From the NCBI GenBank assembly GCA_033391075.1, contig JAWPMV010000005.1:434001-498000 (forward strand): a stretch of 64,000 nucleotides of DNA. Direction: 5' to 3'. The notes below the pieces were generated by a model that searched no databases, was not told the DNA's origin, and saw nothing but the letters and a program-made list of their open reading frames with translations. This DNA comes from Bacteroidia bacterium (lineage in GTDB: Bacteria; Bacteroidota; Bacteroidia; J057). The position numbers and the translations under genes are program-made. Each line of letters begins with the position of its first letter. Position 1 is the first letter of the stretch. Shown here piece by piece: positions 1 through 64,000 of this stretch.

Positions 1-20
1 TAGTCACAATCAACAATTCT

Positions 21-590
21 ATGAAAACCATTTTTATTAAAGCATTACAATTCACTCTCCTTGGTCTATTATTCGCATGTGCACCTTTAGAAGAGGCTGA
101 GGAAATCATCAAGCAGGAACCTCTGAAAATTATAGTCAATGGTAAGGACGTTCAGGTGAACTCGAAAGGACTGGAAGGTCCTTTTGACAAAGGGAAATGT
201 GGCTGCACCTTTACCTCAGAAGTAAGCGCCAATCTTATTGGAAAAAATTGGATCACAATCTTTACCCTAACAGCAAATGGTGCTTTCTCAAGTTGGGTTA
301 CTCAGGGTAGTTCTACAACTGAGAATCCAAGAAGCTTTTTCTTGGGTGATGTATTGAAAAACCAAACTGTAGAAATCACCCACCTGATGAATTATGACGA
401 TCCTGTTCCTTTCAATGAGCAAGGATGGATCAAGACCAAAATAGCTTGTGAGAAGGCTCCTCCTGTTACTTATAGTGCCAAAATTCCTCCTTTTAACAAT
501 ACAGGAGGTGTTCCAGTGCACGTTCTAAAGTTTGCAAAAATCACCTTCGAATGCGGAACCGAGGATGCATTGGAAAATTTACCCGACTAA
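21..590 (+). CDS. Hypothetical secreted lipoprotein
   Basis: A 189-residue protein with a hydrophobic N-terminus ending in the lipobox LLFAC. Cys20 would be lipidated, so the protein should sit on the cell envelope. The mature part contains a Cys-Gly-Cys motif (KCGC, around residue 55), two further cysteines and several short beta-like stretches. I recognise no family. The start is the only ATG that gives a complete signal peptide. The gene is followed by a strong stem-loop and faces the sigma-factor gene at 686-1276, so it is not in that operon. Its real neighbours lie left of the window. A real expressed lipoprotein is likely; its function is unknown. Confidence 0.75.
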   Translation: MKTIFIKALQFTLLGLLFACAPLEEAEEIIKQEPLKIIVNGKDVQVNSKGLEGPFDKGKCGCTFTSEVSANLIGKNWITIFTLTANGAFSSWVTQGSSTTENPRSFFLGDVLKNQTVEITHLMNYDDPVPFNEQGWIKTKIACEKAPPVTYSAKIPPFNNTGGVPVHVLKFAKITFECGTEDALENLPD

Positions 591-614
591 TTCTTCAAAC
601 GATTGTATATCAAA

Positions 615-643
615 AGACCCTCTCAGCTATGCCGAGAGGGTCT
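615..643. terminator. Bidirectional stem-loop terminator
   Basis: A perfect 10-bp stem (AGACCCTCTC / GAGAGGGTCT) with a 9-nt loop lies between two convergent genes. T/A-rich flanks on both sides suit intrinsic termination in both directions. Confidence 0.8.
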
Positions 644-685
644 CTATTTGTAATAACACGTTACCTAAAATATTCTTATATCTTT

Positions 686-1276
686 TTAGCCGGCATAGGC
701 CATCTGGTATTTCTGACTTCCCGTATAAAGCTGGTCCATATCGCTTTCCTTGAGCAAATCCACCCGCAACTTTTTCTTGGCCCTGAACAGACGAATTTTA
801 ACCGCTTCCTCCGAAATCCCAAGGTCATTAGCTGTTTCTGAGGTTGAAGCTCCCATCACCAGGCGCTGCACGACTACTGACTTATATTTTGGAGCCAGGC
901 GTGATATGGCACGATCCAGTTGATTCCTGATCTCCGTATTTATCACCTGGTGTTCTGTAGTAGGTGCTAATGGGAAATCTGCTTTATTAAAGTTGTTCTG
1001 ATACTTGCGGAAAAGCCCCTTGCGACGGTTGGATTGCTTACATTCGTTGATCATGATGCGAATCAACCAGCTTTTGAAGGACGAATCTCCCCTGAACTTG
1101 TGCAAGTTTTCAAAAGCTTTCAGAAAAGTAGTCTGGATCATATCTTCTACCTCTCCTCCTTCGAACAGGTAATAGTGCCCCACTTTGCGCAAATAGCTTG
1201 TATATTTTTTTACCAGTTTTTCAAACTCTTCGGTTTTCCCTGAGAGGACGTTTTTGATGGTTTCTTGCTCAGTCAT
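686..1276 (-). CDS. ECF-family RNA polymerase sigma factor
   Basis: A 196-residue sigma-70 family protein of the extracytoplasmic-function group. Region 2 is clear around residues 20-85 (DMIQTTFLKAFENLHKF, then SWLIRIMINECKQ). Region 4 is clear around residues 125-175 (LGISEEAVKIRLFRAKKKL). The length matches the family, and no extra C-terminal domain is seen. It should recruit RNA polymerase to a set of stress or envelope promoters. No anti-sigma gene is adjacent: upstream is a 400-bp non-coding stretch and downstream is a terminator shared with the lipoprotein gene. Its signal partner must be elsewhere, or it is controlled transcriptionally. The family call is secure; the regulon is unknown. 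Confidence 0.92.
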   Translation of the reverse strand: MTEQETIKNVLSGKTEEFEKLVKKYTSYLRKVGHYYLFEGGEVEDMIQTTFLKAFENLHKFRGDSSFKSWLIRIMINECKQSNRRKGLFRKYQNNFNKADFPLAPTTEHQVINTEIRNQLDRAISRLAPKYKSVVVQRLVMGASTSETANDLGISEEAVKIRLFRAKKKLRVDLLKESDMDQLYTGSQKYQMAYAG

Positions 1277-1685
1277 AACGGTTATTTTTTCTAGTTTAAG
1301 GTTAGATCATTTGAAGAAAAAAGAGGATGTTTTCTCCCGGGCTTTCAATATTCTTGAAAGCTTGCTGCGCAAAGCGTCATATTTTTTACACTTATGCGTC
1401 TTCTTCGAATGTGATTGTTTTTATGTCTTTGGAAGGCAAGGTGGATATCGTGTATGATTATTTGTGTACCCTTGTGCTTACCAACGACTGCAAATAGCTA
1501 TGATTTTCCCTTAAGATCAATCCTCCTTTGGGGGGAAATTCAATTCTGAAAATTCCCCCCAAAGGGGGATGGATGGCAGTCAGAAAATTCTCAACTTGTA
1601 GGTCCAATTAGCAGCTTTATATATGTTAATTTATATATCTGGGAAATAGCATATATATTTAATAAGCACAGTATATATTAATAGT
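1277..1685. other. Intergenic region between divergent genes
   Basis: About 409 bp lie between the divergent sigma-factor and cupredoxin genes. It holds a G/C-run palindrome at 1522-1569 and a very AT-rich stretch rich in TATATA at 1616-1684 that probably contains the promoter of the cupredoxin operon. A 67-codon open frame (1254-1457) has no recognisable protein and is not called. Confidence 0.6.
1522..1569. repeat. Dispersed palindromic hairpin repeat
   Basis: Two arms of roughly 18-20 bp (CTCCTTTGGGGGGAAATT and AATTCCCCCCAAAGGGGGA) are near-perfect reverse complements around a short loop. The G/C runs resemble palindromic repeats scattered between genes in Bacteroidota genomes. Other copies cannot be verified within this window. 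Confidence 0.65.
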
Positions 1686-2417
1686 TTGAGTTTCATACAC
1701 CATACTTTCTATAAAATCCCTTTAAAAGGGCTACAAGCTTCAGGCTTATTTGCACTCTCTCAATTAGGAAAATACTCACTAGCTAGTTTTCTGCTTTTGG
1801 TATTTTTCGGAATCGCAAATGAGGTATTGGCACAGAGAAACAGTTTTTCTGGTGAAGTTCTCCTTCCCAGGGATCATTCACCGAGGGTCGGCAAGTTGCA
1901 TGCCTATGATGATGCCCCGCATGACGAACTGGATATTCGGGACGTTCATGTGGTTTTACATCCGCTGGATTTCGATGCCAGGACCAGCCCCATGGAAAAT
2001 GCAGTGATCACCCAGAAAAAGGAGAAATTCATTCCGCAGGTTTTGCTGATCACTCCGGGAAGTACTGTTTATTTTTTAAATGAGGATAATCAGTACCACA
2101 ATGTATTCAGTAGGGCGCCACGGGCCTCTTTTAATATTGGCAGAAGACCTCCGGGTCATGTTTATCCCAAACGCATAGACAGAACCGGTACCATAAAAAT
2201 ATTTTGTGATATACATGCCCATATGCGGGCCTATGTTATCAGTGTGGATACCCCTTATTTTTCTCGACTGGACGCAAGAGGGGAATATGAAATCAGGAAT
2301 TTACCAGATGGACGCTATCGTATGGAGATCATCCACCCGATGTTGGATTCCTATAGTCGGGAGATAGAATTGGAGGGAGGAGAAAACTTATTTCGAAGCT
2401 GGGACCTAAATAGATAA
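1686..2417 (+). CDS. Secreted cupredoxin-like (plastocyanin/methylamine-utilisation type) protein
   Basis: A 243-residue exported protein with a hydrophobic segment ending in VLAQ (about residues 32-50). The cupredoxin fold covers about residues 105-190: ITPGSTVYFLNEDNQYHN, then GTIKIFCDIHAHM. Candidate copper ligands are His138, Cys174, His177 and Met180. A short carboxypeptidase-regulatory-like beta unit follows (GEYEIRNLPDGRYRMEIIHP, about 200-225). This two-part layout is known from methylamine-utilisation-type plastocyanin homologues. The start is a TTG; it is the only start that keeps the signal peptide, but codons a little further in are possible. It is the first gene of a tight run with the porin (1-bp gap), histidine kinase and regulator. 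Copper or electron-transfer function is inferred. Confidence 0.75.
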   Translation: MSFIHHTFYKIPLKGLQASGLFALSQLGKYSLASFLLLVFFGIANEVLAQRNSFSGEVLLPRDHSPRVGKLHAYDDAPHDELDIRDVHVVLHPLDFDARTSPMENAVITQKKEKFIPQVLLITPGSTVYFLNEDNQYHNVFSRAPRASFNIGRRPPGHVYPKRIDRTGTIKIFCDIHAHMRAYVISVDTPYFSRLDARGEYEIRNLPDGRYRMEIIHPMLDSYSREIELEGGENLFRSWDLNR

Positions 2418-2418
2418 G

Positions 2419-3636
2419 ATGCGCACTAACATTTACATCTTTATCCTTTGCCTCTTATTTGTGGGCAAAGCAGAATTGAAAGCACAGGAAAATGAATTCA
2501 AGGGTGCTCGAATTGCGATAGGAGGCAGTTTGAGTACAGACTTGAATTGGGGGCAGGAAGGATCTCATTATTTCTACAATGGCATCCACCCGGAAAAGAG
2601 AGATTGGTTTCTGGGAATACAAGAAGCAAATCTTCGCTCAGAATTCCGTTTTCACAAAAATTTCTCATTCCTCGGCAGGCTTCAACTTCGACGCATGTGG
2701 GGAAATGATCTCAATGAGTGGGTGCTGGCACAGGCAGTGCTCAGGTATAAGAGTGATAACAATAAATTTCGGCTGGAACTGGGCCGTTTCCTTCTCCCTA
2801 TCGGGAATTTTTACCAGAATATTCTTCCTCAGGACAGGCTCATGGTTAGCCCTCCCCTGCCCTATGCCTATTATGTGAATATCTCGGATCAATTAGGTTA
2901 TGCATCCGGACTTCAGGAACCAGGTCGAATTATTTATAACGGAAGGCGAGACTGGGGAAGTAATATGAGTTATGCCTATGGGTATGGAAATGGATTGAAA
3001 TTTCACTGGAAAATCATTGCCGATACCCTGGAAGTAGATCTCGCCATTAGTCAGGCAGCCCCCATTGCCAGCCCAAAACTGAGTAGAGCTTTTCGCCCAA
3101 CTTTAATGGGACGCATCCAATACCATCCCATCTATTTCTGGACGCAGGGATTCAGCTTCAGTTATGGAGGGATACTGGACAATAATGACGAAACCCTTTT
3201 GCTGGAAAATGCAGGTAGTTTTCGTCAGCTGTTATTAGGTACCGATTTTAAAACGGGCTTTAATTATTTTGAAATAGGGGGTGAAATTATCGCCAGTCGA
3301 TATCGGGTACCCGTTTTTAATGATTCTCTCAATCAATTTACCCCAAATTCTCCTTTCACCAATCCCTTATGGAGTTTAGGGGCTTATGCGGACCTGAAGG
3401 TTGAAGTACCTTCCTTCCCGGGATTTTATGCTGCCTATCGTTTAGGCTTTATTCATTTTAATCGCATGGAAAATGGGGGAAGCAGATGGGATGATCCCCT
3501 TCGGAGACATTCCGTAGCTTTAGCATACAGAATCAATCACTTTCTTATCTTGAAAAGTGTATATTCCTGGCAAAGAGTCAGTAATCAGGATTGGCCCCTG
3601 GATCACTGGAGAACCAATCTTACGATACATTTTTAA
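2419..3636 (+). CDS. Porin-like outer-membrane beta-barrel protein
   Basis: A 405-residue protein with a signal peptide ending near LKAQ (about residue 22). It has many alternating aromatic/hydrophobic strands and ends in a terminal strand TNLTIHF with a C-terminal Phe, typical of outer-membrane barrels. Strands such as LRSEFRFHKNFSFLGRLQL and FRLELGRFLLPIG resemble the phosphate-selective OprO/OprP-like porin fold. It starts 1 bp after the cupredoxin stop and ends 6 bp before the histidine kinase, so translation is probably coupled. A role in passage or surface exchange of the substrate sensed by the operon is an inference. The barrel call is fairly strong; the substrate is unknown. Confidence 0.7.
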   Translation: MRTNIYIFILCLLFVGKAELKAQENEFKGARIAIGGSLSTDLNWGQEGSHYFYNGIHPEKRDWFLGIQEANLRSEFRFHKNFSFLGRLQLRRMWGNDLNEWVLAQAVLRYKSDNNKFRLELGRFLLPIGNFYQNILPQDRLMVSPPLPYAYYVNISDQLGYASGLQEPGRIIYNGRRDWGSNMSYAYGYGNGLKFHWKIIADTLEVDLAISQAAPIASPKLSRAFRPTLMGRIQYHPIYFWTQGFSFSYGGILDNNDETLLLENAGSFRQLLLGTDFKTGFNYFEIGGEIIASRYRVPVFNDSLNQFTPNSPFTNPLWSLGAYADLKVEVPSFPGFYAAYRLGFIHFNRMENGGSRWDDPLRRHSVALAYRINHFLILKSVYSWQRVSNQDWPLDHWRTNLTIHF

Positions 3637-3642
3637 CCTTAA

Positions 3643-5919
3643 ATGAGTAGTAGCAGGCACATAAAAATGCGAGGTCTTTCTCAAGCCATTTTCTGGCGAG
3701 GGGTACTGGCATCTGTCCTGTTTTTCACACTTCCTCAAATTCTTTTTGCTCAGGAAAATGTAGGCGAAAGGGAAATTCAACTTTCAGAACTCCTCAGCAG
3801 TGGAGATTTATATAAAGAGATCAATTTTCACCTGGATAGAGCAGAAAAATCCCCTTTCGCCAATGAATACGAAGCAGCAGAATCCCAGTTATCGAGTCTG
3901 GAGGAATTGAGTGCGGGGAAAAACCCCAAAAATGAGGCTCGGATTCACCTGGAACTTGGCTATCTCTATTATTTTCAGAGAGCTTATGAATCCTCCTTAC
4001 ATCACTTTCAGCTGGCAGGCAAAGAAGCCAATTGCCAAAAGGATGAAGAGACCTATTTCCATTCACTGATCGGAATAGCAACTACTAAAAATAATCAAAG
4101 TAGTTCTCTGGATGCTTTGGCTCCATTACGAGAAGCTTATCAGTTATCCAAAAAACTGGGAAGTGAAGAACACCGCATAGAAGCACTCAATCAATTGGCG
4201 ACCATTTATATGGCCGTGGGAAAACTGGATAGCGCTCATCTCTATTTTGATGAGCTATTGGTCTTACGGAGAGAAACAGAAGAGGCCGAAGTACTGGTCA
4301 GTGAACTTCATCATGTGGGAGACCTTTGTCTCAAGCAGGGAGCCTATGATCTGGCACAAGCTTATTTATTTGAAGCCCTGGAAATGGCCAGTGATCTGAA
4401 GAATAAACTCTTACGAGCAGCACTTATTACCGATATAGCCGACTTATTTGTACAACAGAAAGATTGGGGGAAAGCGATCCGATATGCTGAGGAGGGAATA
4501 GAGCTTTCAGAAAGTATGAACCTTTCCCATCTTACTTCCCAAAACTATAAATACAAAGGAAGTGCACTCGAAGCTCAACAAGATCGTCCAAATGCACTAA
4601 AAGCATACAGGTCTGCCCTCGATTTGCATATCAACAAACTCTCCGATCCAACAGAGGAAAATATGCTTAAAATCCGCATCGGTAAGTTATTGGAAGCCGA
4701 AGCTGATTATACATCTGCGAAAAAGCTCCTGGAAGAAGCGCTACAGGAAAAACTTCAATGGCAGGACAAGATCGGGATGCTGGAACTTAGCCTCAATCTG
4801 GGCGACCTCTACCTCATGGAGAGTCAATATAGAAAAGCTCTGAGCCACCTTTCCCGGGCAGAAGAATTAAGTCGGGAGCTCAAGAGCAGGAATGGGATGG
4901 CCAAAACCTATGATCTCAAGTCTCAAACTTATTCAAAGTTGGGCAATTACAAAGCTGCCTTCGAATTTCATACCCTCTTCAAGCAAGTTGACGATTCCCT
5001 ATTCACTGCCGAGAAAACCGAGATCGTCCAGGGTTTAGAAGAAAAGTACAGAGCCGCTCAAAAAGAACAAAGAAACCTGGAGCTTCAAAATGAAGTCACC
5101 CAAAATGAACTCCTCATTCAGGAGAATGAAAAGGATCTACTTGAAAAAAATGCCCAGATCTACTTCCTTATAGGCAGCGTGGGACTGCTTATTTTGCTTT
5201 TCATTGTCTTTCGGTATGGAAACCAAAAAAGAAGACAACTTCTGCAAGCCAAATTGGAAACCTCTGAAAAGGAACGAGAAGCAGAAAGCCTAAGGTCCAT
5301 GATCAGTGGAGAAGAATTGGAACGCAAACGTCTGGCCCGGGAATTACATGATGGTTTGGGCTCTCATTTGGCATCGGTAAAAATGCTGGTTGCAGCGATT
5401 CAGAATGACATACCCGAAGTCAAAGAATCTGAGCTGCATCAAAAAGCCGAAAGAATGCTTGATGAAGCCTGCCAGGAGATACGGGAAATCTCTCATAACC
5501 TCATGCCAGGTACCATTAGTCGATACGGTCTTGAACAATCCATTCAGGATATGTGCATCAACCTTCAGCAGTCTACCAAACTCCAGATCAGTTGCATGCT
5601 ACATATCGACCGACAAATAGATGAAAGTACGCAGGTATCCATGTACCGAATTGTGCAGGAATTGTTGAGGAATACAGTCAAACATGCCCAGGCAAAAGAG
5701 CTGATCGTCCAGGTACAAACGGATCCGGATCAAATCAGTCTGACGGTAGAAGATGATGGCATTGGATACCAGGATTCAAATAATAAAAGTGATGGCATTG
5801 GATTGATGAATGTGCGATCAAGGGTAGAATTACTCAAAGGAAGTCTTGATATTGATAGTAGACCTGGCAAAGGAACTTCCATTTACATTTGTATACCTTT
5901 ACTTCCTGAAGCGGAATAA
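3643..5919 (+). CDS. TPR-containing sensor histidine kinase (NarX/DesK-like HisKA_3)
   Basis: A 758-residue membrane kinase. After a signal segment ending near LFAQ come about eight tetratricopeptide repeats (residues 45-440), presumably periplasmic. A coiled coil and one transmembrane helix (about 505-525, FLIGSVGLLILLFIVF) follow. The HisKA_3 dimerisation domain has the phospho-acceptor in ELHDGLG (His569). The ATPase domain shows the N-box around ELLRNTVKHAQ and the glycine boxes DDGIGY, DGIGLMNV and GKGTS. It phosphorylates a response regulator, almost surely the NarL-type protein encoded 13 bp downstream. The upstream cupredoxin and porin share the transcript, so the signal may relate to copper or redox state (inferred). 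Confidence 0.92.
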   Translation: MSSSRHIKMRGLSQAIFWRGVLASVLFFTLPQILFAQENVGEREIQLSELLSSGDLYKEINFHLDRAEKSPFANEYEAAESQLSSLEELSAGKNPKNEARIHLELGYLYYFQRAYESSLHHFQLAGKEANCQKDEETYFHSLIGIATTKNNQSSSLDALAPLREAYQLSKKLGSEEHRIEALNQLATIYMAVGKLDSAHLYFDELLVLRRETEEAEVLVSELHHVGDLCLKQGAYDLAQAYLFEALEMASDLKNKLLRAALITDIADLFVQQKDWGKAIRYAEEGIELSESMNLSHLTSQNYKYKGSALEAQQDRPNALKAYRSALDLHINKLSDPTEENMLKIRIGKLLEAEADYTSAKKLLEEALQEKLQWQDKIGMLELSLNLGDLYLMESQYRKALSHLSRAEELSRELKSRNGMAKTYDLKSQTYSKLGNYKAAFEFHTLFKQVDDSLFTAEKTEIVQGLEEKYRAAQKEQRNLELQNEVTQNELLIQENEKDLLEKNAQIYFLIGSVGLLILLFIVFRYGNQKRRQLLQAKLETSEKEREAESLRSMISGEELERKRLARELHDGLGSHLASVKMLVAAIQNDIPEVKESELHQKAERMLDEACQEIREISHNLMPGTISRYGLEQSIQDMCINLQQSTKLQISCMLHIDRQIDESTQVSMYRIVQELLRNTVKHAQAKELIVQVQTDPDQISLTVEDDGIGYQDSNNKSDGIGLMNVRSRVELLKGSLDIDSRPGKGTSIYICIPLLPEAE

Positions 5920-5932
5920 ATAATAAGAAGCT

Positions 5933-6583
5933 ATGCTGAACATTCTCATTGTTGATGATCATTTGGTGCTCGTAGATGGAATAAAGGCTCTGCTATCTAG
6001 CGAAGCTGACCTTCGCCTGCTTCATCATGCACTCGACGCCCGAACGGCTTTAGATATCCTTGAATCAGAAGAAGAGATTCACCTCATTTTGCTGGATGTA
6101 AACTTGCCGGACATAGATGGGGTAGCCCTTTGCCAGCAAATTTGCCAGAAGTATCCGGAAATCCCCATCATTGCCCTGACCATGCATCACGAACCCGGCA
6201 TCATCACCAAAATGATCCGGGCGGGCTCTAAGGGATATTTACTGAAAAATACAGGTAAAAAAGAGCTGATTGAAGCGATCCGGCATGTCGCTATGGGCAA
6301 TTCTTATTACAGCAAAGAAGTAACCCATCAATTGGTTGCCAGCATGTCTCCCCAAAACGCCCACAATAGTCAGAAATTTGACCAAAGGCCAAAAATTACC
6401 CGTAGGGAGAAGGATGTTCTTGAATTAATCGTAGAAGAGTATACAACCGAAGAGATAGCTGAGAAGCTCTTTATAAGTCCATCAACTGTTATCTCTCATA
6501 GAAAAAGCCTCCTGAGAAAGCTGAATGCCAAAAATTCTGCAGGTCTAGTAAAGGCAGCTTATGAGAGAGATTTATTGAAATAA
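5933..6583 (+). CDS. NarL/LuxR-type response regulator
   Basis: A 216-residue regulator. The receiver domain (residues 1-120) has the acidic pair Asp8/Asp9, the phospho-acceptor Asp55 in LLDVNLPD, the switch Thr in IIALTMHH and the Lys in YLLKNTGK. A LuxR-type helix-turn-helix follows at about 150-205 (ITRREKDVLELIVEEYTTEE, then LFISPSTVISHRKSLLRKL). It lies 13 bp after the histidine kinase and forms a cognate pair. When phosphorylated it should dimerise and bind promoters, perhaps including that of its own four-gene operon. The length and all key residues are normal. Confidence 0.93.
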   Translation: MLNILIVDDHLVLVDGIKALLSSEADLRLLHHALDARTALDILESEEEIHLILLDVNLPDIDGVALCQQICQKYPEIPIIALTMHHEPGIITKMIRAGSKGYLLKNTGKKELIEAIRHVAMGNSYYSKEVTHQLVASMSPQNAHNSQKFDQRPKITRREKDVLELIVEEYTTEEIAEKLFISPSTVISHRKSLLRKLNAKNSAGLVKAAYERDLLK

Positions 6584-6720
6584 TTGGGAAACTGACTTTA
6601 ACATAAAACAAAGGTTTAAGAATGTTAAAGTTTTCCTAATTCCCTTACGGCTATGCAACGCATCTTAATGAAAAGCGGACTACTGAGTATAAAAAGAATG
6701 TAGATCCTAATTAAGAATGT

Positions 6721-9228
6721 GTGAAAAAAGTTATCAGTTTATTCCTGCTTAGTCTGATCCTGGCTAGCACGTATGCACAATCCGTAAACACAGAAAGTAA
6801 AAGCTTTCACCTAAAATCCCTTGAAATCATCGGTGCCCGTTCTGCCCATCCTGAGCAGATCATCAACCTCAGCGGTTTAGCAGAAGGTATGCAATTAAGC
6901 GTTCCTGGTTTTCAAATTTCAGATGCTATAAAACGCCTCTATGCATCTGATCTTTTTGAGGATGTCCAAATTCAAAAAGACAGCATTTCCGGAAATGACA
7001 TCTACCTTAAACTCATCCTTATAGAAAGAGCCCGAATAAGTGGATTTGAGATCATTGGGCTCAAGAAAAGACAGATCGAGGACCTTCAGGATAAAATGGG
7101 GTTGGTGAATGGAGCCTTATTTAGTCCGGCAAAAATGGTGAAAGCCAAACGAATCATCAGAAACTATCTCATTGAGAAAGGATACTATAGATCTGAAATA
7201 ATTGTTAAGCAAGAAGCTGATCCCATTCTGAAAAGCGGCATTCTTATGAGTTTTGAAGTCAAAAAAGGACCCAAGACGAAAATTGAGAACATTTATCTGA
7301 GTGGAAATGAACATGTTAGCCAGGCAGAACTACGCAAACCCTTAAAATCTTTACCCAGGAAGACAGCCTTAAGATTCTGGAAGCAATCAAAATTTACGGA
7401 GCAGGCCCTTGATATAGCCAAAGGTGAGATTCTGGCTTTTTATCGGAATAAAGGATATCGGGATATTGAAATACTTGCAGACTCCATAGCTATAAATAAG
7501 GCCGGTCATATCAGTCTCTATATGAAATTGGAGGAGGGAAAGCGCTTTTATCACAGAAATATCCGCTTCATAGGGAATTACACTTATTCTGATTCCGTAC
7601 TCCAGCTCGCATTGGGCATAAAAAAAGGAGATATCTATAGCGATGCACTTTTACAGGAAAGGATTTATGGAGGGATGAGACATCCGGGTCTAAGTTCCCT
7701 CTATTTGGACAATGGTCATTTATTTTTCCGAATAGATCCAGTTGAAAGTGGCATTCATGGAGATTCTATTGACCTGAATCTACGGATACAGGAAGGGGCT
7801 CCAACGACCATAGGCAAAATTACCCTGACGGGAAATACAAAAACCAGTGATGAAGTCATAATGCGTTCTTTGCGAACACAACCCGGAAATATTTTTCGCA
7901 GAAATGACCTGATTCGTAGCCAGCGCGAACTCATTGCTATGAATTATTTCGATCCACAGACCATGGATATTATTCCTACTCCTAATGCAGAAACAGGTAC
8001 GGTGGATTTGGAATACAAGTTGACTGAAAAGCCTTCTGATCGCATTCAGCTTTCCGGAGGTTGGAGTCCTCGAAGTACTGATTCAGATGGAAATGTTACT
8101 GGCGGCGGTTTGGTAGGTACACTGCAATTGACCCTCAACAATTTTTCTACAAAAAGACTATTCAATCCCAAAGCCTGGAACCCGATTCCCGGAGGAGATG
8201 GACAGCAGCTCAATCTGGCCTTTCAAAGTACGGGCCGAAGCAACAACTTCAGCATTAATTTCCTCGAACCCTGGCTGGGAGGAAAAAAGCCCAATTCTTT
8301 TGGGGTAGGACTCAATTATTACAATTTCGAAAGCGAGGTAAGCGGGGATGATGGAAGCACCGAACTTTTCAGAACAAGGAGCTTTGCGGCTTCTGTAGAT
8401 TATGGAACATTTCTCAACTTTCCAGATGATTATACCCAGTCCAGAACTTCTCTTTCCTATAGAAACTATGATATCCTGAATCCTGGAAATTTCTATCCGG
8501 AATTCGAAGGAGAACCCTCAGCTTTTATCAATTCGATTACCCTCAACCAAAGCTTTACCCGAAACAGTCTGGATCATCCTATGTTTCCCAGCAGTGGATC
8601 CTTTAATGAGATATCTGCAGAATTTACACCTCCCTACTCTCTTTTCGGAGAGGATAAAGATTATGAGAATATGGGAGCTGCAGAGAAATTTAAATTCCTG
8701 GAATACTACAAAATCCGCATCAAGAGTCAATGGTTCCTAAATCCAGTTGGGAAACTAGTGCTACAAGGGCGATGGGATGCCGGATATCTGGGCGCATATA
8801 ATTCAGCTTTAGGAGTATCGCCTTTCGAACGATTTGTGCTGGGAGGCGCAGGGATCCTAAATGCAAATAATGGAGGAATCCGAGGAATCGATCCCATACC
8901 TTTGCGAGGATACAAAGCCCAGGTCTTCGACAATGATGGTTCGTATTTCACCTTATTCAACCGATTATCTTTTGAAGTCAGGCATCCGATAGAACTAAGT
9001 CCTCAATTCCCCATTTGGCTCCTCGGATTTGCAGAAATGGGAAGTGCATCCGAAGGCTTCAGCAATTTCAATCTCTCTGATTTCAAGAAAAGTGCAGGTT
9101 TCGGTCTCCGTATGCAAGTTCCGATGATCGGTCTGCTCGGACTAGATTGGGGCTATGGATTTGATACTGATCCTTCAGGCATAAAGTCCGGTGGACAGAT
9201 TCATTTTATTTTTGGCAGAGAATTTTAA
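6721..9228 (+). CDS. bamA: BamA-like outer-membrane assembly protein (Omp85 family)
   Basis: An 835-residue protein with a signal peptide ending near STYAQ. Five POTRA-like units occupy about residues 28-450; the conserved pattern (LxGN..., KxG..., YR.KGY) recurs, for example IYLSGNEHVSQAELRKPLKS and KITLTGNTKTSDEVIMRSLR. A 16-strand barrel fills the rest, with the lid-lock motif as PLRGYK near residue 723 and a final strand ending in Phe. It folds outer-membrane proteins in the BAM complex. The start is GTG; the ATG four bases upstream is out of frame. It is monocistronic and followed by a terminator. Whether it is the essential copy or a paralogue cannot be told here. Confidence 0.88.
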   Translation: MKKVISLFLLSLILASTYAQSVNTESKSFHLKSLEIIGARSAHPEQIINLSGLAEGMQLSVPGFQISDAIKRLYASDLFEDVQIQKDSISGNDIYLKLILIERARISGFEIIGLKKRQIEDLQDKMGLVNGALFSPAKMVKAKRIIRNYLIEKGYYRSEIIVKQEADPILKSGILMSFEVKKGPKTKIENIYLSGNEHVSQAELRKPLKSLPRKTALRFWKQSKFTEQALDIAKGEILAFYRNKGYRDIEILADSIAINKAGHISLYMKLEEGKRFYHRNIRFIGNYTYSDSVLQLALGIKKGDIYSDALLQERIYGGMRHPGLSSLYLDNGHLFFRIDPVESGIHGDSIDLNLRIQEGAPTTIGKITLTGNTKTSDEVIMRSLRTQPGNIFRRNDLIRSQRELIAMNYFDPQTMDIIPTPNAETGTVDLEYKLTEKPSDRIQLSGGWSPRSTDSDGNVTGGGLVGTLQLTLNNFSTKRLFNPKAWNPIPGGDGQQLNLAFQSTGRSNNFSINFLEPWLGGKKPNSFGVGLNYYNFESEVSGDDGSTELFRTRSFAASVDYGTFLNFPDDYTQSRTSLSYRNYDILNPGNFYPEFEGEPSAFINSITLNQSFTRNSLDHPMFPSSGSFNEISAEFTPPYSLFGEDKDYENMGAAEKFKFLEYYKIRIKSQWFLNPVGKLVLQGRWDAGYLGAYNSALGVSPFERFVLGGAGILNANNGGIRGIDPIPLRGYKAQVFDNDGSYFTLFNRLSFEVRHPIELSPQFPIWLLGFAEMGSASEGFSNFNLSDFKKSAGFGLRMQVPMIGLLGLDWGYGFDTDPSGIKSGGQIHFIFGREF

Positions 9229-9283
9229 GAAAAATATTCCTTGCACAGAGGGGTCGATCTGCCCCATTCACAATTGGAAGCAT

Positions 9284-9318
9284 AACTAAGTCTCAGGCCT
9301 GGTCCCTGGGACTTAGTT
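9284..9318 (+). terminator. Terminator after bamA
   Basis: A 14-bp stem (AACTAAGTCTCAGG / CCTGGGACTTAGTT, one G-T pair) with a 7-nt loop is followed by TTAAT. It separates bamA from the barrel gene at 9372. Confidence 0.7.
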
Positions 9319-9371
9319 TAATCTATGATGACATTTTTTAGGGTGTACGATGTGTAGTAAACATCCTCATT

Positions 9372-10049
9372 ATGTCAAGATCATCACATTACTCCAAATT
9401 CTTCAGTCTTATAGTTCTCCTTTTCCTGGCTGTAGGAAGTAAGGGGATAGCCCAGGATTTCCTAAAAGTTTCAGTTAAAGGAGGCATAAACCTGGCCACC
9501 TTGTTTGGTGACACCTATAGCAATTTAGGTCCCAGAACAGGACTTGTATTGGGCTTGGCGGGTGAACTACCCTACAAAGACAATTGGTTATTTCAGGCAG
9601 AAATATTCTACGCCCAGGAAGGCGCGAGAAACCCCAATTATGACTTTAGTTCATTTTCTGATGTGGTGTATGATCAGAAATTAATATACGACTTTGTAAA
9701 CGTCCCTTTACTCATCAAATATGAGCTGAAAGATCAGTTAACATTATTATTTGGGCCCCAAATAGGCTTTCGAATCTCTGCAAAGGAAAGTCGAAAAATT
9801 AAAGCAGGAACCCCTGCACCTTCAGATACCTCTGCCGGTACCCGAGATTTATCAAATAGAATCAAAGTTGTCTATCCTAGTCTGGTAGCGGGCGCGGAAT
9901 ATGCCCTAACTGAGCAATTGAAAGCACAGGCCCGAGTGGGATTCAGCATGTTTGACATTGTCAAACGGAATGCGGGTGATTCAGAAGGAACCTATCCGCT
10001 CATCCTTCAGATCGGTATTAGTTACCACATTTTCCAAGTCGACCTATAA
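9372..10049 (+). CDS. PorT-like outer-membrane beta-barrel protein
   Basis: A 225-residue protein with a signal peptide ending near GIAQ (about residue 27), followed by eight or so amphipathic strands. The opening KVSVKGGINLATLFGD, the central LIYDFVNVPLLIKYEL and GPQIGFRIS are typical of the Bacteroidota outer-membrane beta-barrel family that includes PorT and many uncharacterised proteins. It should be a small outer-membrane protein of unknown function. It stands alone between a terminator and the hydrolase gene 59 bp downstream, which may share its transcript. PorT itself is only a relative; I would not assign the T9SS role without a search. Confidence 0.75.
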   Translation: MSRSSHYSKFFSLIVLLFLAVGSKGIAQDFLKVSVKGGINLATLFGDTYSNLGPRTGLVLGLAGELPYKDNWLFQAEIFYAQEGARNPNYDFSSFSDVVYDQKLIYDFVNVPLLIKYELKDQLTLLFGPQIGFRISAKESRKIKAGTPAPSDTSAGTRDLSNRIKVVYPSLVAGAEYALTEQLKAQARVGFSMFDIVKRNAGDSEGTYPLILQIGISYHIFQVDL

Positions 10050-10107
10050 AATCTTTAGTAGCCTTTGATGACTTATCAAGGGTAAAATCGATGCATATAA
10101 AAACCTT

Positions 10108-11988
10108 ATGAAAAAGTATATTTTACCTTTATTTATTTTCTTCAGTTGTATCTCAGGATACGCACAGACCGGGATACCCGTACCAGGCATGTCTAGCTGC
10201 GATATTCTGGTAAATCAATTCATGAACACCTATGATATTCCCAGTGCGACCTTTGCCCTGTCCAAAAATGGGAAGCTGGTATATATGAGAGCATTTGGGC
10301 ATGCAGATATAGCAAAAACTGAGGAAACCCAGCCTTACCATATGTTTCGGATTGCCAGTATTTCGAAGCCCATCACTTCAGTAGCTATAAATAAGTTGAT
10401 CGAGGATGGTTTGCTCAATTATTCCGACAAAGTATTTGGTCCCAATGGTATCCTGGCAAATAATACAGAATTAAATGCTGCCAATGTCAGTGATAATAGG
10501 GTTTTCGATATTACCGTTCAGCAGCTCCTTGAGCATTCAGGAGGCTGGAATCGAGATGTAGATTGTATTACGGGAGCAGCGACTCCCTATGGATGGGATC
10601 CGGGGCATTGCGATCCTATAGGATTTCCCTTGCATGTCTCCGCTTCTTTGGGGACTGCCAATCCTGTCTCCGAGACAAGTTTGATCCGTTTCTTGATGGA
10701 AAAAGGCCTGAATTTTACTCCCGGGACTGCTTATTCCTATTCCAATATAGGTTATCTGGCACTAGGGCTGGTTATCGAAGAAGTAACAGGTAAATCCTAT
10801 GAGCAATACGTAAAAGACCGCCTTTTAACACCTATAGGAGCTCATGATATGTACATCGGAAAAAATATGTTGATGGACAAGCGTGAAAGAGAAGGAGAAT
10901 ACCTGGGTAATGGATATAATTCTCTGGATGTATATGGCAATAATACCAGTGTACCCTGGGAATACGGTGGCTGGAACCTCGAAGCTATGGACGCACATGG
11001 CGGCTGGATTGCTTCTTCCCGGGATTTGGTTCGCCTATTGGTCGCCATTGATGGTTTTCAAACCAAACCGGATCTTATCAATTCATTGACGATTTCCAAT
11101 ATGACGACACCTGGCGCGAACAACAATTCTTATGCGCAGGGATGGTCCGTAAACAGTGCAGGAAACTGGTGGCATACAGGGGCCTTGGATGGAACGGCCA
11201 GCATTTGGGCGAGAACCATGAATGGATACACCTGGGCCATTATTCTGAACAAAAGAATTATAGATGGAAATGCCGGTAATTTCTGGGGCGCATTGGATGG
11301 CTTGCCCTGGAACTGTATTGCTCAGACCAGCAGCTTTCCCAATCACGATCTCCTCAAAAGTCCTTTACAAAACGGAAGCAATATGGTTTTTTCTGGAGAT
11401 GGGAATACTTCTCTTACGGTAAGTTGGGATTCAGGAGATGGAGAGAAAAGGATTTTATTGGTAAAAGAAGCTGAGACAGTAAAGAAATTTCCCCTGGATG
11501 GGACAGATTACCTGGCAAATGCAAGCTTTGGACAAGGAGATGATTTGGGAGAAGGTACCTATGTAGCCTATAACGGAAATGGAAATAGTGTTAGCCTTAC
11601 AGATTTAGATCCAAGCAAAACCTATCATTTTCGACTTTTTGACTACAACCAGAATTCCGAAACTGGCAATCATGCCCTCTATCAATTATTTGATCCTCCG
11701 ACAGAAGAGGCCACAACTTCAAGCACTACCGGAATCGAAGATTTGGAAGCATTGGGAATCAACTTTTACCCCAATCCCGCTAACAATCAAATCTTCATTG
11801 AGCTTGACGACAGAAACAGAAGTGATGAGGTAGAATTGAGAAATATGCAAGGGCAGTTGATCAGAAGCCTTAAACTGGAAAATAGTCGGAATAGTCTTTC
11901 TCTTGAAGGACTGGCACCTCAGCTCTATTTGCTTAGTTTCAAAAAGGAGCAGGAATTCGTAGGAATCGCAAAAGTATTGAAACAATAG
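10108..11988 (+). CDS. Secreted serine hydrolase, beta-lactamase class C fold, with T9SS sorting domain
   Basis: A 626-residue exported enzyme. After a signal peptide ending near GYAQ, the beta-lactamase/DD-peptidase-like domain (about 30-410) shows all three motifs: Ser84-x-x-Lys87 (SISK), Tyr211-Ser-Asn213 (YSN) and His356-Thr-Gly (HTG). A beta-rich linker domain (about 420-545) resembles a fibronectin-type or adaptor fold. A type IX secretion C-terminal domain follows (FYPNPANNQIFIEL to the end). It is probably carried through the outer membrane by T9SS and acts as a cell-surface or secreted esterase, peptidase or D-aminopeptidase; the substrate is unknown. Length and motifs are intact. 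It is followed by a terminator. Confidence 0.88.
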   Translation: MKKYILPLFIFFSCISGYAQTGIPVPGMSSCDILVNQFMNTYDIPSATFALSKNGKLVYMRAFGHADIAKTEETQPYHMFRIASISKPITSVAINKLIEDGLLNYSDKVFGPNGILANNTELNAANVSDNRVFDITVQQLLEHSGGWNRDVDCITGAATPYGWDPGHCDPIGFPLHVSASLGTANPVSETSLIRFLMEKGLNFTPGTAYSYSNIGYLALGLVIEEVTGKSYEQYVKDRLLTPIGAHDMYIGKNMLMDKREREGEYLGNGYNSLDVYGNNTSVPWEYGGWNLEAMDAHGGWIASSRDLVRLLVAIDGFQTKPDLINSLTISNMTTPGANNNSYAQGWSVNSAGNWWHTGALDGTASIWARTMNGYTWAIILNKRIIDGNAGNFWGALDGLPWNCIAQTSSFPNHDLLKSPLQNGSNMVFSGDGNTSLTVSWDSGDGEKRILLVKEAETVKKFPLDGTDYLANASFGQGDDLGEGTYVAYNGNGNSVSLTDLDPSKTYHFRLFDYNQNSETGNHALYQLFDPPTEEATTSSTTGIEDLEALGINFYPNPANNQIFIELDDRNRSDEVELRNMQGQLIRSLKLENSRNSLSLEGLAPQLYLLSFKKEQEFVGIAKVLKQ

Positions 11989-11991
11989 ATT

Positions 11992-12015
11992 GAGGGAGTC
12001 ATATAGGGCTCCCTC
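11992..12015 (+). terminator. Terminator after the secreted hydrolase
   Basis: A short stem GAGGGAG / CTCCCTC with a 10-nt loop and a pyrimidine-rich tail lies directly after the stop codon at 11988. Confidence 0.6.
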
Positions 12016-12084
12016 CTTCTGCTATCCTGTTGATACCAAAAGGATAAATTTGCCCTTAGATAAAATCTGAGATTCGAGACATTT

Positions 12085-12117
12085 TTTGTGCTGTGATTTA
12101 AAAAAGCCTTATCTTTC
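12085..12117 (+). promoter_or_regulatory. Predicted promoter of the sigma/TPR/CHAT operon
   Basis: TTTG (12085-12088), a 21-nt spacer and TATCTTTC (12110-12117) match the Bacteroidota -33 TTTG / -7 TAnnTTTG consensus with one mismatch. The start codon is at 12136. Confidence 0.45.
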
Positions 12118-12135
12118 TGTAATCCTATGGCATAG

Positions 12136-12726
12136 ATGCAGAAAGAGTTGACGAATCATACCAGCTTACTTGGGCAAGAAGAAATCATACGAGCTATAAA
12201 GCGTAACGATGATCTTGTTTTGAAGCATCTATATCAAAAAAATTACCCTAAAGTCGAGCAATACATCCTGAAAAATCAGGGTAGCTCTCCTCAAGCCAAA
12301 GACATCTTTCAGGAAGCCTTTCTGGCTATGTGGAAAAATGTAAAGTTGGGAAAATTTCTTCCCAAGGGCGAAACGGCTCTGGATGGATATTTATACACCA
12401 TCGCTCGAAATAAATGGACGGACTTTCTTCGATCTTCCCGTTTCAAAAAAACGGTTTCAGTCGAAAAAGATATAGACCTGGAAAGGCAGCATGCTGATAT
12501 TCCCGAAGAAGAGGAAAATCCGCATATGAAAAACACCCTGACTGCCTATTCGCGTCTGGGCGTAGACTGCCGTTCTTTGCTCAATCGATTCTATTTTGAG
12601 AAAAAGTCTCTGAAAGAAATTTCTGACGAATTGGGAATTGGTGCTGCTTCAGTGCGCAACAAGAAATATCGCTGTATGCAAAAATTGAGAGAATTGGCAC
12701 ATCAAGAAAGCAAGGATTATGCATAA
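12136..12726 (+). CDS. ECF-family sigma factor of the CHAT module
   Basis: A 196-residue sigma-70 family protein. Region 2 spans about residues 30-95 (LYQKNYPKVEQYIL, DIFQEAFLAMWKN, LDGYLYTIARNKWTDFL). Region 4 spans about 135-190 (LLNRFYFEKKSLKEISDELG, then ASVRNKKYRCMQKL). Its last eight bases overlap the next gene, a membrane TPR protein, and the TPR-CHAT protease follows 4 bp after that, so the three are one transcript and very likely one signalling unit. Known ECF factors are held by a membrane anti-sigma factor and released by proteolysis. Here the middle gene could be the anchor and CHAT the protease (inferred). Family assignment is secure. Confidence 0.93.
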   Translation: MQKELTNHTSLLGQEEIIRAIKRNDDLVLKHLYQKNYPKVEQYILKNQGSSPQAKDIFQEAFLAMWKNVKLGKFLPKGETALDGYLYTIARNKWTDFLRSSRFKKTVSVEKDIDLERQHADIPEEEENPHMKNTLTAYSRLGVDCRSLLNRFYFEKKSLKEISDELGIGAASVRNKKYRCMQKLRELAHQESKDYA

Positions 12727-13468
12727 GCCTGATTTTCATACTGACCTAAGCCAGGAATCGTTTGAGCAGATCGAGCGATATTTGCTGGATCAAATGGCGG
12801 ACCCAGAAAAAGCCAGCTTCGAAGCGGAGATGGTGAAAGACCAAATACTGGCCGGACAAACTGAAGGACTCAGAAACCTAATTCTGAGTGGTGAGATTCA
12901 TGGCTTGCAGGAAAGCATGGATAGATTTCATGATGATTTAGGAGAAGATGTTGGGAAAATCAAGAAATTGAATGCTCCCTTCCCTTTGAAACGCTACCTG
13001 ATTGCTGCAGCTATAGGAATATTGATTTTGATAGGTATTTTCAGCCTGCTAAACCGAGGGAGTCAGCATGAGCAATTATTCGCTTCTTATTTCCAGGCAG
13101 ATCCCGGTCTCATCACAAGTATGAGTAGCGGCAACAATTATGAATTCAATAAAGCGATGGTCGCATACAAGGAAGGGAAATACAAAGAAGCTATCGGAAG
13201 TTGGGAAAAGTTATACCAAAACAATCCTCAAAATGATAGCCTGAACTACTTCCTGGGTGCAGCTCATCTGGCAAATGAGGAAGCTGAAAAAGCAATCCTT
13301 TACCTGGAAAACCTATCTCCTCTGAAAGAAAGCAGCTTTCAAGAAGAAAGCTTTTGGTACCTGGGACTCGCCTACCTGAAATCGGGTGAGATCGAAAAGG
13401 CCCGAGAATTTATTTCCAAAAGCGATCGCCCAGAAAAAGCAAAACTACTTGAACTATTGAGCCCATAA
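12719..13468 (+). CDS. Single-pass membrane protein with TPR repeats, candidate anti-sigma factor
   Basis: A 249-residue protein. The N-terminal cytoplasmic part (1-90) contains a helical stretch (FEQIERYLLDQMADPEKASF) like the short zinc-less anti-sigma segment of many Bacteroidota sigma-factor partners. One transmembrane helix follows (about 99-117, LIAAAIGILILIGIFSLL). The C-terminal half has two to three TPR units (FNKAMVAYKEGKYKEAIGSW, LNYFLGAAHLANEEAEKAIL, FWYLGLAYLKSGEIEKAREF). It overlaps the sigma gene by 8 bp. Topology and position suggest it binds the sigma factor on the inside and a TPR partner on the outside. No HxxxCxxC zinc motif is present, so the anti-sigma call is inference; the TPR/TM description is direct. 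Confidence 0.75.
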   Translation: MHKPDFHTDLSQESFEQIERYLLDQMADPEKASFEAEMVKDQILAGQTEGLRNLILSGEIHGLQESMDRFHDDLGEDVGKIKKLNAPFPLKRYLIAAAIGILILIGIFSLLNRGSQHEQLFASYFQADPGLITSMSSGNNYEFNKAMVAYKEGKYKEAIGSWEKLYQNNPQNDSLNYFLGAAHLANEEAEKAILYLENLSPLKESSFQEESFWYLGLAYLKSGEIEKAREFISKSDRPEKAKLLELLSP

Positions 13469-13472
13469 ACCT

Positions 13473-16400
13473 GTGAAAAGATTCCTACTCTTACTTCAAA
13501 GTATATTTCTCTTCTCCTTTTTTTTAGTTGGCCAGAATAGTCCCTGGCTGCAATCCTTGGAAAAAGCCCTGGAGGAAAAGGAGACTGCGCTTGCGGAAAA
13601 GCTACTTGAAGAACAAACTTCACATTATTGGGAAGAACAAAACTTTGATTCGCTTTCTTATTATCCGCCTTTTGTAGGAAGAGTGGCTTTGCTTTCGAAA
13701 GATGCTGATGGAGCAGCTGATGATTGTCTGGCTTTTGTACGCCGTCTGGAATCTTCTACAAAAGAGCCTTCCATCCTGAGACAAAGCTGGCTGGAAAGCA
13801 GTTCATTTTTTGAAATTGTAGGCAAAACTTCAGAAGCTTTCGAACAAAACAAAACGGCTCTTAGCTATACTGAAAAATGGAAAGAGTCCACCGGAGAAGA
13901 TTTTGGACTGGTTTACGCTAACATGGGCACATACTCTACTCGTCTGGGTGATTTGACCTCTGCTTCTGAGTACTACCACGAGGCCCTTCGTCAATATCTA
14001 TCTTATCCCGATACGAAAAAGGAAAGTCTTCAAATCATTTACAATTCTTTGGGGGGCAGTATGTGGTATGCCTCAAAACTGGATAGTGCTCAATATTTCT
14101 ACAATAAAGCGCTGGAAACATTAGAGGAAATGGAGGATACTCCCCGTAATCTGTATTACCGTCCAGCGATTCTCAACAACAATATTGCTGCTATCCTGAG
14201 TATGGAAGGGAGACCGACCGAATCCATAGAAGCGATGAAGTCCTGTATACAGGATTTAGAGAAATATATTCCTACCATCGAAAGCGGAATTCAAAAACAA
14301 AAGGCGCAGGAATTCATGTACCAGGCCATCGATAATCTGGCATCTATATACAAGGATTTGGGCAACTACAAAAAGAGTTATGACCTCATCCAGTTTTCCG
14401 CCCGCCAGAAAAAGGAAAATCTTCCTCCGGACAGCCCTGAACAATTCAAATCTCTGGTTTTGTTGGGACAATCAGAATTGTACCTGAGAGATTATGATAT
14501 TGCGGCTCAGCACCTGGATAGTGCGATTGCTTTTATTGAGCGCATTCCTGGCAGATTCATTTATTGGTATGCCGATGCCCATCAACATCGGGCAGAGGTT
14601 TTCAAATCTCAAAAAAACTATGAGAAAGCAGAAGCCTATTATGAGAAATGTGAAGCTCTGCTAGAAGAAGCTTTTCAGGGGGAATATGATGAGATCGTTC
14701 TGGGATTTATGATTGAGGCTTCTACCTTCTATGCCCAACAAGGAAAAAGAGAAAAAGCACTTGCTACGGCAAGAAAAGGCTATGATTTCGCCAAAAGAAG
14801 ACTGGGAGAAGAATCTCTGATGACCTTTCAATTAAGCTGGAACCTTGCAGATATTCATTATTTACTAGGAGATTATGAGGAAGCCCTGGATTTAAGCGAG
14901 GAAAGCCTAAAGATTATAGAAGGTAAAAATATCCAACCTGCTTCCTTTTTAGACTCTGTACAGGTGGAGTATCGATTACCTGCTTTACTTTTGCTGAAAT
15001 CCAAAACGCGTTATGTTTTAACCCAAAAGAAGGATCTGAAATTCCTCAAATCTATATTGAAAGATTTGGACAGAGGATTGGATATACTGGATAGAAGAAA
15101 GGCCTTTGTCGCTAGCGAGGATGACATCCGCGTCCTCATGATCAATAATCAGGATTTTTATGAATTCTATAAACAGGTTGCCTATGATTATTTCCTTCAA
15201 AGCAAGGACCAAAACTACATAGACCTGCTCATAAATCTTCATGAAATAAGCCTTTACAGTCGGATTCGAGAAAGGCTCAGTGAAAATAAAGATATTCAAT
15301 TCGCTGGCATACCAAATTCCGTAATCGAGCAAGAAAAAGAAATCAAGGGTCGCCTGGACCAGTATATAGAGGCCAGTGCCTTGAATGAATCTGATCAGAA
15401 CCGTCCCTTCAGCAGTTTTGTTAGTTTGAGTAAGGAGTGGGAAGAATACCTGAAGATGCTTCAAAAAGAGTATCCCAAATATTATGAGGTCCGTTTTGGA
15501 ACTCAATATGCTACCTTATTGGACATACAGGAAAATTTACCACCAGCTACAACAGCGGTTAGATATTTCTTCATCGAGGACCAGTTATTCGTCATGATCC
15601 TGAGTAGAGATTTGAGAAGGCTTTATAAGCTGGAGTATAATTCAGAAGATCAACTTATCGCAGAACTTTCAAATTTCCCTTCTGATCCGGACAAGGTGGG
15701 AGAGATCATGCATAAACTGTATCAACAACTTTGGGCTCCTTTCGAAGATGAAATACTGAATGAAAAAGTAGTCATCATTCCTGATCGCGAACTCTTCAAT
15801 CTGAGTTTTGATTTACTGACAAAAGAGCCGATTCAGAATTTCTCGGAGCTTGCAGAAAATTGCCTGTTATCCCAATACGCCCTTTCTTATAATTTCTCAC
15901 TCTTTTTGGTAAAAGAATCCGAGGAACATGCTCAGTTCAATGAAAACTACATTGCTTTCGCACCTGGTTTTTCTGACGAAATGAAAGAATCCTATCTGAA
16001 CCGGATTCAGGATTCCCTAAGTCTGGATCAGGGATATCTACGTATGCTGCCCCAACCTTTCATTCTTGACCTCACCAAATTGATGCGAAAGTCTGCGGGG
16101 GGAAAGGCTTTCCTCTTGGAAGAATCGACCAAATCTACCTTCCGCAATCAGGCAAATGGACATAAAATCATCCATATAGGGACCCATGCAGAGTCAGACA
16201 ATCTCAATCCGGAATTGTCCCGCCTTGTTTTCGCGAAGAATATGCAGGGCAAGGAATTGACCGATGACAACTATCTCCATGCATATGAGATTTACAGCTA
16301 TAATCTCAATTCTCATTTGGCACTTCTTACTGCTTGCGAAACGGGCAAACCTGCTTATCAGGCTGGAGAAGGTATGATTTCAATGGCTCATGCCTTCAAT

Positions 16401-16715
16401 TATGCAGGAAGTGAAAGTATCCTGACTGCCCTATGGAAAATCGATGAGAAATCCAGTGCTGAGATTACTGAACTTTTTTACCAGGAAATACTAGCGGGGA
16501 CAGATAAAGACCTTGCCCTTCGAAAAGCAAAGCTGACCTATATTGAAAAGGCTTCTGGTAGAACCCTTGCTCCGGAATACTGGGCAGGTTTGGTAATAAT
16601 GGGAGACAGTTCGGCTATAGAAATTGAAGAAAACCGCCCCAACTGGTACTGGTTTTTAGGATTTTTCCTCCTCGCAGCTCTCCTCCTGATGCTCATCCGT
16701 TTCATCAGAAAGTAG
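13473..16715 (+). CDS. Membrane-anchored TPR-CHAT caspase-like protease
   Basis: A 1080-residue protein with a signal peptide ending near VGQ, then a long array of tetratricopeptide repeats (about 60-520) and a helical linker. The CHAT (caspase HetF-associated) peptidase domain lies at about 690-1045. The catalytic dyad is visible: His905 in HIGTHAES and Cys955 in LLTACETG, followed by the typical GEGMISMAHAFNYAG and ILTALWKID. A C-terminal transmembrane helix (about 1056-1077, WFLGFFLLAALLLMLI) precedes RFIRK. With a signal peptide and a C-terminal anchor, the TPR and CHAT parts should face the periplasm. The start is GTG. It is the last gene of the sigma/TPR/CHAT operon. The likely role is signal-gated cleavage of a partner, possibly the preceding TPR membrane protein (inferred). 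Confidence 0.9.
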   Translation: MKRFLLLLQSIFLFSFFLVGQNSPWLQSLEKALEEKETALAEKLLEEQTSHYWEEQNFDSLSYYPPFVGRVALLSKDADGAADDCLAFVRRLESSTKEPSILRQSWLESSSFFEIVGKTSEAFEQNKTALSYTEKWKESTGEDFGLVYANMGTYSTRLGDLTSASEYYHEALRQYLSYPDTKKESLQIIYNSLGGSMWYASKLDSAQYFYNKALETLEEMEDTPRNLYYRPAILNNNIAAILSMEGRPTESIEAMKSCIQDLEKYIPTIESGIQKQKAQEFMYQAIDNLASIYKDLGNYKKSYDLIQFSARQKKENLPPDSPEQFKSLVLLGQSELYLRDYDIAAQHLDSAIAFIERIPGRFIYWYADAHQHRAEVFKSQKNYEKAEAYYEKCEALLEEAFQGEYDEIVLGFMIEASTFYAQQGKREKALATARKGYDFAKRRLGEESLMTFQLSWNLADIHYLLGDYEEALDLSEESLKIIEGKNIQPASFLDSVQVEYRLPALLLLKSKTRYVLTQKKDLKFLKSILKDLDRGLDILDRRKAFVASEDDIRVLMINNQDFYEFYKQVAYDYFLQSKDQNYIDLLINLHEISLYSRIRERLSENKDIQFAGIPNSVIEQEKEIKGRLDQYIEASALNESDQNRPFSSFVSLSKEWEEYLKMLQKEYPKYYEVRFGTQYATLLDIQENLPPATTAVRYFFIEDQLFVMILSRDLRRLYKLEYNSEDQLIAELSNFPSDPDKVGEIMHKLYQQLWAPFEDEILNEKVVIIPDRELFNLSFDLLTKEPIQNFSELAENCLLSQYALSYNFSLFLVKESEEHAQFNENYIAFAPGFSDEMKESYLNRIQDSLSLDQGYLRMLPQPFILDLTKLMRKSAGGKAFLLEESTKSTFRNQANGHKIIHIGTHAESDNLNPELSRLVFAKNMQGKELTDDNYLHAYEIYSYNLNSHLALLTACETGKPAYQAGEGMISMAHAFNYAGSESILTALWKIDEKSSAEITELFYQEILAGTDKDLALRKAKLTYIEKASGRTLAPEYWAGLVIMGDSSAIEIEENRPNWYWFLGFFLLAALLLMLIRFIRK

Positions 16716-16844
16716 GAAAGACAAAACTCATCTTTTTTTTCTTGCGAGAGGGTTTTTCAAGCACTATTTTGAAAGTCGATCTATGTGCCTGACCTGGGCT
16801 TTTGCCTGATAAGTCAGCAAAACAGAAAAATTTAAAAACTACTC

Positions 16845-18077
16845 ATGCCCCAAGACCCTTCCAAAGACAGAAGAGGATTTCTAAAAAAAAGTACTGCCGC
16901 ATTTTTGGCTTCTCTTTTAGGAGCTGAAATGGTGTTTGCCGAAAATTTCCCAAGTGGCCTGATTCCCCAGACACTTCTGGATGAAGGAGAAATACCAGGC
17001 AAGCATCCGGGTCTTACGATCCTAAATGATAGACCTGTAAATGCAGAAACACCTCCTCATCTACTTGATCCTTTAGTTACTCCTGCAGACGTGCTTTTTG
17101 TCCGAAATAACGGTATTCCCCCAACTGAAATTGATCCCCAAACCTGGACCTTAAGTTTTGGAGGGGAATCAGCAGGCAGTAAGAAATCCTATACGCTGGC
17201 GGACTTGAAAAGCAAGTTCAAGAATTACACCTACCAATTGACCCTGGAATGCGGAGGAAATGGAAGGTCAGAATTTAATCCACCAGCAAAAGGGAATCAA
17301 TGGAGTACAGGTGCTGTCGGATGCCCCAAATGGACAGGTGTCAGGTTGAAGGATGTATTGGAAGATGTAGGGGTAAAATCTGATGCAATTTATATCGGAT
17401 ATTATGGAAAAGACAGCCATTTGAGTGGAGATCCCAATAAGAAACCCATTTCTCGTGGTGTTCCCTTATCTAAAGCAATGGAAGATGAATCTCTGATCGC
17501 ATGGGCTATTAATGGGGAAGATCTGCCCTTGATGAATGGATATCCCCTCCGGCTGGTTTTTGGAGGTTGGCCGGCTTCTACTTCTGGAAAATGGTTAGAG
17601 AAAATTGTAATCCGTAATAAGGTCCATGATGGTCCCAAAATGGGCGGAAGTTCGTATCGGGTACCCTGCAAGCCTGTAGCTCCCGGAGCCAAGGTGGCTG
17701 ATGAAGATATGTGCATCATTGAGTCTATGCCTGTTAAGTCCTTAATCACCTATCCCAAAAGCGGAGGAATGCTTACGGCTGGCAAAAGTCTTGAAGTCCG
17801 AGGAAAAGCATGGGCAGGTGATTTAGAAGTATCAGATATGGAAATTTCTATTGACTTCGGAGCTAGCTGGCAGCAAGTCAAATTAGAAAAGCCTGCAAAT
17901 CGTTTGGCATGGCAGGCCTGGTCTTCCAGGATTCAATTCCCCGGTAAAGGATATTATGAAGTATGGGCAAGAGCCACTGATTCTAAGGGCCAAAAACAAC
18001 CCATGGTTTTGCCGGGTTGGAATCCTAAAGGTTATCTCAACAATGCCTGTCATCGAATCGCAATCAAAGTAGTTTAA
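16845..18077 (+). CDS. Sulfite dehydrogenase molybdopterin subunit (SorA-like)
   Basis: A 410-residue sulfite-oxidase-family enzyme. A twin-arginine signal (RRGFLKKSTAAFLASLLG) shows export of the folded cofactor-loaded protein to the periplasm. The Moco domain (about 60-275) has the molybdenum-ligand Cys136 in TLECGGNGRSEF, plus GAVGCPKWTGVRL. The C-terminal Mo-co dimerisation domain (about 290-408) is complete. It oxidises sulfite to sulfate and passes electrons to the cytochrome encoded 2 bp downstream. The protein has the normal length of the SorA/YedY superfamily. Pairing with a cytochrome c makes a SorAB-type sulfite:cytochrome c oxidoreductase most likely; another sulfur or carbon oxide substrate cannot be excluded. 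Confidence 0.88.
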   Translation: MPQDPSKDRRGFLKKSTAAFLASLLGAEMVFAENFPSGLIPQTLLDEGEIPGKHPGLTILNDRPVNAETPPHLLDPLVTPADVLFVRNNGIPPTEIDPQTWTLSFGGESAGSKKSYTLADLKSKFKNYTYQLTLECGGNGRSEFNPPAKGNQWSTGAVGCPKWTGVRLKDVLEDVGVKSDAIYIGYYGKDSHLSGDPNKKPISRGVPLSKAMEDESLIAWAINGEDLPLMNGYPLRLVFGGWPASTSGKWLEKIVIRNKVHDGPKMGGSSYRVPCKPVAPGAKVADEDMCIIESMPVKSLITYPKSGGMLTAGKSLEVRGKAWAGDLEVSDMEISIDFGASWQQVKLEKPANRLAWQAWSSRIQFPGKGYYEVWARATDSKGQKQPMVLPGWNPKGYLNNACHRIAIKVV

Positions 18078-18079
18078 GT

Positions 18080-18529
18080 ATGAAGGTCGAACCGAAAGGA
18101 ATTCAGCATGTAACCCAAGTCACTTTTCGAAACCTGAAAAAATCTGTACTTACGTTCACTTTGGGACTACTTGTCCTCACTGCTTGTGTAAAGTCAAATT
18201 CGAATAGTACTGAGGGAGAAGAAAAGCCATTGACGGGAGAAGAAGTAGTGGATGGAATTGATGTTTCTACAGGCTTTGTAGCAGAAGGAGATTATAAAAT
18301 CGTCAAAGCCAATTGTTTGGGTTGCCACTCAAGCAAGCTCATATTGCAAAATAGAGCGACCAGAGAAGGATGGGAAGAGATGATCAGATGGATGCAGGAA
18401 ACCCAGAAATTACACGATCTGGGACCTATGGAAGATAAAATCCTGGATTACCTGGCCAGCCATTATGCGCCGAAGGAAGAAGGTCGTCGCAAAACACTGG
18501 AAGTAGAAGAATGGTATGTAATAGAGTGA
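18080..18529 (+). CDS. Cytochrome c lipoprotein, SorB-like electron acceptor
   Basis: A 149-residue protein with a long N-terminus, a hydrophobic signal and the lipobox LVLTAC (about residues 29-34), so it is probably anchored to a membrane. One haem-binding motif CLGCH (Cys79, Cys82, His83) is present. A likely axial Met occurs downstream (EEMIRWMQETQ or LGPME). It starts 2 bp after the sulfite dehydrogenase stop, giving a coupled pair in which this subunit accepts electrons from the molybdenum centre. The true start may be internal, since the first 17 residues precede the signal. The cytochrome call is secure; the partner role follows from context. Confidence 0.85.
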   Translation: MKVEPKGIQHVTQVTFRNLKKSVLTFTLGLLVLTACVKSNSNSTEGEEKPLTGEEVVDGIDVSTGFVAEGDYKIVKANCLGCHSSKLILQNRATREGWEEMIRWMQETQKLHDLGPMEDKILDYLASHYAPKEEGRRKTLEVEEWYVIE

Positions 18530-18629
18530 AACGTGTTGGAGTGTTTACGTGTTAGGGTTCGAAAGTTGAAGTTTTTCTGATCCGATTACAACGCTAACAC
18601 GCACAAACCCCAGCACACAAACACGTTTT
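18529..18629. repeat. Imperfect inverted-repeat element rich in GTGTTxG / CxAACAC
   Basis: The gap holds GT-rich left arm motifs (AAACGTGTT..., CGTGTTAG) and CA-rich right arm motifs (CTAACACG..., AACACGTTT) around a central spacer. Pairing is imperfect. It looks like a small non-autonomous repeat of the kind dispersed in Bacteroidota intergenic regions, or a long terminator for the sorAB pair. Confidence 0.5.
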
Positions 18630-18632
18630 TAA

Positions 18633-19655
18633 ATGAACACCTACCTCGACATATTTATCAATGCTTACAAAGGCTATGCAGATTATCTCTGGAGAGAGAT
18701 CAGCTTTCAAGTGAGTCCTTTCTGGAAAAACTATTTCTGGATGCTGGTATTGGTGTCGGGTATTTTCTTTTTGCTGGAGGTGCTCAGACCCTGGCGGGAG
18801 GATCAGGCAAGATTCAGGAAAGATTTCTGGTTAGACTTTTTCTATATGTTCTTCAACTTCTTTCTTTTTTCCCTGATCATCTACAATGCATCCTCTGAAG
18901 TGATTGTGCGATTGTTTAATAATGGAATCATCTCCCTGACAGGTTTTGACCTTCAAGCTTCAAATCCTATGCAATACTGGCCCTATTGGGCAATCTTGTT
19001 GACAGGCTTTCTGGTGCGGGACTTTATTCAGTGGTGGGTACACCGACTTTTACATAAGTCCCCTAGCCTATGGGAATTTCATAAGGTTCATCACAGTGTA
19101 GAGCAAATGGGATTTGCTGCCCACCTTCGCTATCATTGGATGGAAAATGTAGTCTATCGCAGTTTAGAATATATTCCCCTCGCATTACTGGGAATAGGTC
19201 TACACGATTTTTTCCTCATCCACATCTTTACCCTTGCCTGGGGACATTACAACCATGCCAATATCAGTGTGGATGGTAAAGTGACGGGAGGAATCGTTGT
19301 AGGCCTCGTAGCTATATTCCTGCTTAGCACTGACTATTCACTTTCTTTGGGATGGACAATAGGAGTAATTGCCGGATCTGCACTTCTAGGCGCTTTTCTC
19401 CTGGGGCCGTATATGAAATATATCTTCAATAGTCCGGAAATGCATATTTGGCATCATTCCTATCACCTTCCGGAAGAGCGAAGATCTGGCGTAAACTTTG
19501 GCCTTACCTTAGCCATCTGGGATTACCTATGGAAAACCAACTACATCCCCCACAATGGTCGGGATATCCCCTTAGGCTTTCCCGGTCTGGAAAATTTCCC
19601 CAAAAGCTTTGCCGAACAAAATCTACATGGCTTTACTTCTAAAAAAGACCAGTAA
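18633..19655 (+). CDS. Sterol desaturase / fatty-acid hydroxylase family membrane protein
   Basis: A 340-residue integral membrane protein with about six transmembrane helices. The di-iron histidine boxes are visible: HRLLH (about 134-138), HKVHHS (about 149-154) and, after a central helical pair, HIWHHSYH (about 271-278). These ligate the non-haem di-iron centre that hydroxylates or desaturates a lipid C-H bond using oxygen. The length is usual for the bacterial branch of the superfamily. The substrate could be a fatty acid, sphingolipid, carotenoid or hopanoid. The gene is preceded by the inverted-repeat element and followed by a structured leader of the next gene, so it is probably monocistronic. 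Confidence 0.87.
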   Translation: MNTYLDIFINAYKGYADYLWREISFQVSPFWKNYFWMLVLVSGIFFLLEVLRPWREDQARFRKDFWLDFFYMFFNFFLFSLIIYNASSEVIVRLFNNGIISLTGFDLQASNPMQYWPYWAILLTGFLVRDFIQWWVHRLLHKSPSLWEFHKVHHSVEQMGFAAHLRYHWMENVVYRSLEYIPLALLGIGLHDFFLIHIFTLAWGHYNHANISVDGKVTGGIVVGLVAIFLLSTDYSLSLGWTIGVIAGSALLGAFLLGPYMKYIFNSPEMHIWHHSYHLPEERRSGVNFGLTLAIWDYLWKTNYIPHNGRDIPLGFPGLENFPKSFAEQNLHGFTSKKDQ

Positions 19656-19702
19656 ACATTCTGATTCTCCAACCATCTGATCAGGCAGAGGTTCTTTAGT
19701 CT

Positions 19703-19826
19703 GAGAAACTCCTTTTTCCTTGCCGATCAAATATGGGCATTGGCAGGGCAAGTATCCCTACTAGTCGAAAGGAAAGAAACTTTCGAAGTCTGGAGAGTTT
19801 CTCACTGTAAGCAAATCTAAATTTGC
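19703..19826 (+). promoter_or_regulatory. Structured 5' leader with a possible three-way junction
   Basis: Upstream of the receptor gene, four helices can be drawn: an outer helix GAGAAACTCC (19703-19712) with GGAGAGTTTCTC (19792-19803), CTTGCC / GGCAAG (19719-19724 / 19747-19752), a perfect TCGAAAG / CTTTCGA (19765-19771 / 19780-19786), and a following GCAAAT / ATTTGC hairpin at 19811-19826. I cannot match it to a known riboswitch class. It may be a cis-regulatory RNA or the remnant of a repeat. Confidence 0.35.
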
Positions 19827-19866
19827 GAGACTAATCAGAGACATACGCATTACTGATCTAATCAAC

Positions 19867-22365
19867 ATGAAGAAAGTAGTATCCTTTATCATTCTCATTT
19901 GTAGTTGTAGTTTCATCCTTGCTCAGTTTCCCGCTGGCGGAGGGGGTAGACCTGGAGGGGGAGCTCCAAAAATTACCGGAAAAATTACCGGTGTATTGCA
20001 AGATTCAAGCACCAAAAATGTTTTAGAATTCGCCACCCTTGCCTTAAAAAGAGCGGGAAGAGATAAGACCATCAATGGAGGCCTGACCGAATCCAACGGC
20101 AAGTTTAAACTCAACAATATCAATCCTGGAAAATATGAGTTGCATATTAGCTTCCTGGGATATGAAACTAAAATCATTAAAGATATTAAGCTGACCCCGG
20201 AGAAACCGGATTTCGATTTGGGGAAAGTGGATCTTGTATCCAAAGCCCTCGAAATGGAGGCCGTAGATATCACAGCTGAAAAGTCTTTGATTGAGAACAA
20301 AATTGACAAAATTGTCTACAATGCTGAACTGGACGTAACCACGACAGGAGGAGATGCGACGGAAGTTCTGAGGAAAGTTCCTCTTTTGAATGTAGACATC
20401 AATGGAAATGTATCCTTAAGAGGAAGTAGAAATCTGCAAATTCTGATTAATGGCAAGCCCTCTGGCATGTTTTCCAATAATGTGGCTGATGCGTTGAAAA
20501 TGATTCCTGCTGATGAAATTAAAAGCGTAGAGGTAATCACAACCCCTGGAGCAAAGTATGACGCTGAGGGAACCGGTGGTATCATCAACATTATCACCAA
20601 GAAGAAAAAAGTAGAAGGGGTAAGCGGTAATGTCAGCGGGTCCGTGGGGAACCGACAAAATAGAGGCACACTCAACCTGAACATTACCAAAGGACGTTTT
20701 GGCTTCAATATGGGAGGCTCAATAGATAACTCCTGGCCCATAGACGGCCCTAGCAGCTATTTCAGAGAAGATTTTGTAGATGGACAGACAAGAACCCTTG
20801 AACAGAATGGAAACACGGAGACGACACGTACGGGCTTCGGAGGACGCGCAGGTCTTTTCTATGACTTCAATGCTTTGAATAGTATCAACTCTAATTTCCG
20901 CCTGAGAGGATTCACCTTTAATCGGGATGGTTTTCAGGATGCCCTTTTCGTTGACCCAATTTTTAATATTAATCAGGCGTATACGCAAAATCAGATAACA
21001 GGCTCACTGTTTAGTGGCTTTGACTGGAATACAGATTATACAAAAAAGTTTAAAGAGAATAAAGAAAAGGAACTCACTTTTGGTTTCCAGTTAAGCAAAG
21101 GAGACAATGACCAGGACATTGACCTGGAAAGGATATCAGATGATATAGAACTCTTTCTGAGAGAACGAAGCGTCAACGATGGGGATAACCTTGAGCTGAC
21201 TTACCAGGCTGATTTCGTCCAACCTTTCAAAAATAAAAAAGGGAAACTGGAAGTAGGAGTAAAAAGCATATTCAGAGACATAGACTCAAAATATGACTAC
21301 GAAGTATTTGATGCCGACGCCAATCAGTTTTTGCCCGATGCCAGCAGAAATAACTTATTTGATTATAAGCAAAACGTATATGCAGGTTATGCTTCCCTGA
21401 ATTTTAATTTTGGGAAGAAGACCAGTTTGGTTGCTGGGACTCGATATGAAAGAACATCCATCGAAGGCTCCTTCCAACAAAATGAGCTTCCTTTCGCCAA
21501 TAATTATGACAATTTACTACCGAGTGTAATCCTTTCATACAAAATTAAAGGCTTCAATACATTGAAACTGAGTTTCAACCAGCGCATTCAACGTCCGAGC
21601 CTATTCTATATCAATCCTTTCACCAATAATAGTGATACCCGAAATATCATTAGAGGGAATCCTGAGTTAGATCCAGAACTCAGCGATCAGTATGAGATTT
21701 CATATTTCACAATAATGAAAGGAGTTACCTTAAGTGCTGCAGTTTTTTACAGAGAAACCCGGGACGTGATTGAATCCATCTTGACAATAGACCCTACTGG
21801 AATTTCGACAACCAGTTTTCAGAATATTGGAAAGGATCGCTCTTTAGGAACCAATATTTTCGGTTCTGTGACTGTAAAAAAGATTTGGACCTTGCGGGGT
21901 GGTTTTAATTTAAGGACCTATAATGCTACAGGTATTGTGAATGGGCAGAGATTAAGTAATGAAGCTGTTCAGTACTTTGTTACCCTAAACTCTACTTTAA
22001 CTCTGAAGAAAGGCTTTAAAGTGGAAATGTTTGGCTTCTGGAACTCCCCGAAAGCAACATTACAAGGGCTTAATCCTTCCTTCTCCATCTATAGTTTTGG
22101 GGTAAAAAAGGATATTCTGGATAAAAAAGCCAGTATAGGTGTAAATGCGGTTCAGCCATTCCAAAAATACCTAAACTTCAGCAGCGAACTGGAAGGACCT
22201 ACCTTCAGCCAAAGAAGTGATTTCCTCTATCCGCTCCAATCATTTGGTGTAAACTTTAGCTACCGCTTTGGAAAACTGGATTTCTCCCAGCAACAAGGGC
22301 GCCGGAACAAGATTCGCAACAGTGATCAGAAGCAAGGAGATCAAGGTAATGGTTTTAACAACTAA
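19867..22365 (+). CDS. TonB-dependent receptor-like outer-membrane protein
   Basis: An 832-residue outer-membrane protein. A signal peptide ends near ILAQ, followed by a Gly/Pro-rich stretch. A carboxypeptidase-regulatory-like domain lies at about 38-125 (ITGVLQDSSTKNVLEFATLA, YELHISFLGYETK). A plug domain spans about 140-240 (VLRKVPLLNVDINGNVSLRG, then IKSVEVITTPGAKYDAEGTG). The remainder is a beta-barrel of the outer-membrane protein beta-barrel family 3. This type imports or exports unknown ligands, and no SusD-like partner is next to it, so it is not a SusCD pair. A long structured leader precedes it and a strong terminator follows. The ligand is unknown. Confidence 0.85.
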   Translation: MKKVVSFIILICSCSFILAQFPAGGGGRPGGGAPKITGKITGVLQDSSTKNVLEFATLALKRAGRDKTINGGLTESNGKFKLNNINPGKYELHISFLGYETKIIKDIKLTPEKPDFDLGKVDLVSKALEMEAVDITAEKSLIENKIDKIVYNAELDVTTTGGDATEVLRKVPLLNVDINGNVSLRGSRNLQILINGKPSGMFSNNVADALKMIPADEIKSVEVITTPGAKYDAEGTGGIINIITKKKKVEGVSGNVSGSVGNRQNRGTLNLNITKGRFGFNMGGSIDNSWPIDGPSSYFREDFVDGQTRTLEQNGNTETTRTGFGGRAGLFYDFNALNSINSNFRLRGFTFNRDGFQDALFVDPIFNINQAYTQNQITGSLFSGFDWNTDYTKKFKENKEKELTFGFQLSKGDNDQDIDLERISDDIELFLRERSVNDGDNLELTYQADFVQPFKNKKGKLEVGVKSIFRDIDSKYDYEVFDADANQFLPDASRNNLFDYKQNVYAGYASLNFNFGKKTSLVAGTRYERTSIEGSFQQNELPFANNYDNLLPSVILSYKIKGFNTLKLSFNQRIQRPSLFYINPFTNNSDTRNIIRGNPELDPELSDQYEISYFTIMKGVTLSAAVFYRETRDVIESILTIDPTGISTTSFQNIGKDRSLGTNIFGSVTVKKIWTLRGGFNLRTYNATGIVNGQRLSNEAVQYFVTLNSTLTLKKGFKVEMFGFWNSPKATLQGLNPSFSIYSFGVKKDILDKKASIGVNAVQPFQKYLNFSSELEGPTFSQRSDFLYPLQSFGVNFSYRFGKLDFSQQQGRRNKIRNSDQKQGDQGNGFNN

Positions 22366-22394
22366 GAAAGAAATTTAGACATAAATAATAAAGC

Positions 22395-22421
22395 AAAGGG
22401 GCTGAATCATCAGCCCCTTTT
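22395..22421 (+). terminator. Strong rho-independent terminator after the receptor gene
   Basis: AAAGGGGCTGA pairs with TCAGCCCCTTT across a 4-nt loop and is followed by a T-run. Confidence 0.9.
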
Positions 22422-22723
22422 TGCATCTATGTTTTTCCGTTTCTTTTTCAAAGATTAGCTTGCCTGTATTCAGGATATTGAATTTAAATAAACAAAATAA
22501 TGACACCGTTATTTTTTATGTCGCCGAAAATACTGATCGCCTTTTGAATAAATATTCCCAAGGCACTCACAATCCTAAAGCACATCCGAATCCAGATAAT
22601 TATTGAAACAATCCGTCCCAGCAAGGATCTCAAATATTCTTTGCTAAATCGATAGCCATATAGCTCATTAATCAGAGTTTCCTTTCCTTCGAAAGGCATA
22701 TCTTAGAAAGGAACCAACAGAGA

Positions 22724-22753
22724 AAAGCCGGTGAAGAAATCTTCACCGGCTTT
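22724..22753 (-). terminator. Terminator for the minus-strand metalloprotease gene
   Basis: A perfect 13-bp stem AAAGCCGGTGAAG / CTTCACCGGCTTT with a 4-nt loop sits 48 bp beyond the stop codon at 22802. It reads into AAAG/CTTT on both strands. Confidence 0.85.
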
Positions 22754-22801
22754 ATGATGATAGCCCGAAGGCTTATTTCATCAGGGTTTATACCTATAAA
22801 C

Positions 22802-25192
22802 CTATTCTTTAACTACGATTTTTCTATGCTTACTGCCATTAGCAGTTTCCAATTTGTACAGATATACACCAGGTTTCAAGTTGAAATCACCTGCATGAAG
22901 AGTTACAACATTGGATTCACCACTTTTAACATCTCCTTCGAAAAGTCTTCCAACTTTATTTCCAGAAAGGTCATATATATCAATAATCGCTTCTGTATCA
23001 GATGCAGCTTCAAATTTAATTGTAGCAACTCCATTTCTCAATAATGAGTTAGGCACACTCTGATTCAGCAAATCTTCTTTCAAACGATTTGAAAGCCCTA
23101 ATTGCTCAGCAATTGGATTTGGCATATCGTCTGCATAGTAGCGTCCGAATGGGAAGTAGGAGAGTGCGTAAGCAGTGTTGATGGTAGTATTCTCGTCTCC
23201 TAAAAAGCCTTCACTTGCTGCATACATATCTGTAGCAAATTCAACATCTGTTTGATCTGGTCCACCAAACACACCACTTGGTCCGATACCTGCAAGGTTG
23301 AAAAGTCCACCAGGTCCTTGGTCCATAATGGTTTGAACGTCAGTGAAACCATCAGTATGGAAATTACCCAAGTAATGACCAGCTTCATGAGAAACAACGT
23401 TAGCAATTACAGTTGAAACCATATTTTCTTTTGTAACCCCAGGAGCCAATACGACATCATTCAAGGAGAAAGTACCGTTAGCATTTCCTCCTGAAGCAGG
23501 AGCACTCAATATATCCAATAACAATAGTGCCTTTTCCTGACTTGCAAAGTTTCCTGGGTCAATAGATTGAGCAATTCCAATAGTGCCCACTCCTGATTCA
23601 GCAATAGTTCCAGAAATTTCTACATCACTTACATCAAACTGTAAACCTAAGATTGTAAAAGTTCCAGCTGCCATCAATGGCTCCAAGGCATCCGGATTTC
23701 CCGTTCCATCATTACCTAAAACAACTACTCCAAGGTTACGATTTACACGAGAATTGTTAAGTTCTGTATAAAGATTATCGCGCGTTTCTCTTGTAATTTT
23801 TCTGGTAATTCTTCTAATATCACCAGGAGCATCAGGTAATCCCCATGCAGGCAAGAAATCTCTAAATGGAGAATGGTTTGCTACAATTGCTCCAGGAGGG
23901 AACTCAAATATTTGTCCTACATCAACCAATCCTCCGTTATAATCAAGCCATACTACTTGAACTCTTCGCTTATTTTCTTCGAAGCCAGGTCGAGAAACTC
24001 CCAGAGTTAAAGTATAAGGCCCTTCGTTATTACTAACGGCAACAGCATAATATCCTCCTTCTTCGGCAATATAATCAAGTACAGTTTGTCCATTAATTGG
24101 TAAGGGGCTTTCAGGTACAGCAAAGCTACCAAAACCTATAACACCTTTTTCAAATTCTCTTGGTCCATAAACTTCAAGTAAGGTTCCAAAAGCATCTGTC
24201 TGAACAGCAGCACCTAAAACATCACCTCTTTTTAGGTAGAAAGAATAAAAGTCAACATCCAATTCAAACGTACGAATAATCGCTTCATAGTCTCCTTCTG
24301 AGCCAATTAAACCAATTACACCACCTGAACCAGAATCAAAAGGATCAGCAGGATAAAAACCTAAATAACCGCCTACAGATATGTAATAAGATCCATCTGC
24401 CTCTGCCTCATATCTTAAGAAGCTATCAAAAGAAAATTCTGGGCCGTCATCATTGAATGCAACAAGCGTTCCGTCTTCAAAGAATATAGCAACTGTAGGA
24501 TCCAAATCTCCAAATGGATCAGCAGTATTAATATCAACTTCGATGGTAGTACCTGCAGTCGCATCAACTCTGTACATATCAAAATCAGCGACACCAGCGT
24601 TAGGTCCATCACCAATTGTCTCATTATAAGAGACGCCTTGATTCGAACCATTAATACCCGTAAGGTTTGCTAACGGAATCGATCCATCATCTTCACTTGC
24701 AGACATTGGATTAATTGGGAATGTAGGCGGAGGGGCTAAAACACCGCTAACTGCAATTTCACGGTTTTTACCAAAACCCGTACCCAAATTTAATCTTTCC
24801 GCTCTTCTTTGGGTATCATTGTGTCCCATTCCTCTTTCCCTCTCAGCATAAGTACCACCATTTCCTCCGCTTTTCGCTCTACTCTGAGCATTGAGGTACC
24901 TTTGGTTTTGCCAATACTTTTGATGTAGCGGACTTCCTGGTACCAAAGTACTTCTCATTGGATCAGGATTAACAGGTGTTCCACTGCCTAAAGTTGTATT
25001 TACAGAGGGCGCACTTTTGTCATCCATGATTTGCTGCAAATTTGGAGCAATAGGTGTTACCTGCGCATTCGCAGAAAAACCCGCGAATAACATAGCCAAA
25101 GCGGCTACAAAGAACTTTCTTGGGGGATTAGCTGCAGAAGAGTGACTTCTTCGGTTAATCCATGGTCGTAGAAATTTGTTAAACATAAGCAT
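22802..25192 (-). CDS. Secreted zinc metalloprotease (metzincin) with PPC-like domains and T9SS sorting domain
   Basis: A 796-residue exported protein. The N-terminal membrane segment ends in SANAQ (about residue 44). Two beta-rich pre-peptidase C-terminal (PPC)-like domains occur at about 170-300 and 305-405 (VDATAGTTIEVDINTADPFG). A metzincin peptidase domain (about 410-690) carries the full zinc signature His602-Glu603-x-x-His606-x5-His612 (SHEAGHYLGNFH) and a Met-turn (TIMDQ). The T9SS C-terminal domain comes last (about 720-796). It is probably secreted to degrade extracellular proteins. The DNA is visibly AT-richer than its neighbours. It is monocistronic, with a long AT-rich upstream region and a clean terminator. 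Confidence 0.88.
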   Translation of the reverse strand: MLMFNKFLRPWINRRSHSSAANPPRKFFVAALAMLFAGFSANAQVTPIAPNLQQIMDDKSAPSVNTTLGSGTPVNPDPMRSTLVPGSPLHQKYWQNQRYLNAQSRAKSGGNGGTYAERERGMGHNDTQRRAERLNLGTGFGKNREIAVSGVLAPPPTFPINPMSASEDDGSIPLANLTGINGSNQGVSYNETIGDGPNAGVADFDMYRVDATAGTTIEVDINTADPFGDLDPTVAIFFEDGTLVAFNDDGPEFSFDSFLRYEAEADGSYYISVGGYLGFYPADPFDSGSGGVIGLIGSEGDYEAIIRTFELDVDFYSFYLKRGDVLGAAVQTDAFGTLLEVYGPREFEKGVIGFGSFAVPESPLPINGQTVLDYIAEEGGYYAVAVSNNEGPYTLTLGVSRPGFEENKRRVQVVWLDYNGGLVDVGQIFEFPPGAIVANHSPFRDFLPAWGLPDAPGDIRRITRKITRETRDNLYTELNNSRVNRNLGVVVLGNDGTGNPDALEPLMAAGTFTILGLQFDVSDVEISGTIAESGVGTIGIAQSIDPGNFASQEKALLLLDILSAPASGGNANGTFSLNDVVLAPGVTKENMVSTVIANVVSHEAGHYLGNFHTDGFTDVQTIMDQGPGGLFNLAGIGPSGVFGGPDQTDVEFATDMYAASEGFLGDENTTINTAYALSYFPFGRYYADDMPNPIAEQLGLSNRLKEDLLNQSVPNSLLRNGVATIKFEAASDTEAIIDIYDLSGNKVGRLFEGDVKSGESNVVTLHAGDFNLKPGVYLYKLETANGSKHRKIVVKE

Positions 25193-25770
25193 AGATAATT
25201 ATGAATTGAGATTTAATATGTGTGCGATTATAGCAAATAAAGATCCTGGCAAAAGGGTAATTTCCTTTCGCTTTTTGTCAAAATATGCTCACCCCCTTGA
25301 CGTTAGTGCCGTCAGAGGCATATCTCAACAGAATCTTAGATTAATACAGTGTTTGGCTTGGGATTTGGTGCTTTCGCTTGGACAATAAAATTGTGCCTTA
25401 TGTGCAAAATATAGGTTTTTTTTAGAAATAAAAAATGTAATTAATTTATTTTATTCACCTATATATTTTCCTGCATATATAATTCATAATTTAACTAATC
25501 AGTGAATTTTACTTACTTCGGGGAAGAATTATTTTTTTGATAATATCTGAAATAATTTCGCATGTATTTTACAAAAAAAAATGTTCATTATTAACAAATT
25601 TACAATTCCTAAAAAGCGATTTAATTGACCCCTCTTATCAAACAAACAATTGTTTTATTTTTGCTGAGTCCACAAATGAAATATCAGCTTTCTCCTAAAC
25701 ACTTTCTTCTTTTTATCCCGCTTATCTACTAACTTCGATCTGGATCTACATTCAGACCCTACTACACCAA
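25193..25770. other. AT-rich intergenic region between divergent genes
   Basis: About 580 bp of very AT-rich DNA contains the divergent promoters of the metalloprotease and the ThuA gene. A TATTTTTG match to the Bacteroidota -7 consensus occurs at 25656-25663 without a well-placed -33 partner. No gene is supported; a 70-codon open frame near 25176-25388 shows no protein features. Confidence 0.5.
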
Positions 25771-26634
25771 ATGAAAAAGTTTTTTAAAATCTTCCTCATT
25801 TCCCTACTCGTTCTTATCATCCTGGGTATAGGCGGCATCAGCTTATTTGTATACAAAATAAAATATGGCTTGCCCATTTTTGAAACAGAAGCCCCTGCCC
25901 TACCCGATAAACTGGATGGATTTTCTGTACTCGTTTTCTCAAAAACCAATGGATTTCGCCATGGTGAAGCTATAGATGCCTCTCTGATAGCCTTTGATAA
26001 AATGGCTGAAGACAATGGTTGGAACATGTTTCAAACTGATAATGGCGCAGTTTTTCGAATAGACCTCCTGGCTGAATTTGATGTAGTCGTTTGGAACAAT
26101 GCCAGTGGGCGAGTGCTTACCCCCGAACAAAGAGAAGCTTTCAGAGGATATATAGAATCTGGAGGGGGATTTGTAGGTATTCATGCCGCTGGAGATGATT
26201 CCCATCATTGGGATTGGTATCAGGATAAGCTTATCGGTGCACATTTCTCCCACCACCCTATTGACCCACATATACAGGAAACCAGCCTGACTCTGGAAAC
26301 TGATACGAGCTATGCAAGTATAAGTGAAGGCCTTGACGAAAACTGGATACGATCTGATGAATGGTATGTCTTTTACGACAATCCTCGGCTAAATGACAAA
26401 AATGTCCTGTACAATATGAGCGAGGATGGAGTGGTCATGAGTGGAAATATGGGATTCCTGGTCAAAGATAAAGATTATGGAATGGGAGAAGATCATCCGA
26501 TTGTGTGGTACAGCGAAATAGAAGAAGGCCGCTCGGTTTATTCTGCTCTGGGCCATACAGGCTCCTCTTTCGAAGAGGAAAATTATCTGAAACTCCTTAA
26601 AAACGCCATTCTTTGGTCCGGGAAAGCAAATTAG
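25771..26634 (+). CDS. ThuA-like domain protein, membrane-anchored or secreted
   Basis: A 287-residue protein. An N-terminal hydrophobic helix (about 5-28, IFLISLLVLIILGIGGISLF) acts as signal or anchor. The ThuA (trehalose-utilisation) fold, a class I glutamine-amidotransferase-like domain, fills about residues 45-285: VLVFSKTNGFRHGEAIDASL, GGGFVGIHAAGDDSHHWDWY, PIVWYSEIEEGRSVYSALGH. The gene stands alone. In Bacteroidota these proteins often accompany sugar-oxidation genes, but none is adjacent here, so the substrate is unknown. The length is normal for a single-domain member. Confidence 0.87.
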   Translation: MKKFFKIFLISLLVLIILGIGGISLFVYKIKYGLPIFETEAPALPDKLDGFSVLVFSKTNGFRHGEAIDASLIAFDKMAEDNGWNMFQTDNGAVFRIDLLAEFDVVVWNNASGRVLTPEQREAFRGYIESGGGFVGIHAAGDDSHHWDWYQDKLIGAHFSHHPIDPHIQETSLTLETDTSYASISEGLDENWIRSDEWYVFYDNPRLNDKNVLYNMSEDGVVMSGNMGFLVKDKDYGMGEDHPIVWYSEIEEGRSVYSALGHTGSSFEEENYLKLLKNAILWSGKAN

Positions 26635-26659
26635 CTTGTATTATCGACAGATTTAATAC

Positions 26660-26689
26660 TTTGGCCACCCGAACATTTTCGTATCTTTA
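26660..26689 (+). promoter_or_regulatory. Predicted promoter of the MORN-repeat gene
   Basis: TTTG (26660-26663), an 18-nt spacer and TATCTTTA (26682-26689) fit the -33/-7 consensus of Bacteroidota with one mismatch. The ATG is 21 nt downstream at 26710. Confidence 0.45.
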
Positions 26690-26709
26690 TAATCGAATTC
26701 CCAGTGTTT

Positions 26710-28074
26710 ATGAAGATCAAATACTTGCTGTTGCTTATCCTGGCAATACCCGCTTGCCTCCTGGCTCAAAATAATGAGACCCTCAATCGTCTCTATATTC
26801 AATCCGATACAGGCCTAACTCCCTATATGGTTCCTCTAGGGGAAGAATTTTCCCTACAGGCAAATGGGAAAGTCCGATTTAGGATAAGCCCGGGAGGAGT
26901 ACTGATCTTTACCCTCGATTCAGCCAAACTCGATACGGTAATGTTTGAGGGCAAATCTCGCGAACTGGAAAGCAGTAACGATCCTTCTCTGGTATATTTT
27001 TCTGATGGCAATAAGTACACCGGTGAATTCAAGGGAGGTCTTCCTCATGGCACTGGTACCTTCTTCTATCGAGATGGAGCGAAATATATCGGAAGCTTAA
27101 AAGATGGAAACAAGCACGGCAAAGGCACCTATTTCTTCAAAAATGGAGAGCGCTATGAAGGGCAGTTTAAAAATGATCTCATCGAGGGAGAAGGCGTTTA
27201 TTTCTTCAATGATAGCGTAGTTTATACAGGCAGCTTCAGAGATGGCCTGGCAGATGGCAAAGGAACTTTCAGTTTTCCCAATGGAGAGCAGTATGAGGGT
27301 CAGGTGAGTAAAGGAAGCATCAAAGGCTATGGTAAATATGCCTACCTGAGCGGAGACCGCTACGAAGGAGGGTTTAAAAATGCTAAACCCGAAGGAAAGG
27401 GAGTACTTTTTTACAAAAATGGAGATCGATATGAAGGCTGGTTTAAAGGGGGCCAGATATCCAATACAGGTTCTTTAATTTATGCCAATGGAGATGTGTA
27501 TAAAGGAGCTTTTGATAAAGGCATACCCAGTGGAAAAGGAAGCATAAGTTACAGCAATGGAGACCGTTATGAAGGGGAAGTCTTTAAAGGTCAAAAACAT
27601 GGAGAAGGCCTGTATTATAAAGGAAATCGCATGGTCTATGATGGTGCCTATCAGTATGGGGAAAAGCATGGAAAAGGAAAAGAGTACTTCGAAAGCGGCA
27701 ATTCCTATATCGGGAACTTTGTAAATGGAATGCGACAGGGAAGCGGAACCTACACCTATGCTAGTGGAGCAAAATATGTAGGTCAGTTTGTTGGGAATGA
27801 AGCTTCAGGAAGTGGTAGCATGTTCTATATCGGCAATGAAAAATATGAAGGACAATTTCTCAATGGCAATCGCCATGGATTAGGAAAATATACCTATTCG
27901 GATGGGAGTTATTATGAAGGAGAGTTTCGGGAAAACAAACGCTATGGCGAAGGCTATCTCTATATCATCCGCAACAATGGTAAATTCAGAAAACGAAAAG
28001 AAAAAAATAAAGACTCTCTAATCGAAAATCCCATCAATACGCAAACTCCGGACTCAAATCCAGATATCAGATAG
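26710..28074 (+). CDS. Exported MORN-repeat protein
   Basis: A 454-residue protein with a signal peptide (KYLLLLILAIPACLLAQ). After a 75-residue beta domain come 14 consecutive MORN repeats of about 23 residues (about 95-420), each of the type YxGxFxxGxxHGxGxxxxxxG. The C-terminus is basic and polar (FRKRKEKNKDS). MORN repeats form an elongated beta-sheet that binds lipids or proteins, so an envelope scaffold is plausible. I place the start at ATG 26710 rather than the GTG two codons earlier, because it fits the signal peptide and the predicted promoter. Its 3' end overlaps the convergent dipeptidase-like gene by 21 bp. Confidence 0.88.
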   Translation: MKIKYLLLLILAIPACLLAQNNETLNRLYIQSDTGLTPYMVPLGEEFSLQANGKVRFRISPGGVLIFTLDSAKLDTVMFEGKSRELESSNDPSLVYFSDGNKYTGEFKGGLPHGTGTFFYRDGAKYIGSLKDGNKHGKGTYFFKNGERYEGQFKNDLIEGEGVYFFNDSVVYTGSFRDGLADGKGTFSFPNGEQYEGQVSKGSIKGYGKYAYLSGDRYEGGFKNAKPEGKGVLFYKNGDRYEGWFKGGQISNTGSLIYANGDVYKGAFDKGIPSGKGSISYSNGDRYEGEVFKGQKHGEGLYYKGNRMVYDGAYQYGEKHGKGKEYFESGNSYIGNFVNGMRQGSGTYTYASGAKYVGQFVGNEASGSGSMFYIGNEKYEGQFLNGNRHGLGKYTYSDGSYYEGEFRENKRYGEGYLYIIRNNGKFRKRKEKNKDSLIENPINTQTPDSNPDIR

Positions 28075-29214
28075 CACCCGCTTAAAATTGCTTCCAAAAA
28101 TCTGTTTGATATTATCAGCCCCATACCCACGTTTTAAAAGCCTCTCACAGAGGTCATACATCTTTTGGGGATGATCCATCCCCTCGATATCTATCTTCTC
28201 CCTAAAGCCATAACTGGACTTATAGCCGGCTTTCAAAGATTCATATATAGGTCCTGGCAAATCATCATAGCCATTCAGGTCGGCATCTGTTCCGATTCCC
28301 ACATGATCTATCGATGTTAGATTTACTACATGCTGTATGTGGTTTATGTAATCTTCCAAAGTCGTAGGTTCATCTGCTTTAACAAAATTCCTTACCGCAG
28401 TAATGCCCATCACTCCGCCTTGCCTGGCCATTTTTTTTATTGCATCATCGGTTTTACAGCGAGGATGATTGCCCACCAGGCTCCGGCAATTGGAATGGGT
28501 GATTAAAACCGGCTGATCAGATATTTCAAATGCATCCAGGGTTGTTTGGTCTCCACAATGTGAGACATCGACCGCCATACCTACTTTATTCATTGCTTCA
28601 ATGATACTTTCCCCAAAATCACTCACTCCCCCATCTACCCGATCCGTCGAACCGCTGCCAATCAGGTTTTGGGTGTTGTAGGTAAGCTGGGAAACCCTCT
28701 GTCCCAGTATATAGCAAGTGTTTACATCGGCTGGCTCTTCAAAATGATCCGAGTTTTGGATACCCAGCATCAAGCCAATCTTCTTTTCTTCCATTACCCG
28801 ATCAAAATCTTCGGCCGAGTCAATTCGAAGAATGTGATCCGGATGCTCAGCAGCCAGCCCATTGAGGGCTCCCAGATAAGTAAGCACATTTTGCTTTACT
28901 CCTTTTCCTCCAATACCTACTGCATGATGAAATACATTGATTCCTGATTTCTTGATCTTCAGCAACTCTGCTTCGCTAAACTTAAAGGGATCTTTCTGCA
29001 TAGCCATTCCCGTAAAAAATTTTGTCATGTCCAGCAATCCCAACATATCAATCACCAAAGATTCATTGACAATATCCAGCACTTCTCGGCTGTATTTTTT
29101 ATTGCTGTAAGGGGAAAGACTATAAGCATTGAGATTAAGGAAGGGAGCAGCAGCCAGAAAGCCCGCAGAACGCTTCAGGAAGCGTCTTCTATTGTTTTTA
29201 GTAGTAGAGTCCAT
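28054..29214 (-). CDS. Membrane-dipeptidase (M19) family protein with altered metal site
   Basis: A 386-residue exported protein with a twin-arginine-type signal (RRRFLKRSAGFLAAAPFL). The fold of renal dipeptidase is clear: VGMAVDVSHCGDQT, QPVLITHSNCRSL, GGVMGITAVRNF and IDHVGIGTDAD. However, the usual first metal motif HxD is replaced by VIDMLGLLD, and the bridging Glu (GVEGxxx in the family) is Gln in GIQNSDHF. Two histidine ligands (DVSH and ITHS) remain. It may bind one metal or act on a different substrate. It shares 21 bp of 3' sequence with the convergent MORN gene. The 5'-nucleotidase gene lies upstream on the same strand with a 38-bp gap. Confidence 0.82.
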   Translation of the reverse strand: MDSTTKNNRRRFLKRSAGFLAAAPFLNLNAYSLSPYSNKKYSREVLDIVNESLVIDMLGLLDMTKFFTGMAMQKDPFKFSEAELLKIKKSGINVFHHAVGIGGKGVKQNVLTYLGALNGLAAEHPDHILRIDSAEDFDRVMEEKKIGLMLGIQNSDHFEEPADVNTCYILGQRVSQLTYNTQNLIGSGSTDRVDGGVSDFGESIIEAMNKVGMAVDVSHCGDQTTLDAFEISDQPVLITHSNCRSLVGNHPRCKTDDAIKKMARQGGVMGITAVRNFVKADEPTTLEDYINHIQHVVNLTSIDHVGIGTDADLNGYDDLPGPIYESLKAGYKSSYGFREKIDIEGMDHPQKMYDLCERLLKRGYGADNIKQIFGSNFKRVLSDIWI

Positions 29215-29252
29215 GGAATTAAGTTAGGCAATTCCAGGAGAAATTTCAGGGC

Positions 29253-29720
29253 TTATGCACCTGCCAGGACGTATTTGTTTTGAAAATAGCTGAGGACACT
29301 GTCCCAATTTGGGAAAACATTGGAACCAAAATGAAGAAGTTTGCCTTCGAATCCCTCTTGTCCCCTACCCTCCAAATGATCATCAATGAGGTAGTCGCCT
29401 TTGTTTAGGCCTTTATTAGGGGAAATGATCAGCTTGTTGACCATTTTCATCCCCAAATGTTTTTCTACCCAAACCCGTTTTTCGGTATAGCAGAGGGGAT
29501 TCCAAACAGAGGGAGCTGTCAGGATGTAAATGTCGAAACCTTCCAGGGCATTGAGTTTTTTCATGGCTTCAAGGGCACCCGGCATGGGTTCCAGGCCTGA
29601 AAAGAAGCCATAATGGGACTGAGGATAAGGCACCTCAGGGTATTTGCTTTTGATAGCTTGAGAACGAGCGGAGAACTGACATAGGACATCGTCCATGTCT
29701 ACGTAGATTATCTTTGACAT
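29253..29720 (-). CDS. 5'(3')-deoxyribonucleotidase, HAD family (NT5C type)
   Basis: A 155-residue cytosolic HAD-superfamily phosphatase. Motif I is YVDMDDVLCQF (nucleophile Asp7 or Asp9 within the first 15 residues). Motif II is IYILTAPS with conserved Thr. The Lys of motif III lies in KLIISPNKGLNKG, and motif IV is YLIDDHLEGRG. The length and the insert WVEKHLGM match the NT5C/YorS group that dephosphorylates deoxynucleoside monophosphates. The gene starts 44 bp after the rep gene stop on the same strand, so it may be co-transcribed with the replication initiator. A role in trimming dNMP pools is known for the family; a link to the replicon is only positional. Confidence 0.85.
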   Translation of the reverse strand: MSKIIYVDMDDVLCQFSARSQAIKSKYPEVPYPQSHYGFFSGLEPMPGALEAMKKLNALEGFDIYILTAPSVWNPLCYTEKRVWVEKHLGMKMVNKLIISPNKGLNKGDYLIDDHLEGRGQEGFEGKLLHFGSNVFPNWDSVLSYFQNKYVLAGA

Positions 29721-29764
29721 TTGGTCTGTGTTTGGATAAGTCGCTAGACTATGCTAACGAAACA

Positions 29765-31015
29765 TTATGCCATTTGGTTTATCCAGGATTCGAAAGCCTC
29801 CTCAGCATCAGGGAGTTTTTCTTCCAGATAAGTTTTGAACCATTCCTTTACTTCTTTTTTCTCGCGGTTCAGATCATTACCATCAAAAACGCGGGCTTTG
29901 ATAAAAGGATTGTCTTCGGCCCAATCCACAAATCCTTTCCAATCTTCCTCTGAAGCAGCCTTGAATCTATCGCCCAATTGTCCTTCACGCACCTGACGGA
30001 ACTCAGCCCACAGCCTTTCTTTTTCCACTTCTTTCTCTTGCTCTTCCTGCATAGCCAAATCCAGCTGAGCTTTATTGTCTTTTTCGCTTTGTTCAAATTT
30101 GGATTCGAGCGCATCTGCTTCTTCCAGGACTTTTTTCAGATAACCAGATACACTGATTTTGATCTTTCCTGCCCTGTATTGCTTTTTGGTATAGGCTATC
30201 GCCTGCAGGATATGTTCTCTGCTGAGATCCTTTACAAAGCGCTCTGCTTGCTTTTGACTCAGTCCCATCTCTCTCAACTCAGCAACCAATCCCTGATCAG
30301 GTGCAATTTCTACATCTCCAAAAGCTCTCAATTGCTTCTGGATGATAAAGCGGATACTGGCAATCCGGCGTCCTTCCTTAATCTCTTCAAATTCAAAGCT
30401 AATATCTGTATGCTGCTTCAAATCCTGATACGCCTGTTGAATCACAAAGCGCTTGAAGTCATTGTATCTTTTGTACTGAGTTTCTTTAATCCCCAGAATA
30501 CCTTTAAGGTCATTTACCCGGAAGGTCCTCTCACCGATTTTCTCAAACTGTTTGAGCAACTCATAGATTCTGATTGAGTAACTGCTTTGAAGGGTCAAAA
30601 CATTTCGAATATCATAAGCGGTGAATCTACTTTTCAGTTCTAGCAGATAAGGTTTGAGCTTGGGGTCGAAACAAAGCTCCAGCATGCCCTCTCCTTTAAA
30701 ATATTCAGCACTACTTAGGAAAGCGACTTTCAGCCAACCTCCATCATCTTTAGGGAGATCCGCAATTCTGCTAATCAGGTTTTGTGCGGCTTCTTTGATT
30801 TCTTTATAATGGGACTTGGACTGGGTACCTACGGCTTTGGCATAATCTTGTATGCGAATCCGATAAGGCTTGAAGTCCATATCGTCTTTTTCAACCTGGG
30901 CCACCATCATCAGGAAAAGTCGAATTTCAGCAACGGTCAAACTATAGCGTGCATTGATCAGTTGGTTCGATTTGACGACCAAAGCATGCGAAGGAGTCTG
31001 TGTGCGGGTATGCAT
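29765..31015 (-). CDS. Replication initiator protein, Rep_3/RepB family
   Basis: A 416-residue plasmid-type initiator. The first winged-helix domain (about 10-130) begins with VVKSNQLINARYSLTVAEIR and contains YRIRIQDYAKAVG. The second winged-helix domain (about 135-240) contains YDIRNVLTLQSSYSIRIYEL and FRVNDLKGILGI, the classic Rep_3 signature. A C-terminal helical, acidic extension (about 245-416, LSQKQAERFVKDLSREHIL and an EEQEKEVEKERLW coiled stretch) resembles that of Bacteroidota plasmid Rep proteins. It should bind the iterons immediately upstream (31104-31540) to open the origin and to control its own transcription. The length is normal. The replicon (plasmid, megaplasmid or chromid) cannot be sized here. 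Confidence 0.93.
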   Translation of the reverse strand: MHTRTQTPSHALVVKSNQLINARYSLTVAEIRLFLMMVAQVEKDDMDFKPYRIRIQDYAKAVGTQSKSHYKEIKEAAQNLISRIADLPKDDGGWLKVAFLSSAEYFKGEGMLELCFDPKLKPYLLELKSRFTAYDIRNVLTLQSSYSIRIYELLKQFEKIGERTFRVNDLKGILGIKETQYKRYNDFKRFVIQQAYQDLKQHTDISFEFEEIKEGRRIASIRFIIQKQLRAFGDVEIAPDQGLVAELREMGLSQKQAERFVKDLSREHILQAIAYTKKQYRAGKIKISVSGYLKKVLEEADALESKFEQSEKDNKAQLDLAMQEEQEKEVEKERLWAEFRQVREGQLGDRFKAASEEDWKGFVDWAEDNPFIKARVFDGNDLNREKKEVKEWFKTYLEEKLPDAEEAFESWINQMA

Positions 31016-31103
31016 AATGTTAATAAGTCTATGTTTGTCGGAGCATGAAAATCTTAAAAACGAGAAAAAAAACCTACTCTCGCATTAAAAAATACGTGAA
31101 ATG

Positions 31104-31540
31104 CCCTGAATCCCTCGTGACTCGCCCTGATACTCTCGTTTTTAAAGGACAATAGTGCCTCTATTTGCCCTGAAATTCTCGTCGAGAGAAACCCTGAATC
31201 TCTCGTTTCGCATAAAAAATGGACCCTGATCTCCTCGTTTGATAGCCTGAATTACTCGCAATAAGGATAAATAGGGGCCATTTTTTATGCCCTGAATCTC
31301 TCGCATTTAAAGAATTGAGCTTCTTTTAGCCCTGATTTACTCCCCCTTTACCCTGTTTTCCTCGTCCTTAAAATTCTGAGATATCATAAAAGGCTAATAA
31401 TCAAGCATTTACTAATAAGCAGATTTCTTCTGACTTTAAGCCCTGAAATTCTCGTTTTAAATACCTGAATTACTCGCAATACGTACTGAAACCCTCGTCT
31501 TAAACCCCAAATCCCTCGTCCTTTACCCTGTTAAGCTCGT
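31104..31540 (+). repeat. Iteron array, about 14 copies, consensus CCCTGAATCTCTCGT
   Basis: Copies start at 31104, 31125, 31168, 31192, 31224, 31245, 31290, 31330, 31351, 31441, 31463, 31484, 31505 and 31526. Most share CCTG at the left and CTCGT or CTCGC at the right, while the middle varies. Start-to-start distance is 21-22 bp in seven cases and close to double that in three, so most copies lie on one face of the helix. A weaker copy may lie at about 31069-31083. All point the same way. They are the expected binding sites of the initiator encoded at 29765-31015. Confidence 0.9.
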
Positions 31541-31730
31541 TTTAATACTCATAAGTAGCTGTTTATCAATATCTTATAGTAACTGAAAACATTAAAAACT
31601 ATATAAATATTAAAAAGAGTGACAAACTACTATAGGTGGTAGGTCTTTTTTAGGCTTTATAGGAACAGGAGATGGCTTTTAGAGGATAACGCTATTCTTT
31701 TTACCCATGATCCTCCCCTATTTCTATATA

Positions 31731-31771
31731 AAATGAGAGAGATTCAGGGTCGCCCTGAATCTCTCTCATTT
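31731..31771. repeat. Perfect 19-bp inverted repeat made of two opposed iterons
   Basis: Two arms (31731-31749 and 31753-31771) are exact reverse complements separated by TCG. Each contains CCCTGAATCTCTC, the iteron core. It lies 20 bp beyond the stop of the RHH-type gene, so as RNA it would also terminate the partition operon. As DNA it could be an operator or handcuffing site for a Rep dimer. Confidence 0.85.
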
Positions 31772-31790
31772 CGAATATGTCTGGAAATAC

Positions 31791-32366
31791 TTAAGCTTTC
31801 TTTAAATAGCGGGAGAGGCAGAATACATAGAATCCGGCCATGTTCCGAAAACCCAGTTTCCGCTGATTGAATTTGATCTGCATCCATAATTCCAGCTGTG
31901 GAGAAACAGATACATCTATGCTATCCTCAAAATCAGGTGCTTCATAAGAACCTACACTCTGAATGGGTTTTTTGAGGTAATCTTCTACACAATGGAGGTA
32001 GAAAGCTCCCAGGCTTCTAAAGCCTTCTTTTCTCTGTACTCTTTTGGCTTTGAGGTAAAGCTCGTATGGGGTAGCGATGCTGGCTCTGACAACTTCCTCC
32101 TCAGAACGAGCTGGTGCTTTAGGAATAGATTTAGGCTTACGACTTACTTTGGCCTCTTTCTTCTTCTCAAGCTTCTCTATAGGATTTCCTTTCGGTTGTA
32201 CAGGGGCTTCTTTTACCTCCTTAACTTTAGGTTCAGCCTTTTTTTCCGGAAGCTTACTTACCTTATGTACTTTCTCGGTCGCTTGCTCGATTTCATCAAT
32301 ATTGATCTCGCGCTTCCTGCCTAATAAACTTGAAAGTGATGTATCGTCTCGTCTTTTCTTTGCCAT
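31791..32366 (-). CDS. Partition partner protein with two ribbon-helix-helix-like units
   Basis: A 191-residue protein encoded 3 bp after parA. The N-terminal 85 residues are charged, Lys/Glu/Pro-rich and probably disordered, beginning KKRRDDTSLSSLLGRKR. The C-terminal half holds two copies of one unit, residues about 92-133 and 150-190; their helical cores (ELYLKAKRVQRKEGFR... and ELWMQIKFNQRKLGFR...) are about 50% identical by eye. Each unit reads as strand, helix, turn, helix, the ribbon-helix-helix pattern used by ParG, omega and other type Ib centromere-binding proteins. Two units in one chain would make a single-chain pseudo-dimer. Location next to a small ParA and a repeat array supports centromere binding and autorepression; the basic N-terminus could stimulate ParA ATPase. 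Family identity is inferred. Confidence 0.72.
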   Translation of the reverse strand: MAKKRRDDTSLSSLLGRKREINIDEIEQATEKVHKVSKLPEKKAEPKVKEVKEAPVQPKGNPIEKLEKKKEAKVSRKPKSIPKAPARSEEEVVRASIATPYELYLKAKRVQRKEGFRSLGAFYLHCVEDYLKKPIQSVGSYEAPDFEDSIDVSVSPQLELWMQIKFNQRKLGFRNMAGFYVFCLSRYLKKA

Positions 32367-32369
32367 ACC

Positions 32370-33032
32370 TTATGCACTTAACAGTTTGATCATTCGATTT
32401 TCGATTTCTTTGCAGACTTTCTCTACTTCCTTTTGCCCTTTGGGATCTTCTTCCCATTCGAGTGCTGTCAATCCATATTTTGAAGATCTTTTGTGCACTA
32501 CCCTATCTGCCAAAGTTGATTCCAGGGCCTCAATTTCAAATTGTTTGAAATAGCCCATAGCTTCCCGCATTTGTAGATCTTCATTGTTTCTGCCAGAAAA
32601 TTTGTTTAGCAAAAGAAAGGTATAAATATTTCGCTCAACCAGGGCTTTGGCATCATTGACACGATCTACAAATCGCTCAAAACTTTTGAGATCATCGATA
32701 CTAGGGGTTATGGGAATGAGAACCAAATCAGAAAGGAGGATCATCTTAGTTGTTACAGCCTCCAATTGGGGAACTCCATCTATGATGATCACATCATATT
32801 CATTCTGGTAGGATTTGACCTGTTTCACCAGGTTTTCTACGGATTGTAAAGGAAATACATCCAGACTGGCACCTTCCTCCCTCCTGCTCTTCCAGTCAAG
32901 GGTTGTTTGCTGTTCAATATCTGTATCGACAATACAGATGCTTTCCCCTTTTTGGGCAAAGTAAACAGCGAGATTTCTACTAATCGTAGATTTGCCTACG
33001 CCGCCTTTTAAATTTGTAACTGATATGATCAT
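32370..33032 (-). CDS. parA: ParA family partition ATPase (small, type Ib-like)
   Basis: A 220-residue deviant Walker A ATPase. The motif KGGVGKST (Lys9-Thr16) includes the signature lysine. Walker A' is VDTDIEQQTT and Walker B is DVIIIDGVPQ. The small size and lack of an N-terminal helix-turn-helix place it with type Ib ParA proteins (ParF, delta), which do not bind the operator themselves. It drives segregation of the replicon by forming ATP-dependent patterns on nucleoid DNA. The partner is the tandem-RHH protein 3 bp downstream. The start codon abuts the 8-bp repeat array, so transcription must initiate within that array and should be controlled by the partner protein. Confidence 0.93.
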   Translation of the reverse strand: MIISVTNLKGGVGKSTISRNLAVYFAQKGESICIVDTDIEQQTTLDWKSRREEGASLDVFPLQSVENLVKQVKSYQNEYDVIIIDGVPQLEAVTTKMILLSDLVLIPITPSIDDLKSFERFVDRVNDAKALVERNIYTFLLLNKFSGRNNEDLQMREAMGYFKQFEIEALESTLADRVVHKRSSKYGLTALEWEEDPKGQKEVEKVCKEIENRMIKLLSA

Positions 33033-33036
33033 AATA

Positions 33037-33580
33037 CCTTTTTATGTAGATACTTTCTGAGGTGTTTACATAAATACATTTATACTTTTTTTAGTAAAAA
33101 TGTAAATACACTTATGTATAAAAACACATTTGTGTAAACACTTGATTATGTATACATGTTTTTGTGTAAAAATTCATACATGTAAACACATTTATATCTA
33201 ATTGTGTATTAACACTTTTGCATAATTACTTAAAAAAGTTAAAACATCAAAATGTATTGCGGTATTTATGTATTAATGTGTTTTCATTTTTAGGTACTCA
33301 GGTAATTACATATTGATGTTTTTGTGTAATTGCATTTTTGAATTTAAAGGTGGAAATGTAATTACATTAAACTGTTGATGCATTTATATGTGATTACTTT
33401 TTTATGTTTTTGAATTATCAGGTATTTGCGTGATTGTGTATTTTTGTGATCGTGTATATACATTTTTGTGCTAGTCGAATTTTGTGTATTTACATTTTTG
33501 GGTAATTGTGTTGTTGTGTATTTCTGTGCTTACCTATTTAGGTAATCCTGTATTCATGCGCTTATGTATTTTGCGTTAAA
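33037..33580. repeat. Contiguous 8-bp-periodic array, putative centromere (parS/parC) and parA promoter
   Basis: About 68 unspaced octamers in a single register run from next to the parA start codon to about 33580. The consensus is roughly TGTATTTA, alternating with CATTTTTG; recurrent forms include TGTAAACA, TGTAATTA, GGTATTTG, CATTTATA and TGTTTTTG. In 16-bp steps from 33101 to 33565, 17 of 30 blocks begin TGT, four begin GGT, and 28 have T at the third base (hand count). The register never slips over this range. Type Ib centromeres recognised by RHH proteins lie upstream of parA and consist of short contiguous repeats, for example the 7-bp units of the omega system. Function is inferred from this parallel. 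Confidence 0.78.
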
Positions 33581-33824
33581 ACTGCTTGCTAAAAGCCTGT
33601 CAATCCCAAGCTGTTGTATTTGTGCTCAACAGGGAGATCAGGCCTTAGAATGTAAATATGGGCTTTCTGTTGCCAGGGTAGAGGCAGGTTTTACACATGC
33701 TTAATACATAAAGAACAGAATTCTCAGAAATCTTTGAAAATAGCTTTCTAAGGCTCCAAACATAGTGAATAGAAAGGAATAATAATAAAGCATCATTCCT
33801 TTTTATGACAAACTCCTTAAACAA
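33581..33824. other. Intergenic region between the repeat array and the S9 peptidase gene
   Basis: It contains a small hairpin CTGTTG / CAACAG (33611-33632) and the terminator of the peptidase gene (33773-33802). No gene is seen. Confidence 0.5.
33773..33802 (-). terminator. Terminator after the S9 peptidase gene
   Basis: AAAGGAAT / ATTCCTTT pair across a 14-nt loop, 23 bp beyond the minus-strand stop. Confidence 0.5.
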
Positions 33825-35915
33825 TTACTTTAAATGTTTATTGAGAAAGTTTTTGCTCTTTTGAAATGCGCTTAGCCAGTTTTTAAATAATAGAAATCCA
33901 TGAACCTCATCTGGAAATATCAATTGTTCTATTTCTATCTCTCTTTTTCTTAGTTGATTTATGAGATCGACAGATTCACTAAATGGTACGTTTCGATCAT
34001 CATCTCCATGGATTACCAAAACCGGATCTTCCCAACCTTCAATGAAATTCATTGGAGAAGATTCATAAGCTCTCCGAGATATCTCTGCTTGTTTCTGTGA
34101 ATTATATCCTGGTACAAAATTTTTGATTACTACATTCCAATCATGAACCCCATGAATATCAACACCCGCCTTGAACAATTCGGGAGATCTTGCTAATCCC
34201 ATGGCTGTTAAAAATCCCCCATAAGATCCCCCCCATAATCCGATTCGATTCTCATCTACAAAATCATTACTCCCTAAATAAATTGCAGCACCCATGACAT
34301 CATTAAATTCACTTGCCCCATTCGCTCCATAATTCAAGGCTTCTCTAAACTCCATTCCATATCCAATTCCGCTTCGATAGTTCACAGATAAAACTGCATA
34401 GCCCTGATTCGCCATATACTGGTTGAAGGCATAGGCATTGTGATAATATCCTCGATGATGAAAACCCAATAACATTTGTCTCCGGGATCCTCCATGAAAG
34501 AAGAGTAATCCTGGAAGCTTTTCCCCGGACTTGTGGGCTTTGGGAAGAAAGAGCTGGCCGTGTATCTTCATTCCATCGGCTGCCGGAAAAATTACTTGCT
34601 TGGGTTCACTTAAATGATCCGAAGGAAAGGCATTTATTACATCTGGATGTAAGGCAGTCCGTTTACCTTTTTGATCCAATCCTACCAAATGTGCAGGAAG
34701 TTTTGAACCTGAGGCAAAACACATGAGTTTCCCATTGGGCAATTCTAATGGAGCCCATTCGATTCCTTCGCCCGAAGTCAGCTGTTTCCATTCATTTGAA
34801 GCAAGATTTACCTGCCAGATGTGTTGACGATCAATATCTCCATGATTGCTAGAATAATACAGACGCTCCCTATTAGCTGATAAAGACACAAATTGGACTT
34901 CCCCTTCACCGGGACTGAGGTCCTTTAACTGCCCACTTTCTAGTGAAAGACTGTATAAATGGGTCCAGCCGGTACCTTCATAAGGAAAAATGAGTTGCTC
35001 CCTGGTTCCCCAATACAATTGCCTTGGACCAGAAACAAAGCGAAATACACTACCCGTACCTTCCGGACTGCTCCAAAGGACCTCACTTTCTCCGCTATCC
35101 ACATCAGCAAGCATTACAGACCATCCCGCTCCCGAACGCCTTTCAAAAAAGGGTAGAAAAGATTGATGAGGTGTTCGGAGAAAAGCGACTCTATCAGCTT
35201 GCGGGGACCAAACTGGATTACTGTCCAGGTCTACAGAAGGAGAGAGGTATTTGAGTGAATGATTGTCCAGGTCAAAAATCCCAATAAAGCTGTGATCTCC
35301 TCGACTGCTTACAAAGGCTATTTTATGTTCATCGGCTTTCGGAGACCAATTTATCTGTGAGATTCCCCCACGAGTATGAACCATTGCTGCGGGAGTAAGA
35401 ATGTTCTCCAGGTTTCTTAACCAGAGTTTGCCTCCCTGAATAAAAGCTAAATGATGACTGTCAGGCGATAGGCTAGGGGAGTGGCCTTCATTGATTTTCT
35501 GTGTTTTCCCATCTTTGGTGGAGATTTTCCAAATTTCTCGTTTTGCCCCATCTGCTTGACTGGTAGGATTGGGAATTTCTCCTTGTCGATTAGGTCCATC
35601 ACCTTTTACATAGATTATGAACTTAGCATCAGCACTAAATTGAAGTCCATAGAGGGTTTCTCCATTATCGAGGGTATAATTCGTCAATTGTTTTCCCGCA
35701 TCATCTGTTCCAGAGGAGATCCAGATATTCCTTACACCTTTTTCATTGTATACCCAGGCAATTTTTTCTCCATTGGGACTGTAAACCAGATTTGTGGGGA
35801 AAGGTGCTGCCAGAAGGGATTCGAGGCTGAGAGTTGTTTGGGCGAAAGAATTGTTAAGGGAAGAAGTGATCAAAATACAGATCAGGATTCGAAGGAAGGA
35901 AGCCATCGATTGCAT
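33825..35915 (-). CDS. Prolyl oligopeptidase family (S9) serine peptidase
   Basis: A 696-residue exported peptidase with a signal peptide ending in SFAQ. A seven-bladed beta-propeller of PD40/TolB-type repeats covers about residues 35-420 (NLVYSPNGEKIAWVYN, WSPQADRVAFLRT). The alpha/beta-hydrolase domain (about 440-696) has the full triad: nucleophile Ser564 in GGSYGGF, Asp in GDDDRNVPF (638-640) and His672 in DEVHGF. It is of the acylaminoacyl-peptidase/DPP-IV type and cleaves short peptides in the periplasm. The length is normal. It is monocistronic, with its own terminator, and lies just outside the partition region with no obvious link to it. Confidence 0.92.
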   Translation of the reverse strand: MQSMASFLRILICILITSSLNNSFAQTTLSLESLLAAPFPTNLVYSPNGEKIAWVYNEKGVRNIWISSGTDDAGKQLTNYTLDNGETLYGLQFSADAKFIIYVKGDGPNRQGEIPNPTSQADGAKREIWKISTKDGKTQKINEGHSPSLSPDSHHLAFIQGGKLWLRNLENILTPAAMVHTRGGISQINWSPKADEHKIAFVSSRGDHSFIGIFDLDNHSLKYLSPSVDLDSNPVWSPQADRVAFLRTPHQSFLPFFERRSGAGWSVMLADVDSGESEVLWSSPEGTGSVFRFVSGPRQLYWGTREQLIFPYEGTGWTHLYSLSLESGQLKDLSPGEGEVQFVSLSANRERLYYSSNHGDIDRQHIWQVNLASNEWKQLTSGEGIEWAPLELPNGKLMCFASGSKLPAHLVGLDQKGKRTALHPDVINAFPSDHLSEPKQVIFPAADGMKIHGQLFLPKAHKSGEKLPGLLFFHGGSRRQMLLGFHHRGYYHNAYAFNQYMANQGYAVLSVNYRSGIGYGMEFREALNYGANGASEFNDVMGAAIYLGSNDFVDENRIGLWGGSYGGFLTAMGLARSPELFKAGVDIHGVHDWNVVIKNFVPGYNSQKQAEISRRAYESSPMNFIEGWEDPVLVIHGDDDRNVPFSESVDLINQLRKREIEIEQLIFPDEVHGFLLFKNWLSAFQKSKNFLNKHLK

Positions 35916-35986
35916 AGTAATAGTAATTTGGAAGTTGAAAAGCTCAGGAGAGCCTTTAACTCTAAATTACGAGAAATTCAGGGCAA

Positions 35987-36718
35987 TTATCTACCCCCGC
36001 CTATATCGATGATGCTACCCGTTACAAAAGAGGCTTTTTCAGACAATAACCAGGCGATGCTTTCAGCTACTTCTTCAGGAGTTCCCCCTCTTTTCATCGG
36101 AAGGAATTTGGAGAGTTCATTTACCCGATCGGGATTTCCACTATCCTTATGGATATCTGTATAGATCAAACCCGGCCTTACAGCATTTACTCTGATATTC
36201 TGAGCCGCTACCTCATTTGCCAAACCTTTGGTAAAGGTGTCCATCGCTCCCTTGCTGGCCGCATAGTCTACATATTCGAAAGCCGCTCCCAAACGAGCAG
36301 CAATTGAAGAGACATTTACAATGGATGCCCCTGATTTCATTCGCTTTAAGGCCTCTCTACTACATAGAAAGGTGCTGAGCATATTGGTTTTAAATACTTT
36401 TTCCCATCTTTCTGCGGACATTTCAACTACAGGCATGGCTTTAAACAGAATACCAGCATTATTCACCAGACCTCTTAATTCTCCCCCTTCTACATCTATT
36501 TGCTCAAATAGCCTTAAAACTTCCTCCTCTTCGGAAACATCTGCCTGTATACAAAAGGCCGATTCTCCTGCATCCTGGATTTCCCTGGCGACTTCCTGAG
36601 CTGCACTTTTATTCAATTTATAATTGATGCAAATCTTAAATCCTGCTCTGGCAAGCAATTTGGCAGTGGCAGCTCCAATTCCTCGACTGGCACCTGTGAT
36701 GAGGACAATTTTTTCCAT
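35987..36718 (-). CDS. SDR-family oxidoreductase
   Basis: A 243-residue Rossmann-fold short-chain dehydrogenase. The cofactor motif TGASRGIG lies near the N-terminus. NNAGI is at about 80-85, the catalytic Ser in IVNVSSIAAR, and Tyr/Lys in YVDYAASKGA. The C-terminus ends with FVTGSIIDIGGGR, as in FabG-like enzymes. I choose the ATG at 36718 because the family normally begins right before this Rossmann strand; an ATG nine codons upstream (36745) is possible. The substrate is unknown. The gene is divergent from DoxX with a promoter-sized gap and is not in an operon with the S9 peptidase. Confidence 0.9.
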   Translation of the reverse strand: MEKIVLITGASRGIGAATAKLLARAGFKICINYKLNKSAAQEVAREIQDAGESAFCIQADVSEEEEVLRLFEQIDVEGGELRGLVNNAGILFKAMPVVEMSAERWEKVFKTNMLSTFLCSREALKRMKSGASIVNVSSIAARLGAAFEYVDYAASKGAMDTFTKGLANEVAAQNIRVNAVRPGLIYTDIHKDSGNPDRVNELSKFLPMKRGGTPEEVAESIAWLLSEKASFVTGSIIDIGGGR

Positions 36719-36823
36719 GCTGATGGGTATTAAGAGGAGCTTCAATTAAAGAAAAAATTTATTGCAGACCCTTTATTGCCTTTGTAAATTCGATGTTTAA
36801 ACTCCAACCTACTCAATAACGCT

Positions 36824-37186
36824 ATGGATCGAAATAAGATTATCTACTGGGCCGCTACTTGCATTATGTGTCTGATTTTCACTTTTTCTGGAGTCATGTA
36901 TTTCGCCAATTACGAGACTATGGCTGGCTTCTTTACCAAATTTGGCTTTCCAACCTGGATTGTTTATCCGCTGGCAGTGGCCAAATTGCTGGGGGTTACG
37001 GCGATATTGACTAAAAAATCAGATATGCTAAAGGAATGGGCCTATGCTGGATTCTTTTTCGATGCATCTTTGGCCTTCACTTCGCATACCCTTGCTGAGG
37101 ATGGGGGATGGATGATGTCAGCTATTGCTTTGGTTACGCTGGCGATTTCGAGATACATGGATCCGAAGGTTTTTCTGAAGAGCTAA
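36824..37186 (+). CDS. DoxX-like four-helix membrane protein
   Basis: A 120-residue integral membrane protein with four predicted helices (about 7-27, 44-62, 70-88, 95-112). The pattern FSGVMYFANYETMAGFFTKF, PLAVAKLLGV and a C-terminal basic tail matches the DoxX-like family. Members are linked to redox or membrane-potential functions, but specific roles are rarely known. It starts 105 bp from the divergent SDR gene and is followed by a hairpin repeat element. Confidence 0.82.
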   Translation: MDRNKIIYWAATCIMCLIFTFSGVMYFANYETMAGFFTKFGFPTWIVYPLAVAKLLGVTAILTKKSDMLKEWAYAGFFFDASLAFTSHTLAEDGGWMMSAIALVTLAISRYMDPKVFLKS

Positions 37187-37202
37187 TAGTCTCAAACAGC
37201 CC

Positions 37203-37306
37203 TGTCATTGCGAGCCTTTAACAAAGGCGAAGCAATCCCCTTAACTCCATAAAACAATCAGGAGTCAAGGAGATTGCTTCGCCGGAAATTCCAGCTCGCA
37301 ATGACA
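37203..37306. repeat. 104-bp hairpin repeat element (TGTCATTGCGAGC ... GCTCGCAATGACA)
   Basis: The 13-bp ends are exact reverse complements. Inside, GGCGAAGCAATC pairs with GATTGCTTCGCC and CCTTAACTCC with GGAGTCAAGG (one mismatch), giving a nearly complete long hairpin. This end sequence is a familiar dispersed small palindromic element of bacterial intergenic regions, of the REP/MITE kind. It sits between convergent genes and could terminate both. Confidence 0.85.
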
Positions 37307-37322
37307 AGCTTGTTGTATGATC

Positions 37323-38609
37323 TCAAAGCTTCTTCACTTTCTCTATCATCAGCGGCCCCAGCTCAAAACTGCTGCTGAGCAATTCAGCTTTTAGTTCATC
37401 GATATTCTCATCTTTCGCCTTATACACCTCAGCCATCTGAAACAAAACATCTGGTTCAAAGCATTTCCCTTCTACTTTTTCTTTCATAAGCTGAAAGGCA
37501 ACTTCTGTATTTCCAGATTTAAAAAGGGCCCAGGCTTTTAGGCTATGAGATTGTGGACTGGGGCGATTTTCCAATTCCTGCTCTGCAATTTTCAGGGCTT
37601 TTTCTACTTCCGCTTCTTCTTCAGCGAGTAAGCCAATCTGATATGTATTATACATGCTTCCAAACTCCTCTCTTTGGATTTCTTTCAGAAAGGCTTCTTG
37701 TGCTTCTTTGCTCTCAGCAAATTTTCCTTCAAATTCTGCAATTTCTCTTTTTAGCTCCCATAAATCCGGAGACTGAGATCGTTTTTGTAGAATTTCTATA
37801 ATTCGCAATGCTTCCTGGCTGTTTTTCTCATGGGAATAGGCGATCCAGGCGATTCCTTTTTTCGAATAAGCGTCGGAAGGATTCAATTCAAGAGCCTTGA
37901 GGTAATGTTTATACGCCTGCTCAATTTCCCCGGCATGCCCATAGAAATCTCCTAAATTGCTGTAAGTCCAGCTTAATTGTGTCTGATTTCGGTCTCTTTC
38001 AGCCAAATCCAGGGCTTTTTCCATATAATCAATGGCTGTTTCCAGATTTCCTTTATGGTCCTGCCATTTCGCCATACGAATGAGGTAATCAAAATTTTGC
38101 TCCTGGGCTATGCGGTTTAAATAGCTAGCTGCTTTCTCCTCATTACCCAACTCCATATACACATCAAATAACATTGAATGTGTGGCAAATAATTTATCTC
38201 CGATTTTTTCTGCTTTTATCAGTAAGTCTAAGGATTCTTTAAATCTGTGTTGCGAAATGTAATTGTGGGCTAAAGATCTGAGGATGGCAGAATTTTGACC
38301 ATGACTTTGATCGACTGCTTTAAGTAAAAACCTCTCAGCATCCTTTAAATCTGAAATATCCCGCTCTAAGGTGAAAAGTTCGGATTTTACACTGGCCATT
38401 TTTTGCAAATAGGGATACTGATTGGGGTTCTTTTCATATTTGCTTTGCCAGAATTCAAAATTAGCTTCCATATTTTTCCGTTCTTCTTCTGCTTGATATT
38501 GAAGGAAGCTGTCGTATTCCGCAGTATGTAGGCTAAAATGCTCAGATTTCTTCTGACAAGCGGAAAAGAGGAGTAGGAGGGAGGCAAGAATGTAAATTGA
38601 ATAGCGCAT
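37323..38609 (-). CDS. TPR-repeat lipoprotein
   Basis: A 428-residue protein with lipobox LLFSAC (Cys18), so it is anchored in the envelope. Ten or so TPR units follow (about 85-410), for example ILRSLAHNYISQHRFKESLD, WTYSNLGDFYGHAGEIEQAY and AYSKKGIAWIAYSHEKNSQE. The function is protein-protein interaction with an unknown partner. It lies 75 bp downstream of the DUF4331 pair on the same strand but beyond a stem-loop. An associated role in handling the DUF4331 proteins is possible but not shown. Confidence 0.85.
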   Translation of the reverse strand: MRYSIYILASLLLLFSACQKKSEHFSLHTAEYDSFLQYQAEEERKNMEANFEFWQSKYEKNPNQYPYLQKMASVKSELFTLERDISDLKDAERFLLKAVDQSHGQNSAILRSLAHNYISQHRFKESLDLLIKAEKIGDKLFATHSMLFDVYMELGNEEKAASYLNRIAQEQNFDYLIRMAKWQDHKGNLETAIDYMEKALDLAERDRNQTQLSWTYSNLGDFYGHAGEIEQAYKHYLKALELNPSDAYSKKGIAWIAYSHEKNSQEALRIIEILQKRSQSPDLWELKREIAEFEGKFAESKEAQEAFLKEIQREEFGSMYNTYQIGLLAEEEAEVEKALKIAEQELENRPSPQSHSLKAWALFKSGNTEVAFQLMKEKVEGKCFEPDVLFQMAEVYKAKDENIDELKAELLSSSFELGPLMIEKVKKL

Positions 38610-38643
38610 AGGTATGAGAATGATTGACTGATGAAGAGAAAGG

Positions 38644-38673
38644 CAAAAGCGAAGGCCGAAGCCAACGCTTTTG
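38644..38673 (-). terminator. Terminator after the DUF4331-like lipoprotein gene
   Basis: A symmetrical stem CAAAAGCG ... CGCTTTTG with an inner GGC / GCC helix lies 12 bp beyond the stop at 38685. The minus strand ends in TTTTG. Confidence 0.65.
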
Positions 38674-38684
38674 TTTGTGTTAGC

Positions 38685-39230
38685 TTACCAGGGACTAGCC
38701 AGGTAAGGGAATGAAGTCAGGAATGCCTTATCATTGGCATCAACATGATCATCAGAGAGAGTGGGATTTTCTCCAAAATCCTCGCCGCCAAAGATCAATA
38801 AAAGCTCCACTGTGATCACATCATCTGCCAGGGCACGACCTGTCAGTACATTTGTTCCATCAAAGAAAGTGGTTGTTCCATCCAGAGAGACGTTCAAGAC
38901 ATCTGTAGCCAAAAGGCCTGAGAAATCATCTGAATCCAGTCCGAGAGCATTTGCATCACCGGGATTCGCATATGCCGGACTCAGCGTTTCCAGGCCTGTT
39001 TGGATGGTGCTTTTAAAAGCTGCTGCTTGTTGGGAAGGAACCGTTGTATTATAAGTATCCTTCATAGCGCTTGGGATAAAGACCGTATTTATAGCGGGTC
39101 TTCCCATTTGGTCTTGCATTTCATAGGTTCCGCTGAAATCAGGACCTGCTGGTTCCATAGGTTCTTCCTCACAGGCAATAAAGAATGAAAGTGCCAGGGC
39201 CAGGAATGCTATTATTTTGATGAATTTCAT
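38685..39230 (-). CDS. DUF4331-like lipoprotein, C-terminal half of the family
   Basis: A 181-residue lipoprotein (lipobox SFFIAC, Cys20). The mature part matches what is normally the second half of DUF4331 proteins: MGRPAINTVFIPSAMKDTYN, LTGRALADDVITVELLLIFG and DDHVDANDKAFLTSFPYL. The first half of the family is encoded by the gene directly upstream (39278-39928) as a separate exported protein. Each half has its own signal, so the split is a gene fission rather than a frameshift. Function of DUF4331 is unknown. The length is about half that of the full family. Confidence 0.78.
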   Translation of the reverse strand: MKFIKIIAFLALALSFFIACEEEPMEPAGPDFSGTYEMQDQMGRPAINTVFIPSAMKDTYNTTVPSQQAAAFKSTIQTGLETLSPAYANPGDANALGLDSDDFSGLLATDVLNVSLDGTTTFFDGTNVLTGRALADDVITVELLLIFGGEDFGENPTLSDDHVDANDKAFLTSFPYLASPW

Positions 39231-39277
39231 GTTTCTGTTTAAAAATTGTTGATTAAAGAATGATGAATGGGTTAGGC

Positions 39278-39928
39278 TTACTGCAGTCTTTTTGACTCCA
39301 CCCAGGTATTGATTGTACCGGAGCCACCTACTTGACTTTTAGGAACTTCAATAGCAATGCTCATGACATTGGTTCCTGCGAAGCTGTCTGCACCGGGATC
39401 ATTAAATCCAGCCGCATTTCCTGAAATGACTTCCCCATACTGAGCAAAATCCATGAAGAAAGGATCATCTCTGGGACCTGCGAATACACTTACGCCAGCT
39501 TCAGTTGCGATTATGGCTTCCTGCCCATAAGATGAAATGTCAACTACATACTGACTGGCTGAAGTCAGGATGCTACTGCTGGTTCCGGGACTCGTCGGAG
39601 CTTCCGGCCCAAAGAAATACATCTTTCCATCACGGGGAATGGCTTGAATTACCAGATCTTCGACAGCATCGGCATTGGTGTCAATATTGAACTCCACCAA
39701 TACGCCTTCGTCAAAGCTGGCAGCAGCACTTTCCGTTGGGCTCATCAGCCCCTGAAGATTCGCTACAAAAACGAGGTTTTCTGTGTTTTCTCCCTGAAAG
39801 GCATAAAAATCTGTAATGTCAGCACTGCCACCTGATACTGCAGGAGCATCGATATGGTCTGCTGCAATTAATAGGAAAACAAGGGCAATAAGGGAGCTTG
39901 CTTGAAGATTGATCTTCCAGTTTTTCAT
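39278..39928 (-). CDS. DUF4331-like exported protein, N-terminal half of the family
   Basis: A 216-residue exported protein. The signal segment (about 8-24, ASSLIALVFLLIAA) leads straight into DHIDAPAVSGGSADITDFYA, the N-terminal hallmark of DUF4331 proteins. GTNVMSIAIEVPKSQV also belongs to the family. The protein then stops where the usual family continues; the continuation is the lipoprotein encoded 47 bp downstream. I start at ATG 39928 rather than three codons upstream. The two probably form one transcript and a hetero-complex (inferred). Confidence 0.8.
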   Translation of the reverse strand: MKNWKINLQASSLIALVFLLIAADHIDAPAVSGGSADITDFYAFQGENTENLVFVANLQGLMSPTESAAASFDEGVLVEFNIDTNADAVEDLVIQAIPRDGKMYFFGPEAPTSPGTSSSILTSASQYVVDISSYGQEAIIATEAGVSVFAGPRDDPFFMDFAQYGEVISGNAAGFNDPGADSFAGTNVMSIAIEVPKSQVGGSGTINTWVESKRLQ

Positions 39929-40108
39929 AAAAAGCAAAATTTGTTGTGATATTTTTTTTCTGATTCGCCCTTACTTACGAGGCCTTTGCAGAAAGTGGAT
40001 TTCAGAACACAGATTTTTTTTCGAAAAAGGTCGTATTAAGTTAATTATCAGGGTAATCTTTGCCCCTTTTTTCCCAACTTGCGCTTCCTCTATTCTCTTT
40101 GAAGACCT

Positions 40109-41677
40109 TTGGTAAAGCCTTTGTTACATAAGCTTCCTGATAAAAAACTCATGTCTAAGATTTGGGTTCTGGCTTTGCCTGTGCTTCTTTCCAATCTCCT
40201 TCAGACATCTGTAACCGTTGTCGATACCTTTATGGTTGGTCAATTGGGACCTGTACCTATCGCAGCTGTTGGCATGGGAAATACAATTCGCATGTTGTTG
40301 CTCATTCTTTTCCTCTCTGTCTCAGGGGGGGCGATGAGTTTGGTTGCACAGGCCAGGGGCGGACGGGACAAGAAACGAATGAGTAGAATTACCCGTCAGA
40401 GTATTGTTTCAGGATTGATGCTTTCGGGCATTATCATGTTGATAGGAGGGCTGAGTGCTGGCCCCATGATGGAATTTATAGATCAGGGAGATAATGAAGA
40501 AGTCGTTGCGCTGGGAACCATCTACTTGCAGGTTCTTTTCCTGGGGGCGCCCTTTTTGGTGCTGAACCTCATTGTTAACAGACTTATGCAAGGCGCCGGA
40601 GACACCTTGACTCCCTTGATGTTGACAGCTGTGATGGTGGTACTCAATATCTTTTTCAATTATATCTTCATTTTTGGCTGGGGAATGATTCCAGCATATG
40701 GAGTAGTAGGAGCAGCTTATGGAACGCTGGCAGCTAGAGGACTTTCTACCATAGCAGCCATCGTCATTTTCCATAGCGGCAAAAACGTGATCCATATCCT
40801 GCCGGGGAGTTGGTGGCCGGATTGGTCTATGATCAAAGATATTTTAAGCATAGGGGTTCCTTCGGGCATACAAGGGGTTTTTCGGCACAGTGCTACCCTC
40901 ATGGTTATCTTTCTTTTGACTGCTACCGAACTCGGAACTTTTGGAGCCGCAGCCTTGACCATCGGCTATCAGGTGGCTAGTTTGGCTACTATGCCGGTTG
41001 TTGGGCTTAATGTTGCCAGCACAAGCTTAGTTGGGCGAGCTTTAGGGAAGTGGCAAATAGAAGAAGCAAATTATATCGGAAAATTGATGATTGTTCTTGG
41101 GGTTTTGCTCATGCTGATTTTGGTTACCCCCATGATAATCTTTGCAGAAGAAATTATTCTCATTTTTGATCCCTCAGCAAATCCCGCTGTGCTCAAAGGA
41201 AGTCTCGGATACTTTCATACCAATTTGATATTCCTACCAGTTACAGCCGCATCTATCATAATCACTGGCGCCTTGCGAGGAACCGGACATACGACTCCTG
41301 CCATGATATCCACCCTCATTGGCCGCAATGCCTGTACCCTGCTCTTTGCCTGGCTCCTGGCTTTCCCATTAGAAATGGGATCTATCGGGGTCTGGTGGGG
41401 AATCGTCATTGGAAGACTGATTGATGTCTGTTATATGCTTTATACCTGGGCTGCGAAAAAATGGATCAATGTTGCGCTGGAAAAATCAGAAGTTTATCGA
41501 AAACATCTGAAAGAGCTTCCTGTTCAAGTGCGTGAGAAGTTTCTGGAAGAAGTCCGTGCTCCACAAATGGCAATTCCCCATACCCTCGAAGTGGTTGGGG
41601 AAGACGGAGTATTGTACCAAAGGCCTGATCAGGAATTGGAAGTTGTTTTTGAAGAATCGAGCTATCGAAAGTTCTAG
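40109..41677 (+). CDS. MATE-family multidrug/sodium antiporter
   Basis: A 522-residue membrane transporter with twelve predicted helices and two MatE halves (about 18-180 and 240-410). Typical segments are LALPVLLSNLLQTSVTVVDT, VPIAAVGMGN, LVAQARGGRD and LIVNRLMQGAGDTLTPLM. A soluble C-terminal tail of about 70 residues is longer than usual. It exports cationic drugs or dyes using sodium or protons. The reading frame opens with TTG at 40109; ATG at 40151, 14 codons later, is the alternative and would still keep the first helix. It stands alone, convergent with the DUF4249 gene. Confidence 0.9.
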   Translation: MVKPLLHKLPDKKLMSKIWVLALPVLLSNLLQTSVTVVDTFMVGQLGPVPIAAVGMGNTIRMLLLILFLSVSGGAMSLVAQARGGRDKKRMSRITRQSIVSGLMLSGIIMLIGGLSAGPMMEFIDQGDNEEVVALGTIYLQVLFLGAPFLVLNLIVNRLMQGAGDTLTPLMLTAVMVVLNIFFNYIFIFGWGMIPAYGVVGAAYGTLAARGLSTIAAIVIFHSGKNVIHILPGSWWPDWSMIKDILSIGVPSGIQGVFRHSATLMVIFLLTATELGTFGAAALTIGYQVASLATMPVVGLNVASTSLVGRALGKWQIEEANYIGKLMIVLGVLLMLILVTPMIIFAEEIILIFDPSANPAVLKGSLGYFHTNLIFLPVTAASIIITGALRGTGHTTPAMISTLIGRNACTLLFAWLLAFPLEMGSIGVWWGIVIGRLIDVCYMLYTWAAKKWINVALEKSEVYRKHLKELPVQVREKFLEEVRAPQMAIPHTLEVVGEDGVLYQRPDQELEVVFEESSYRKF

Positions 41678-41702
41678 TTCATTTCGGCTAAATCCGAATG
41701 AA
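41678..41702. terminator. Weak bidirectional stem-loop between convergent genes
   Basis: TTCATTTCGG / CCGAATGAA pair with one bulge and a 6-nt loop, overlapping the end of the MATE gene region and 26 bp before the DUF4249 stop. Confidence 0.4.
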
Positions 41703-41727
41703 GACCAGCTTTTCCCTTGACAATATC

Positions 41728-42555
41728 TTAGCGTTCATTTACCTCAAAGTATAAAGTATCAGAGCTCAAGCCCGAGAAAATGCCAAGTCCATTATTGACA
41801 TTACTGGGCGGTTCACTGATTGTCAGGGTACTATTGGAAGAAGACTGATACAAAGCTGCATATTCGGGATTTACCCTAAAAACGATCACGCGATGGGTCC
41901 CGAATTGCTGGAGTTCACGCATCGGATTGATGGCGTAGAAATCCGTGATTTCAGGCTCAGTGATTCGTTGGAAACGCCTCAACTCTCCACTCTCTTCTAA
42001 TCTTTCACGCAAAAATTCATTGATATAACGAGGATCATCCTCAATGTTTTCAATAAGCACATAGTAGTAATCCCCTTCTGAATTATCCCAACTGATCTCA
42101 ATTGGATCGGCTTGTTCTCCCAAATTCCCCGGAAATCCCCCACTTTCAATTCTATCCATTTCTATTGCTAAAGTGGAAAGATTAGCTGCCCGGGCCTGGG
42201 GTACATAAGTAATTGCGGATACTTCATTTCCTTTATGTTCAAATTTGAGTTGATAGCTGTTTTCGCTTAAAACGATAATATCAGGGTTATGATAGTATCC
42301 ATTGCCTATCGAAAGCAATTCCCAGCTATTATTAGCATCCGATAGGCTAGGGGAGAGCTCATCCAGGCTGATTATACTACTATCTGACTGGGAATAAGAG
42401 ATAGATTGGGTGATTCGGATGGAATCAACGGGGTAACCTGCATAGATGTACCCTGAAACTACCGCAGTTTCGGTTTCGTAATTATTCAGGCTTTCCTGTT
42501 CACAGGAGAGATTGAATAAAAGGAGAGGGAGGATAAATATGATAAGATTTTTCAT
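41728..42555 (-). CDS. DUF4249-family lipoprotein
   Basis: A 275-residue lipoprotein (lipobox LFNLSC, Cys18). The N-terminal TAVVSGYIYAGYPVDSIRIT and the central SYQLKFEHKGNEVSAITYV are typical of DUF4249 proteins, which have a beta-sandwich and sit on the outer membrane beside a TonB-dependent receptor. The receptor gene ends 5 bp upstream on the same strand, so both are one operon. By analogy to SusD it may cap or assist the receptor; the ligand is unknown. The length is somewhat shorter than the family's common 300-400 residues. Confidence 0.82.
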   Translation of the reverse strand: MKNLIIFILPLLLFNLSCEQESLNNYETETAVVSGYIYAGYPVDSIRITQSISYSQSDSSIISLDELSPSLSDANNSWELLSIGNGYYHNPDIIVLSENSYQLKFEHKGNEVSAITYVPQARAANLSTLAIEMDRIESGGFPGNLGEQADPIEISWDNSEGDYYYVLIENIEDDPRYINEFLRERLEESGELRRFQRITEPEITDFYAINPMRELQQFGTHRVIVFRVNPEYAALYQSSSNSTLTISEPPSNVNNGLGIFSGLSSDTLYFEVNER

Positions 42556-42560
42556 GAGGA

Positions 42561-45287
42561 TTATCTAAGTTTCCAGGTAAAGAAAAAGCTGGGGGTAAGG
42601 GAAAGTAGAGAGATATCGGTTTCTATGAGTTCACCTTCTATCACTTCATATTCTTTGTACCAAACATTGCGTCTGTCGTAGAGATTGAAAATGGACACCC
42701 CAAAGCTTGAAGGGCTTTGTCCCAATTTGAATTCATAAGTAGCTGAAAGGTCCAGGCGATGATAATCGGGAAAGCGAAGGGCATTCTTATCACTTACCTC
42801 AAAGAAATCGGCTGTACTACCATCTAATAAGCTGACTTCGTAAAAACCGGTGGGAGCGGTATAAGGTCGGCCTGTAGCATAAATAAAGCTACTTCCAAAG
42901 GTCCAGTTTCGAACTTTAAAGCTACCTACCAGCTTCAATTCGTGGGTTTGGTCCTGATTGGCGTTGAAAGGCTCATCTCCGAAAGCGGGAAAATCATAAA
43001 GCACTTCTCCAAGGGTATAGCTCAACCAACCTGTGAATTTCCCCACCTTTTTCTGTACCAAAAATTCTATTCCTTTGGCTATCCCTGTTCCCTGATAAAA
43101 GAGTTCCTGATAATCCAGGCTCTGATTAGGCCCAAATCCACTTCTGCTAAGTCGGGTGGTATATTCTGAAAGGCCATCCAGGTTTTTATAATATGCCTCA
43201 ACATCGAATAGCCAAGTATTCGTTTCATAACTCAGACCCGCGATATAATGCTCTGCAGAACTCACAGGCACCCGATTTCCGTCAGCCAGCAGCCAAAAAT
43301 CACGGCTTCCTTGCTGGATATCTTCCCGGACGATGCGGGTAGCAAACTGATAATACTGTCCCCAGGCCGCTTTTAATTTAAGTTTATTGCTCAGAGCATA
43401 GGAAAGACTGGCTCTGGGCTCAAAATACCATTGATCATTTACTCCATAGTGCGAAAGTCGTAAGCCTCCTTTCAGCAAAAGCTTATCAAAAAAGAGGTGC
43501 CGATCCTGAAGATAAAGAGCATTTGTGGCTCCAATATCCTCCCGATCCAGGAGACTTATAGAGTCATTTTGGGTAAACTGATATTTGATATCATTGTAAG
43601 TGCTTTGCAATCCGAAATCCAACTGATTTTCTTGGCTAATTTTCCATTCATTATCCAACTTAAAAGTCAGGTCTCTCAAATCGTTGAACTCATAAGAACC
43701 ATTGCTGCGTTCTATGGTCGTATCTTCCCGTGTAATGCTGGTCTCATTTCTTCTATCCCTTTCGCTATAGTAATTGGAGTAGGAAAGATTGGCTTTGCTA
43801 TAAAATTTCTCGTTCCACTTTCTCGACCATTTCAGGCTACTTCCCCAGTTTCCCCAATTGGTCAGGTCAGTATTATTGCTGTTGAAAGTGAAATTGGCAT
43901 TCCCTCCTCCAAAAGGTCCTCTTCCGCCTAAAGAATTGTTATCCAGGTTTCGAGAATTGTCCAGATTGTCTTGCCCATTGTAGAAACTAAGAGAAATAAC
44001 ATCTTTGGGATTCGGACGATAAGTAACTTTCGCATTGAGGTCATAAAAGTAGGAGTTAGGCTGGACCTCGACTTGCCCAAACCTTCCTCCCAGGCCTCCG
44101 GGCGACCCCTGCTCAGTCCCGGAGCTTTCTGTGAACGAATCAAAAAGATTGTTGTAAAAACTACTTTGGAAGGATCGACGACCTGCCACCATAAAGGAGC
44201 CTTTTCCATTGGCAAAAGGACTTTCAACGAAAGCATTTACACTCACCAAACTGGCTCCGAAACCTGCATTGAAACGCTCGGTATTCCCATTCTTTCCCGT
44301 CAAATCGACTACACTGGAAATCCTGCCGCCATACTTGGCTTCGAAGCCTCCTTTATACAATTGCACATCTTTGATCGCTTCTGTATTGAAAGCACTAAAA
44401 AATCCGAACAAATGGTCCACATGATAGACCGTAAAGCCATCAAATAATACCAGATTCTGATCGGGCGTACCCCCTCTGACAAATAAGCCCGAGGAACTCT
44501 CATTGCTGCCACTTACTCCTGGCAATAATTGTAGAGATCGGAAAATATCTTTCTCTCCAAAACTAGGAAGTGTAGCAAGTTGTGCCGGGGAAACGCTAAT
44601 CGTACTAATCCCCGTGGAAGCTTCCATCAATTGTTCCTCCCTTTCCGAGAGGATCAATACCTCTTCCAGTTCTACATCAAAATCCTCCAGGAAGATGTTC
44701 AGATTTGCTAAATCCATCTCTGGACTCAATCGAAAAGAAAGATTTTGATAGCCGAGATACTTTATCTCTAATAAAGAAGTATCTGAAGGCACATTAAAGA
44801 GGCTGAAATAACCATCCACATTGGAGGTAGTGCCTATCTTGCTTCCGGCCAAACGAACATTTGCATAGGGCAGGGTTTCCCCGCTATCGCCATCCTTGAT
44901 CGTACCTTCTACTGTGATGTTGAATCGACTTGCTGCACTCAGGGCTTTGGGAACTACTTTGCCTGTTCGTTTAAAGATTCTGACCAAATTGGGTTCTGCC
45001 AGTTCAAAATCGAGACCTGTGCCTGTAAGTAGCAATTTCATGGCTTCCGGAAGGGGTCGCTTCCCAAAGGCCACGTTTACCCGAAACTCTTCCAGCTCTT
45101 CTTTTTTAAATTCAAAATCGAGTTTATAGCCAATCTCGAGGTGAATCAAGGCGGCCTGAAGCGGTCGATCATAAAACTGACCCTTGACCTTCAATTCATG
45201 AAGACTTTGGGAAAAGCTTAGGGTATGAAAACTTAAATAGAAAAGGGAAAAAATGATGCAGTATCGTATGCAGCGCGAAACCTCCAT
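42561..45287 (-). CDS. TonB-dependent receptor with STN and carboxypeptidase-regulatory domains
   Basis: A 908-residue outer-membrane receptor. After the signal peptide (FSLFYLSFHTLSFSQ) there is an STN-like secretin/TonB N-terminal domain (about 30-110, LQAALIHLEIGYKLDFEF), then a carboxypeptidase-regulatory domain (about 122-205, VEGTIKDGDSGETLPYANVR). The plug spans about 215-330 (LPSFGEKDIFRSLQLLPGVS) and the 22-strand barrel fills the rest, ending in FFFTWKLR. The STN domain often signals to a membrane anti-sigma factor, but none is adjacent. Five bases downstream is the DUF4249 lipoprotein. Together they form a ligand-uptake pair; the ligand is not identifiable. Confidence 0.9.
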   Translation of the reverse strand: MEVSRCIRYCIIFSLFYLSFHTLSFSQSLHELKVKGQFYDRPLQAALIHLEIGYKLDFEFKKEELEEFRVNVAFGKRPLPEAMKLLLTGTGLDFELAEPNLVRIFKRTGKVVPKALSAASRFNITVEGTIKDGDSGETLPYANVRLAGSKIGTTSNVDGYFSLFNVPSDTSLLEIKYLGYQNLSFRLSPEMDLANLNIFLEDFDVELEEVLILSEREEQLMEASTGISTISVSPAQLATLPSFGEKDIFRSLQLLPGVSGSNESSSGLFVRGGTPDQNLVLFDGFTVYHVDHLFGFFSAFNTEAIKDVQLYKGGFEAKYGGRISSVVDLTGKNGNTERFNAGFGASLVSVNAFVESPFANGKGSFMVAGRRSFQSSFYNNLFDSFTESSGTEQGSPGGLGGRFGQVEVQPNSYFYDLNAKVTYRPNPKDVISLSFYNGQDNLDNSRNLDNNSLGGRGPFGGGNANFTFNSNNTDLTNWGNWGSSLKWSRKWNEKFYSKANLSYSNYYSERDRRNETSITREDTTIERSNGSYEFNDLRDLTFKLDNEWKISQENQLDFGLQSTYNDIKYQFTQNDSISLLDREDIGATNALYLQDRHLFFDKLLLKGGLRLSHYGVNDQWYFEPRASLSYALSNKLKLKAAWGQYYQFATRIVREDIQQGSRDFWLLADGNRVPVSSAEHYIAGLSYETNTWLFDVEAYYKNLDGLSEYTTRLSRSGFGPNQSLDYQELFYQGTGIAKGIEFLVQKKVGKFTGWLSYTLGEVLYDFPAFGDEPFNANQDQTHELKLVGSFKVRNWTFGSSFIYATGRPYTAPTGFYEVSLLDGSTADFFEVSDKNALRFPDYHRLDLSATYEFKLGQSPSSFGVSIFNLYDRRNVWYKEYEVIEGELIETDISLLSLTPSFFFTWKLR

Positions 45288-45425
45288 AGTGTAGGATTTT
45301 GTGGTTAGATGACGTGTCCCGGTGCATTTCTGGTCTAAAACTGGAAGAATAGGAGGGAGGCAGCAAACTTTTTCAATGAAAGCCGGGAAAAAATCAACCT
45401 AGGGCAAATGGAGGTCTAAAACAGC

Positions 45426-45466
45426 TTCATTGAGCTAGAAAGCTTTTTCATTGAGCCTGAAAGCTT
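45426..45466 (+). promoter_or_regulatory. Two 20-bp direct repeats, candidate LytTR operator
   Basis: TTCATTGAGCTAGAAAGCTT (45426-45445) and TTCATTGAGCCTGAAAGCTT (45447-45466) differ at two positions and repeat with a 21-bp period. They end 15 bp before a good -33/-7 pair. LytTR regulators typically bind two direct repeats spaced two helical turns apart, and the operon encodes one. The match is in layout, not in a known consensus. Confidence 0.5.
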
Positions 45467-45480
45467 ACTGATTGATATTT

Positions 45481-45512
45481 CTTGTCCAGCGGAAGGGATT
45501 TGGATAGATTTG
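45481..45512 (+). promoter_or_regulatory. Predicted promoter of the LytS/LytR operon
   Basis: CTTG (45481-45484), a 20-nt spacer and TAGATTTG (45505-45512), an exact TAnnTTTG. The -7 box lies only 3 bp before the ATG at 45516, so either the transcript is essentially leaderless or the true start is the internal ATG at 45558. Confidence 0.4.
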
Positions 45513-45515
45513 ATT

Positions 45516-46589
45516 ATGAATGAAGTTGGGATCAATAAGAAAAGGATAGGCCTTCAGATGCTCTTCTGGAGTGTTATATGGGTGAGCTTACCCGTCATTG
45601 GTTGGGCATGGATGGGAGGAAATGGCTCCATGTTTATTAGAAACAGTATTGTGCTGTCACTGGCATCAGCAATAATTGCTGGAATCAATGTTGGCTATCT
45701 TATCCCCAAATACCTTTTCCCTAAAAAATATGCTAAATACATATTCCTGAGCTTTCTTCTATTGGCTATTATTTCTGTGCTTTCTCATGAATTCTGGGTG
45801 AATGTGTTTGACATGCGCGGCATGCCTTTCGGAGAGCGACCCCCACATAAAGGAGGCTTCTGGCCCAGAGGCAGGTTCTTCAAAATCTTTCCATATGTTG
45901 GCCGATCAATACCATTATTGATCTGTTTGATAGGAAGTGCCCTCTATGAAATGGCTACTTTCGCCCATATCCAAAGTCAAAGAGCCCTGAATCTACAGCA
46001 TGAAAAACTGGATGCGGAAATGAAATTTCTCAAAAGCCAGATCAATCCGCATTTCCTTTTCAATGCCCTCAACAACATTTATAGCCTTTCCATCCTTAAA
46101 TCTGAAAATACCTCTGAAAATCTCCTCAAGCTTTCGGATATGTTGCGCTATGTGCTTTATGAGTGTAATGCTGAACAAGTGCCTTTGCAAAAAGAGGTGG
46201 AATATATCCGCAATCTGATTGGTCTAAATATGCTGAAGGATAGTAAGGGATTGAATGTGAAAACTTCTTTTTCAGAAATTTCTCCTCATTTGATGATTAC
46301 ACCCTTGCTATTTGTGCCTTTTATAGAAAATGCCTTTAAACACAGCAAGATCGAGCAACTGGATAAAGGATGGATTCGATTGCGTTTGGAAGAGGAAAAT
46401 GGGCGCATACATTTTAGTCTGAGTAATAGTCGACCTCAGGAAGCAATCAGCAAGGATAGGCAAGGAGGAATAGGTCTGGTAAATGTGAAACGAAGACTGG
46501 AATTGTATTACCCACAAAGGCATCAGCTCGATATTCTGGAAAGTGATGATGAATTCAGGGTACAATTAGAAATTATTGTAAGCAATTAA
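45516..46589 (+). CDS. LytS-like sensor histidine kinase
   Basis: A 357-residue membrane kinase with four predicted transmembrane helices (about 15-35, 47-65, 77-95, 127-145). The cytoplasmic His_kinase domain (PF06580 type) follows: QINPHFLFNALNNIY with phospho-acceptor His179, then the ATPase core FIENAFKHSK (N-box) and GGIGLVNVKRRLELYY. The cognate LytTR regulator is at 47735, but a T9SS cargo gene lies in between. The signal is unknown. ATG 45516 is chosen over the TTG two codons upstream; a later start at 45558 is possible given the promoter position. Confidence 0.92.
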   Translation: MNEVGINKKRIGLQMLFWSVIWVSLPVIGWAWMGGNGSMFIRNSIVLSLASAIIAGINVGYLIPKYLFPKKYAKYIFLSFLLLAIISVLSHEFWVNVFDMRGMPFGERPPHKGGFWPRGRFFKIFPYVGRSIPLLICLIGSALYEMATFAHIQSQRALNLQHEKLDAEMKFLKSQINPHFLFNALNNIYSLSILKSENTSENLLKLSDMLRYVLYECNAEQVPLQKEVEYIRNLIGLNMLKDSKGLNVKTSFSEISPHLMITPLLFVPFIENAFKHSKIEQLDKGWIRLRLEEENGRIHFSLSNSRPQEAISKDRQGGIGLVNVKRRLELYYPQRHQLDILESDDEFRVQLEIIVSN

Positions 46590-46602
46590 GAGAGACAAAA
46601 AT

Positions 46603-47655
46603 ATGATTAGAAAAATCTTACTTTCAGTAGTAACAATTTTAATATTTATTATACCGGCCAAATCACAAGATACGCTTGTGTCGGCTTTTTTTGGACTTGA
46701 TAATGGACTACCAAGTTTATTATGTAATCAACCAGGAAGCCTGCTAGATGGTATGCCTGTTAATTTTAAATTCCCATTAGATGCATCCAGTTTATCGGAA
46801 ACTGATTTTGAAGTTTTAGATAGCCTTGGAAATATACATACCCCTATTTGTGTTTCTTTGGCCCCAGCTAATGAAAACGGAGAAAATCGAACTGTGCTTC
46901 TGATAGGTGAATTTGGTACCGCTGTTACCAATCCACCGGTTGAAGTTAGAGTTGTAGGGGATTTATTTACAACTGATACTTTATCCGGAGAGTCCGCTTG
47001 TTCAGAAATCATAAACCTAAACGGAATCATTACCACGAATGTTATTCCGCTTGATGATGGACCAAGTTTATTCTTTGCCCAAAGAATTAATGGCAATCTG
47101 AATGAATGTAATTCAGGAACACAAACGATTCAAGTTGCTTGGAATGGTGGCATTACACCGTATATAAGTGGTGATACCGAATCTGACTTATTTCAGTACT
47201 ATATTGGCTATTCTGACAGTTCTGGAGTTCTAATACCGCATGTACCTATTTCGATAGCAGATATAAATGACAACGACAACTTTCACCAACTTTGTTTTTC
47301 TACAAGTGATGAAATTGTTAAAATTTCAATGATGGCTAACACGGTCGAAGATCCAAACCAAGACCCAAATTTATACAGCGAAATTGATGTTATTTCCTGC
47401 ACTTCTTTGACAAGTATTGAAGAGAACCTCTTCGAAAAAGGGTATAAAATTTACCCGAATCCGTTCTCAGATGAAATTTTCGTTGAGAATCTGCATGGTA
47501 ATGAATACTTCATCATTTATGACTTCTTAGGGCGAAATGTTATTGAAGGAAAATGTTTAGGTACTGTAAAAATACCTGAAATAAACTCAGGGATATACTA
47601 TTTGACCATCCTAAACAATACCAATCAGACAACCTTCAAGTTAATTAAAAGATAA
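46603..47655 (+). CDS. Hypothetical T9SS cargo protein inserted in the LytS/LytR operon
   Basis: A 350-residue exported protein with a signal peptide (LLSVVTILIFIIPAKS) and a C-terminal T9SS sorting domain (about 275-350, YKIYPNPFSDEIFVENL, SGIYYLTIL, FKLIKR). The middle (about 25-260) is beta-rich with several cysteines and no recognisable catalytic motif. The DNA is visibly AT-richer than the flanking kinase and regulator genes. It starts 13 bp after the kinase and is followed by an inverted repeat with GTATATGC / GCATATAC arms, so it looks like an acquired gene. It could be a surface protein; no function can be assigned. Confidence 0.75.
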   Translation: MIRKILLSVVTILIFIIPAKSQDTLVSAFFGLDNGLPSLLCNQPGSLLDGMPVNFKFPLDASSLSETDFEVLDSLGNIHTPICVSLAPANENGENRTVLLIGEFGTAVTNPPVEVRVVGDLFTTDTLSGESACSEIINLNGIITTNVIPLDDGPSLFFAQRINGNLNECNSGTQTIQVAWNGGITPYISGDTESDLFQYYIGYSDSSGVLIPHVPISIADINDNDNFHQLCFSTSDEIVKISMMANTVEDPNQDPNLYSEIDVISCTSLTSIEENLFEKGYKIYPNPFSDEIFVENLHGNEYFIIYDFLGRNVIEGKCLGTVKIPEINSGIYYLTILNNTNQTTFKLIKR

Positions 47656-47669
47656 CTGCTTACAACAAT

Positions 47670-47712
47670 GTATATGCAATAATGCTCCCTATCGGTCGCA
47701 CTACGCATATAC
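47670..47712. repeat. Imperfect inverted repeat downstream of the inserted gene
   Basis: Arms GTATATGC (47670-47677) and GCATATAC (47705-47712) are exact reverse complements, flanked by partly matching sequence (ACAAC... / ...TAACTG). The wording resembles repeats found after accessory genes in Bacteroidota; cassette-type recombination sites are one possibility. Confidence 0.45.
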
Positions 47713-47734
47713 TAACTGATTTGGCTTAACCTAC

Positions 47735-48445
47735 ATGAAGTGTTTAGTAATAGATGACGAAGAATTGGCAAGGGCCCTGCTGGAGAATTTCATTCAACGG
47801 CTCCCGGACCTGGAACTGCTTGCCAAGTGTAAAAATCCCCTGGAGGCTTTGGATTTGATGAGCAGGGAAAAAGTGGATTTGATTTTTCTGGATATCCAGA
47901 TGCCCGAACTGAATGGGCTGGACTTCCTGAATATTCTAGCTGAAAAGCCCATGATCATTTTTACTACGGCTTATTCCGAACATGCCCTGGATGCCTTTAA
48001 TCTGAATGCACTTGACTATCTCCACAAACCCTTCTCCTTTCAGAGATTTTTACAGGCATTGGCAAAAGCCAGAGAGAAATATCATTTCAGGAAGACTTCT
48101 AAACAAGCGGAACATAAGAAAGAAAACCCATCCGAAGAGGCCTATCTCCTCGTCCATGCAGATCACAAGGTTCACAAACTCTGGCATAAGGACATCCTAT
48201 ATGTCCAATCCATGAGGGAGTATGTAACCTATCACCTCAAAGATCACAAACTCATGGCACTGAATTCGCTTAAAAAACTGGAAGAGGTATTGCCGGGTGA
48301 AAAATTTACCCGCATCCATAAATCCTATTTGGTAGCCAATGATCAGGTCAATGCCCTTGAAGGGAATCAGCTACATATAGGGGAAATCCTCTTGCCAATT
48401 GGTGGAAGTTTCAAAGAAGAGGTGGTCCGCAAGTTGTTTTCATAG
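47735..48445 (+). CDS. LytTR-type response regulator
   Basis: A 236-residue regulator. The receiver domain (1-118) has Asp7/Asp8, the phospho-acceptor Asp53 in LIFLDIQMPE, Thr in IIFTTAYSEHAL and Lys in DYLHKPFSF. The LytTR DNA-binding domain (about 133-235) has VHADHKVHKLWHKDILYVQS, TYHLKDHKLMALNSLKKLEE and FTRIHKSYLVAND. It is the cognate partner of the LytS-like kinase despite the inserted gene. The 21-bp-period repeat at 45426-45466 is its most likely operator (inferred autoregulation). All key residues are present. Confidence 0.92.
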   Translation: MKCLVIDDEELARALLENFIQRLPDLELLAKCKNPLEALDLMSREKVDLIFLDIQMPELNGLDFLNILAEKPMIIFTTAYSEHALDAFNLNALDYLHKPFSFQRFLQALAKAREKYHFRKTSKQAEHKKENPSEEAYLLVHADHKVHKLWHKDILYVQSMREYVTYHLKDHKLMALNSLKKLEEVLPGEKFTRIHKSYLVANDQVNALEGNQLHIGEILLPIGGSFKEEVVRKLFS

Positions 48446-48549
48446 CTCATTACTCCTCTCTTTCTTCCCTCAAGCCTACAATTTTTCTCCTCTTCTTCAG
48501 TTTTACTATTTTGGGGAAAAGCTTCAGCTAGCGAAAATATCACAACCTT

Positions 48550-49158
48550 ATGGAAGAACTGAGTCACATCCTTTCATCTACCTGTATCGACAAACTGAGA
48601 AGCTTGCAGGAACTGGCCACTGAGCTGGATAAAGACCTTTCTTATCATATGTTGATTAGTCTGAATGAAGAGGGGTTTATGGTGAAAAATCCTAATTATT
48701 CAGAGTTCCTTCAACAATGGCTCGAGGATTATGTCAGGCGAAAGGAACATTATTCGTCTGAAGAACTTTTGGATTGGCTCAAGGCAGAACGAGAAAAAGA
48801 ACTGGAGAAGTTTAAGGTATATCGTGAAGTAGGAAGGAAAACATACTTTAAAAAGTTTTTGGGCATCATACGATCTGAAATTGCTGAACTCGGGGAAGAG
48901 GAATCAAAAGGAGTTGATAAAAGTGATTTGCTGGATTTGATCAGAGATGATAAACTGGCAGAGGTGATGGATAAGTTAGAAAAACTGTTTGAAGAGCAGG
49001 AAGTGTATGAGGATACAGCCATGGAGCTTATATTACACCAGGGACGCTTATCTGAATTGGAGAGATTGTATGCCCAGAATTTGATGGAGGAAAAGGATTA
49101 TCTGATGGAAAAGGCAGAACTCCGTCGTGCCCTTATCTTAATTCTCAGAGAGATCTAA
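48550..49158 (+). CDS. Protein with C-terminal EAD11-like (effector-associated) domain
   Basis: A 202-residue all-helical, soluble protein. The N-terminal 115 residues form a charged helical domain I do not recognise. The C-terminal 75 residues (about 125-202) carry DLLDLIRDDKLAEVMDKLEK, an LxxLE.LY segment, and the end MEKAELRRALILILREI. This spacing of LIxxxxLxEAL, RLxxLE and NxIRxALLxL resembles effector-associated domain 11, a death-like adaptor of bacterial conflict systems. Such domains bring an effector together with a partner carrying the same domain. No effector is adjacent, so its partner should lie elsewhere in the genome. The family call is by eye only. Confidence 0.55.
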   Translation: MEELSHILSSTCIDKLRSLQELATELDKDLSYHMLISLNEEGFMVKNPNYSEFLQQWLEDYVRRKEHYSSEELLDWLKAEREKELEKFKVYREVGRKTYFKKFLGIIRSEIAELGEEESKGVDKSDLLDLIRDDKLAEVMDKLEKLFEEQEVYEDTAMELILHQGRLSELERLYAQNLMEEKDYLMEKAELRRALILILREI

Positions 49159-49225
49159 AGGATATTTGAGAAAGCCTTCTCAAATTGAGTATATTGAGAA
49201 AATCGATCTATAAAATACTATTACT

Positions 49226-50122
49226 ATGTCCGACAATAAAATGTCTCGCGGCAAAGCTATCAAGACCATGCTGGTCGGTGGCTTGGCCCTGGGAGCCGGG
49301 GCAGCCCAGGCAAAAATGAACCCCCGCTACGACGAAGAAACAATTCGCAATTACCAGATTAAAGGAAACATCAATCATTCGGCTTGTCGCTGGTGCTACA
49401 GCAAAATAGAGCTCGAAGAACTTGTGAAATCTTGCAAGGAAATGGGCCTGAAGGCGATTGATCTCCTCAATCCACCGGAATGGGAAGTCGCTACAAAACA
49501 AGGATTGGAAGTCTCTATGTCATTTGGTAGTTCGCTGGGAATTCCTCGCGGATTTAATGATCCTCAGTACCATGATCAGCTGCAAAAAGAGTTTAAAGAA
49601 CTCATTCCCAAAGCTGCTGATGCAGGCTTGAAAAGGATTATTTGCTTCTCTGGAAACAGAAATGGGATGTCCGATGGAAAAGGCCTGGAGAATTGTGCTG
49701 TAGGCCTTGAACCGGTGGTAAAACTGGCCCAAAAGCACAATATCACCATCATCATGGAGCTATTGAACAGCAAGGTCAATCATCCGGATTATATGTGCGA
49801 TCTCACTCCCTGGGGAGTTGCCCTTACTGAAAAAGTAGGTTCTGATCATTTCAAACTCCTTTATGATATCTATCATATGCAGATCATGGAAGGAGATGTG
49901 ATAGCGACCATCAAAAAATACCATAAATATTTTGATCACTATCATACAGGTGGAGTTCCGGGAAGAAATGAAATCGATGAAAGCCAGGAGCTTTATTATC
50001 CTGCTATTATGCGTGCGATCCTGGATACAGGATACACGGGTTATGTGGCACAGGAATTTATTCCCAAACATAGTGATCCCCTTGTTTCCCTCAAGGAAGC
50101 AGTGATGATCTGTGATGTTTAA
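49226..50122 (+). CDS. Hydroxypyruvate isomerase-like TIM-barrel sugar isomerase/epimerase
   Basis: A 298-residue AP-endonuclease-2/xylose-isomerase-like TIM barrel. An alanine/glycine-rich leader (about 10-28, TMLVGGLALGAGAAQA) suggests export. Conserved features are HSACRWCYSK near the first strand, GLKAIDLLNPPEWE, KRIICFSGNR, metal-ligand Glu in IIMELLNSKVNHP, Asp/His in LLYDIYHMQIMEGD, His in FDHYHTGGVPGRNEID and Glu in YVAQEFIPK. These match the Hyi-type hydroxypyruvate isomerases, which interconvert hydroxypyruvate and tartronate semialdehyde; a related keto-sugar is equally possible. The next gene starts 5 bp downstream. Confidence 0.85.
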   Translation: MSDNKMSRGKAIKTMLVGGLALGAGAAQAKMNPRYDEETIRNYQIKGNINHSACRWCYSKIELEELVKSCKEMGLKAIDLLNPPEWEVATKQGLEVSMSFGSSLGIPRGFNDPQYHDQLQKEFKELIPKAADAGLKRIICFSGNRNGMSDGKGLENCAVGLEPVVKLAQKHNITIIMELLNSKVNHPDYMCDLTPWGVALTEKVGSDHFKLLYDIYHMQIMEGDVIATIKKYHKYFDHYHTGGVPGRNEIDESQELYYPAIMRAILDTGYTGYVAQEFIPKHSDPLVSLKEAVMICDV

Positions 50123-50127
50123 GGCGA

Positions 50128-50400
50128 ATGAACGAAAAGGAATATCCTCGTTGTGGCTGCTTTTCTCCGGATAAGCATGGAAACGACTGGGAAGAAGTCC
50201 TTTCATCAGAATTTAGCCGAAAAGAATTTCTGAAGGTGCGTAAAGGTACGGGCTGTGAAAGCTGCCAGGTAAAACGCTATACTTCAGAAGCCACTCGCTG
50301 CAAGAGATGCGAGATAATCAGGGCTTATCTGTCATGTATGCACAGGCGTCCTGAGCAACTCCTGTTATTTGAAGAAGAGGAAATTCGACCAAATGATTAA
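50128..50400 (+). CDS. Small cysteine-rich zinc-ribbon-like protein
   Basis: A 90-residue protein with eight cysteines in pairs: CGC near residue 9-11, CESC at about 43-46, CKRC at about 57-60, and a lone Cys70. This suggests a metal-binding knuckle. It starts 5 bp after the isomerase-like gene, so it is co-transcribed, and its 3' end forms one arm of the terminator. I recognise no family and cannot assign a function. Confidence 0.6.
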   Translation: MNEKEYPRCGCFSPDKHGNDWEEVLSSEFSRKEFLKVRKGTGCESCQVKRYTSEATRCKRCEIIRAYLSCMHRRPEQLLLFEEEEIRPND

Positions 50401-50418
50401 TTAAGTCGATTTCCTCTT
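50376..50418 (+). terminator. Terminator overlapping the 3' end of the small Cys-rich gene
   Basis: AGAGGAAATTCGAC pairs with GTCGATTTCCTCT (one bulge) and is followed by a T-run at 50417-50421. The stop codon lies in the loop. Confidence 0.75.
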
Positions 50419-50486
50419 TTTCTGTATTCCTACCAAATTTTAGCTTGCTGCATTATTTACGATTACATATTCCAAAAACTCTTTCT

Positions 50487-53400
50487 ATGAACTTGTTCAG
50501 CAAATCATTAGTCGCTGTCCTGTTATGCTTCCTTCTGGGAAGTTTGTCTGCGCAGGAGGCGAAAAAAGACAGCACAAAAAAGAAAAAGCCCAAAACACCT
50601 CTGAGTCTGGAAGCCGGACGTACGATGCAATTGAATACGACCGAAGGTACCTGGATGTCTTTGGATGTAAGCCCGGATGGGAAACAGATTACCTTTGACC
50701 TCTTGGGGGATATTTATCTTCTTCCTATGGAAGGAGGAAAAGCCAAAAGAGTCACCAAAGGAATGGCTTATGATACCCATCCCAAGTTTAGCCCGGATGG
50801 TAAGTCTATAGTTTTCACCTCCGATAGAGATGGAAATGAAAATATCTGGATCAAAAATCTGGAAAGTGGAGATTCTACTCAGATTACCAAGGAAAAAACA
50901 GACCACATGCAGTCTGCGGAATGGACCCCGGATGGAAACTACATCGTAGTGGTTCATGGCCAAAGAAACTGGAAACTTTACATGCATCATAAAGATGGAG
51001 GTAAAGGTGTTCAGTTGATCAAAAAGCCCGATGCAATCAAGGTTTCCGAACCAGCTTTTGGTCCGGATGAAAGGTACATCTGGTTCTCTCAAAGAAGAGG
51101 AGCCTGGCAGTATAATGCCCAATTACCCCAATACCAACTCGCAACCTATGATCGTGAGACTGGAGAAATAGCTCAGCAGACCAATAGATATGGTTCTGCA
51201 TTCGCACCCACCCTTTCTCCTGATGGAAAATGGCTGGTATACGGGAGTCGCTACAATACGGAAACAGGCCTGGTAAAAAGAAATCTTGATACAGGAGAAG
51301 AGGATTGGCTGGCTTATCCTGTCCAAAGAGATGAGCAGGAATCTATCGCTCCTTTGGGGGTTTATCCTGCGATGTCTTTTACCCCTGACAGCAAATTTGT
51401 AATAGCTAGCTATGGAGGAAAGATTTGGAAAGTACCAGTAAATGGAGGAGAAGCTCAAAATATCCCCTTTGAAGTAAATGAAAGTTATGACCTGGGACCA
51501 GAAGTAAGGTTTGACTATCCTATTTCTGACGAAAAGGATATGATTGCTACCCAGATTAGAAATCCTCAACTCTCTCCGGATGGAAAGAAACTGGCCTTTA
51601 CCGTACTCAATCGCCTTTATGTGATGAATTATCCAGAAGGAGAGCCTAAAAGATTGACCGAGAATAATTTTACCGAAGCTATGCCTAGCTGGAACAGCGA
51701 TAGCAAACATTTAGCTTTCGTAAGCTGGGAAGGCGAAGAAGGGCATATTTATAAGATAAATGTAGAAGGAGGAAATCCTCAAAAGATCACTAATCAGGGA
51801 GGAATCTATACAGAACCTGCCTGGGATTCTCGTTCCAATAGAATCGTCTTTCTGATGGGAGCAGCCCAAAACTTCAAAGATGCCATTGGGCCTTTTGCTT
51901 TTGGTGCTTCTCGAAATCTGGCCTGGGTCTCAGCAAATGGAGGAGATATTAGCAAGATCATGGCTTCTAATGGACGCTCAAATCCTCACTTTGTAAAGAA
52001 AAACGAGCGCATCTACCTTTCTCATGGTCAAAAAGGATTAAGTTCTATCCGTTGGGATGGTACGGACGAAAAGATACACATCAAAGTAAGTGGTATCACC
52101 TCTTTCCCTGCTCTCAATCCCGAAAATGGACATGATCACAATCATGGTATCCCGAGTCTGATGTACAATGATTCGGAGAAAGAACCTCAGAGAAAGCCTA
52201 CCAAAGCCTCTGTTATAACGATGGCTCCGGAAGGAGATCGCGCCCTGGCCAAAATCAACAATGAAGTCTATATCGTAACAATTCCATATGTCGGGAAAGA
52301 CGTACCTGAAATCAATGTAGCCAATCCCGAAGCTGCTGCCTTCCCAGCCATGAAGGCTACAGATATGGGTGGGGAATTCCCCCATTGGAGTTCGGATGCA
52401 AAAAGAGTCAATTACTCTCTGGGTAATGCCTATTTCTCTTATGATATAGCGGAAGCCAAACGGGTGAAAGAGGAGTTGAAAAAGAAAAAGAAGGAAGAAG
52501 CCAAGAAGAAGGCTCAGGAGGCAAAAGAAGGTAAAAAAGAAGAGAAAAAGGACGAAAAGAAAGAAGAGAAAAAAGAAGATGAGGGATATAAAGCCAAAGA
52601 AATCAGAATTAAGGTGACTGTTGAAAAGGACGTTCCGGAAGGGAAGATTCTCCTGAAAGGCGCTCGTCTGATCACCATGAATGGCGACCTTATTTATGAG
52701 CGTGGAGATATTCTGGTTGAAAATGCGCGTATCAAAAAAGTGGGTAAAAGCGGTTCAGTAAAAGCCCCTTCTGGTACCAAAGTCATGAATATGCGCGGCA
52801 AAACCATCGTTCCGGGCTTTGTGGATACCCATGCTCATATGTGGCCAAATTGGGGTATTCACAAAAACCAGATTTGGATTTATGCTGCTAATTTGGCGTA
52901 TGGAGTTACCACAACCCGCGACCCTCAGACAGCAACTACAGATGTATTGACGTATGCGGATATGGTTGAAACCGGTGACATGGTTGGTCCAAGGGTTTAC
53001 TCTACCGGACCTGGCGTAGGTTTCTGGGCATACCGCATCAAGAGCCTAAAGCATGCGAAAAAAGTATTGAAGCAGTATTCTGAATACTACAATACCAAAA
53101 CTATTAAAATGTATTTGGTCGGAAATCGCCAGCAAAGACAGTGGGTGATCCAGGCAGCTAAGGAGCAAGGCCTGATGCCAACTACAGAAGGTGGTTTGGA
53201 CTTCAAACTCAATATGACTCAGGTCGTGGATGGATATCCTGGGCATGAGCATTCCTTCCCGATCTATCCAATTTATGGGGATGTATTGCAGTTGATGAAT
53301 GAAACTCAAACGGCTTATACTCCGACTTTATTGGTGGCTTATGGAGGGCCCTGGGCAGAAAACTATTTCTATGCGACTGAAGATGTAGCTGGAGATAAAA

Positions 53401-53897
53401 AGCTCAAGCATTTTACCGCAAAGGAGGAATTGGACCAAAAATCGCGTCGACGCGGAGGATGGTTTATGGACGAAGAACATATTTTCAGCCGCCATTCTGA
53501 GTTTGTAAATGATCTGGTGAAAGCTGGGGGAATATCAGGAGTAGGTTCACATGGTCAGTTGCAAGGCCTGGGTTATCACTGGGAACTTTGGGCAATGGCT
53601 TCCGGAGGAATCAGCAACCACAATGCCTTGAAAACAGCAACCATTTTGGGAGCAAGGGCAATAGGATTGGAGAAAGATCTGGGTTCTCTGGAAGCAGGAA
53701 AACTGGCCGACCTTATCATCCTTGATAAGAACCCCCTGACAAATATTCGTAACACGAACAGTGTTAGATACGTTATGAAGAATGGGCGGCTTTATGAGGG
53801 TAATACTTTGAATGAAGTATATCCCCGCGTAAAGGATGCACCAGAATTCCTGATACAGGAAGCAGGACCGTCAGGACTGCCCGGTATCCGGAACTAG
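50487..53897 (+). CDS. Secreted TolB-type propeller / amidohydrolase fusion
   Basis: A 1136-residue exported enzyme. I choose ATG 50487, which gives a clean signal peptide (VAVLLCFLLGSLSAQ), rather than the upstream TTG. A PD40/TolB-like beta-propeller fills about residues 45-640 (PDGKQITFDLLGDIYLLPME, SPDGKSIVFTSDRDGNENIW). A Lys/Glu-rich linker follows (about 660-705). The amidohydrolase domain (about 715-1120) has metal motif VDTHAHMWPNWG, a histidine in YPGHEHSF and a C-terminal LADLIILDKNPL. This architecture is common in Bacteroidota and gamma-proteobacteria; the substrate, perhaps a peptide or a cyclic amide, is unknown. It is monocistronic with terminators on both sides. Confidence 0.9.
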   Translation: MNLFSKSLVAVLLCFLLGSLSAQEAKKDSTKKKKPKTPLSLEAGRTMQLNTTEGTWMSLDVSPDGKQITFDLLGDIYLLPMEGGKAKRVTKGMAYDTHPKFSPDGKSIVFTSDRDGNENIWIKNLESGDSTQITKEKTDHMQSAEWTPDGNYIVVVHGQRNWKLYMHHKDGGKGVQLIKKPDAIKVSEPAFGPDERYIWFSQRRGAWQYNAQLPQYQLATYDRETGEIAQQTNRYGSAFAPTLSPDGKWLVYGSRYNTETGLVKRNLDTGEEDWLAYPVQRDEQESIAPLGVYPAMSFTPDSKFVIASYGGKIWKVPVNGGEAQNIPFEVNESYDLGPEVRFDYPISDEKDMIATQIRNPQLSPDGKKLAFTVLNRLYVMNYPEGEPKRLTENNFTEAMPSWNSDSKHLAFVSWEGEEGHIYKINVEGGNPQKITNQGGIYTEPAWDSRSNRIVFLMGAAQNFKDAIGPFAFGASRNLAWVSANGGDISKIMASNGRSNPHFVKKNERIYLSHGQKGLSSIRWDGTDEKIHIKVSGITSFPALNPENGHDHNHGIPSLMYNDSEKEPQRKPTKASVITMAPEGDRALAKINNEVYIVTIPYVGKDVPEINVANPEAAAFPAMKATDMGGEFPHWSSDAKRVNYSLGNAYFSYDIAEAKRVKEELKKKKKEEAKKKAQEAKEGKKEEKKDEKKEEKKEDEGYKAKEIRIKVTVEKDVPEGKILLKGARLITMNGDLIYERGDILVENARIKKVGKSGSVKAPSGTKVMNMRGKTIVPGFVDTHAHMWPNWGIHKNQIWIYAANLAYGVTTTRDPQTATTDVLTYADMVETGDMVGPRVYSTGPGVGFWAYRIKSLKHAKKVLKQYSEYYNTKTIKMYLVGNRQQRQWVIQAAKEQGLMPTTEGGLDFKLNMTQVVDGYPGHEHSFPIYPIYGDVLQLMNETQTAYTPTLLVAYGGPWAENYFYATEDVAGDKKLKHFTAKEELDQKSRRRGGWFMDEEHIFSRHSEFVNDLVKAGGISGVGSHGQLQGLGYHWELWAMASGGISNHNALKTATILGARAIGLEKDLGSLEAGKLADLIILDKNPLTNIRNTNSVRYVMKNGRLYEGNTLNEVYPRVKDAPEFLIQEAGPSGLPGIRN

Positions 53898-53913
53898 TAC
53901 GGAAACAATAAAC

Positions 53914-53964
53914 AAAGGCAGGGAAAGTGACTATGAGTTGTCTTAGGTCATTTCCCCTGCTTTT
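53914..53964 (+). terminator. Terminator after the amidohydrolase gene
   Basis: AAAGGCAGGGAAAGTGAC and GTCATTTCCCCTGCTTTT form a long imperfect stem with a 15-nt loop ending in TTTTG. Confidence 0.7.
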
Positions 53965-54066
53965 GTATTTTCAAACATTGGGCTTTTTATGTATCATGGA
54001 AACTAGATATATAAACAAAGGTGTGGAGAATGAGTTTCGCAAAGAAACATCCTTTGGCATAAAAGA

Positions 54067-56304
54067 ATGCATAGAACATTTACCCGATATATCCTGCTCC
54101 TGTTCCTTATGTTGCTTGCTGGCAAAAGCATGGCGCAGGAAGAGGTATATATTTCTCTGACTGAATCTTATAGTCAGGAACTTACGCAGGAAAATGTTCG
54201 CCCCTTTATTAAGTTTTATGAGGACCTTGAAAGCAATCTCAGCTATGCGGATGTATTGATGTCCTATGTGCAGGGAGAATTTAAAGGACATACTCTCCAT
54301 GACTCTCTTTACAACCCCAGCCAGAAAAGTACCTGGTGGATGGCGGTTCCGCTCAAAAGCAATGCAAGTGGATGGAAAGAATACTGGTTCAATGCCGGGG
54401 GAGAATTTCTCGTCTGGGACAGTATAAATATTTATACCCTTTATTCAGATAAATCAGTACAGGAACAAAGGACAGGTCGAATGATGGATCGATCTGAATG
54501 GAAAGCTCCGGTACATCCCAATTATTTTTCTGTAAGACTTGATCCCGGAGATAGCGCTTTGGTATTGCTGGCCATGACCAATTATGATAAAGCGCATCTT
54601 ACACCGGATCAGCTGTACTTTGAAGCCATAGATTTTCAAAAGGAGTTGCAAGCCAATCTTACCGAAAGATTTACCGTAGGCCTGTTTTTGGGGATTCTGA
54701 GTATACAATTGCTCTTCTTTCTCCTCTTTTTCATGATTACCAAGGATGACACCTTTGGCTATTACGTCTTGTACATCCTGGGGCTGACAGGAGTCGTATT
54801 CTTTACGGCCCAGACAGATTTTCATCTCCTGCGCCTCAATCTCTCTATGGCATTTATCATCTCAGCAGTCTTTGTCCTTTTCGCGATCATAGGTTTGCTG
54901 AGATTTTCGATTTCATACTTAAATATCAAAGAGAAATTGCCCGCCTGGGGTGCGCCTGTCAGATGGTTTGAACGAACCATTATCTGCCTGACAATCTTTC
55001 TGATGTTGGCAATAGGAACGTTTGTAAAAACGGGAGATACCTCCCTCAGTACAGAAGATGGCTTGATGAGTGTCCTCTTTATTTTAGGCATACTCCTCTA
55101 CATCCTCATGTTTGTGTTGCTGGGAATAACTCTTTTATATTGGGGCGTACAGATGATGCGGGTGGGTCTAAGACCTGCACGTTTTTACCTCATGGGTAAT
55201 TCTGTCTTTATCCTGGGAGTCCTTTTGTATATCCTCTCAATTTTCCTTTCCATCGGTCAAATAGAAATAAGAGAAACCCTGTCCAGCATGGAGCTGATTC
55301 GAGGAGGAATCATCTTGCAACTTTGTCTTTTTGCAGTTGCGCTTGGAGCCAAAAGAAACCTCCTGGAGAAAGAAAAACGCGATGCCCTGGAAGATAAATT
55401 GAAGCTGGAAGAGATTGTAAGTGCAGCATCTTCCCGCTTTGTGCCCTACGATATTCTTAGGATACTTGGAAGGACAGATATCACGGAAGTAGCCCTGGGA
55501 GATCAGGTAGAGCAAAATTCGACCGTCTTCTTTTCTGATATTCGGAATTATACCACCTTATCTGAAAAGCTTAGCCCACAGGAAACCTTCAAATTCCTCA
55601 ATACTTATTTAGGTAGGGTAGGGCCGATCATAGAAAGTTATGGAGGTTTTGTGAACCAGTTTCTGGGAGATGGGATCATGGCTTTGTTTATGGAAGAGAC
55701 CTTGCAACTCAGTTCCAGTGAAAATACCCTGCGGGCAGCGATAAAAATTCAGGAAGAAATTCTGGAATTTAACCGGACCAACCATAGTTTCGATATACAG
55801 GAGCTACGCATGGGGATCGGTATACATCATGGTCCTTTGATGGTTGGTATAATAGGAGATGAGCAGCGTATGGATATAGGAGTAGTTTCAGATACCGTAA
55901 ATACTGCTTCACGCATGGAAGGATTGACCAAGATATTCGGTGCCTCTATCATTTTGAGTGAAGTTTCCTATAGAGAACTTAAAGAACCGGAATCCTATAC
56001 CTTCCGCTATCTTGGGAAAGTGAAAGTGAAAGGCCGTCAGCAAGCCCTGGGGATTTACGATTGCTATGATGCTGAAAATTCTATGGTCTTTGAGCAAAAA
56101 GCAGAATCCCGTATTCTATTTGAAGAAGGATTGGAAGCATACTTTGCCAAAGATTTTAAATATGCGGGCAGGGCTTTTGAAGAAGTGCTTACAAATTTCC
56201 CAGAGGATAATGCTGCTAAATTTTACCTCACCCAAACGAAAGGCCACCTCATCGAAGGAACTCCCGAGGGATGGAATGGTGTGCTTCTGATGAACAAAAA
56301 ATAA
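54067..56304 (+). CDS. 7TM class III adenylate/guanylate cyclase with altered specificity residue
   Basis: A 745-residue membrane protein. A signal peptide (LLLFLMLLAGKSMAQ) precedes an extracytoplasmic beta domain of the 7TMR-DISM extracellular type (about 25-190). Seven transmembrane helices follow at about 205-420, then a short coiled coil. The class III cyclase catalytic domain (about 475-660) has metal ligands Asp491 (FFSDIRNYTTL) and Asp535 (FLGDGIMALF), VNTA and Arg in ASRME. The residue that is Lys in adenylate cyclases (KxxG) is Gln531 here, so specificity is uncertain. A C-terminal TPR-like pair ends the protein. It forms an operon with the ATPase whose ATG is 3 bp after its stop. 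Confidence 0.88.
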   Translation: MHRTFTRYILLLFLMLLAGKSMAQEEVYISLTESYSQELTQENVRPFIKFYEDLESNLSYADVLMSYVQGEFKGHTLHDSLYNPSQKSTWWMAVPLKSNASGWKEYWFNAGGEFLVWDSINIYTLYSDKSVQEQRTGRMMDRSEWKAPVHPNYFSVRLDPGDSALVLLAMTNYDKAHLTPDQLYFEAIDFQKELQANLTERFTVGLFLGILSIQLLFFLLFFMITKDDTFGYYVLYILGLTGVVFFTAQTDFHLLRLNLSMAFIISAVFVLFAIIGLLRFSISYLNIKEKLPAWGAPVRWFERTIICLTIFLMLAIGTFVKTGDTSLSTEDGLMSVLFILGILLYILMFVLLGITLLYWGVQMMRVGLRPARFYLMGNSVFILGVLLYILSIFLSIGQIEIRETLSSMELIRGGIILQLCLFAVALGAKRNLLEKEKRDALEDKLKLEEIVSAASSRFVPYDILRILGRTDITEVALGDQVEQNSTVFFSDIRNYTTLSEKLSPQETFKFLNTYLGRVGPIIESYGGFVNQFLGDGIMALFMEETLQLSSSENTLRAAIKIQEEILEFNRTNHSFDIQELRMGIGIHHGPLMVGIIGDEQRMDIGVVSDTVNTASRMEGLTKIFGASIILSEVSYRELKEPESYTFRYLGKVKVKGRQQALGIYDCYDAENSMVFEQKAESRILFEEGLEAYFAKDFKYAGRAFEEVLTNFPEDNAAKFYLTQTKGHLIEGTPEGWNGVLLMNKK

Positions 56305-56306
56305 TC

Positions 56307-57098
56307 ATGAATTTTCTTTCCTCCATTTCCCTGAAAGAACATGAGGAAAGGGGTTTCCCTTTTGACCTCCCCCTGATACAGGAACTGGGAGAATTGAAGT
56401 TTCACAAACAGGTAAGCTTTTTTATTGGAGAAAATGGCTCTGGTAAATCTACTTTGCTGGAAAGCCTGGCAGCAGGCATCGGTTTGCCTGCCATTGGCAG
56501 CAGTGATGTGAGTCAGGATGCCAGCCTGGGGCCAGCAAGACGCTTAGGAAGGAAAATCCGATTTAGGTGGAAGAAGAAAACCCGTAGAGGGTTTTTCCTC
56601 CGAGCTGAAGATTTTTTCGGTTTTACCAAAAGGCTGAATCAGCTTCAGCAGGACTTTGAAGGAGACATTGCCGATCTGGAGGGGGAGTTGGAGGGCTATG
56701 GACTTCAATTGGCTAAGGGAGCAATTATGGGGCAGAAGCGGGCGATTACGGATCGATATGGAGCGGATTTGGATGAAAATTCTCATGGAGAGAGTTTCCT
56801 CAAACTTTTTCAGGCCCGTTTTACCCAGCCGGGTATATATCTCCTGGATGAACCTGAAGCACCCTTATCTCCTCAGCGGCAATTGGCCTTGATTAGCATG
56901 ATCAAGGAAATGTGTGAAAACAAGCAGGCTCAGTTTATTATAGCTACCCATTCACCTATCCTTATGGCCTATCCCGGAGCTAGCATTTTTGAGTTTAAAG
57001 AAGGAAAAATCTCGGAGGTTCCTTATGATGAAACCGAGCATGTGATACTCACCCGAAATTTTTTGAATAATCCGGAATTGTATTTGAGGCATTTGTAG
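56307..57098 (+). CDS. AAA/ABC-type ATPase
   Basis: A 263-residue soluble ATPase. Walker A is FIGENGSGKST (about 33-43), the Q-loop/arch is short, Walker B is GIYLLDEPEAPLSP (Glu after Asp for catalysis) and the switch His is in FIIATHSPILMAY. The insert between Walker A and B has a helical region. This is the RecF/Smc-like AAA_23/AAA_21 kind, often annotated as an ABC transporter ATPase, but no permease is nearby. I choose ATG 56307 rather than the earlier in-frame ATG at 56271, which would overlap the cyclase. Its tight coupling to the cyclase suggests joint expression; function is unknown. Confidence 0.82.
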   Translation: MNFLSSISLKEHEERGFPFDLPLIQELGELKFHKQVSFFIGENGSGKSTLLESLAAGIGLPAIGSSDVSQDASLGPARRLGRKIRFRWKKKTRRGFFLRAEDFFGFTKRLNQLQQDFEGDIADLEGELEGYGLQLAKGAIMGQKRAITDRYGADLDENSHGESFLKLFQARFTQPGIYLLDEPEAPLSPQRQLALISMIKEMCENKQAQFIIATHSPILMAYPGASIFEFKEGKISEVPYDETEHVILTRNFLNNPELYLRHL

Positions 57099-57132
57099 GA
57101 GCTCCCGCTTTCATCACTTAAATTTTCCATTT

Positions 57133-57165
57133 CTTGTTCCTTGTTCATACTTTCCCTTAATTTTG
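57133..57165 (+). promoter_or_regulatory. Predicted promoter of the KilA-N gene
   Basis: CTTG (57133-57136), a 21-nt spacer and an exact -7 box TAATTTTG (57158-57165). The ATG is at 57199. This also argues against the earlier TTG start at 57163, which would lie inside the -7 box. Confidence 0.5.
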
Positions 57166-57198
57166 TCTATCCACCTATTAAGCTCTCTTGAAAAAATT

Positions 57199-58002
57199 AT
57201 GGCAGAGAAAATTCAGATTGATGGAAAGGAGATAAGTATAAAATCTGTAAATCAGCAGGATTATATTTCCCTTACAGATATGTCTAATTGGGATAGTTCA
57301 GAATATGCAAGAGATCGGATTCGCAACTGGCTGAAGAATAGAAATACCTTAAATTTTCTGGCTATTTGGGAAAGAGATAATAATCCGGATTTTAATTACG
57401 CCCAAATGGACGTAATTAAACAGGAAGCCCCTGAAAATTCATTTTCATTATCCGCAAAGGCCTATATTCAGATGACAGGCGCTATTGGTATTATATCGAA
57501 AGCGGGAAGATATGGAGGAACATTTGCCCATGTGGACATCGCTTTTGAGTATGGATCCTGGTTAAATGCAGAATTCAAATATAGACTCATCAAGGAATTC
57601 AAGCGGCTCCGATCCGAGGAGATGATGAGGCAGAAACTGGAATGGAATGCAGGTCGTGAGCTTGCCCGTCTCAATTATCCTATACAAACAGCCGCCATAC
57701 AGGAGGTTTCAGGGAGTCTGGCCGAAAAGAAAAGAGGAGGGATATACGCTGAGAATGCTGATATGATCAATAAGATTGTTTTCGGTATGACAGCCAAACA
57801 ATGGAAAGTGCAAAACCCTGATCTGAAAGGCAATATGAGGGATTATGCTTCTGCGAGCCAGAATACAATCCTGGGCAATTTGGAAAGCTTCAATTCTGAA
57901 TTGATTCGGAAAGGAGCCAGTGAAGAAGCCAGAGAAAAAGCTTTGGGTGAAATGGCTGCTTTTCAGGAGAAGATTTTGAATAAAAAATATTTATCAGAAT
58001 AA
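57199..58002 (+). CDS. KilA-N domain protein
   Basis: A 267-residue soluble protein. The KilA-N DNA-binding domain spans about residues 10-130 (YISLTDMSNWDSSEYARDRI, FLAIWERDNNPDFNYAQMD, TGAIGIISKAGRYGGTFAHV, FEYGSWLNAEFKYRLIKEF). A C-terminal region (about 140-265) resembles the partner domain found with KilA-N in phage-type antirepressors (IYAENADMINKIVFGMT, NMRDYASASQNTILGNLESF). These proteins come from phages and mobile DNA but are also free-standing in Bacteroidota chromosomes. No other phage gene is nearby, so it is probably a domesticated regulator. Its start is fixed by the promoter at 57133-57165. Confidence 0.85.
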   Translation: MAEKIQIDGKEISIKSVNQQDYISLTDMSNWDSSEYARDRIRNWLKNRNTLNFLAIWERDNNPDFNYAQMDVIKQEAPENSFSLSAKAYIQMTGAIGIISKAGRYGGTFAHVDIAFEYGSWLNAEFKYRLIKEFKRLRSEEMMRQKLEWNAGRELARLNYPIQTAAIQEVSGSLAEKKRGGIYAENADMINKIVFGMTAKQWKVQNPDLKGNMRDYASASQNTILGNLESFNSELIRKGASEEAREKALGEMAAFQEKILNKKYLSE

Positions 58003-58020
58003 GTTCCAAGTCCTTTTTCA

Positions 58021-59349
58021 ATGAAATATTTGTCTCTCCTTATTCTCAGCCTGCTTTTGCTGGCCTGCGAAGCCAAAAAACCGGAAAGTAGCTTACATGC
58101 ATCTCTTTCTACCCCCAAAGAAGTTGATATGAAACTTTCGAAAATGGATCGGGACCAACTCTATGACAAGATGTTGGGCATGTTGGCAGGTTCTGCTATA
58201 GGTGATGCTATGGGCGCTCCAACAGAAATGTGGGCCAGGCAGGATATTCAATTGGAATATGGGCATGTTGATAGCCTGGATGACATGGTCAGAGAACCAT
58301 CGGCAGAAGGCATCTGGGATTTCAATTTGCAGGCAGGAAGCACTACGGATGATACCCGCTGGAAAGTATTGCTGGCTGATTTCTTGACAGGAACCTCAGC
58401 AAATGTCAAAAACCATCAGGCAGAATTGGGAGCCAAAGCATTTGCAGATCATTTGATCGAACATTACAGCAAAAGCCTGGAAAAGCTAAAAAATACTGAG
58501 GGGCTCGATTTGGAACCCTACGAAGATGGGATGCGGCGTTTAGAGTGGTTGAAAGAATGGATTAAAGTTGCCAGGCCCTATGCAGAGGGAGATATTCAAG
58601 GATATAGTGAAGCTTTGAGTCAATTTTATGGTGGAGAAATGGTGTGCGCAGGAATGCTCTTTGCTCCCATTTTAGGGGCCTACTATCCCGGTGATCCCGA
58701 TTGGGCCTATCAACAAACCTATGAAGCCGATATGTTTGATCTGGGCTATGGGAGGGATATCTCTGGTCTTACGGCTGCTATGGTAGCAGAAGCCTTTAAG
58801 CCAGATGCCAGCCCGGACAGTATTATTCACCTACTCAGAAAAACCGATCCTAAAGGCTATTTCAAGAGTCGCCTGGTAGGGCGAACTTCCTATAAAGTCT
58901 ATCAACAGGCATTGAGGATTGCGCGAGAAGCAAAAGAGATAGATGTAAAATCATTTTTTGAGGGAGATATCCCAGTCAAACTGGCCCTTCCTCTGGAAAC
59001 AAAAGAAGATTCCCTCAAATATGCTCAGTGGAGTACCGCTTATCAAAAGCTGGATCAGGAACTCATGCGTTACCCTTTTCATCCATCAGAGATTTTTATC
59101 GTAAATCATGTAGCTCTTTTGATGAATGAGTTTGATTTTGTTCAAACCCTCGCTTTTGTGATAAATTATGGAAGGGACAATGATACGACAGCTGCGGTAA
59201 CGGGCGCTATCCTGGGAGCTTATTGGGGGGCTGATAAATTACCGGAAGGGATGTTGGCGAAAGTACTGAAAGCAAATTTGGAGCTGGGCTATGACCTGGA
59301 AAAGCTGGCGAGTCGTATGACCCAATCGATTTTAGCTGCAAACTCCTAG
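58021..59349 (+). CDS. ADP-ribosylglycohydrolase-family lipoprotein
   Basis: A 442-residue exported protein with lipobox LLLLAC (Cys16). The ADP-ribosylglycohydrolase fold (about 45-435) shows its metal and substrate motifs: GMLAGSAIGDAMGAPTEMW, STTDDTRWKVLLADFLTG and GRDNDTTAAVTGAILGAYWG. The family removes ADP-ribose from proteins or acts on related glycosides using magnesium; the lipoprotein signal puts this one outside the cytoplasm, where NAD-derived ADP-ribose is unusual, so a nucleoside or glycoside substrate is quite possible. Its stop codon overlaps the stop of the convergent helical gene by 4 bp. The KilA-N gene ends 18 bp upstream. Confidence 0.87.
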   Translation: MKYLSLLILSLLLLACEAKKPESSLHASLSTPKEVDMKLSKMDRDQLYDKMLGMLAGSAIGDAMGAPTEMWARQDIQLEYGHVDSLDDMVREPSAEGIWDFNLQAGSTTDDTRWKVLLADFLTGTSANVKNHQAELGAKAFADHLIEHYSKSLEKLKNTEGLDLEPYEDGMRRLEWLKEWIKVARPYAEGDIQGYSEALSQFYGGEMVCAGMLFAPILGAYYPGDPDWAYQQTYEADMFDLGYGRDISGLTAAMVAEAFKPDASPDSIIHLLRKTDPKGYFKSRLVGRTSYKVYQQALRIAREAKEIDVKSFFEGDIPVKLALPLETKEDSLKYAQWSTAYQKLDQELMRYPFHPSEIFIVNHVALLMNEFDFVQTLAFVINYGRDNDTTAAVTGAILGAYWGADKLPEGMLAKVLKANLELGYDLEKLASRMTQSILAANS

Positions 59350-60797
59350 TCCGGCCTGTAACGTCTTCTCAGACTTTTGCTTAGTTCTTCTATCTTTTCT
59401 GCTATCCAATCCCTCTCAACCAAAAGAGTGGCCTCATAGAAGCTTTCTCGCAAGGCCGGAAGCCTATGTTTATTAACAAACTTCACTTTGGCCAGTCTTC
59501 GCATGTATTTAGCCATATTGAGGTAAGCTTGTTTATTATTATCCGAAAGGGCATTACTTCTTCGTATGTAGGCACTGAAACTTGCACATAGGGAATAAAG
59601 GGCTTCTATTTCCCCACATTCATAATAAGTTTTCATCAAAAGCATGTCATAATTAAGCTTGATGAAGGGATCGATTATCTCCACACGCTGAAGGTATTTC
59701 AGACATTTGCTATACTCCCCTTTAAAGAAATGGAGATTGGCCATATTGTAGTTGAAAACGCCCTTTCGATACTGAGGATCAATACGGTCTTTGTAGGTTT
59801 TTATGAACTGCTCTGTCCACTCTCCTTCCTTTAGTTTCAGCCCCAGGGTAACTACATTTTTATAGAAGAGAGAGGCTACATGCGGGACGTTGAATAAGAT
59901 GTCCAGCTCCAGCATCTCTTTATACAAATCGAACATGTATCGCAGAAATGCCATATTGCCCCGTTTGTATCGATGCGTACAGAAATTGATCAGGCTGGTG
60001 TATAAAGCAGTCAATTCCTCCTTCTCAAACCAATGTGCCTTTTTGGGTAATTCTTTTCTGACTTTGTTAAAATAATTACTGCCATTGGGACTCTGGTGCA
60101 TCATCACGGTTTGGAAATAAATCTCTACTACCGGCCATTCACTCAGGTCTTTCTTTTCACAAAAGGAAATGATCTCTTCTAAGAGCTGAATATCTTCCTC
60201 ATTCGCCAAAACCCTTTGCCTGTTCAGTAAAGCAAATACATAACTCAGTTTCTGCACCAAATAATAAGCATCCAACTGCTCCATTGCATGTTTATAACTG
60301 GTTTCAACACTTCTGTTTTTCAGGTTTACTACATATTCCGTTTTCAATTCCTCCAGTCGGTAACGCTCTCTGAAATAGTTCGCATTCCTAAACGGATGAT
60401 CTGCCAGTATTTCCTCACTTTTTTCAATCAAACGAGGCAAGAATTTATGCAGCTGTTTCTTATAGAGCGCCCGCTTCAATGCCAGCTCTTTGGATAGAAA
60501 AGACTCATTATCTACTTCCTCCTGAGAAAGAAAATCCATGAGAAGATTTAGCAAATACTTATTAAGGGTATAGATCTGGTTGGCTTGAAACTTTTTTCCC
60601 GGATACAAAAGGGAGAAGATTTTTTGATGGTCAAGTTTGGGATGGTCAAATGTAGGATAGTAATCTTTTAAGACTTCAAATAAGGCCGTAGTGTCTTCAT
60701 GACTGTTGAAATAAGGAGAGTGGACAAATTTGTCAAACCTCTTCATTTCTAAGGGACTCAAAGCCTGTAAAACCTGTATGAGTTTCGTGTTTTCCAT
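59346..60797 (-). CDS. Large all-helical hypothetical protein
   Basis: A 483-residue soluble protein with no signal peptide. It is almost entirely helical and reads as TPR- or HEAT-like solenoid units (about 40-440), for example QIYTLNKYLLNLLMDFLSQ, YFNKVRKELPKKAHWFEKEE and LKYLQRVEIIDPFIKLNYDM. The N-terminus ALSPLEMKRFDKFVHSPYF is a conserved feature of a hypothetical family I have met in Saprospirae and related Bacteroidota. No catalytic motif is visible. It shares 4 bp of stop codon with the convergent ADP-ribosylglycohydrolase gene. Upstream is a long AT-rich gap. Function unknown. Confidence 0.7.
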   Translation of the reverse strand: MENTKLIQVLQALSPLEMKRFDKFVHSPYFNSHEDTTALFEVLKDYYPTFDHPKLDHQKIFSLLYPGKKFQANQIYTLNKYLLNLLMDFLSQEEVDNESFLSKELALKRALYKKQLHKFLPRLIEKSEEILADHPFRNANYFRERYRLEELKTEYVVNLKNRSVETSYKHAMEQLDAYYLVQKLSYVFALLNRQRVLANEEDIQLLEEIISFCEKKDLSEWPVVEIYFQTVMMHQSPNGSNYFNKVRKELPKKAHWFEKEELTALYTSLINFCTHRYKRGNMAFLRYMFDLYKEMLELDILFNVPHVASLFYKNVVTLGLKLKEGEWTEQFIKTYKDRIDPQYRKGVFNYNMANLHFFKGEYSKCLKYLQRVEIIDPFIKLNYDMLLMKTYYECGEIEALYSLCASFSAYIRRSNALSDNNKQAYLNMAKYMRRLAKVKFVNKHRLPALRESFYEATLLVERDWIAEKIEELSKSLRRRYRPD

Positions 60798-61262
60798 CTC
60801 ATTTTAAAACTAATCAAGAAAATTGACTATAAAAAATTAAAAAATAATGCAAAATAAATTATATATAAATAATTGATTAATAGTAAATTATGATTTACTA
60901 ATGATATTTAATCTAAATTTATATACTCAGAATAATGAATTATATGTAATTTTTTTCGAAAAATTGAATCTCTACTTTTACTAACAGTTTGGGGCAAAAA
61001 ATAAGATGATAACCAACAGATTTCTTATTGACGTTCAGGTTTTCGATAGCGAGCAGAATTTTTGGTTCTGCTTGTAAAGGACCGAATCCTGAGGGTTCCA
61101 TGAAAGATTTATCATCCATACCCCGTCTGACCCAGCGCTAAAATAAAAGAGCTTCCATTTAGGTGAGTCAGGAAGACAGAAATTTTAGCCTGGGTAAATC
61201 CAAATCCGGACAAATACAAGCGACATACACCCTGAGCGGTATAACATTTAGCTCTATTTACT
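60798..61262. other. AT-rich intergenic region between divergent genes
   Basis: About 465 bp hold the promoters of the helical protein and the methyltransferase. The left half (60800-60960) is extremely AT-rich. A perfect 7-bp hairpin AGCAGAA / TTCTGCT lies at 61052-61072. I see no gene. Confidence 0.5.
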
Positions 61263-62450
61263 ATGAAAAATAGAAACCCCGACTCCTGTTGCTCACTTTG
61301 TCAAAGTAGGTCAATTGAAAGCGTATTCCACCTTGCTCAAGTTCCTACCCAGGATGGGGTAATGTATGATTCTCATAGCGGGGCAAAGTCTGCTCCGCAG
61401 GGTGGAATCGAACTGATCCTTTGCGAGGATTGCGGTTATGTAGAAAATATCGGTTATGAGGATAAAAAGGTAGGTTTTGATGAGTATGACTTTTCCCTTT
61501 CTTTCTCTCCGCTTTTCTCAAACTTTATAGACCAACTCACAGAAGAACTTATTGAAAAACATGAGTTGTGGGGAAAACCTGTCCTCGAGATTGGATGTGG
61601 AGATGGATATTTTCTGAAGAAAATTTGCAGAAAAGCCAAAGCCTGGGGAGTTGGTATAGATCCGGGATACGTAGTTGAGCAAGATAATATTGGAAACTGG
61701 GATCCTATCATAATCCGGGATTACTATGATGATAAACATGCATTGATCAAGCCGGATATAATTTTTTGCAGACATGTTCTTAATGTTAATAAAGATCCTC
61801 TGGGTTTTCTGAAAAGGCTGAGAAAGAACCTGGAAGATCATAAAGACTGCACCATCTATTTTGAGGTGCCCAATGCCAATTACACCTTTGGAGAAAAGGT
61901 CCTTTGGAATGTTGTATTCGAACATAAATCCTGGTTTACAGAAGATTCGCTAAGCCTGCTTTTTGAGTTATGCGGATTTGAAGTTAGTTCGACAGGATTG
62001 TGTTGGAATGATGAGTATTTAATGCTGGAAGCCCGGCCCAGAGATATGGATAAAGCCTATAAATCCAGCATAAATAAGAAGCGCATCCAGTCTTTTGTTG
62101 ATCAGGTCAAAGAATTCAACAAGTATGTAGGAAGCATCCAAACGGAAAGCATAGCTCGGCTCAATGAGATTTCTACAAAGGAAACAAGAACAGTTATGTG
62201 GGGAGCTGGTGCAAGAGGAGTATCCTTTCTGAATATGTTTAAACTGAATGGATTGATAGAATGTGTGGTTGATATAAATCCCATGCGCCAGGGAAAATTC
62301 ATGCCTATATCCGCTCACAAAGTAGTGGCACCTGATGATCTCAAAGAGATAAACCCTGAATTAATCATAATCAATAATCCCACTTATGCAGAGGAAATAA
62401 TGCATCAATCCCGGGAAATAGGACTGGAACCCGAATTTTGGGTGCTTTGA
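61263..62450 (+). CDS. SAM-dependent C-methyltransferase with N-terminal zinc motif
   Basis: A 395-residue cytosolic enzyme. The N-terminal zinc-binding domain (about 1-70) has two Cys pairs, CSLC and CEDC, as in the Methyltransf_13 module of sugar C-methyltransferases. The Rossmann SAM domain lies at about 95-220 with motif I VLEIGCGDGYFLKKI and YFEVPNANYTFGEKVLW. The C-terminal domain (about 290-395, TVMWGAGARGVSFLNMFKL, VVDINPMRQGKFMP) matches the C-methyltransferase C-terminal Rossmann fold. Such three-part enzymes methylate nucleotide-linked sugars in lipopolysaccharide, exopolysaccharide or antibiotic pathways. No sugar-synthesis genes are adjacent. The length fits the family. Confidence 0.88.
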   Translation: MKNRNPDSCCSLCQSRSIESVFHLAQVPTQDGVMYDSHSGAKSAPQGGIELILCEDCGYVENIGYEDKKVGFDEYDFSLSFSPLFSNFIDQLTEELIEKHELWGKPVLEIGCGDGYFLKKICRKAKAWGVGIDPGYVVEQDNIGNWDPIIIRDYYDDKHALIKPDIIFCRHVLNVNKDPLGFLKRLRKNLEDHKDCTIYFEVPNANYTFGEKVLWNVVFEHKSWFTEDSLSLLFELCGFEVSSTGLCWNDEYLMLEARPRDMDKAYKSSINKKRIQSFVDQVKEFNKYVGSIQTESIARLNEISTKETRTVMWGAGARGVSFLNMFKLNGLIECVVDINPMRQGKFMPISAHKVVAPDDLKEINPELIIINNPTYAEEIMHQSREIGLEPEFWVL

Positions 62451-62793
62451 ATTTATGAAATTGTAAATTTTGAATAATGGTATTACTTTTAAATAACAAT
62501 GGTTAAAGAGACTTCTTACTTCTCATAGTGCTCAAAAAGGAAGTGCTTTGTAAAAAAAAGATTAGTGTAAGTGCTTTTAAATCAGAAGTTTGACTCATTA
62601 GATATAGGGCTTGGTCAAATTTGTTTGGATCAGAATCAATAAAATTTGTAATCAATAGAATTCCCGTCATCTTCTAGATTGTAAAGCTTGTCTCAAGGAA
62701 CATCATTGCACTGCTAGTAAACAATCTCTCCTGTATTTTATTTGGGGAAAATACGATCGTATTCCTGAGAATGAATGTGTTAAGAGCTGAACT
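62451..62793. other. Intergenic region
   Basis: About 343 bp before the subtilisin gene. AT-rich, presumably containing its promoter; no gene, repeat or convincing hairpin was seen. Confidence 0.4.
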
Positions 62794-64000
62794 ATGATAA
62801 GAAGAAGTACACTTTCACTTTGCGCTCTACTCCTGTTATTGTTCGAATTTCAAGCTGCCCGTAGTCAAAATAGCGAGTACTATCAGCAGGCTATTATTAT
62901 TGAATTAGAAGAAGAGCTCACTGCCGCTCAACAAAAGGAAATAAAAGAAATATTCACAAGTATCAATTTGAAAGGGAGACATGCCGTCTGGCAGCTCCCT
63001 TTTTCTTTTTATAATGCTTCACCTAAAGCCCTTGAGGAAAAACTGGACCAATGGACTGCACTCAGTGGTATTAAGCGGATAGAACCCAATTATGCCTATA
63101 GCATCCTCAATGGGATTCCTGATGATCCTGAACTTGAGAAACAATGGCCGGCTGATATGATTTCAGGAAATGATGGCAATATAGATCTTCTATCCGCCTG
63201 GAATTTGCATCCGGGTGAGAAAGCCATAATTGCGGGCATCATTGATACAGGCATTGACTTTGGGCACGAAGATTTACATCAAAATATCTGGCAAAATCTG
63301 GCAGAGGATAGTGATGGAGATGGTAGAACCATTGAACGAATAAATGGCCAGTGGGTATTGGACCCTGGAGATTTGGATGGAATAGATGCTGATCAAAATG
63401 GCTATACCGATGACCTGGTGGGGTGGGACTTTGTGAATAATGACAACAATCCTTTTGATGACAATGGGCATGGGACCCATATCGCGGGTATCATGGGAGC
63501 AAAAGGGAATAATGGAAAGGGCATCGCAGGGGTAAACTGGAACATGAAACTCATGGCTTTGAAGGCTTTTGATGCAAATGGAGATGGTGCTCTATCTTCT
63601 ATTCTCCCAGCCATGAGATATGCCAGAAAAATGGGGGTTGATATCAGTAATAGTAGCTATGGGAGCCATGCTTTTAGCAGAATCATGTATGAGGAGATTG
63701 AAAAGCATGACAGAGACAAAAAATTAGTAGTTGCAGCTGCGGGAAATGAAGCCAGCAACAATTATACAAAGCCCGTCTACCCGGCCAGTTATGAGTTGGA
63801 TAATATAGTCTCAGTAGCTGCAGGAGATAATCAGGGAGAATTAAGTACTTTTTCAAATTACGGTTTGTATTCTGTGGACCTTATGGCTCCCGGATCTCAA
63901 ATTTACAGCAGCCTGCCCCATGGAGGATATGGCTATAAAGATGGGACGTCTATGGCGGCACCCTTTGTAACAGGCACCTTAGCCCTGATTTGGTCCTTTG
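62794..64000 (+). CDS. Subtilisin-like (S8) serine protease, partial at the right edge
   Basis: The open reading frame starts at ATG 62794 and continues past 64000; 402 codons are visible. A signal peptide ends in ARSQ (about residue 25). A short inhibitor-like propeptide (about 30-110) precedes the S8 domain. The triad is visible: Asp151 in AGIIDTGIDFGHED, His226 in GHGTHIAGIMG and Ser386 in GTSMAAPFV. The oxyanion Asn is in AAAGNEAS. It should be secreted, and by analogy with other proteases here a T9SS sorting domain may follow downstream, outside the window. It is an extracellular protease for protein scavenging (inferred). The family call is secure. Confidence 0.93.
   Translation, partial: MIRRSTLSLCALLLLLFEFQAARSQNSEYYQQAIIIELEEELTAAQQKEIKEIFTSINLKGRHAVWQLPFSFYNASPKALEEKLDQWTALSGIKRIEPNYAYSILNGIPDDPELEKQWPADMISGNDGNIDLLSAWNLHPGEKAIIAGIIDTGIDFGHEDLHQNIWQNLAEDSDGDGRTIERINGQWVLDPGDLDGIDADQNGYTDDLVGWDFVNNDNNPFDDNGHGTHIAGIMGAKGNNGKGIAGVNWNMKLMALKAFDANGDGALSSILPAMRYARKMGVDISNSSYGSHAFSRIMYEEIEKHDRDKKLVVAAAGNEASNNYTKPVYPASYELDNIVSVAAGDNQGELSTFSNYGLYSVDLMAPGSQIYSSLPHGGYGYKDGTSMAAPFVTGTLALIWSF

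Follow-up and report, generated by a model that had tools for sequence, protein, structure and literature searches.

In type Ib plasmid partition systems, the centromere lies upstream of the operon and the centromere-binding protein usually represses parA (PMC5016525). One such protein, ParB of pCXC100, acts on a repeat array, parC, that consists of direct repeats only (PMC5016525). In TP228 parFGH, which has ParG as its RHH protein, parH as its centromere and OF as its operator, degenerate tetramer boxes with AT-rich spacers are found upstream of the ParA gene (PMC7308502, PMC5016525), and the RHH protein omega of pSM19035 occupies contiguous short repeats that overlap the par promoters, with at least four contiguous heptads reported to be needed for full activation of the ParA ATPase (PMC9499535). 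The conjugation protein TraY of F is described as holding an entire RHH dimer fold within one polypeptide, and its R1 counterpart may bind the subsites ATGT, ATTT and ACAT (PMC12117103). In these sources and PMC9178275, and in a literature search that covered mainly open-access papers, neither an 8-bp array of the length reported here nor a tandem-RHH centromere-binding protein was described.

The window analysed here is a stretch of 64,000 bp (genome G000, contig C5, positions 434001–498000) from a 529,048-bp replicon, in a 9.49-Mb genome of five contigs. Reading along the minus strand, an array with an 8-bp register is followed by parA, a gene for a 191-aa protein, a set of iteron-like repeats and rep (Table 1). 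The array likely serves a type Ib-like partition locus on this Rep_3 replicon as its centromere, and probably as its operator too; the RHH protein would coat it and so link the plasmid to ParA. We infer both binding to the array and a role in segregation.

Table 1 Features of the partition and replication region, in window coordinates
Feature	Coordinates	Strand	Basis
Array in 8-bp register, ~67–68 units; candidate centromere and parA operator	33033..33580	no strand	Periodicity, phase tracking, period comparison
parA, small ParA-type ATPase, 220 aa	32370..33032	-	Pfam AAA_31, CbiA; NCBIfam NF041546
Candidate centromere-binding protein, 191 aa; N-terminal tail and two predicted RHH units per chain	31791..32366	-	
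First predicted RHH unit, residues 90–133	31968..32099	-	HMM from RHH cores of 14 relatives
Second predicted RHH unit, residues 146–190, internal duplicate of the first	31797..31931	-	Internal alignment
13 degenerate copies of CCTGAATTCCTCG, likely replication iterons, apart from the array	31105..31518	+	Pattern scan
Rep_3-type replication initiator, 416 aa	29765..31015	-	Rep3_N 5.5e-41, Rep3_C 2.5e-17
Possible short secondary site, best octamer-matrix match outside the array	18529..18632	no strand	Replicon scan

The layout agrees with type Ib on each point examined. ParA is small, as in type Ib (RHH) systems (about 200–250 aa, lacking an N-terminal HTH), and its deviant Walker A box, KGGVGKS, is so close to the N terminus that a DNA-binding domain could not fit in front of it. 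Its best NCBIfam match is ParA_partition (NF041546), at 153.2 bits and thus under the curated cut-off of 180; no relatives of this ParA were found in viral contigs. An RHH gene, RHH by prediction only, lies directly downstream of parA after a 3-base gap, and the repeat array lies upstream of the par operon. The partner role that an earlier sequence-only reading of this DNA had given to the 191-aa protein is supported; that reading does not mention the tandem RHH units.

Between rep and the partner gene, a pattern scan found the copies of CCTGAATTCCTCG on the plus strand with no more than 4 mismatches in 13 positions and a spacing of at least 21 bp; the same scan found none on the minus strand. 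These repeats are likely the iterons of the Rep_3 initiator. They also bear on whether the array itself could belong to the replication origin, as iterons or as an AT-rich unwinding element. Its AT-richness and its proximity to rep, on rep's own replicon, would suit such a role, but the repeats that adjoin rep are of another sequence and, in other replicons, the 8-bp register accompanies parA. We therefore regard an origin function as very improbable, and a reading of the array as replication iterons was dropped given the separate 13-copy set by rep.

The sequence-only reading had described some 68 contiguous octamers without a register slip, starting at the first codon of parA. In 40-bp windows advanced by 16 bp, leave-one-out phase tracking found a single phase for every window start from 33008 to 33536 and lost it at 33552. 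The top slip-free segment runs from −536 to 0 relative to the parA start (33033–33568, 67 units) and the register can be followed up to about 33580, so both statements hold. The block counts given at the time were exact: among 30 blocks of 16 bp (33101–33565), 17 begin with TGT and 4 with GGT, and the third position is T in 28.

Autocorrelation of positions 33037–33580 against 500 dinucleotide shuffles, the check that had been proposed for the register, gave z values of 6.4, 8.9, 7.0 and 9.9 at lags of 8, 16, 24 and 32 bp, respectively. The chi-square of base against position modulo 8 was 314.6, compared with a mean of 20.9 and a maximum of 48.6 in the 500 shuffles. The lag-8 z was only 0.4 in a control stretch (33600–34143), and a period of 7 received no support within the array (lag-7 z = −2.9; chi-square of 12.6 versus a shuffle mean of 18.0). 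When the whole replicon was tiled into 755 segments of 700 bp and the best period was scored for each, period 8 came out on top in two: that of the array, and one near C5 433085 with a short simple CTCCTGAT repeat. The array beside parA is the only strong 8-bp array that the tile scan found in the 529-kb replicon. The simple repeat, CTCCTGAT/CTCATGAT, also of period 8, lies outside the window (L117, about 13084–13131). A comparison of the array DNA with the plasmid collection found no similarity.

Such periodicity might be a passive, functionless by-product of tandem duplication or of AT-rich low complexity, and the array is indeed AT-rich and degenerate. However, dinucleotide shuffles fail to produce the periodicity, neighbouring units are as unlike as distant ones (identity at lag 8 of 0.450 versus 0.467 ± 0.020 for permuted octamers), and the 8-bp register recurs beside parA elsewhere in different letters. 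We find a passive origin hardly credible. Because adjacent octamers are no closer than permuted ones, the array is no fresh slippage expansion, and tandem expansion was dropped as its origin. The same observation suggests that a factor that reads position, rather than recent copying, keeps the register.

Across 68 octamers, the first column is a pyrimidine (T in 31, C in 23), the second a purine (G in 39, A in 19) and the third T in 60; the fourth is A or T with some G, the fifth to seventh are mostly A or T, and the eighth is again a purine (A in 41, G in 18). The unit can be written as a degenerate RYRT tetramer (ATGT, GTGT, ACAT, AGGT and others) followed by a 4-bp AT-rich spacer, with an AT fraction of 0.88 in the spacer and 0.61 in the box. 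Of 69 boxes read, 13 are ATGT, 9 GTGT, 8 ACAT and 6 AGGT, and 35 fit RYRT. ATGT and ACAT are reverse complements, which makes the units readable in either direction. The box core is TG in 28 units, CA in 15 and neither in 26, and the alternation of orientation is at chance (20 versus 19.5 expected).

TAnnTTTG is a promoter motif of the Bacteroidota type. Within 33033–33600 it was not found on the parA strand, and one copy is present on the other strand at 33439. A sigma-70 scan of 31500–33900 returned 4 sites, fewer than the 7.4 in shuffles, and recognised no promoter inside the array; one match on the parA strand, at 33811–33782, lies past the far end of the array.

To place the register, we assembled 50 further loci by ParA similarity, a sample rather than a census. 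They comprise the three best from outside the own genome among 60 neighbourhood genomes, together with the own second copy on C3; 12 of 40 matches listed in the plasmid collection; all four loci in GTDB contigs, with 57–63% ParA identity; 29 loci besides our own from 395 phylum genomes, of 54 matches listed; and one TP228-type locus. All periods from 5 to 14 were scored over the region upstream of parA (at most 900 bp), with 30 shuffles each. Period 8 was best at 22 of these 50 loci (23 of 51 with our array) and its score beat all 30 shuffles at 32 of the 51. When ParA proteins were clustered at 50% identity, 9 of 21 clusters included at least one locus that peaked at period 8 and scored above its shuffles there. 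The top period was not 8 at 28 of the 51 loci. These include the locus of the genome's other small ParA (C3) and, leaving the TP228-type locus aside, three of the four plasmid loci with a ParG-annotated partner, namely those of Desulfohalobium (L088), Serratia (L090) and Aeromonas (L091). An 8-bp array is present at a Pantoea locus whose partner scores above the Pfam ParG cut-off.

At the TP228-type parF–parG locus, the 300 bp before parF contain 16 exact ACTC/GAGT boxes, 13 of which fall at multiples of 8 bp in three runs (−164, −156, −148; −130, −122, −114, −106, −90; −52, −44, −36, −28, −4) with slips between the runs; the other three are at −218, −190 and −63. Period 8 is the best period here (z = 5.0), and this spacing of the TP228-type sites was measured in the present analysis. 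The sequence-only reading had taken the 8-bp unit as the mark of a new type of centromere. Since period 8 leads at 22 of 50 other loci and spaces the TP228-type boxes, as well as being present at the Pantoea ParG locus, the register does not define a new type. Its suggestion of a centromere with operator function, by contrast, is well supported by comparison, as similar 8-bp arrays lie upstream of parA in many of the relatives examined.

What sets our array apart in this sample is its length. Its 536 bp without a slip (score 145.9) amount to about 1.7 times the next longest segment found, which is 320 bp but weak (13.5) and belongs to the Haliscomenobacter plasmid pHALHY03. A segment of 304 bp at L060 is strong (88.3, the second highest score of the set), several loci reach about 200 bp (for example, L067 with 44.5 and G003 with 8.9), and G010 has 144 bp (35.6). 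The L060 array extends from −320 to −16 upstream of parA, with about 38 units of ACAC/GTAA-type boxes. At the four closest ParA relatives found (57–63% identity), the best upstream period-8 segments measure 48–80 bp, and period 8 is on top in one of the four in the test of periods 5 to 14 and in two of the four in another period test. Because their arrays are short at most, great length is not common to the closest relatives. At L054 and L055, a period-8 stretch (about 4901–5060) is located at or just past the end of the RHH gene, and not as a long array upstream of parA.

The tetramers differ from locus to locus, with CATG at L073 and L086, TACG at the Pantoea locus (L092) and CTGT/ACAG at G010 (by eye) among others, as expected if DNA and protein change together as pairs. 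Boxes vary where the RHH ribbon varies; the CATG boxes of L073 and L086, for instance, go with the ribbon KKAVTVWFEPD. Judged from these sequences, the pairing of box and ribbon might possibly amount to a recognition code.

A further question is whether the array could be mainly an autoregulatory operator of the par operon, with the true centromere elsewhere, for example at the short secondary site listed in Table 1 or downstream of the partner gene. The array does begin at the parA start codon. The secondary site reached an octamer-matrix score of 20–21 in the replicon scan, compared with 11 for the next match outside the array, and none of 2,000 shuffles of the local 400 bp attained it. In two of the four closest relatives (L054 and L055), the period-8 stretch where the partner gene ends is similar in size to the upstream one. 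However, 536 bp would be far beyond the needs of an operator, no other strong array was found on the replicon, and published type Ib centromeres lie upstream of the operon (PMC5016525). We consider an operator-only role unlikely and favour a centromere that probably also serves as the operator. At the secondary site, short CACG/CGTG-type stretches with 8-bp spacing form an inverted pair between 18080–18529 and the gene at 18633–19655.

We then turned to the partner protein. Searched against Pfam, its 191 residues had no match at E ≤ 1, hence neither ParG (PF09274) nor TraY, and in the absence of a Pfam ParG match we do not file it as ParG. No relatives were detected in the plasmid collection at E ≤ 0.1, and among 395 genomes of the class only its own genome was returned. 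A search of 395 phylum genomes with the 106-aa double unit yielded one weak extra match (E = 0.006), which we took as chance; it is antisense to a 254-aa frame that resembles an enoyl-CoA hydratase by eye. A sequence search of solved structures gave a single, uninformative match (E = 0.079).

Residues 90–133 and 146–190 are duplicates, with a local alignment score of 97 compared with a maximum of 45 in 5,000 shuffles. Testing 45 partners for internal duplication (four of 49, L054, L062, L072 and L081, were left out because automated selection gave no partner gene or the wrong one), we obtained a z of 13.0 for the 191-aa protein; the next was L073 (89 aa) with 4.1. The other 44 partners are 71–152 aa long. 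An HMM built from the RHH cores of 14 relatives matched residues 92–133 with 13.7 bits, a modest margin over 9.5 for the best of 1,000 shuffles, and did not report the second unit. The N-terminal tail carries an IExA...H motif like that of the relatives, as judged by eye.

A structure model of the whole protein had a pLDDT of 63. Modelling residues 86–191 from six sequences gave a pLDDT of 74 and a pTM of 0.60, with four helices in two pairs and a low-confidence linker between the two units; neither model contains an assigned beta strand. Across both units, the 86–191 model aligned with a permuted single-chain Arc (Z = 8.4, 80 residues, r.m.s.d. 2.5) and with chains of the F relaxosome (Z = 8.0, 77 residues, r.m.s.d. 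2.2), whereas the next different protein was DndE (Z = 5.5). A Z of about 8 is middling, and the aligner warns that it may reflect just a common arrangement. Foldseek results for the same model were weak, the best being the F relaxosome with an E of 2.5. We take the aligned relaxosome chains to be TraY, because they have about 100–118 residues and one entry is stated to be without TraM. The models thus suggest that the partner probably has two RHH units in one chain, as does single-chain Arc and, by extension, F TraY.

Two such units in a chain need not pair with each other. They could instead pair between chains and link neighbouring heads in a daisy chain with a footprint of 16 bp or longer, as might fit the low-confidence linker and a marginal extra similarity at 16 and 32 bp (36 and 8 of 1,000 permutations, respectively, with 11 lags tried). 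Against this, the model of the unit pair alone aligns across both units with single-chain RHH structures, and unit orientation alternates no more than by chance. We rate pairing between chains as rather unlikely. A 16-bp super-unit that matches the two RHH units was rejected, given the marginal lag signal and unit orientation without alternation.

In our preferred model, both halves of a reading head probably come from one polypeptide, a single-chain RHH pseudo-dimer like F TraY. A single chain would then read each octamer. At every tetramer, one RHH ribbon would insert into the major groove. The DNA helix has 10.5 bp per turn. With 8 bp per unit, successive heads would advance by about 274 degrees, giving about 4.2 heads per left-handed turn and about 16 turns over the array and, by virtue of this advance, a continuous left-handed protein coat. 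The N-terminal tails would stick out of the coat and stimulate nucleoid-bound ParA–ATP, thereby moving plasmid copies, and with so long an unbroken phase, the ParA-activating surface would be a single long one. The coat should also repress parA through its parA-proximal units, given that the array directly adjoins the start of the gene. We see about an even chance for the full proposal, namely a natural single-chain RHH pseudo-dimer with an asymmetric head made from two unequal strands, whose monomers form a filament of about 16 turns on about 67 octamers, the longest slip-free array among the loci examined.

The array offers a natural extreme for asking how many contiguous RHH sites plasmids need and what a long phase adds. 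A single-chain RHH partner, if true, would permit asymmetric mutants in which one half of the head is altered at a time, which is impossible with a homodimer. Efforts to match RHH residues to the tetramers they read can start from the comparison set, in which the 8-bp register comes with varied tetramers and neighbouring RHH genes, and a simple test for 8-bp periodicity can flag unannotated centromeres in Bacteroidota plasmids.

How, then, does the locus relate to the described systems? The parallel with omega drawn by the sequence-only reading holds in that pSM19035 delta/omega/parS also combines contiguous short repeats with an RHH protein, but of the two known architectures, omega and ParG/parH, it is the less similar one: pSM19035 has 7-bp units, 7–10 per site at six sites, compared with 8-bp units, about 67 of them, at one site here. 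The resemblance to TraY lies in boxes similar to the R1 TraY subsites and may extend to a whole RHH dimer fold in one chain, as modelled; TraY, however, acts at oriT in conjugation, whereas the gene for our partner sits with parA and rep. With TP228 parFGH, the locus shares a small ParA, an RHH gene just downstream and an array of degenerate tetramers with 4-bp AT-rich spacers in an 8-bp step. It differs in the boxes, which are ACTC/GAGT in short runs with slips in TP228 and of the ATGT/GTGT/ACAT type in one phase over about 67 units here, and in the partner, as ParG is a single-RHH intertwined dimer and ours has two RHH-like units per chain and no Pfam ParG match. On sequence grounds, the 8-bp register is that of the parH/ParG-like type Ib architecture in an extreme form. 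The 8-bp spacing is thus known, and what is new is the slip-free length, combined with an RHH partner that is double-headed and probably works as a single chain.
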